32,404 nt of DNA from Hysterium pulicare CBS 123377 (lineage: Eukaryota; Ascomycota; Dothideomycetes; Hysteriales; Hysteriaceae). The stretch covers positions 1-32,404 of the forward strand of contig AJFK01000326.1 in assembly GCA_000467715.1 (NCBI GenBank), given 5' to 3'. Under the pieces are notes generated by a model that saw only the letters and a program-made list of their open reading frames with translations, ran no database searches and was not told where the DNA came from. Every line of letters begins with the position of its first letter. The first letter of the stretch is position 1. This document shows positions 1-32,404 of this stretch, piece after piece. A program made the translations under genes and the position numbers.

Positions 1-57
1 CGGATGATCTAACGGTGTTGCTTTGATCTTGCGTTGAGTTCTCGTTGGTTTGGTTAC
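1..57 (+). repeat. Dispersed short element, copy A (3' part, cut by window edge)
   Basis: Matches the 3' half of the complete copy at 2760-2900. The shared core includes gttgctttgat followed by ttgcgttgagttctc and a GTTTGG-rich tail. The left part lies outside the window or is lost. Differences from the other copies are mostly transitions plus a small gap before the tail. Confidence 0.7.
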
Positions 58-1168
58 TTTGAAGATGTAAAGCTTAGGGTTGATATGATGGAATTATGCG
101 ATGCACACGTACTATGAAAGAGGACAAGGACGGAAGGAGTGCATGCGTTCATGAGAAGATACATGGCGTGCTATGTGGGTAATCCAGTTTGCTTTCTGTC
201 GCGCTGAGGGGATAACAACCGCCTAGTCTTAGCACAGCTGCGGAGCGCTCTGCTACTCCCAAAGGACAAACTCAACCACTATATTTTTGAGCCGCAAACT
301 CTCTCACTCTAAAATCTCTCTAAGGCATCTCATCCCTCCTACTGTTGCGCATACGCTCTTCACTCATTTCTGCATACGTTTAGCAGCACTCGCACTTCCT
401 CGATACTCTTAGTACTCGCAGTTCCTTGATACGCCCGGGCGCTCTAACTTGCATGCGCACACCTAGTCACCTTCGAATACGGTCCTCCTCATCGAAACAA
501 GGCGCACGGCATATGTCTACCATAAAGGACGAGTGCAATCGCGTTGCCGCCGACATTTTGAAGAGCCCCGTCTCTCCCACGCCAATAGAGGGTGCGCTCC
601 GGTCATGTACCCAAAATAATCCAGTTTCAATCCTTAAAGTTAACTATCAACCAGACAGTGCATGACTTTGCAAGGTTTGTTAATGATATAACTCCTATTA
701 ATATTATAAGCCCCTCACTAATCTTGTGGCGTACTTGAAGTGTATTCTCGCGCGCTGGACCGGATTTCCCAAGGTTTACCTGAACATCTTCCGGCCGGAG
801 TACCCTATCGCAGTCCAAGCATTATGACTTCTTAGAGAACAACTTCCACGTAGATGAGGCAACTAGTCATATTACAGGCGTTGTGGACTCGGCCGATGCC
901 ATGATTGCCCCGTTTGGGATTTCTCTCGGCGGTCTTGAGACAATACTTGATTCTTGCATCTCCCTCTTCAATACCAGGGGTTCGGAGCAATCCAAATAGT
1001 CTCGCGGCCATAACTGAACGTCGATTATCTGCCAATATTGGGCCAATATGTCCTCAGAAAGCGTCCCCAGAAATACTCTCGGAGCTCAATATGATTGATA
1101 TGAAAATGACAACTGCCTGCAGTCTAAACACCAAGTATCTCGAGGCGTTGTGTATGCCTTATTTATCC
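58..1168. other. No recognisable gene
   Basis: Short open frames only, several without ATG and none resembling a known family. Pyrimidine-rich sequence at about 300-430 contains an imperfect 21-bp direct duplication with a 26-bp period (388-408 and 414-434, core actcgca then ttcc then gata). This could be a decayed promoter or leader, but nothing downstream supports that. Confidence 0.5.
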
Positions 1169-1613
1169 GCGATCCCAGACCTCAAATTACTCTCCTTCCT
1201 TCTAAGTAACTCCTGATGTGTGCCTCTTTCAACAATATCACCATCTTTGACAAAGAGCATTAAATCCGCATCGATGATGGTGGATAGCCGGTGGGCTACA
1301 ACACAAAATATTCGTCCAGATTGAAGCATCGGAACGCCTCCTGAACTTGCGCTTCTGTTGATGAGTCCATAGCACTTGTTGCCTCGTCAAGGATGACAAT
1401 CTTTGATTTCATCAGCAGTAGCCGTGCAATAGCCACGCGTTGAAGATCGCCGCCTGAAAGCTTTACGCCTCGTTCCCCGACTTTAGTGTTGTAGCCGTCA
1501 GGACGGGACAAGACATTTTCATGAAGCGCCGCGTCTTTGCATTCATCTATGACTTCCTCACCTGTTGCTTCTGGTCTTAAGTACCGAACATTCTCGAGAA
1601 TTGTGTGATTGAA
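1169..1613 (-). pseudogene. ABC transporter nucleotide-binding domain relic (HMT1/ATM-like half transporter)
   Basis: C-terminal half of an ABC ATPase domain, read on the minus strand. In order it shows FNHTILENVRY after the Q-loop position, then GERGVKLSGG (signature motif), QRVAIARLLL, and [11 protein letters not shown] (Walker B and D-loop). After a frameshift near 1320-1340 come [15 protein letters not shown] (H-loop) and [11 protein letters not shown]. After a second frameshift there is FEVWDR, with a stop codon where a Tyr is usual. The family exports glutathione or metal conjugates across vacuolar or mitochondrial membranes. Here the Walker A region and the membrane domain are not recognisable, so the gene is dead. 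Faint further similarity may continue to about 1760, possibly across an intron near 1630-1675. The ABC assignment is strong; the HMT1/ATM subfamily is inferred from the wording around the signature. Confidence 0.85.
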
Positions 1614-2257
1614 AAAGCAACGGCCGCATCTACTAGGCTGATGACCCGTTTGGGCCTAGTGCGTTGAACATACTGACCTTGCGTTCCAGAGGAGTTACGT
1701 CAAAGTCCTAGTCCTAAAGAAAGTTCACGGGTTGTCGATATCTGCGCGAGATCTGAGGTTTTGAGTCGGAGGAAATGGCCTTCTCATCGAAGGGAGTTTC
1801 GTAGACCGAATGCATCCATATCTCCACATACAATGCGGAGCGCACTGTTCCCGTTTAGGAAGTACACTTGGCATTAAATGAACCTCTGCGCGGGTGCAGG
1901 CCAATTACAACCTTCAAAGCTGATCGCAAATGTTTTATTAGCACTTAATACTTGCTTAGCACTAGATAAAAGGAAAGGATTCTATTTTGAATGGGAGAGA
2001 GAGACATATGACTCGATGTTTTATGGATATGATTTGTGCGGAGAGTGGCTAGGGCGCGGCGAAGGTCGGTCCAAGGTTCCGGCGGTTAGGAAATGCCGCT
2101 CTTGACAGCTGACATTATGTTAGTGCATAGTTCGGCATTTGCCAAAGTCAAAGAAGGTGTATACTGCTAACGCGAGAGGAAGGGACGTCAAAGAGTGAGA
2201 AGGTATTGCTGGTTGAGTAGCTATTACAATATTGATAGGTTTAGAGTTTCAAATACA
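1614..2257. other. No recognisable gene
   Basis: The first part may hold further decayed codons of the ABC domain, but I cannot identify Walker A. The rest contains only short open frames with no family resemblance. Confidence 0.5.
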
Positions 2258-2515
2258 ATGCGAGGACTGCTAAAATACATTCCCTTTTGCTTCGCTGCCC
2301 TATTACCGATGGTGTTATCTTCTGGGCGTGCGCCCACTCCTCTTACCGCCGTCTTACGCCATAGTATTGTTTCACAACGGACACTTAGTGGGCCCCAACC
2401 CAATGCTTCGTGGGCAAATGCTTCCTGGCCCCTACCAAGACCTCGCCAAGCAAGCTACCCCAGTACGCGTAGCGAGCCTAAGACTTTACGGGTGACTTTC
2501 AGATGTCAGGGTTAG
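2258..2515 (+). CDS. Candidate small secreted protein
   Basis: An 85-residue reading frame starting at an ATG with A at -3 (acaatgcg). The N terminus is a plausible signal peptide: a basic start MRGLLK, a hydrophobic core FCFAALLPMVL, then SSG as a possible cleavage region. The predicted mature part is Pro/Ser/Arg-rich, has two adjacent N-glycosylation sequons in NASWANASW, and only one Cys near its C terminus. No family is recognised. The frame is open for 21 codons upstream of this ATG without a better start. It has no intron and no supporting neighbours, and lies just upstream of a dispersed repeat. It could be a real small secreted protein or a chance frame. Confidence 0.3.
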   Translation: MRGLLKYIPFCFAALLPMVLSSGRAPTPLTAVLRHSIVSQRTLSGPQPNASWANASWPLPRPRQASYPSTRSEPKTLRVTFRCQG

Positions 2516-2759
2516 GTCAGTCGTGATTCAGGTCCAGTGTTGCTGCTAGTGTCTTGGTAGAGGCTCGCGAAGTGTATGCCTGACCTAGGCATTTCACCGA
2601 CGTAAAACCCATCAACAAAGCTTGGTCAGGGCATCGAGTTCGAACCATGGTAGGCATGCCTGTACACAGCATGCAATGGGAAAGCATGGGGCATCCAGCG
2701 CACGGGTACCAAAGCGCATCTTGCGCTCCCGTGGCAATGAGCGCATGTGCCTGTTGTTG

Positions 2760-2900
2760 AAGAAGAGTTTGATTAAGCTCAACCGCGCGCAAGCGGCGAT
2801 TATATTTAAAGCTCTCATTCATGGTTGATTTCATTCAATGATGTAACGATGTTGCTTTGATTTTGCGTTGAGTTCTCATTGGTATTTGGTTTCTTTGGTG
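2760..2900 (+). mobile_element. Dispersed short element, copy B (apparently complete) with target-site duplication
   Basis: A 141-bp unit starting aagaagagtttgattaagc and ending with a T/G-rich tail (tttggtttctttggtg). It is flanked by tgtgcctgttgttg (2746-2759) and tgtgcttgttgttg (2901-2914), a 14-bp duplication with one C/T difference. That marks insertion with a staggered cut. It has no coding capacity, no obvious terminal inverted repeats and no poly-A. The short open frames across it on both strands are products of the repeat. Other copies are at 1-57, 14700-14814, 21768-21893, 24971-25093 and 27971-28050. Confidence 0.8.
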
Positions 2901-2914
2901 TGTGCTTGTTGTTG

Positions 2915-4227
2915 GGAAAGGAGTAATGAATGATCATAGCAGCGATGGCAGGCTCCGATCTCACGATTGGTTGGAGATACGCACGGGTAGGTATCATGCA
3001 CATGCATACAGATTAGGCCACGCTGATGTCCATCTCCACAATTGTCCGCTCTTGGTGCCCGCATTTCCCGCGTCCGCTACGTGGTGGCAGTCGGCGACGA
3101 AGTCGACCAATGACGGCCGAGGTACCACCGCAGCCGGCTTCAAATCTGCTGCAGCGCTAGCAGGGGGCGGATTGGTCCGCAATCGGGCCATCTGGCGTTA
3201 CCTAGGTCATGCATCTCCATCTCTCCTCATCGTTTCTTGCTGCAACGGTTAGGATAGCTGCCCAGGCGGGTATCAGGGAGCTGGCTGGGCAAAGCCAACG
3301 ATCTAGGTGGCGCGTGGGACTAACTTCCTGTGTTGACGGATGAAAGCAGCACGCTCGTATCAACACGCTCACCTAAGTCTGCAGCCCTCCAAGGACTTCA
3401 GGGTCGACATGGAATCTTGCCTTCATTCTGCACCCTCCCGCCACAAGTTTTCCATGCTTGCCATGGTAGAATACGCCCACAAAAAAGCGCATCGGAATCG
3501 CTCCACCAACGCCCATCACTCACCGCCGTTTGTATTCGACAACTCAATAGTTGCCGCGGAAGGCGAAGTCGCTTAGACCTCAATCATGCAGTGACGGCGG
3601 CGTCACGTCTTCCACTTCCCCGCAGCCCGCTCCTGTGCTCCATACCTACATCTGCAGCCTCCTCCCGTTGCCCAATTCTCTATTCAGGGCTGCACGGCAT
3701 CAAACTCCCCCAAATACTTCAAAACGTATCTTTTGGCCCTCTGGCGTAGCTGCAACCATGGTTCACTGCGCCCACAATTTCCCTGGATACCCGTTGCCGT
3801 GCATGCTATGACTCTCTTCGACGAATGGAACGTCTTCCACTAGGAAACATGCGCCTTTTAGCGCGGTACCACCATTGTTGTCATTACTTCAATTCTAAGA
3901 CTTCAAGCATGAGCACGATGCCCGTACCCCTAGCGAACCGGAATCTGACTTCTACCAGCACGGCAACAAGCTACAACCTCCAATCACAGCCCCAACGCTT
4001 TCGCGGGAGCTGCCCATTTTGGGGTCTCCCACTTCTGCAGATAGCAAACGCATGTCAGGCGTTGCACAGCCCAATCTACTTAAAATTCTGCATAACGTTT
4101 TGAACGTGCGCCTGTCCGTGAGCTCCTTAAGTACCGGTCTCAGGCACCGAAAGTTCCTCCTTCCCATTCTCCACTACAATTCACCATCTTCGCTCCATTC
4201 TCGACCTTACTCCGAGCTGCTGAAACC
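2915..4227. other. No recognisable gene; leader of the AT-hook gene at the right end
   Basis: Several overlapping open frames of 60-139 codons occur on both strands without family resemblance or good ATG context. The last 100 bases before 4228 are pyrimidine-rich with few purine runs, typical of a fungal promoter or 5' leader. Confidence 0.45.
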
Positions 4228-4896
4228 ATGGCACACCGAAACTACGTCCCCCCAGATCCCTCGGTTAGCTTGTACCGCCTAAGGCTTGCCATAGAGATTC
4301 TTGAATCGCTGCCACCAGTGAGTGGACGGCATTGTGGCTTTAGCTTCTGCATTGTTTGGGCTAATTTGGACAAGGTCAATGAAGAGGATGAAGCGGGCGA
4401 CCTCGACATCGTTACGGAAGATGATGAAGTGGAAGAGGAAGGAGGAGAAGTGGACGGAGAAGAAGAGGAAGGAGGAGAGGCGGATGGAGAAGAAGAGGAA
4501 GGAGGAGAGGCGGACGGTGAAGAAGAGGGAGAGGCCGAAGAAGAGGGAGAGGCCGAAGAAGAGGGAGAGGGCGAAGAAGAAGGAGAGGGCGAAGAAGGAG
4601 AGGCCGAAGAAGAGGGAGAGGGAGGTGATGATGTCCCGAGCGTTGGAGATGTGCAGGTGCAGGGAGAGCAAGATGTTCAGGGAGATGAAGGAGGAGAGGC
4701 AGTTGGAGATGGAGGCGGAGAGGGAGGTGGAGAGGTGGGAGAGGAGAGACCCCGCAGAAGTCTAAGGCTGTCGCGCAACGATGAACGTCCTGGAGAGATG
4801 ACACCCAGTGGCAAAAGAGGTCGGTCTGAGAACAAAGCTTCTGGAGAGGAGGAACCGGCGAAAAAAAGAAAAAGAGGCCGCCCGTGCAAGAAATGA
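4228..4896 (+). CDS. Acidic AT-hook protein, probable chromatin-associated
   Basis: The ATG sits in a strong fungal context (gaaaccatggc) after a pyrimidine-rich leader. With the likely intron 4318-4374 removed, the product is 203 residues; unspliced it is 222. Exon 1 encodes a 30-residue head ending EILESLPP. Exon 2 encodes an acidic Glu/Gly domain of three 10-residue units (GGE[VA]DGEEE[EG]), then about five units like GEAEEE. A Gly/Glu linker follows, then a basic tail with RRSLRLSR, KKRKR (nuclear-localisation-like) and KRGRPCKK, which keeps the RGRP core of an AT-hook. Known AT-hook proteins bind the minor groove of AT-rich DNA, so a nuclear role is likely, but no orthologue is recognised. 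Long open frames in the other frames and on the minus strand here are shadows of the purine-rich composition. Confidence 0.7.
   Translation: MAHRNYVPPDPSVSLYRLRLAIEILESLPPVSGRHCGFSFCIVWANLDKVNEEDEAGDLDIVTEDDEVEEEGGEVDGEEEEGGEADGEEEEGGEADGEEEGEAEEEGEAEEEGEGEEEGEGEEGEAEEEGEGGDDVPSVGDVQVQGEQDVQGDEGGEAVGDGGGEGGGEVGEERPRRSLRLSRNDERPGEMTPSGKRGRSENKASGEEEPAKKRKRGRPCKK
4318..4374 (+). other. Probable intron of the AT-hook gene
   Basis: Donor GTGAGT, a CTAAT branch-like site at 4361-4365, and an AAG acceptor give a 57-bp intron of typical fungal size. It begins exactly between codons and is a multiple of three without stops, so retention would add 19 residues without breaking the frame. The acceptor is the weakest element (AAG rather than CAG or TAG). 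Confidence 0.6.
4441..4620 (+). repeat. Purine-rich coding tandem repeat
   Basis: Three 30-bp units (4441-4470, 4471-4500, 4501-4530) are followed by about five 15-18-bp units on the pattern gaggscgaagaagaggga. The plus strand is overwhelmingly purine. Copy number is likely to vary between strains by slippage. Confidence 0.9.
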
Positions 4897-5989
4897 GCCA
4901 GTAGCGATGGAGAGCAGGACGAGGAAAGGTTGCAGAGGTACTGAGACCTGAGTTCCATTTTCTCTCCCCATATTGGCATAGACTTTGTATCAGAACCATC
5001 CCGCGGAACTACGCACTCAATTCAAGCAATTGTCTTTGCACAACTTCTATAGTGCCATGTGACAGATTTCATTCGCTGTGGAAAGAAGAACAAGTGCGAT
5101 GCGCGCGCATTGAATTGAAAAGTCCCCTCCTTCCTATGTTGTCCTTCCAACTAGTAATCGCCACTGAAATAATAATGCTTCATCAAAGAAAGCGACGCGA
5201 AGAAGTAACCCTAAATAGAATACAACAGCCTACGCCCAAATACGCGAAGCCCAGCTCAAAGACGTCGAAACTGGAATCCCCGACTACATGATCCGTCTGC
5301 TTCACGAGACAGTGGAGAGTAGAATCGCAAGGGAGCGTGAGTAATGCACGGCATACTCGACCGACCGACGGCAATACCAGCCAAAGTCACGTGCCGATTT
5401 CCGGACCAGAGCATCCCGGCGACCAACGCGGCGCCAAGAAGATGAGGCTGCAGGAGTTGCGTCAAAAGATTTGGAATGATGTTGGAGTAGATTAATGTCT
5501 GATGACGGCAGTTCTGACGATAAAAGGTATAGCATTGATGTAGGTAGTTGGGCTGGATGTGGTATGAGGCTTGAACGATGGAGATGTGCAGGGTATAGGT
5601 TGTGGGAGCCTGAAGCTGACGACTCGGAGCTATGGGCCCCCGGCGGAAAATAGAAAATGATAAGACGATATTCTCAATGCCTTTGGGGAAAACCACTACT
5701 TCAATCCAGAAAGGCTCGAGGGAATCCAAGTAGATCAACGGCTTACGATGTACCAAATGAATTACCTTCTGGGCAAACTAGATAGCGCATGTGAGAGCGA
5801 GAAGTGATTATTAGGTGGTAATTCACGCTTGGCAAAATCTTGCAGGCGATTGCAATCAATCAACTGTTAAATATTCTACTTAATTCATTATTTCTCAACA
5901 AGCTGACTTTTACAATTCCAACTTCCTGACAGGTATGAAGGCGAAGATCTTTGGGGTCTGGAGCTATGATGCTCAACTTGGACGGCATG
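4897..5989. other. No recognisable gene
   Basis: Short open frames on both strands, including a 166-codon frame at 5256-5756 minus, show no family resemblance and no intron or repeat structure. Confidence 0.45.
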
Positions 5990-6260
5990 CCGCTCCGCCT
6001 CTATCATGTTGCTGCTCTGCGTGGCGGCTGGCCGTGAACGGGCGTTGTCAATCGCCAGCATTGTGTTTCCGATCGGAGCCTTATTCAAGCTGCTTCCTGC
6101 CACATACTCCAGCACAAAGAGAATAATTGGTCGACATGTTCCCAAATATGGCATCGAAAGGTGTGCGGTTGTGTGTTTTTGGGATTGAGCCTCCTACCTC
6201 GAGAGGCCATGTTATTAGTATAGAGTAGAATATCCACGGCTTCGGCGTTGGACTAGTGGT
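5990..6260 (-). pseudogene. Possible ankyrin-repeat relic
   Basis: In different minus-strand frames there are pieces resembling ankyrin repeats: NAEAVDILLYTNN, then RTPFDAIFGN, then LEYVAGSSLNK followed by GNTMLAI. The order and spacing fit two to three repeats broken by at least two frameshifts. Each piece is short and the consensus is loose, so this may be coincidence. Confidence 0.22.
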
Positions 6261-9200
6261 GCATTCCATTGCCTCCAGCTTGTTCTTGCTGCCACTCTCG
6301 GTTTCGGAAATTGATATTGCGTTTCCTCAAGTCCCCAACTCCTGGTTGCTCAAGGCTGTCGTGAGTGCGCACGGGAATGTAAGAAATGTCTTGAATGTTC
6401 GGGATCGAGTAGACCTGTTGGCTGTGGGCTGTGGGCACTTGAAGATGCGAGACGTTAGGCAAATTCCTGGCGAACATAGATTCAATTACAATCGGAGAAA
6501 GCGGACATTTGGGTGTGCGTGTCCTAACTTTCCTTGTAAGTAGGCTATTTTGAGACTTTGACGTTGTGAAAGGACTTATGACAGGCTGCTACATTCAGCT
6601 GGATATGTGTCTATCATTCTTGGCCCTTGTCAGTTCAGGAGTGCTACAACACCTAGCGAGTGATCTTTGCCTTGAATATGATAGATTCCAAAAGAAGTAG
6701 CGTGGAATGCTTCGGCAGCGGAATCAAAAGGTAAATAGGCTGATGGAACGTTGCGGAGACCAGATCAAAGAGAAGAGTGCAGTACCCTGGGGTCACCATG
6801 TGCGTGGAAAACGGGGACCTCAACGAACTCGGATTATGCTTTGGCGCGGGAAGGCCGGGCTTAATGGCGCAATGAGTTAAGCATAGCAACACTCTTCCGC
6901 AGCGAAAACACGGGTTGCGTGACAAGCTCAATTAGAAGGAGGCTACGAAAAAGCGAAGGGTGTAGTAAGCTGAGGTGTACTATACACCTCAAAGGCCGAT
7001 GGAGCCGGTCAATCAGCCGAAGAAGTGACGTACATCTTCACCTACATTACGGGGCATTGCATACCCAGGAGACAGTCCGTACGCAATGGATACCATCATA
7101 AGTTTATCGAGAAGAGAGAGTTGTGCAAGATTAAAGGAGGGAGGTCCTGTGGATTAACCGCAAGGTGCCGGTGGGCTTCCTGGCTTCCCGTACCGGTGCG
7201 TGGTTATTCCGCTCCGTATACCCCTCATATCAGCGCCTCTCCCTGCACTTCCGTTGATAGCTGCACCTTATGTAGCCAAGCATTTTTTAATCAATGGCTA
7301 CTCCAAGATGCCACTTCTGAATCAATTCATCCTGACGTTATTGCCTTCGAAGTGAGTCGCTCATTTTCCCATTCCTAGGCAATCCTCAATGGTTCCGTTT
7401 GAAATTGTCTCAATCATTCCAGAGTCTCTCAATCGCCCTGAAGCCCTTTAATCACGTATATTCAGGACGAAGTATCCGTCAAATAACAAAATCCTAGGCC
7501 GTGATTGCACGAGCGCATCTTCATCCGCTCCTCACCGAGAGCCGGGAAGCGGAGCCTTCGAAACAACCTTCGCATGTCTACGGGAAGCCCGCGAAAACCA
7601 TGATATCAGCGGAAGAAGATAAGGATTCCTCTGAAACCATTACATGCTTCAAGCCGAAGACTCGGTTTGGAGACCACAACCAGCGTAGGGAGAGGCCTGG
7701 AAAGGATCGGATTCAGATTCTTTGGCATGACCGGGACGTGCTTGCGCTTAGGAGCCGAAGAAACGAGAAGTCTCGTCCTCGATCGAAAGTCGGGAATGAC
7801 CAATCACGGAATTGCGCCTGGGCTCATGTGCACACAAAATTGAGGAAAGTGCATACCTCTGCAGAGGCCGATGTCCAGTTTTCTGACCTTATATTCGATG
7901 GAACGCTGAAAGTTCGCTACGCAAGAAAATACTGAGAGGGGCTAGGGACGACGCAACTGCAGTAACGATTAATTCGCGTGCACCTGAAATTTAGAGGCGA
8001 CCGTGCTCCGTCTCAACTCTACTATTGCTACATCAATTAGAACCGAGGTTTAATGCGGATTCGGTGGAGGAGAAAAGTGAAAAGGAGAGATTGCAGAAAT
8101 CCTCGTTTACAGAGCTGCGACCCGTGTTGGGACAACATTAGAAGAGGCTGTTTGAGAGTCATGAGAGGTTTCGAGCATGGCTGTTTTCCTCGCTGCGGCC
8201 ACAAATCCAGCAGAGGTAAGAGAGCTGGTGTGGCTTGGCATCGAACAGTTACCAAGGGAATCAAGTGGCTTTGTGAGAGAACAGCAATGCGGTCTAGAAA
8301 GATAGGGTCTAATGGAGGAGATCAAACCTTTTGAGACATCATCACATTCGGACGCGAAATGCGGCAAGAGAGACCACTTTCGCGGCTCGGCTTATGCACC
8401 CTCCTATGGATTACCAGGAACTCCTTTGAACACGGCCTGGGGGTAGTCCAGTTGTAAACAGCAATCGATACGCGATATACTTTATCTTAAGCAATGCGGT
8501 TGTGAATATCATTATCGGAAGCCTGTTTTAAATCTTTACTAATCATCTTCTGATATCGCTATTCGCGGGAAGCGCCCTTTTTCTCTGTCATTCTCAACAG
8601 CCTTATGTTAGCAGTCGGGATAAGCTTCCTATCAATCGCAAGCCAATCAAGCCTACCCTACAAAAGGAGCTCATTATATGGACCCAACATGTCATCGTCG
8701 AGAATCATTCCCGCTTCGCCGACTACCAGACTTATGGCCGAAGCTATATAATCGCCATGCTCTATGACCTGCCCGCCAAGCCCTTCACATCAACCTGCTT
8801 CAACGTAGTCGAGAGTTTATGGTGAAACTCAGACGAACACCCTCGATATATGTTCCCGCTCTTTCCGCGGGGATTGAAGGTAAATTGACAGGCGAAAAAT
8901 GATGAAGAAGTTACTGCATCTACACCCCACCCTAATTATGAAGGAGCGATAGCCTGACTTATGTTCCAACGTTAAAGCGGGGAAGAGAGAGAGCCATCAT
9001 GGGAGGCAGGAGAGCTAGAAAGACAACTCTTCTCGGACGGTCTTGCTACATGAGCCAACATCAACAGCGCGGAAGGCATTATAGTGCAGTGGTAAAATGC
9101 GACGCTCCACTACCGTGCTTGTATGCTAAGACTGTCAGAAGTCGCTTTCAATGGCGGGCTGAGCAGGAAACCTTCAGTTCGCGATCGACTTCATTCATCT

Positions 9201-9559
9201 TCGAAGCTGGCTATGAAGCAGTACCCACTTCTATCTAATCTAACTGTCTCTTTATTTCATCGACACTTCACCTGCACTCATATTTCTAGGTGCTCTCCTC
9301 AGTCATCAGCAGTACCCTAAGATCGACTTCCTGAATCGAAACGCGAAGTTGCTGCATCCGATTGTACACGCCGCTGCCTGCCCCTCCGCCTAAATTTCGT
9401 CGCCGGAAGGACATATCAGTGAAGACAATTCAAAGGGAAAGAAGATGCGGTTGTTCGTGAATATCGAAGTTTACCATGAAATTGAGAGAGCAGTGGTGGA
9501 AGTGCTGACTGCATGATTTGTAACGGTCTGTCTGCTGGGGAAGGGAGAGATGGAGTTTT
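6261..9559. other. No recognisable gene
   Basis: More than 3 kb with only weak open frames. The largest, 7501-7935 plus, starts with GTG, is rich in charged residues and resembles nothing I know. The segment 7193-7217 is repeated at 28704-28728. A stretch at 9085-9095 matches a pol III A box by chance (see rejected items). Confidence 0.45.
7193..7217 (+). repeat. 25-bp dispersed motif, copy 1
   Basis: Shares 22 of 25 positions with 28704-28728, including the exact core gttattccgctccgt. All three differences are transitions. Similarity then fades into C-rich sequence on both copies. The shorter core tcgctccgt also appears near 30246. It may be the end of a decayed element. Confidence 0.4.
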
Positions 9560-9964
9560 CTATTGAGTGGCAGTGGATTTGTATACTAGATGTGGGAGGG
9601 TGACCCCAACTGGCTGGTCGGGATTGAAGAAGAATTTCGCAAAGCTCCGCCACGCGTAAGCAGATCGGGGATTGAGTACGTTGTTGTATGAGAGATAAGC
9701 GCAGAAGGCAAGTCCTACATTGGGCGGTATTCTCGTCCACTGGGTGGATAAATCGCCCTCCGATAAGCTCCTAAGGGGGATAATCGTCGAGGAATGACGC
9801 CAGGCGGTGACCTCATTCTCCGGTGAGTGCGTATGGGGGATGAATATGGAGGACCATCGAGAGAGATTCGAGGAAGAATTCACTTGATAAGGTGTAGAAT
9901 GCAAAGCCAGGAGAAAATTTTGATCCTGAAGGGAACGGAGAGAACAGGTTAGGTCAACTTTCAT
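9560..9964 (-). CDS. Hypothetical ORF, unrecognised
   Basis: A 134-codon frame with an ATG start. It contains aromatic-rich stretches such as AFCAYLSYNN and AWRSFAKFFFNPDQP, and no recognised domain, signal peptide or membrane span. It stands alone in a gene-poor stretch and could be chance or part of a decayed gene. Confidence 0.15.
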   Translation of the reverse strand: MKVDLTCSLRSLQDQNFLLALHSTPYQVNSSSNLSRWSSIFIPHTHSPENEVTAWRHSSTIIPLRSLSEGDLSTQWTRIPPNVGLAFCAYLSYNNVLNPRSAYAWRSFAKFFFNPDQPVGVTLPHLVYKSTATQ

Positions 9965-11093
9965 ACAGTATATACTCCCATAGTGTTTACTTTATGGAGT
10001 TCCGAAAGTGCAGGCGGGGAGGGAAAAGATGATTAGGGAGATGAATAGGAAGATTGAGGAAGTATCGGGTAGGTGACACCTACTACATCTTCAGGCCTCC
10101 GATAACGACATCTGCAACTGAAAGGTCGTCTGCCAGAAACCTTTCCCAAGCCTCCAGTACATGGCACGGTTATTCCAGTTCCCCAACCCCCAAACAACAT
10201 TTAAAGCACCTCTTTAAGCTTCCCCCAATCCTAGACCGAGAACCGCCCAGGTTTACTGAACCATTAAAGCACAATCACCCTTACCCTTCCCGTCAATTTA
10301 AATCTCGCCTTCACCTTCACTCGAGGCTCTCTCCTCGTCCACAAATAGGCTCTCTTCCGTTATATTGGTGATATCAAGCTGGTAATGATGCGAAAGGTCC
10401 GCTATCTATTCGGCTCCTCGTGGAAGCGGCGGGCCCAGACAGCTGGATTGATTCTCTTCGAAATTCCGAGGGGCTAGCTCTTCTTTGAGGCAGTGGTTGG
10501 CCTGGCGGGGACAGAGGCTTCATGACTATAGGCACAGTGCAGTGTCTTTTCATCAGCGTCCCCCTGGTTAGCTCCTCTCAAGGCAGAGAATGAGTAGAAG
10601 AGTTGGGAACAATTAGAAAGGGATGGCGCCTTTTGCAAACCACAACATGGAGAAGACGAACTTCGCCACGAGGAGAGTGAACCCGATATCACTAAGCGAT
10701 CGCTTCCCGATTCCTACTTCTCCCTTTTCCTCTCGTAAAACACATGACTATGCAATGGTGGAATACTCCGAAAATCGGAAGATAGCCGTTCGATATAATG
10801 AGCTGCTGCACGCACCTAGGAACTAGAAGCTCATTCCACATCATTGAGCGAGCTTTTGTATCGAACGCTGGTGTATGTAAGTTGAAAACTTGCTGACTAG
10901 TAAAATCCGACTAAATTCGGTTAGCAAGCTGCGATCTGATTGGTCTAACTGTCCAATTGTTTGCACCCTGCACACCACTTTCGCCCTACTATACCCACCA
11001 TCCCAAAGCCCTGCATCGATTTAATTCACTGACTCCAATTAACTTTTGAAGGAACCGACAAAAAAAAAACTCTTGATCGAGTCAACGCTTCTC
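9965..11093. other. No recognisable gene
   Basis: Short open frames only, on both strands, with no family resemblance. No element from the dispersed families is seen. Confidence 0.45.
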
Positions 11094-12287
11094 TCAGGAG
11101 ACATTAATTTTGAACTCAACCGCTTGAGGTTCATCTCGCACAAGGTCGTCCACTCTCCCATCCCAATGGAGGTCATCCGAATGAGATTTAGGAGTATTAT
11201 AGAGTGCATGAATGCCGTATTGACTCCATAAAGCATCAAATCCGCATACGGTTGATCCCGTGGAGCATGCATCATCGCCTAGCAAATTACAAAAAGCTTT
11301 CTTACCACCATGAATGCTAGTAGCCTACGTCAACTATGTCACCGCCAGCAAGGTAGAATCTGAGCCCAGAGACATATTCGAAACTCAGGAAAGCCATCAA
11401 AATGGGATCGACGCCGACAACGTCCAGAGCCTGCAAACGGGCACGCCTGATAAAGAGCAGTCTAGATCCTTGATGGAGCCAACGGTCATGTACCTTGGCC
11501 TCCTGAATTGACCGCCAAAGATGTTTATATTGCTTCAAGGTCCATTCCCATGGTGGTTCTTCGCGCGATCGGAAACCCTTCATGAGAACCAGCAACCTCA
11601 ACAGTGGTTGAGTGAGGCGCCATATTCTTCTCGTTCAAAAGTCCTAGAGACGGAGATGGATTATTGTTGACCTCTCTAGGGCAAAGTACAGAGCTTTTCA
11701 GTCGCGAAAGATTGCTCGATGTATGGGTAGTTGGTCTTCCCGGGCTTCGAACACGTACCCAAACTCATTCTCTGGAGAAATCGTGTCCCACAGAACGATT
11801 GTGATAACGGTGTACTGGCAAAGATCTTATATGCTAGGAAATGTCCTTTGAAAGGAAGAAAACATCAGCGCGCGTTGTCAAAGCTCACAGGGACTTGAAC
11901 ACAGCAGATGAGATTATTGGCGAGGTCGGGATGTCGGATTACGAGGTTTTCGGAGCTTTGGCCTCTTCCGGCCAATTTTTATGAGAGGTGGTGAAGGCAT
12001 GAGATGTGTGATGGGCCGGCATGCGGATTTTCCAGCGCCGAGGTTTAACTGTCTTGCCGGGGGATTGTGGCCACCAATTGGCATCTCCTCAGGTGGGTCT
12101 CTGAAATCGAATAGTCCTCCATAGTCATGGCCCCGATTATTAAGTTAAGGAGCTGGCCTGGGAAAGGATCGAGAGAGTGCCATAAGTTTGAATGTTGATC
12201 TTGTAAGGATAGCACACTTGTGAAAGCAATATCCCCAAGTCCAGGTTTCCACCGGGGGTTCATGTTGTTCGGCTCTTCAATCTGCAC
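11094..12287 (-). pseudogene. F-box-family protein pseudogene, copy 2 (5' truncated)
   Basis: Minus-strand relic of a fungal F-box protein family whose members carry YVSGLRF near the C terminus. Pieces in order are: PYKINIQT and GHDYGGLFDFRDPPEE (12100-12220), TPLSQSFC (11790-11813, usually PLSQSFW at the end of the F-box), and FGYVFEARED (about 11740-11765). Then come KALYFALE and TRRIWRLTQPLL (about 11600-11632), EYVSGLRFYLAGG (11356-11376), and a C-terminal piece with YGIHALYN. At least three in-frame stops (after FRD, after LRL, after DF) and several frameshifts separate them. The N-terminal CxxC segment of copy 1 is missing. F-box proteins recruit substrates to SCF ubiquitin ligases; this copy cannot. 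It shares PY[HK]INIQT and GHDYGGLF with the next relic upstream, so the two are paralogues in tandem. Confidence 0.75.
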
Positions 12288-12450
12288 AGCACTCCATTAT
12301 CCATAGCGAAACCAGATTCATGCAAGGCTATTCTGACAGCTGTGGACTTATCGTAAGTAGTGTTCATGGTATGGTACTACCAGGTCATTTTCGAAATCAG
12401 CGATGAACCTCAGCCGTGAAAAAGTCGCTTGGTCCCATTCATGTTCGCTG

Positions 12451-12584
12451 CAGCGCTGGCAATGGAGTGGAGAGGAAAGGATTTGAGAGCCTAACTTGCT
12501 TAGGCAACCGGCTAGCCCGCATAGGCAGTACCTAACCTATTTAGGATTTGCGGTGAAATCCACGCCACTCCATTGTGAGCACTG
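12451..12584 (+). mobile_element. hAT-like MITE, copy 1
   Basis: A 134-bp non-coding element whose left end (cagcgctggcaatggagtgg) and right end (reverse complement cagtgctcacaatggagtgg) are inverted repeats. The second copy (21403-21551) lies in the opposite orientation and shares the interior, including gatttgagagcctaac, cttaggcaa and ctaacctatttaggattt. The 8-bp flanks gttcgctg and tctaagcg do not match, so the original target duplication is lost or the site was rearranged. It lies between the two F-box pseudogenes. Confidence 0.8.
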
Positions 12585-13174
12585 TCTAAGCGCGCTACTC
12601 GTGCTGCCATGTACGGTCCCACTTCGCACATCTCGGTCATGTCTGTGGAATGCAAAGCTGCGAAGTATAGCGGGCCCAACGTTAAGTGGCTGGAACCAAA
12701 CGGACAGCTTGCAAGGTATGTCTTTGGAAGACATTCGCATGCTAATGGCAGCAAGAAGGACACGTATCCCATCTTCACTGTCGCGTCTATGGGCCGCTTC
12801 TGCCGATTCTACACTTACTATCGGATCTCTCGCCAGGTAAAGCCTTTCGAAGAGCATCTGGAGGAAGGCAAGAAAGTTCTTTGCGGATTGATCAAGAACA
12901 TGTTCAGGTGCAGAAGTTCCTCAACATAATGAAAGACAGTGTCTCTCCACCCTAGTGATGGATTAACTGTTCTTTCCTCATCCGCGACTGCGTCAGACAT
13001 CTAGGCTCTGTATGTTGTTTATGGTCTGATGATGATGAGCTTTTTGAAATTTCCCAGCTACTGGAGTGGAGGCTCGCGGATGCAATTCAACAGAATAAGT
13101 ACAGAAAACAGGTATTGGGACTCGAAGGAGGAGGGAAACATTCTTTCATTATACAAATGTGCATTCTAAAACAC
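12585..13174. other. Spacer between F-box pseudogenes, no recognisable gene
   Basis: Frames of about 60-106 codons are open on both strands across 12537-13000. None resembles the F-box family or another family I know. Confidence 0.4.
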
Positions 13175-14055
13175 CTAACTCGTGTTTCGAACACATAGAC
13201 CGCCATCGTCAATATAGAGCTGCACCGTCTTCAAGCCCTGTGAAAAGTATTAGTTGAAAATCTTTCATAATGTTATAGCTGCTTACATCGAAGTGGGCTT
13301 TGACAGAACCGAATTTTCCGGATTCGGATACTAAAATCTGATGAGGAAGACCTGTATGCATCCCCGCCTAATCCACGGAATCACAATCGTCTACGGTTAC
13401 GAGCGCCAAACCATGTACTCCCGTTGAACCAATAGCACCGCGAAAACCGCTAAGAGTACCCTTCCTAACGTAAAGATTCGAGCCGCTGGAGAGCCTGTTT
13501 TCAGGAATGATGTAGCGTAAATCGACCTTCTCACCATATTCATGATGGAACCTCAGACCAGTCACATATTGCAAGTTGACCTGAGTTTCATCTTGAACAG
13601 ACCTCCATAATCATGACCCCAATAACCTCTTGGCAACGATCGGAGAATGTTCTTCAGCGTTTGAATGTTAATATGATACGGAGAGCTTAATTTTGTACGG
13701 AGATTCCAACATGCATCAAGTAATAACCCCAGCGCAATTTCTCTACTCGTGGTAGATTTGGATGTTGGAAGATTGAGTTGTGCGGCCAGAATGGCACGTC
13801 AATCATTATCTGGACGGCGTGAGATATATCATAGTCCGGGTCATCCTATCGTATGTATGACTCCTTAGGCACAACTAGGGCATCCTCGGTTGGCGCGTTG
13901 AAACCGACTCCGGAAAGGTGTGGTGTATACCAGTCATGTCCGTGGATATAGATAGCACGGAACTCGCTCAGCCAGGGATTTTCGCCGCTGCGTGGGCCAC
14001 CGATTTGACCACCGCAGATGTTACACTTGTAGTCGTGCATCAAGTTCTGGTCCAT
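13175..14055 (-). pseudogene. F-box-family protein pseudogene, copy 1 (internal deletion)
   Basis: The likely original start is the ATG at 14055 (ccccaatgg). The N terminus reads DYKCNICGGQIGGP, a CxxC segment seen at the start of many fungal F-box proteins, followed by WYTPHLSGVGF. A TAG at 13846-13848 comes before DDPDYDISHAVQIM. After a frameshift come CWNLRTKLSSPYHINIQT and GHDYGGLF. Then, only about 45 bp on and in a new frame, QYVTGLRFHHEYGEKV follows. In copy 2 the same two landmarks are about 760 bp apart, so the F-box half is deleted here. The C-terminal part keeps GSTGVHGLALVT, a TAG at 13368-13370 where a Trp is expected, a normal intron, and the ending FDGLKTVQLYIDDGG before a stop at 13175. 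Confidence 0.75.
13238..13286 (-). other. Preserved intron in F-box pseudogene copy 1
   Basis: A 49-bp intron on the minus strand with donor GTAAGC, branch-like ctaat and acceptor CACAG. Splicing joins KAHFD to GLKTVQLY within a split codon and restores the family's conserved FDG[FLM]K C-terminal motif. This supports both the gene call and the fungal origin. Confidence 0.75.
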
Positions 14056-14084
14056 TGGGGTTATTCGATTGAGGATGTTCGTTC

Positions 14085-14124
14085 GATGGAGATGGAGATG
14101 GAGATGGAGATGGAGATGGAGATG
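14085..14124. repeat. GATGGA hexanucleotide microsatellite
   Basis: Forty bases of perfect GATGGA repeat, 6.7 units. It lies just upstream of the presumed start of F-box pseudogene copy 1. It reads as His-Leu repeats on the minus strand and Met-Glu on the plus strand, neither likely to be functional protein. Confidence 0.95.
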
Positions 14125-14687
14125 TTTGAGGAGGGTTGTTTGATGGTGGAGCATGGAGCGCGACGTGTTGAGGCGGTGGAATTTCCAAGGTTGTGCCGTG
14201 GGAGGAGAAACTTTAGCCGAATGTGATTCACCTAGAAACTATGAACAACGAAAACGCCATGTAATCGACGACGACTTTAATGCTATTGACTGGCTTGATG
14301 GCAGCCTATACATGATTTTTCCACTCTGGTCCAAACCTCCTTTCTATCACCCGTCTATAAACAGGAGCCTCCGTTTAACCAGAGAGACTCCGCTACGCTT
14401 GCGTCATCAAACGAAGTCAAAGATATATTCCTTCAAGTTGCCAAGAGCCATGGAGAAAGAGGTTACTGGATTTAATACACATCAGCATCGGATCAGTGGC
14501 TACATCCTTGTCAATAGCTATATCAACGTATCCACTCCATCAGGAGACGAATATGATGATTCCATTGAAGGACGAATATGAACTCTTCTACAGGAAAATG
14601 GCCACGCCCACCACTAGAAGTCGCTAGGCTTCCATTAGAATGCCCTCAAGTCATCAATCAACAGAGAAAGATCTGAGCTAATCCGTA
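14125..14687. other. No recognisable gene
   Basis: A 142-codon plus-strand frame (14153-14581) with an ATG overlaps the upstream side of the F-box relic. It has no recognised domain. Confidence 0.4.
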
Positions 14688-14699
14688 GAGGTCAAAGCA

Positions 14700-14814
14700 C
14701 AACGCAAAATCAAAGCAACATCGTTACATCATTGAATGAAATCAACAACTATAAATGAGAGCTTTAAATATAATCGCCGCTTGCGCGTGGTTGAGCTTAA
14801 TCAAACTCTTCTTC
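14700..14814 (-). mobile_element. Dispersed short element, copy C with perfect 12-bp target-site duplication
   Basis: A 115-bp copy in reverse orientation (3' end at the left). It is flanked by identical gaggtcaaagca at 14688-14699 and 14815-14826, which defines both ends exactly. Relative to copy B its 3' end stops after ttttgcgttg and lacks the following T/G-rich tail. So the 3' end is variable while the 5' end (gaagaagagtttg) is fixed, as expected for truncation-tolerant insertion. Confidence 0.88.
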
Positions 14815-14898
14815 GAGGTCAAAGCAGGGAGTAATTCAGGCCAAATAAGATCTAACACAGACCTTTAGGTCTGGTCGGTGGAGCTTCAGATGTGACCT

Positions 14899-15326
14899 TC
14901 ATTCTCTGCAACCGTTCCTGTCCCAACCGGCATTAGCGCTACCTTGGCTAGCGCAAAGAGAATTGATGACATCTACTTCATTCAACCCCAAAGCTGCCAC
15001 GAACTCAGAGGCTTCATCATCAAAACGAAACGGGGCGTCGGCATTGCCTTGGCTAACGCAAAGGCATTCCCCTCCATGTAGCTCCTTCACAATTCGTCTT
15101 CCATAAAACCCCTACGCCCGCCGAACACGCACTGGACGCCTCAAAAGCCCACGTGCACAGAAAGTATGCGACGAGAGGAACGTGTTTTCGATCTGCCTCA
15201 AATTCGATATCACTGTTCTCTGAAGCAGGAAGTGAAGATACTGTCACCAAAGCAGAAAAATACTCAAACGAGCAAGACGATGCCCTACTCTCTTCCAGCA
15301 GCATGTTTTCTCCCCAAAGATTGACA
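14899..15326 (-). pseudogene. Decayed coding sequence next to the repeat-protein relic, unrecognised
   Basis: Two overlapping minus-strand frames (14899-15090 and 15053-15376) give acidic, Ala/Ser-rich sequence. Two similar segments, CLCVSQGNADA and SLCASQGSANA, suggest an internal repeat of about 100 bp. The second frame runs on from the 18-residue repeats. No family is recognised. Confidence 0.25.
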
Positions 15327-15646
15327 GACGCGTCGAGATTTCCTAAATCTCCTTCATAGAGTAGCTCTTTCTCCACAAGTAGACGTATCTAATTTGCCTA
15401 ATTCCTCTTTATGAAGCAGCTCTTTCCGCAGTTAGACATCGCAGTTGCCTGATTCTCTTTCGTCATCATGTTCTTTCTCCCTGTACAAAAAGCCGCATCA
15501 AAATCGCTTATCTCTTCTTTGCAGAGCTGCTTAAATTTTCTTCTCCTTTGTAATCTCGTCTAGCGTGGGCTTCGTTGGCATCTACTAGCTCGCTTTTGAG
15601 ATTTCTCTGGGCGTGGGGCTTGTGGGCATCCACTCTCTCCCATCTG
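15327..15646 (-). pseudogene. Relic of a protein with about 18-residue repeats
   Basis: Four imperfect units of 55, 53, 53 and 53 bp (15327-15381, 15382-15434, 15435-15487, 15488-15540) translate on the minus strand as LVEKELLYEGDLGNLDAS, LRKELLHKEELGKLDTS, LYREKEHDDERESGNCDV and KFKQLCKEEISDFDAA. The pattern is Glu/Lys-Leu-Leu...Leu-Asp. Next to them, two 48-bp units begin near 15551 and 15599 (VDANEAHARRDYKGE and VDAHKPHAQRNLKSE). In-frame stops and length changes show it is broken. Helical, coiled-coil-like repeats are probable; the family is not recognised. Confidence 0.45.
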
Positions 15647-18374
15647 CAATCTATGCAGAAGACGGTCTTTCCAAGACCTCATCCCCCTCCGCAGACAATG
15701 AAGGAGTGATCTTCGCGCATGATAGCGTTGTAGACAACCACCCTCTCTCGCCTTTGCGATCTTGCCAGGCTGGGGCCTTGCATATATACACTATCTCGCC
15801 TCTGAGAACAAGGGTATGGCTATATTTGTGGATGAGGGCGTCATAGGTGCCATCCCCAACAACCTTCTCTCTCTCTCAAGTGCTTGCGCTTTTGTAGTCA
15901 CGGAAATGGCGATCTTTGAAGGCAAGGGAGTGACCACCGTAGACGTCCGATGAGGCCCGAGGGCAACTATAGAATAGAGAGTGACCTGGCATCACCTCTC
16001 TCGGACCAATGATTGATCTTGAGTTTATTCACCCGTTTGATGCCCTCATCTTCCAAAGATGGCTTGATCTTGGCCACCTTTTCCTACTCTTGAAACTTTT
16101 GCCGGCATTCTCCAACCACCCGTAAACCTCTGGAAATAGCATTGAGAGTTCGTCGTAGCGTCGTAGGTGTAGCCTCCATTATTCCCGGTTGCTGGACTCG
16201 ATATCGTATGTGTACGGTATTTGCGCGCGTGTTCTAGTGTGAGGAAAGACAGGGTTAGCATAATCCATTTCAGTGTATGTATATCCAAGCCGTGCAAGGG
16301 AAGAAAGTGCATGAGGGAAGAATATGTACCATATAGAGCTTTAATACGAATGGGTTCAGATATGACGGCGGAGAGAAACTTAGAGGATTAGGGGGGTTGG
16401 GGAGTTGGGGAGTAGAAGAGGTGGGAGTACAGGAGTTGTTGGGCTGTCCAATTCGGCGATCACGTCCCCAGTGGAAGAAGATGAAGCGTCATGGTAGAGA
16501 AGATATTGCTTCCTTGCCGGTAAAAATTCGTCACACGCTCGGTTGTAATGAGAACATCCGCGTGGAGAAGGTTGAGTGCGGAGATTCAAGAGGTGTGTTG
16601 AATTCGGAGTGCGATACACGATTCAACATTGAAAAGCCTGAATCCGATTTCAGGTCCTTGGCCTTGGATCTCAGAGACTATGCTTTCTACTTCCTGCGCG
16701 TCGTGTGTGAAGATGATAAGAACTTAGTCGCGTTCAGTATTAGTTATTAGTATTGGAGGTACAGTGGAGGCGGAGGTGGATTGATTCTGGCTCCGGGCAT
16801 TTCATCCGTTGCGAGTGTTGTAGTTTCTGCCTCTTTCCGGAAGCTTGAGGGCGTCGAGATAGAGATTATAGTGCCGGACGAAAGATTGGAAGCTTTGTGC
16901 AGCTTCTCTGGTGTAGCTCTTTACATCATGCTAGAAACCTGGTACTAGCGTTAGACAAAATTACGTATTCGAGACCGATGAGTTCATTGTGCTTTAGTAT
17001 GCGTAGCACGTCGAAACTCTTTACGTTCTTAAAAGAGATTGGTTGAATTCGGTAGGTGAATATTTGCGGGTACCCAAAGCCGGAGAAGGATCGAGCCAAC
17101 ACTTTCATAGAGGACTTACTGTGTTCATCCCAATACCCACTCTTTTGCGATTGGTTGTGATGGCCCATCCACTGCGCCTAATGCCTGCCGAGTGAGATTG
17201 GAACTCAAGAAGACCGAGAGCCAGTAACAGCAGTTTTTACTGGCAAGGACAGTTGGGGAGTTGTAGTAAAAGCTAATAGTGGGATGTATGGAAAAAGGGA
17301 GTGGCGAGATTGGCGAGATTTGATGAATAATGCAAGGACCACTTTAAAGAAAGGAGTGCTTATCTGTAAAGATTAAGCCGAAGCGCTATTCAAATGAAGT
17401 TTACTAGTAAGCTTTACATACGTGTATCGGATTTGGACAGCTTTCTCACGTCTGGTTTGAGTGATGAGTGCCGATGTAGAGGACGTGGTTTTCAGACGAA
17501 ACAGGCATGAGCCATGTATCACTCAAATCTTGCCCTGTAAGCGATATCTCGACTCTAAAGGTGAATCGTGATGATAAGGATATCTTCGAAGAAGTCCGAA
17601 TCCAAGTTCGTGACAATATGATTCGAAAGCGATTGAGTGAGCGTCGTTGATCATGGTATGAATATATCACCCTTCACGTTTCACCTCCGCCGTCCGCATT
17701 TACATCAAAAGACTATGAAAACTTAGTCAGGGAAGCTTTCTGGGGCTGCCGAGTGGGTAGGATTGCCGCCGGATCAAGCCTGTGGAGAGTATGTTCTGGT
17801 AAGGCACGGAAACCGTTGGGAAAATCGAACTAGTCGGCTTCCTCCTTGTCTGCCAGACTTTGTTGTTTGGATGATACCAGCTGGTGCTCGTTGATCAGCC
17901 GAAATGCTGACAGAATCCATGGGAACATGAAAGTGCACACCTAGTCGCATAGACTTGTTGGTACACATTCTCAAACGACTTGGAATGGTAGTCCTGCCGA
18001 TCTTAGATACCTTGCCCTCACTATCCTCATCATCGCCACTATCCGAAGCTCATGGATATCGCGACAAGGTGCTCAGCGTCTCGTCCTTCCCGCCATGGCT
18101 TATTGTCACGAACCCTGTAAGTAGTACGATTGATACTGAAATCTTGGTCCAGCTCGCTGGTGTCTCGGGCGCGATTCGTGTTGGACGCAGACCTGCGGGA
18201 TCAGAGCGCTCTGGTCCGAATGAACAGGGCCTCGTCGCTCTAACTCCATAACGTGCGTCGGACTTCATACTGTGACATTCCGTTCAAAGTCAAACTCAAG
18301 AGAATGATATTTCATAAATATACCAGTCAAGTTGACGTTGTCCAAGACAGTTGCTTCCGCCGCCGATCCCACCA
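15647..18374. other. No firmly recognisable gene; scattered relics
   Basis: The plus strand at about 15811-15953 has two similar segments (MAIFVDEGV and MAIFEGKGV), perhaps more of the neighbouring repeat family. At 16425-16490 there is similarity to the Lys/Glu-rich relic at 23255. At 16780-17168 the minus strand shows SYTREAAQSFQSFVRHYN and FDVLRILKHNELIGLEYV in different frames. These look like real protein sequence but match nothing I can name. Confidence 0.35.
16425..16490 (+). repeat. Fragment similar to the Lys/Glu-rich relics at 23.4 and 24.1 kb
   Basis: The sequence gatcacgtcccca followed by a gaagaagatgaagc-like stretch aligns with 23480-23520. The translation ITSPVEEDEA parallels ITSPIKEVEA there. 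A short TAG-terminated remnant. Confidence 0.35.
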
Positions 18375-18731
18375 TTAATCCAGTTTCCCCCAGGAGACGT
18401 GTCGTGAGGTCCGGAGCCGGCTGAGGAGATGTCTTGCTTTGCTGTGAATGGTATCGAAGTAGTGTAGCTTAGCAAAGGGCGCAGGAGCGCCGGGCAAGCG
18501 CAAATGATACCCACACTGACCTTGATGATAATCCATACAATCGAAGGTGAGTAGGCAGCTGGAAAGGGCCAAGTTGATATCCTCACAGCTGACTTGTCTC
18601 TGCATGGAAACATGAGCATGACGGCTATCTTGCAATGCCAAAGCATGCGAAGGCGCGATACTTGGATTATACTCCAGCACAAGGTGAGAATGGCCATCGG
18701 GGATAGCGAGCTGCAAGCTCGACAAAACCAC
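18375..18731 (-). pseudogene. Possible fungal-specific transcription factor relic
   Basis: A 118-codon minus-strand frame contains YNPSIAPSHALAL and VSCEDINLALSSCLLTFD followed by CMDYHQG. This order loosely resembles the regulatory domain of Zn2Cys6 transcription factors (a 'P.I.HA..AL' helix, then 'LL.C..FEC..G'). No zinc cluster is present. A possible intron donor (gtcagt) follows DYHQ. The resemblance is weak and could be accidental. Confidence 0.22.
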
Positions 18732-18923
18732 CGTTCCGAAACAAATCTCAGGTTTTAGTGATAGGCCACTTGACGTGGTTGTTACTCAGCCACACGGGAG
18801 GGTTTCCTGTTCGGTGAAAGCTTACAGCTGCTGTGTCACACGCGGCGCCGCGGCCATCATTCACCGATCGCTTGCAACACATGCCGCTCGCAGCTAACAT
18901 GAACGCCCTTTGTTGGATTCTCC

Positions 18924-19433
18924 TTGCTCTTCCGGTGCACGTCGTTCGTCTATGCGTCGAACCTGGCTTGCTCAAAATCAAGCTTTGGCCTGTTGTCAAG
19001 GGTTATGGTTGTCGTGACATCATCAAAGATATCTCCTTCAGAGCTTGTTGTCCAGCTGGCCCGTCATGCCGCCCAAATTCCTCGCCGAGTTTGCTCTTCG
19101 AAGGCATTATCTTCTCTCCTGGGGGGTTTATCAGCATATCTGCTCTCGGCATTTCTGAAGGCACGCAACTTTGCGACAATGCTTCTCAAAGAATCAACCA
19201 TCATGCAATGAAGAATACAGCAATAGTATCCTTGGTTAGGAGGACATTCGCTCTGGATTCTACGCGGAAACAGTCAGAAATTGGAAGACTGTCAAGAAGG
19301 CTTCGAAGAAGAAAGTATTTCCGTTATGTTAGAAGAAGGTAAGAAGAAGGCGTCGGAGAAGGCTCGGATAAGACGCAAGAACCGAGAAGGTATAGCACAC
19401 GTCCATGATCATGAGAACTTCCAACCGGCTTGA
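18924..19433 (+). pseudogene. Unrecognised interrupted reading frame
   Basis: A 170-codon frame is broken by a TGA (19209-19211) and a nearby TAG. Before the stops it reads ELVVQLARHAAQIPRR and LLGGLSAYLLSAFLKARN, a basic-amphipathic then hydrophobic stretch that could be a membrane helix. After them comes a charged tail with LEEGKKKASEKARIRR. There is no ATG at its 5' end. Composition suggests a once-coding sequence, but no family is recognised. Confidence 0.25.
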
Positions 19434-21402
19434 CTCTCGTAACCCTTTTCATTATTCCATTTCTATTCAGTTATGCTATCGCCTGAATTAATCACCATAA
19501 TACGCCTTCTTGCTCCCATACCAAGACTCAATATTTCTTTCCTCGTCGACAACCAAAGCTCCCTGAGGCGGGGAGCGCACATACTGCAACTTATCGCCTT
19601 CAGTACGATATGCTTATTCACGTGCAGCTCATTCTCGGGCAGATTGACCTGAACCCGAACTTTATTCTTTCGAAGCCGTTGCAATCTCTTCCAATATCGG
19701 GAAACCATTGGAAGTACTATACCATGATGAGGTTGGCGCTGCAGATTTTCAACGATCGGACCCTCCTCCATTGCGTACATCTTGGCGTCATGGAAAGCTG
19801 TGGCAGAATCTCAACCTCTGAGGTTAACCCCAAAGAAGAAGTGAAGAATCCGCTTCTCTAGTCAATCCACTCGGAAATGTTCAGTTTATACGAGTAGCGG
19901 TATTCTATGATTCGCTCGCCACACCTTGATGTCTCGTTTGGGAAGTGATGGCTGCCTAAAAGTAACGTCAACCTCCTCAATTCCAATATCTCTGTGGACG
20001 AGCACGTTGGGCCTGTTTAGTCTGACCGCAGTCAGATATGAGATTGCACCCTGCGCAAACCCGCTCACGGTAGGCAGATGTAGTTAACTATGATGCTCAT
20101 TCGTGATGCAGAGTCTGAAAGATGTTTTGTAGGTCGCGCAAGTCTGGTCAGGCAAATTCTGTTCATTTCCTTTGCTCTGGTTAGTGCATTTTCATCTGCT
20201 TCTGAAAGTGGCGTGGACAACTGGGAGAGGTGGTATTGATGTGAGCAGGATCTGAATGGGTATCAGATTGCTATCTTTCTCGTCTAACGCATGTCCCGTC
20301 GATAACGCCGTCCATGGGATAATTACCCTTCGCGTCGCAGTCATACCTACATTTACCTAGACCAGAAACGGCCTATTCCGGTTCTACACCGTCGTATGCA
20401 CTCCTGTAGAACAGACAAACCATATCACTCCTTCACCAACAACGGACCATTTGCGGTCTTCATATCGTGAGTGGATGTCTCAATTACACAAATTCGTACC
20501 CTCTGTGGTCGTTTAAAGTAGGTGAAGAAATTGGTTACGAGCCAGATGATCGATATATTCGAAGCCCTGACGAGTCATGTGTGGAAAGGGGAATATTTCA
20601 CACCGGCCCTTGGCATCCATACTTCAAAAGGAGGTAATTGGAAGACTATAGATGTTCAATCGTCGTCTCGTAAATCGGCTACATAAACCCACAAGATTTA
20701 TAACTGTTAGGCGAGAGACCCCAAATCCCGAAGCCTTGAGGACAGGGGCACCCCATGAATGCTAAGCTGGCGCAAATCGAAAGATACGACTATCAAAAGG
20801 CATTGAAGATTTTGGCTGTATGTCTTGAGTGCTACCGGCGAGACCATTGTGGAAATACTGGAAATCCCCCTTGCGCCCACCTACTTTTCCGCTCCGGTGG
20901 AGAATCTTATGACGGCTTATGAGTAAAACTGGGGTGCTGGGCATGGAGCGGCCATGACAGAGCCTTGCATATAACAAGATGGGAGGCGCCTATGTTCGTG
21001 GACATGGGATCAGAAACTTCCAGTATCGTTAACACAGTTGCAAGATCATATGGGCCCGTCGACAGCGCTCATATGCCAGTTTGGCATTTCCATGGCTAGC
21101 GTAGGTTACGAGTGTCATGATGCCGCATGGTAAATAGGACGTGTTGTAAGGAGCTGATCGTTCGTATAAAGTCCCCGTGATAAATGTTTGTACAGAGCTC
21201 TAGACGTAAACTTGAGATCGACCTTCCTCGGCGGTGGCATGGATGTAACGTCTGCGAGGTGAATGCTCAAGGCTTGAGGTAGCAAAGAATTTATCTATTG
21301 ATGTCAGCATCTTCAACGAGATTGATCAGTAAGAGGCTGTAGTTGCAATGTCGAGTAGGCGCGGAGCGAGGAGGCGAGTAAAACCAAACAGTTCGTTCTT
21401 GC
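19434..21402. other. No recognisable gene
   Basis: Nearly 2 kb with short open frames on both strands and no resemblance to known families. The plus strand near 20540-20640 reads GYEPDDRYIRSPDES before stops, which may be a protein fragment. Confidence 0.4.
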
Positions 21403-21551
21403 CAGTGCTCGCAATGGAGTGGAGTGGAATGGATTTGACGCCCAAATTCATTCCATTCAAATCCTAAATAGGTTAGTGACTGCCTATACAGGCTAGCTGA
21501 TTGCCCAAGCACGTTAGGCTCTCAAATCCACTCACTCCATTACGAGCACCG
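21403..21551 (-). mobile_element. hAT-like MITE, copy 2 with 8-bp target-site duplication
   Basis: A 149-bp element whose left end cagtgctcgcaatggagtgg and right end (reverse complement cggtgctcgtaatggagtg) are inverted repeats. It is flanked by gttcttgc (21395-21402) and gttcttac (21552-21559), an 8-bp duplication with one G-to-A change. CAGTG-type ends with 8-bp duplications are the hallmark of hAT transposons. The interior matches copy 1 (12451-12584) in reverse orientation. It has no coding capacity, so it would need a transposase supplied from elsewhere. Confidence 0.87.
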
Positions 21552-21559
21552 GTTCTTAC

Positions 21560-21767
21560 CTGAATCTATACACGTCCTTCATTTCCCTTCATCGAATCGA
21601 AATGCAGAATGGTAATGGTATCCTAACGGAAGCCGCGATTGATTCGTTGACATTATCGATGAATTTGTTCGGGCGGCATCGGAATTGGAGGTCAGAAGAG
21701 CGCTTTGTGACTATTTTTCCATCATTTCGCATCAACAAGTTTTCCTTGCTCGGGTCCTGCGCGATCT
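21560..21767. other. Short gap between MITE and dispersed element
   Basis: No recognisable gene. A minus-strand frame here runs out of the dispersed element and shows no dehydrogenase similarity. Confidence 0.4.
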
Positions 21768-21893
21768 CAATGAGAACCCAACGCAAAATCAAAGAAACAC
21801 CGTTACCTCATTCAATGCAATTAACCATAAATGAGTGCTCTAAATGTAATCACCGCTCTACGCGTGGTTGAGCTGTGCCAAAATCCTCTTCCT
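21768..21893 (-). repeat. Dispersed short element, copy D
   Basis: A reverse-oriented, nearly full-length but diverged copy. It keeps acgcaaaatcaaag, gtggttgagct and the cct-ctt-rich 5' end. No target duplication is visible. Its 5' end abuts the decayed 3' end of the dehydrogenase pseudogene, so the insertion may have truncated that gene. Confidence 0.75.
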
Positions 21894-22641
21894 CCATATT
21901 CCAGGTAGCAGTAAAAAGTCTGCCCGATAACCACTCCCTCCCATTACTAACAAACCATAGTATCAGCAAACAATTCGGCCGTATCTGGTAAATGCCCATA
22001 TATCCACTAAGTCATTGTAAGTGCCAGCTCGGTCTGCACCCCCCAGAGTGCAGAGCGATAGTGATATGACCTCGTTGCGCGTACTCGGCGTGTAGAACTT
22101 GAGGAAATCGACAGACCGCAAACATGGATGTCCGATACGACGAGGCATTCGGGATCATGACTCGACAGCCTGCGCTGGTTACATTTATCACAACTCGTGA
22201 GCTGAAAACCTAGGCGTACCGGGAGAAAGTAACGAGCACACAGATATGTTCCATTGAAATTAATGTCCCATGTCTTCCAATACTCAAAAATGTTGCTATC
22301 ACCGATGCTCTAAAGATTAGATATCCCGCGCTGTTGACGAGGACGTCGAGATGCCCAAGAGCACTCTTCATTTCGTCCGCAGGGAGCTGATCGAGGCACT
22401 ATCCAGCAGGAACTTATTGAGCTTCGGCGGCTGCCCTCTTCACTGCGGGTTCCGCCTCGGCTAGTGAAGAGCGTGCAGCGAGGGCGATCATAGAACAACC
22501 GGCCCTGGCGAAGGGTGCAGATGTCTTCAAACTAACTCCTCTGGAGGCCCCAGTGAATAACACTGACCTGCCGTGCATGGAACCGGCGTAGGAGGCTGAA
22601 ATAAATCGGTATGTGTTATGCACTGGTGACATAAAGGACAT
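21894..22641 (-). pseudogene. Short-chain dehydrogenase/reductase pseudogene
   Basis: The likely start is the ATG at 22641 (MSFMSPVHNTY). Visible landmarks are HGRSVLFTGASRG (22537-22554 holds GASRG, the cofactor-binding TGxxxGxG region with the last Gly changed to Ser), then FARAGCSMIALAARS. Two stops near 22410-22395 come before LGHLDVLVNSAGYL (22324-22338 holds the NNAG equivalent). After a frameshift come WKTWDINFNGTYL, then RVVINVTSAG (catalytic Ser region) and ASSYRTSM, where the catalytic Lys of YxxxK is Met (22123-22125). The relic continues with RGHITIALHSGG, a frameshift to VQTELALTMT, a TAG, and HLPDTAELFADTMV before two more stops. The family uses NAD(P)H to reduce or oxidise small molecules; this one is dead. 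The subfamily and substrate are not identifiable. Confidence 0.85.
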
Positions 22642-23254
22642 ATCAGGGCTGTGCCAATTGGTTGCGCCTGAGCTGCAGCTCATCCCGAGCACTGAAACAG
22701 TTGACTGGGAAATGGTAGCCGAGTGAGCCTCCCATTCAAGGCTTTTGAGAAATTGCACGCCGTTCAGAGAACGAACTCTGATGCCAAATGTTATTGGTAG
22801 AAACCTTACCCGAACTACTCGGTTGGTCGTTCTTGGATGCTTCATACTCTGTGTGGCCTGGATAGAGGGTTCATCAATACTTTACCTAGTCGGCTCTACG
22901 CTGCCTGGTTGGTTGGTTATTCGATTCTTCGACGCTTTTGCTTCAGGGACAACAGGTTAGCTTTTATGTAGTGTGAGCAATAGGATCATCGTGCCTTCGC
23001 CTCTCGTGTCTCCTGTCTGGTGGGAGGGATGTGGTGTTTGCCTCATTCTTCATGTGTGGTTTTGGTGGTAGGATAATAGGCTCTATTTGGAGTGCTTCTC
23101 TGTCTATTCAATGGCCTGCGTGCGAAGTAATTTAAATCGACGGGCGGTAGAGGGCATTCATACTTCAGGATCAGGGATCAAGAGAGGGATGGATCCATAC
23201 ATGGGGAGATGGCATGCATTCTCAAGGCACCTCTAACACCATCTAGGTCGAAGA
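22642..23254. other. No recognisable gene
   Basis: Promoter side of the dehydrogenase relic. A plus-strand frame at 22745-22960 has a hydrophobic stretch (VVLGCFILCVAWI) but is short and unrecognised. Confidence 0.4.
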
Positions 23255-23653
23255 GAATTCGCTAGAGCCCTAATAAAAGCAAATCCAAGAGATGCAGGAG
23301 ACCTGCTACCGCCGACAATGCTGACGAGAAAGTTCCACAAAGCTCCTACTGTCAAGGATAAGGCGGAGAAAACCAAGAAGGGAAGAGATTTACGCCGATG
23401 AAGGGCCAGAGGAAACTCTCGAAACAAGGAAAGCAGAGCTAAGAAAGCCAAAGAAGTTGTTGAGTCTTGCGATGAGGTGATCACGTCCCCAATAAAAGAA
23501 GTTGAAGCTCCAGTAGACCAGTAAAGTCGATCAATCCTCCGCCTCTTCCGTGGTCCGAGTGAAGAGATGAAGGCCGAATGTGAACCGGGAAAGGGATCTG
23601 CCAGGCCCAAAAATGGTAAAAGCAGGAAGAGAATAGAAGTCATCGAATCTTAA
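23255..23653 (+). pseudogene. Lys/Glu-rich protein pseudogene
   Basis: A 133-codon frame with two internal stops, TGA at 23399-23401 and TAA at 23522-23524, both reachable from CGA and CAA by one C-to-T change. Translation gives FARALIKANPRDAGDLLPP, a Lys-rich block (VKDKAEKTKKGRD), AKKAKEVVESCDEVITSP with IKEVEAPVDQ, and a tail ending NGKSRKRIEVIES before TAA. It looks like a small basic, possibly nuclear, protein. No family is recognised. The minus strand is open for 136 codons with a hydrophobic start, but that is what the reverse of Lys/Glu codons gives (Leu/Phe). Confidence 0.4.
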
Positions 23654-24096
23654 ATGAGACTTTCGCGCCCCCAGAAGAAGGGGTTGAAGTAGTGAGTCGA
23701 GGGTTTGGTGGTGTCTTTTCTTCCATTTTGGTGGGATGGTTGTTTCGTGCTATGTTGTTTGCTTGTTTGCATGATCAGAGCAGGACTCAGTTCCCTATCA
23801 TACTTCTCGCTAACTGCAGGTGTGAAGTCCGGGGCCTTCGGAGGGTAGAAACGAAACGTATGCGCAATCCGTCCAATCATGAATCAAAAGAAGACATTCA
23901 TAGCCGACGACTGCATGCATGCATGTATAGATGGTTACGTTAGTGGAAAGCTCGTTGAAGGGTCTACCTAAGCATTCTATCAAACTTGACGCAATCTGCC
24001 TTCTCGTGGGGGTCTCACGGAAGGTCGGTTTTTGGGCATGCGTTCATCGTGAGAATAAGACACATTAATATGCCAAAATGCTCCGAGATTTCGAGA

Positions 24097-24243
24097 ATGG
24101 AGATTATCGAGGACGTCTCAGAAGAAAAGCTTGAAGTTCCAGTATAGACCAAGCCGGGGGAAGGAGAAGGGTGCTACGAAATGCCGAAAGCCAATCCCAC
24201 GGAGGAAATCCGCTGCGGCTCAATAAACGCTAAAGCCAATTAA
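24097..24243 (+). pseudogene. Second Lys/Glu-rich relic, partial
   Basis: MEIIEDVSEEKLEVPV is interrupted by TAG at 24145-24147, then TKPGEGEGCYEMPKANP, ending at a TAA (24241-24243). The DNA around cttgaagttccagtatagacc-like sequence aligns with gttgaagctccagtagacc in the 23255 relic. The two are probably repeated parts of one larger gene or tandem relatives. Confidence 0.28.
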
Positions 24244-24970
24244 GAACCAACTCTACATGAAGTCAAGCAAACATATGCGATTCTGTATTTATTAAGAATT
24301 CTTTCGATGAAGATGCTAGAATATGTTTATGAAGCCCGACAATCTTCATAGAGAAATTCGAGACGCCGAATATAGAGAGGTTGGATTATATGCGAGCAAA
24401 TCTAGAATATTATGCCACTGAGAAGCGTGCCTTGATGTGCAGATTTCCTTTTCGTTGCGGCGCGTGGCTTGGCAAAGAGAAGTGAACTGCGACCTGAATA
24501 GCTTAGGTAGCAGGTACTGGAGTTGAATCGGGGAGCGAAAGGTCTTACGCAGCGGAAGATTCTGTGTATAGCTCAAACAGAGGATAATAATCGAAAGAGT
24601 TCGAATGGTGGTAACGTACTTTGCCCAAATCTCACTTAGAGAGCACGGGGGCTCTTTGGATTGGCGCTAGTGGATCCAATTTAGGCGCAATTGACTTGTA
24701 CTAATGACTGTTGATTTACAGCAAAGCGTCCATCTCACTGATCTTGGCATCGAAGAATTGGTTACCCATTTCCAAGATCGTCTTCTCCCCCGCGGCAGCT
24801 CGGCTGAAAGAAAAGAAATTTTCCAGCTCCAGGTTCGAGTGGGCGGTAGATGAGGCGGCACACGATTCCGTTAGTGGGTAGTCCCGGCATATCTCCAATA
24901 ACGCGGTATCTCCGTATGGGATGTTTGAACGTGGACAGAGCCGACGGGGTTTGGAGGTCTGATTTTATTG
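24244..24970. other. No recognisable gene
   Basis: A minus-strand frame at 24716-24898 reads ELENFFSFSRAAAGEKTILE and looks protein-like, but it is short and unrecognised. Confidence 0.35.
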
Positions 24971-25093
24971 GAGAAGAGTTTGGTAAAGCTCAACCACGTC
25001 TAAGCGAAGATTTTTGAAACTCTCAATTGTGGTCAATTTCATTGAATGGCGTAATGGTGTTCTTCGATTTCTCGTTCATTTTGATCGCATTGA
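24971..25093 (+). repeat. Dispersed short element, copy E (most diverged)
   Basis: Starts gagaagagtttggtaaagct, keeps caaccacg and the caatttcattgaatgg core, and diverges toward the 3' end. The sequence attggagaagag at the left and cattgagaagag at the right could be a decayed target duplication overlapping the element's own start, but that is ambiguous. Confidence 0.65.
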
Positions 25094-27958
25094 GAAGAGA
25101 AGTTCCATAGAATCATGAGAAACTTCGTATAGGTGTATCCCAGCTGAGTGCGACAGATCGGTTTGCTGGAGGAGAACTCGTCCTGTATCAATCCCGAGGC
25201 TAATTTCTTCCGATACTTTCCATCTTGGATCTAACCGTGGATCCCAAAACAGAATGGGCCCAATATCTTTGTCGTAAATCCAGGTCGCTGAGAAAGTTGA
25301 ACCATGGCTTGTATGGTGTCTAGGCGCCAAGGATTCCTTTTGAGACAAAATTCAAGCTTGGCCGAAGAGATGGGCATAGACTTGCTCCATAATAATGTTC
25401 CCTAGAGCCGGAATTGTGTAGCTGCCGGGCTTGAATAAGCATGCCCTTTTGCGATGCATTTCCGATCAAACTGGGTGGAATCAGGTGAGTGAACTCAAAG
25501 CTCAGCATGAATTTAAAGGTCATCAGCATCGATGCAACAACAACGGAGGAGCGTGGCTTGGAGTCTCTTCGTTGGCGACTAGATTGATACATGATCTCTT
25601 TAGGCAATGGAGCATGGGGGCCTCTTTGAGATTGATGGAGTGTGATGATAATGTTCATGCAACGACGTTCGTTCAACCAGTGAGGCCGACATGACGGGGT
25701 GCAACAACCGTTCTTACTACCCGTATCTCAGTCCACAAGCAGAGGCACAGGATACAACGAGCCTTTTAGACGTAGGAGAGAGGCCCATAAAAGGAAAAGG
25801 CTCCTGGAGTGCTCCCGGCTATAACGACGAATATTCGAGGGAGCATGGCAGATTCTCCAAAATGGACCAGGAAGCTGGGATCACATGATCACATGATTGC
25901 TTCCAATTCATCTTTCCAAAGATTGAGCCGAGCAATGAATATAACTGGGCATACGTCTTTGCCCCAGCAAGAATTGCAATGCCGAGAAATTGATTGGAGA
26001 AGTATAGCCAAGCTTCCAAATCGTCCGCAGCGCCGGCTGGCGGAACCAAGGCCCCCTGCCCCAAAGTGCTTTGATAAATCCGTCCAGCGCCTAAAGGATA
26101 ATTTCCTCGTGAAACTATTCTTTGTAATTCGGAGGTGCTTTAAGGTTTGGCAGGATCTTCCTTTCCGGGGGCTTCGCCTTTGGTTCGGTACGTTTGGCAT
26201 CACGCTAGGTCTGACTCAACTCCGTCAGCTCTTCCTCGCCAAAGCCCATAACTCTGAGACATCCATAGGTTATCAAAGCCTATTTTGCGCGACGGAAGAT
26301 CATTATATTCCAAATTATTGTAGCCAGCGTGAGGCACAGTGAAAGCCTAGCGACAGATCAGCTTGAAATCGGCGGCGGTCGAACTAAGCCCCGCTCTGGA
26401 GGTGGAGGAAGGGAGGGGGATCAATTCGCCCAAATCGAGGCAAGCATATTGGCTTTGGGGAGGGGCCGAATAGAAAGAGACGAAGAGCGATCTTAGATGG
26501 AGGATGAAGCTGTTACTTACCTAGATAGTACGAAGTTACTCTAGAAGATATCAGCAGATCGAGATGCGGAGGGAATCAACACCAATATCCAGCGACTGAG
26601 CTAATTTTTCCTCCCTTGTCGTTCATGACTTTACCCTCCATTAGTTCTCCAGTTCTTTTATCTGCAATAAGTTATATTCCTTTGTTTCGAGATTTGACTG
26701 TCATTATTATTGCAAGCACCCGATCTTAGTGGAGTCCCGTTATGAATGGAGATTTAACATCATCCCTTCCGATTCCTTTCGTATTGAATATGGAACTCAA
26801 GGATCTCTTCTGGCTCCAAATGGAAACCAGAATCATCAGGCCGTTGATGGAAGTGAACGAGTCGATTTTTGAGGTTGATGGACATGTAGTAGCGCGAATT
26901 GATTTAGGCGAGCGAGTATGAAGCGGTTGTGAATTGGTTCCCCTAACAGGTGAAAAGTTAGAGATGACATGTAAGACAAGGTACCTGGGTGACTGGCGGG
27001 GTCCGAAGAAAAGCTTACGTCGTCAATGTCAACATTCATCGAGTTGCGCCCGCTCCAGATCTTTCTTACGGCACGCATTCTTTTTACTTCCATCAAAGAA
27101 GCATGTTTATGTATTATGGACATAAAATAGAGAAAAGCTCTTTCATTCATATACCAGATCCAACGTTGCCAGCGCCGTATCTATCTGGGCGACTTTCCTA
27201 AACATCCCATGGAACGGATACTGAAACAGCAGTTCGACTCATACTGTAACGGCGTCAACAGTTCAGTGGTAATAGCGGCCAGCCTTCCCGCCAGATTGAA
27301 CTCCGGGCCCCAGTCCTGGCACTCCGCATGCGTGCTGTTGAATTGACACGGGGATCGCTGAAGCTCCACTTAATAATCCTGACGGCCTAATAGACTCTTT
27401 TAATGTAGTTGTGAGCAGAGATGGAGCTTATTTGGGCGTTTCTAAGCTCGGCGTCAGTATTACTTCTCCTCTGAGAATCTTGGTAGAGCGAGTTACCCAA
27501 GGCTTTTGGCAGCGCATTGACCAGTGTTACTCAGAGTGCTGTTTCTTCTCCGCAACATTCGAATTATGGATAGAAACGCCATACATCTTCTCAGAGGTCG
27601 CGTTGGTGCCTTTCCAAGCCATGATACCGCCAGTTTCGACGTATCAAATTCAGCACTGTTGCTTATTTGTCCATCCGGATTCAATCCTGACCAGCAGCTT
27701 TGTGCTTCAATAATATGAACCCATCCCTTGTTGGAATTCCTCTCACCGAGTTTCCATTCTGTCATGACACGGCTGGCAGCACACCGTACTCAACCAACCG
27801 TGAAAATGGACTGTTTCGCGAGGTAGCTATGGTAGAATATGGTCAAGACGGTCGTTGTTCTGGGTGTCGTGATACTGGAGGTGGCCGGAGTGAGCCAGCC
27901 CGTTCAATAAACGGTGTGAGGCAGTTGGCCGCAATATCGGCATAGTCTGGTACAGGTT
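25094..27958. other. No firmly recognisable gene
   Basis: Nearly 3 kb of sequence with many open frames but no nameable family. Protein-like pieces on the minus strand are DDLEAWLYFSNQFLGIAIL with LAGAKTYAQLYSLLGSIFG (25900-26030), which is hydrophobic and possibly membrane-spanning, and SKLAVSWLGKAPTRP (about 27600). None is long enough to assign. Confidence 0.35.
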
Positions 27959-27970
27959 GAATGCGAGATC

Positions 27971-28050
27971 GAAGAAGAGTTTGATTAAGCTCAACCACGC
28001 GTAAGCGGTGATTATGTTTAAAGCTCTCATTCATGGTTGATTTCATTGAA
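27971..28050 (+). mobile_element. Dispersed short element, copy F (3' truncated)
   Basis: Starts gaagaagagtttgattaagc and follows the family closely to gatttcattgaat, then stops. Flanking gaatgcgag (27959-27967) and gaatgcaag (28054-28062) may be a short target duplication with one G-to-A change. If so, it was truncated at insertion. Confidence 0.75.
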
Positions 28051-28062
28051 TAAGAATGCAAG

Positions 28063-29917
28063 GTTGCAAAACTGCGAAGAATTCGCGATGGGTGGAGCCA
28101 TTGTACCGAGAATGCTCTGACTAGATAGCTTCATTCTTTGGGTCATGCGAAATCCCAGACTAATAATGAACAGGTTAGAAGATGCCATGACGAGGCGATT
28201 AGACACTTACCATCTGCCATGGTTGAAGCTACGAGCTCCGTTTATAAAGACAACGCTGCTCCCCTCCTACAACATCTCCCTCAGAGTCCGAGAATATCTT
28301 ATCTTCCTTCTCTGTATTATACGAGCGAGTCATGACCAGTTTTGAGGGTATCTTCCGGGTATCCACTTTGGCATCGGAGTATGGTGAAAGAAATTATTTT
28401 TCGGGATGACATCGCATGGGATAGTGCTTATTGGAGAACCCGGTAGCCGACTACGCAAGCATGGAGAGTAGCAAGCTTTCCGTTCGGAGGATAGAGGACG
28501 GCTCGTGCCTTACTTCGACGTCGGCAGATCCGCGTCGTGTATATCGACAAGACTTCGGTACTGCAGATGGAGATCGGCGAAGTTTAAGGGATGCGATGAG
28601 GCCACGAAGCTGATACGGAGATTTCGAGACATTGCTTGAGGGTGTTGTGGAGGATTGGTCTGTGTTGGCGTGAATAAGTAGTGGATGGTGAATGATCCAG
28701 CATCCGGTGTATAGTTATTCCGCTCCGTGCTCCCCTCCTCGATATATTCACCCTTCTACTCATGGCACATATTAGGGGACAGCATCTTATCGTGCGATCT
28801 TTCGGTTCATGGACGAATTGATCTTGTTTGACGACTCTGTGCTCCCCTTTGATTGCCTCACTGCACCTTCAAAAATGGCGAAAACTCGCAGGAACTGCCT
28901 TCGCCGACGACTTCGACGATCTGCAACGCTGTGCCAATAACGTGCTGTGTCCCGTGGAAAATCGGACATTCGAGGATACCGCATTCGATACCAAAGAGTA
29001 GCCTCCCGAGCGGGAAAGATAGCCAGGGCGAAAAACCCCGGGCGAAGAAGCCGAGAAGAAGAGAATTCAACGCCATTGGCAAAAAATCCAACATGAGAAA
29101 GTGTATGATTACACAGTGGCAAATGCACGGTATCTATGCTGAATGAAGGCTTTATCTTGCTTGGGTATCGCTGACACAATACGCTGTTAGGAATTCACTA
29201 ATAGTCTTTGACTCCTGTTCCCCGAGATGTCCGCGCAAAGCGTTACCAATATTGAGCAAGTGCTCTTGACAGTAGCTCGACAAGCTCAGAAGTGTACAGG
29301 CCCAACCACAGTCATTGATAATCCTACACTACCCGTCAGGCGCGATCAAGGCGTGCAAGGTGGATTAGCTTGTGGATGTTGCTAGATGGAGCGCATTGCT
29401 AGATGGTGAACGAACAGTTAATTTACATTCCTAACGTGGGTCTTTGTTCCAAGTGTGGCATTTAATGTTGATAGCTTTCCACGATTGCGTTATTCAAGAC
29501 AAATCCGCTGTCAAATCGTGCCATTGAGAGGCTCGCGTCCAAATCAGCCAGTACAAGCTGCTCATTGCCCTCGCTTCGCTTCGTGGATCCTTCCCTCGTC
29601 GAGCCTTTGACTCTTGATTCTCTTTTGCGCACCTCCAATCACCGTTCGGCTTTAAGTGTATCACCCTTCCAATTGATGCGATGTCCGGGGGGTATTTGAT
29701 TGGCTGGCAAATAGCTACCTGGGATCTGGACCTCCTTGACATTAATTGACTACTTGCATTGATTGGTTGGTCTTGGTTTTGTGATATAGCGACGCTCCTT
29801 TGTATTCACTTCATTGACGGGGGCAGATATTGTGTAGTGGCAGAGGGAGATGCCTTTCCTCGCTGTCCACCAAGACGAAATTACTAGGTTATGGTATTGT
29901 ACCGACGCATCTCGTCT
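28063..29917. other. No recognisable gene
   Basis: Several 60-130-codon frames on both strands, including 28787-29179 minus and an overlapping Arg/Lys-rich plus frame, show no family resemblance. The 25-bp motif copy is at 28704-28728. Confidence 0.4.
28704..28728 (+). repeat. 25-bp dispersed motif, copy 2
   Basis: Matches 7193-7217 at 22 of 25 positions, with C-to-T and G-to-A differences only. Confidence 0.4.
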
Positions 29918-30212
29918 CAGAGCCTAAGCGTCGGAATTTAATTTCCTTAATTCTGATAATCATAGTAAAGAAGTTTATCTTGGATGCTTAGCCTCTGGGT
30001 TGGGTTTCATTGATTCCGATAATTACAATAAATGGATATGTCTTAGAGGTTTAGCCTCTAATTCAAATCTCGTTAATCCCGATAATCGAAAAAGAGGATT
30101 TCGTCCCAGAGGCTAAGCCTCTAAGTTAAGTTTCATTAATTCCAATAATCGAAAAAGAGAACTCTCTTCGAGCGGCTAATATTCAAGTTGAACTTCGTAA
30201 TACTTTGTTTTT
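29918..30212 (+). repeat. 63-bp-period tandem array
   Basis: About four and a half diverged units. The landmark agcct recurs at 29921, 29990, 30053 and 30116, and a weaker ggcta near 30175, so spacing is 69, 63, 63 and about 60-63 bp. Each unit carries gaggctaagcctct-like sequence with dyad symmetry, then tttcattaattccgataat and an A-rich run (cgaaaaagagg). Stops in all frames exclude a coding repeat. Units 3 and 4 are the most alike, so amplification may have proceeded from that side. Confidence 0.85.
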
Positions 30213-30222
30213 GGTGAAGACG

Positions 30223-30654
30223 TTAGCGCCCAGTGAATGGATATTTCGCTCCGTTGTTCGGGCAGCTCCAGTGCCCCTCTCTACCATGAAGGGATATAAG
30301 CGACATTTTCTTCATGACACCTCCGAAGTCGATAGGTCTGCGTAAGTACGACCTCGCTCTCATTATCCCCATTATCGACAAGTCCCAGAGGAATCGATCA
30401 AAATCATAGGTTGCTATGAATCTTGACCACTGAGCTCTATCTACACCTCCCAACCAATTCTAATGCGGCGCCTTGTCGACAAACCTGCTATCGATTTCAG
30501 TTCCTCTTGTGATGCGCTGCGAAATTGCCTGGCGATGCGTTAAATACGGCCCTACATCGAAGAATGATGAGCCGTGTGGGGGAGGATCGAAGTCCAGATC
30601 TGAACTTTTACCAACATCCATCCATCTATCCTCGATGCTACCAATGCGATTCAT
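30223..30654 (-). pseudogene. Unrecognised 144-codon frame with one in-frame TAG
   Basis: Two stretches in the same minus-strand frame are separated by a single TAG (30460-30462). The first starts with ATG (MNRIGSIEDRW) and has DFDPPPHGSSFFDVGPYL; the second has GVDRAQWSRFIATYDFDRFL and RRPIDFGGVMKK. Composition is protein-like. One C-to-T change (CAG to TAG) would explain the stop. No domain is recognised. Confidence 0.3.
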
Positions 30655-31509
30655 TAGACGTTACATTTATCTTGCCTTGGACTGGATTTCATCAATTCAT
30701 CAACCCTCTGCACTGAGTAATCCGTGAGATTGCATCCATGCTTCCGATCCTACGGTCTGCGAATTCGACAGCATTGACTTTAAAACCGCGCAAATTTTAG
30801 CTTCTCTGGTATATGGTGGCGCCACTCATCGTCCACGGTGCCAGGCTGACACAAAGTCAAGGAGTAGAGATCGCTATGAAGAGCCTTGAGCTATCGTCAT
30901 AACATTCTACCTTTCCAGTGCTCTTCTCCTGCTACTCTCGCTTCCAAACGGAGAGAGCTGTGACGGCTTGGACGCGATCGATTTCCCGGTTATTGTTCTC
31001 CCCAATTCCCAAGTAGATAGCTCTACGATAACTTGGGAATGCTGATCCCCCCACCCTTTATCCCATTTCCTTTGCTTCTACGGCATCAATTACCTCATCT
31101 ATCTTCATCTTCACTATTTCGGGACATGAACCCGCCCAACAGTGGCTGATTTGTCCTAAATTGTCGCTGAGATGAACGCCTTGAATATGATGAGGACCAT
31201 CTTTACACCTTAATTCAGCTCCACCTCTCAATGTAAGTACTATGAACCTACATCTTGTGCGATGTCGGTATTGGTGATAACAGACTCTACCATATCTTCG
31301 TCAGCGGCCCAACTAAATATGTCATTGTCATGAAGGAACAACTTCCTTCTATTTAGACCATGGCGGTTTGTACTGAAGCCCGCAGGCATTCCCAGCCCGT
31401 GTGCTCTATTGTCTCTTGGGTACGATTGATAACCAGCCTTCTCCAACATGTGAGACCAAAACCTTATTTGGAATTCCTACCATTTTACCACTTCACTTAT
31501 CTGTCACTC
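30655..31509. other. No recognisable gene
   Basis: Short frames only. A 69-codon minus frame at 31240-31449 has an ATG but no resemblance to known families. Confidence 0.4.
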
Positions 31510-32069
31510 TCAATAATCAATTCTACCACTAGAAAATAGCAAAGCCATATCCACAGCGCACAGGCTAGTAAAAGAGTCCCCCGTCGGCTGTAGTCCGACT
31601 TCGGTACCAACGATAGAGCGTTTATTATCAATATATTTCCGACGCATCTTTATTGCTGCAGAAGCAAAGACTGGGTTCATCTTGATATCATTAGAAGAAG
31701 AAAAAACTTGGACGACTACCTCCTTCATCGTAAATTGCTAGACTTCCTCGAGGTCCCCCTAAGGCTCTCGATGGCCCAAGAAAGATGTGTGATGCTGTTT
31801 CCGCCTATGAAGCTACTGACAACTGCGCGTACAGAGATGGGCTCCAAGGATGGGCTGAACAGCTCGGAGGCTAGCGAAGCTGAATAACTGGGATATGAAG
31901 ATAGTAATGTCGGCATTAGGAGTGATGGCACAAACTTTCATTTTCTGCTAGCATCTTGGCTAATCAGTGCAACAGAGACCTTTATCTTTACATGGAGCAA
32001 GATGGTATACGCTTTGATACTTAGGATAACAATATGAAGCTCAGGAAATAACCCCACAAGGTTCACTTC
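31510..32069 (-). pseudogene. Second short-chain dehydrogenase relic (AYR1-like?)
   Basis: On the minus strand, pieces in family order are EVNLVGLFPELHIVILSIKA (from 32069; the usual NxxG...PLL-IKAKG helix), then YSASLASELF (31869-31886; YxASK with Lys changed to Leu) followed by LEPISVRAVVSSFIGGN (the 'elepLgVRVv.v..G' strand). Last comes KEVVVQVFSSSNDIK (about 31680-31725; a C-terminal 'eyA..VV..vl' helix). They lie in different frames with stops between, and the cofactor motif is not found. The order is convincing, but each match is partial. Confidence 0.4.
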
Positions 32070-32374
32070 AGGGTCCAGAGCGCGTTACATTATCCATTGC
32101 GCTCTGGCAGCTTAAGAAATGCCATGGATCTTTATGACACGATTTGGAGATAAAGACCAACGAAGTTGATATGTGTCCTTTACCTCTATAAAGATTACAA
32201 ATGAGATCGGAGACGCCCCTCGCTCTCACCGATTTCGTCTCTTTACCGCCCAGTACGACATGAGAGCTCACTCTGACTATACATGTCATCCTTCACTCCA
32301 TGGCTTTTCTCGTCATCTGCCCTAACTGGATTGGGCTTCCTGCTTTGTACGACGTCCTGTTCGCACTGCCTTTC

Positions 32375-32404
32375 TTGCCAGAGTAATTAATTGCCAGAGT
32401 AATT
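32375..32404 (+). repeat. 16-bp tandem duplication at window edge
   Basis: The unit ttgccagagtaattaa occurs 1.9 times and runs off the window end. It may be the start of a longer tandem array. Confidence 0.6.

Follow-up and report, generated by a model that had tools for sequence, protein, structure and literature searches.

Short dispersed repeats of Hysterium pulicare as probable retrocopies of the 3' end of a spliced, probably non-coding RNA

A family of short repeats in Hysterium pulicare CBS 123377 is best explained as a set of retrocopies, inserted in trans by LINE machinery, that would all stem from the 3' end of a single spliced RNA with several exons and probably no coding function; we put the probability of this reading at roughly 78%. 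Two bodies of evidence carry it. The copies share one fixed end, vary at the other and are frequently flanked by target-site duplications (TSDs), and a locus on contig C234 contains the same sequence interrupted by four intron-like inserts that copies elsewhere largely lack.

Copies in the window and across the genome

The genome searched comprises 37.2 Mb in 596 contigs, and the window, i.e. the whole stretch of 32,404 nt analysed here, is its contig C257. For a hexosaminidase encoded on another contig (locus L016), the best of the listed hits is to Trypethelium subeluteriae (71% identity), of the Trypetheliales in the Dothideomycetes, which would place the host among the ascomycetes and probably close to that order. 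A first-pass annotation of the window, made from the sequence alone, had described six copies of the repeat. All six were recovered by blastn of the repeat against the window, at the places first given or a few bases away from them, and they are listed below with their duplications.

2746..2759: left TSD of the main copy, TGTGCCTGTTGTTG; its final G is common to TSD and element
2759..2900, sense strand minus: main copy, 142 nt, a 5'-truncated retroposon with its fixed 3' end at 2759 and its truncated 5' end at 2900 (blastn, TSD)
2901..2914: right TSD of the main copy, TGTGCTTGTTGTTG; one mismatch against the left TSD
14688..14699: TSD of the second copy, truncated (5') side, GAGGTCAAAGCA
14700..14814, sense strand plus: second copy, 115 nt, with its fixed 3' end at 14814 (blastn, TSD)
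14815..14826: TSD of the second copy, fixed (3') side, GAGGTCAAAGCA; a perfect 12-mer pair
21768..21891, sense strand plus: third copy, older and diverged, 83% to the main copy; no TSD detected
about 24965/24971..25076, sense strand minus: fourth copy, the most diverged in the window, 75% to the main copy; no TSD detected
about 27971..28053, sense strand minus: fifth copy, short, about 83 nt (blastn match to 28051); weak TSD only, GAATGCGAG and GAATGCAAG, below the cut-off
1..61 (match 4-61), sense strand minus: sixth copy, cut by the contig start, only its 5' part present

Leaving aside the copy cut by the contig start, every window copy has the fixed end, which on its own strand reads GAAGAAGAGTTTG or nearly so. 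Convincing TSDs are present at just two of these five copies (2759-2900 and 14700-14814), a 14-bp pair with one mismatch and the perfect 12-mer, in agreement with the annotation, which had seen clear duplications of 12-14 bp at two copies. The copies at 21768, 24971 and 27971 score 5, 5 and 6.5, respectively, against a cut-off of 9.

The family has more than 100 copies in the genome. A search of the whole genome, as the annotation had advised, with a 31-nt fixed-end pattern and up to three mismatches found 169 sites (93 forward, 76 reverse), and the reversed pattern, used as a control on the same genome, found none. We assembled 73 distinct copies from loci picked for their closest similarity to the window copy (141 nt) or to a longer head; in the genome DNA search for the repeat, 40 of 238 candidates were scored. 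The 38 copies with TSDs measure 66–358 nt, with 17 at 115–124 nt and five at 174–178 nt; length statistics of the 73-copy sample lean to selected matches, and the peak at about 120 nt may partly reflect this selection. TSD-flanked copies of greater length include one of 344 nt with a 14-bp TSD (L054, on C290) and one of 358 nt with a 12-bp TSD (L078, on C37). The existence of longer copies suggests that the short ones are the tails of a spliced RNA. The annotation had named, as an outcome that would count against a new family, copies running into a longer known transposon or LTR. Copies do extend, but the extension has no match among Rfam families and resembles a spliced transcript, with no recognised transposon or LTR in it. 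In two copies (L048 and L042) a CCAAAGAAC-like unit within the element is locally expanded in tandem.

Orientation, truncation and target-site duplications

On the strand of the window copy, the repeat starts mostly with GAAGAAGAG or GAAAAAGAG, and its end points vary. In target-primed reverse transcription the 3' end is fixed and the 5' end is lost, so that the sense strand is the other one, the fixed end being the 3' end and the variable end a 5' truncation. The sense-strand terminus accordingly reads ..CTCTTCTTC-3' (..GAGCTTAATCAAACTCTTCTTC). The annotation had suggested that target-primed reverse transcription inserted the repeat, taken as a short non-autonomous element with a fixed 5' start and variable 3' ends. 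This orientation is backwards and would not fit the mechanism; read on the other strand, the copies are 3'-anchored and 5'-truncated, which does fit it, and together with TSDs of 9–18 bp this supports the mechanism itself and the nature of the repeat as a non-autonomous retroposon.

TSDs were called at an ungapped score of at least 9 in the 59 of the 73 copies that were usable, 14 having been left out for want of a fixed end or flank. This tabulation of end points and flanking duplications, which the annotation had also recommended, gave ends that vary on one side and a TSD in 38 of the 59 copies, compared with 0.35% of 3,422 mismatched flank pairs; the other 21 fall below the cut-off. TSD length ranges from 9 to 18 bp with a median of 13.5. 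In 32 of the 38 copies the TSD extends up to the element; 29 of these 32 TSDs take in the element's first base, G (p = 7.5e-15, with 25% assumed for G), and 12 of the 32 its first three bases, GAA. In the remaining six copies, 1–6 extra nt, in one case A-rich, stand between element end and TSD. No poly(A) tail was found, the element end adjoining the TSD directly in the same 32 of 38 copies, and here the annotation, which had reported no such tail, was right. Reading across the junction in 31 empty sites, T (18) and T (17) are the most frequent bases, and then G (24), A (19) and A (15). The excess of G at the junction may reflect annealing of the UUC at the RNA 3' end to the target, or it could reflect the preference of the endonuclease alone.

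Five copies, those on C152, C238 (at 9402 and 107381), C443 and C256, are among the pairs that, gaps disregarded, have an identity of 1.0 across the 121 aligned nt of the 3' part, and their lengths are 255, 167, 124, 123 and 122 nt, respectively, each with a TSD of its own. Near-identical 3' parts combined with different lengths and TSDs seemingly point to one RNA truncated at different points. By eye, another copy (L053, C140:30788-30921) has an internal gap that takes out most of the 3' part, yet it still ends in CTCTTCTTC, next to a flanking repeat, which would fit a need for the terminus or a jump of the template.

An intron-bearing locus and the splice record of the copies

At C234 the sequence is the same as that of the repeat but is interrupted by four inserts of 49–59 nt, all with GT..AG ends in the sense direction.

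i1, C234, 49 nt: GTACGT..CTATAG
i2, C234, 54 nt: GTAAGT..TTGGAG
i3, C234, 53 nt: GTAGGT..GCGGTAG
i4, C234, 59 nt: GTAAGT..GGCAG

A YTRA-type branch-like motif occurs in three of the four (it is absent from i4). The anchors on both sides of i4 are present in 25 of the 73 copies, more than at any other insert; 24 of the 25 lack the insert, and only C234 has it. Their junctions (marked here by a slash) read GCGT/ACCAG or a close variant in 14 of the 25 and GCGTGTAA/ACCAG in 8, where the donor lies 4 nt further on; two differ. The optional GTAA is identical to the first 4 nt of the C234 insert; where it is retained, GTCAGT remains as an alternative donor. Two further copies (L054 and L051) fail the i4 anchors and stand outside the 25; by eye, both are without i4.

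At the other three positions the picture is mixed. Six copies besides C234 cover i1: L054 has the exact spliced junction, and the others comprise three that fall short by 5 nt, one that differs and one that gives no information. Among seven insert-less copies at i2, those on C514 and C240 fit splicing, with single substitutions near by, and five have an extra GAG, for which a tandem NAGNAG acceptor is only a guess. The 16 insert-less copies at i3 comprise five that fit a CCCAG acceptor, three that fit a GTAG acceptor and eight that fit neither, mostly with an extra GTAG or CGGTAG. Since some i3 sequence is retained elsewhere, about 31 nt from its 3' part on C77 and about 22 nt on C471, not every copy appears to have been spliced there. 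The absence of the inserts from the copies, their GT..AG ends at C234 and the alternative junctions are read directly from the aligned DNA; removal of the inserts by splicing would account for them, and C234 or its ancestor would then be the source of the retrocopies. C234 itself has no detectable TSD (score 4.5, with its 5' end not placed).

A search with C234 sequence upstream of the repeat suggests that the RNA had further exons there. C390 matches the blocks 72-124, 286-426 and 607-738 of C234, and the gaps between them are 53 and 78 nt in C390 compared with 161 and 180 nt in C234, a spliced-like spacing. In C234 the first block is flanked by TTCAG/ and /GTCATA and the second by TACATAG/ and /GTATGC, and the match in C390 ends exactly at these points; the start of the third C390 block precedes the expected acceptor by 12 nt. 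A further block, A, is matched by eight loci besides C234 (C390, C383, C137, C43, C451, C474, C241 and C82), all of which begin at most 5 nt from an acceptor-like TCTAG. Block A would be either the start of the RNA or the first exon after a distant one.

Coding potential and RNA structure

The RNA is probably non-coding and would presumably be made by pol II. When the C234 exon blocks from block B onwards are joined up to the 3' end (798 nt), no sense-strand run without a stop exceeds 83 codons, a length reached by 37% of 1,000 shuffles, so this part gives no sign of a protein-coding sense RNA. On the antisense strand of the same 798 nt, the longest run is 121 codons, reached by 4.9% of 1,000 shuffles. 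A reading of the same region as a plus-strand gene offers one open frame of 77 aa with no Pfam match and was rejected. RNAalifold applied to 55 aligned copies yields only a weak consensus structure (-6.4 kcal/mol).

LINE relics, pol III signals and alternative origins

Two LINE family searches, for the APE-type endonuclease and for the reverse transcriptase, listed three matches each, which fall on C234, C128, C376 and C305 only. The C128 relic has both domains, with two TAG stops in the reverse transcriptase match; C376 has a reverse transcriptase match and C305 an endonuclease match. On C234 a broken LINE with endonuclease PF14529 and reverse transcriptase PF00078 (RVT_1) lies upstream of the repeat, on the same strand and reading towards it (L021, L077). 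This arrangement is what would be expected if the repeats were 5'-truncated copies of the 3' UTR of an autonomous LINE, C234 being that LINE and its 3' tail being spliced as in human L1 SpIREs, which, as described for that system, show that spliced LINE RNAs do insert (PMC5860796). However, in DNA searches with some 6.6 kb of C234 upstream of block A, the LINE included, nothing but block A itself matched elsewhere in the genome, and the eight other block A loci all start at the acceptor-like boundary, none of them running into the LINE. We therefore regard this origin as unlikely. Nor was a LINE 3' end in common with the repeat found in the C234 relic, the sole repeat match in L021 (C234:700-8800) being the copy at 3988-4133.

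Less probable still is a classical SINE with its own pol III promoter, one copy of which, at C234, would later have gained the inserts as introns. The size of the repeats, their TSDs and the absence of coding capacity fit such an element, several insert-less copies at i2 and i3 are off the C234 splice sites, and the longer copies contain GTTCGACTC, which by eye resembles a pol III B box. Yet Rfam returned 0 families at gathering score for the window and eight loci, and ARAGORN 0 tRNAs in six loci, so that no tRNA, 5S or 7SL head was recognised there; this is in line with the annotation, which had seen no convincing pol III signals. Moreover, the longer copies have internal runs of five T, and such a run is expected to stop pol III. 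A single parent with introns is also easier to accept than four independent gains, all with GT..AG ends, in one copy; in addition, the GTAA seen in some copies at i4 reproduces bases 1–4 of the C234 insert exactly, and C77 too has part of i3, all of which favours retrocopies of a spliced RNA.

That the repeats are pieces of a DNA transposon (MITE), of a solo LTR or of a gene promoter that recombination has duplicated seems scarcely credible: the longer copies do hold, by eye, several TGAGTCA-like sites, and the other strand has a start-codon-like stretch that enters different sequences at different loci, but TSDs of 9–18 bp with one end anchored and many end points at the other are not the two fixed ends and single TSD length of a MITE, and no inverted pair of at least 25 nt lies within any window copy.

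RIP-like changes and other features of the window

Five copies have a load of RIP-like changes: CpA is the context of 36 of their 47 C-to-T changes, and TpG that of 16 of their 22 G-to-A changes. As the CpA lean is also present in the other 50 copies (46 of 67), load, more than context, sets the five apart. At least five such changes are found in 6 of the 16 copies of at least 190 nt, compared with 1 of the 39 shorter ones, and RIP-like C-to-T and G-to-A changes at CpA and TpG were seen in L078, L079, L068, L059, L056 and L048, mostly copies of at least 190 nt. Short copies may escape RIP-like change; alternatively, the load may stem from shared descent of mutated copies.

Three further features of the window were recorded. 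A second repeat pair, at 12451-12584 and 21403-21551, has CAGTGCTC..GAGCACTG-like terminal inverted repeats, and its copy at 21403-21551 is flanked by GTTCTTGC and GTTCTTAC; we take this pair to be a putative hAT-type MITE. Positions 4228-4896 contain an open frame of 222 aa; it includes acidic repeats of GEEE, and its end is basic and resembles an AT-hook (KKRKRGRPCKK). At 29966-30138 there is a 34-nt inverted repeat, 82% complementary, whose arms are 105 nt apart.

Discussion

The family behaves like a LINE-mobilised retroposon in which neither a small-RNA head, as in a SINE, nor the poly(A) of a processed pseudogene was found. Like processed retrocopies, i.e. LINE-made retropseudogenes, which are often 5'-truncated, the copies are TSD-flanked and are without the introns of their presumed parent, C234 (24 of 25 at i4, and with exceptions at i1–i3). 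Unlike them, they have no poly(A) and share a specific 3' terminal sequence, more than 100 copies derive from what would be one RNA, and the part of the parent that was analysed, 798 nt from block B to the 3' end, has no coding signal. As SINEs are, the repeats are short, non-autonomous, dispersed and TSD-flanked (169 sites; 38 of 59 copies with TSDs). SINEs are generally traced to pol III genes, and fungal examples are described as tRNA- or 5S-related (PMC5063351). Mg-SINE of Magnaporthe (PMC2104539) and the AfuSINEs of Aspergillus fumigatus (PMC5063351) are likewise short non-autonomous fungal retroposons with TSDs that are thought to borrow a LINE, and one AfuSINE also has its 3' end in common with a LINE, according to the same description (PMC5063351). 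However, AfuSINE2s are presented as tRNA-related with pol III signals (PMC5063351), whereas no small-RNA head was found here, and the 3' end of Mg-SINE is given as that of the MGL LINE (PMC2104539), whereas here none is in common with the C234 relic, the one LINE compared.

The nearest parallels in kind, as these are described, are the WEIRD RNA/MINE chimeras of Magnaporthe (PMC2104539) and human L1 SpIREs (PMC5860796). The former also involve a fungal non-coding RNA of unknown function, LINE-inserted and with short flanking repeats; WEIRD is fused to the MGL LINE, whereas the copies described here are unfused and have their anchor in a 3' end of their own. SpIREs, in turn, are genomic copies of a spliced retroelement RNA in which splice choices are recorded; here the host is a fungus, the RNA need not be that of a LINE and 24 of 25 informative copies are without i4. 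Among the matches listed in the literature on fungal and lichen SINEs, fungal retrocopies, spliced retrocopies and SpIREs, there is no earlier report of this family, and one may still exist.

We envisage that a gene like the C234 locus would be transcribed and its RNA spliced, and that a LINE endonuclease would nick the target with a preference near TT/GAA on the primer strand. The last bases of the RNA (..CUUCUUC) may then anneal to a target G, GA or GAA. Reverse transcription would start from the fixed 3' end and stop variably, often about 120 nt in, leaving 5'-truncated copies with duplications of 9–18 bp. A particular LINE would presumably have taken part in the insertion.

A broader reading, to which we give slightly better than even odds, is that this is a SINE-like family arising from an intron-bearing, spliced non-coding gene: the gene would be a resident source, its spliced RNA would have been retroposed repeatedly by way of a sequence-specific 3' end without poly(A), and the copies would form a fossil record of alternative splicing. 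If so, retroposons would have a further way of arising, in which an RNA of several exons, spliced and with a defined 3' end other than poly(A), gives rise to more than 100 copies, and the splice isoforms of a fungal non-coding RNA would be readable from DNA alone. The family also offers a test of which 3' sequence a fungal LINE recognises.
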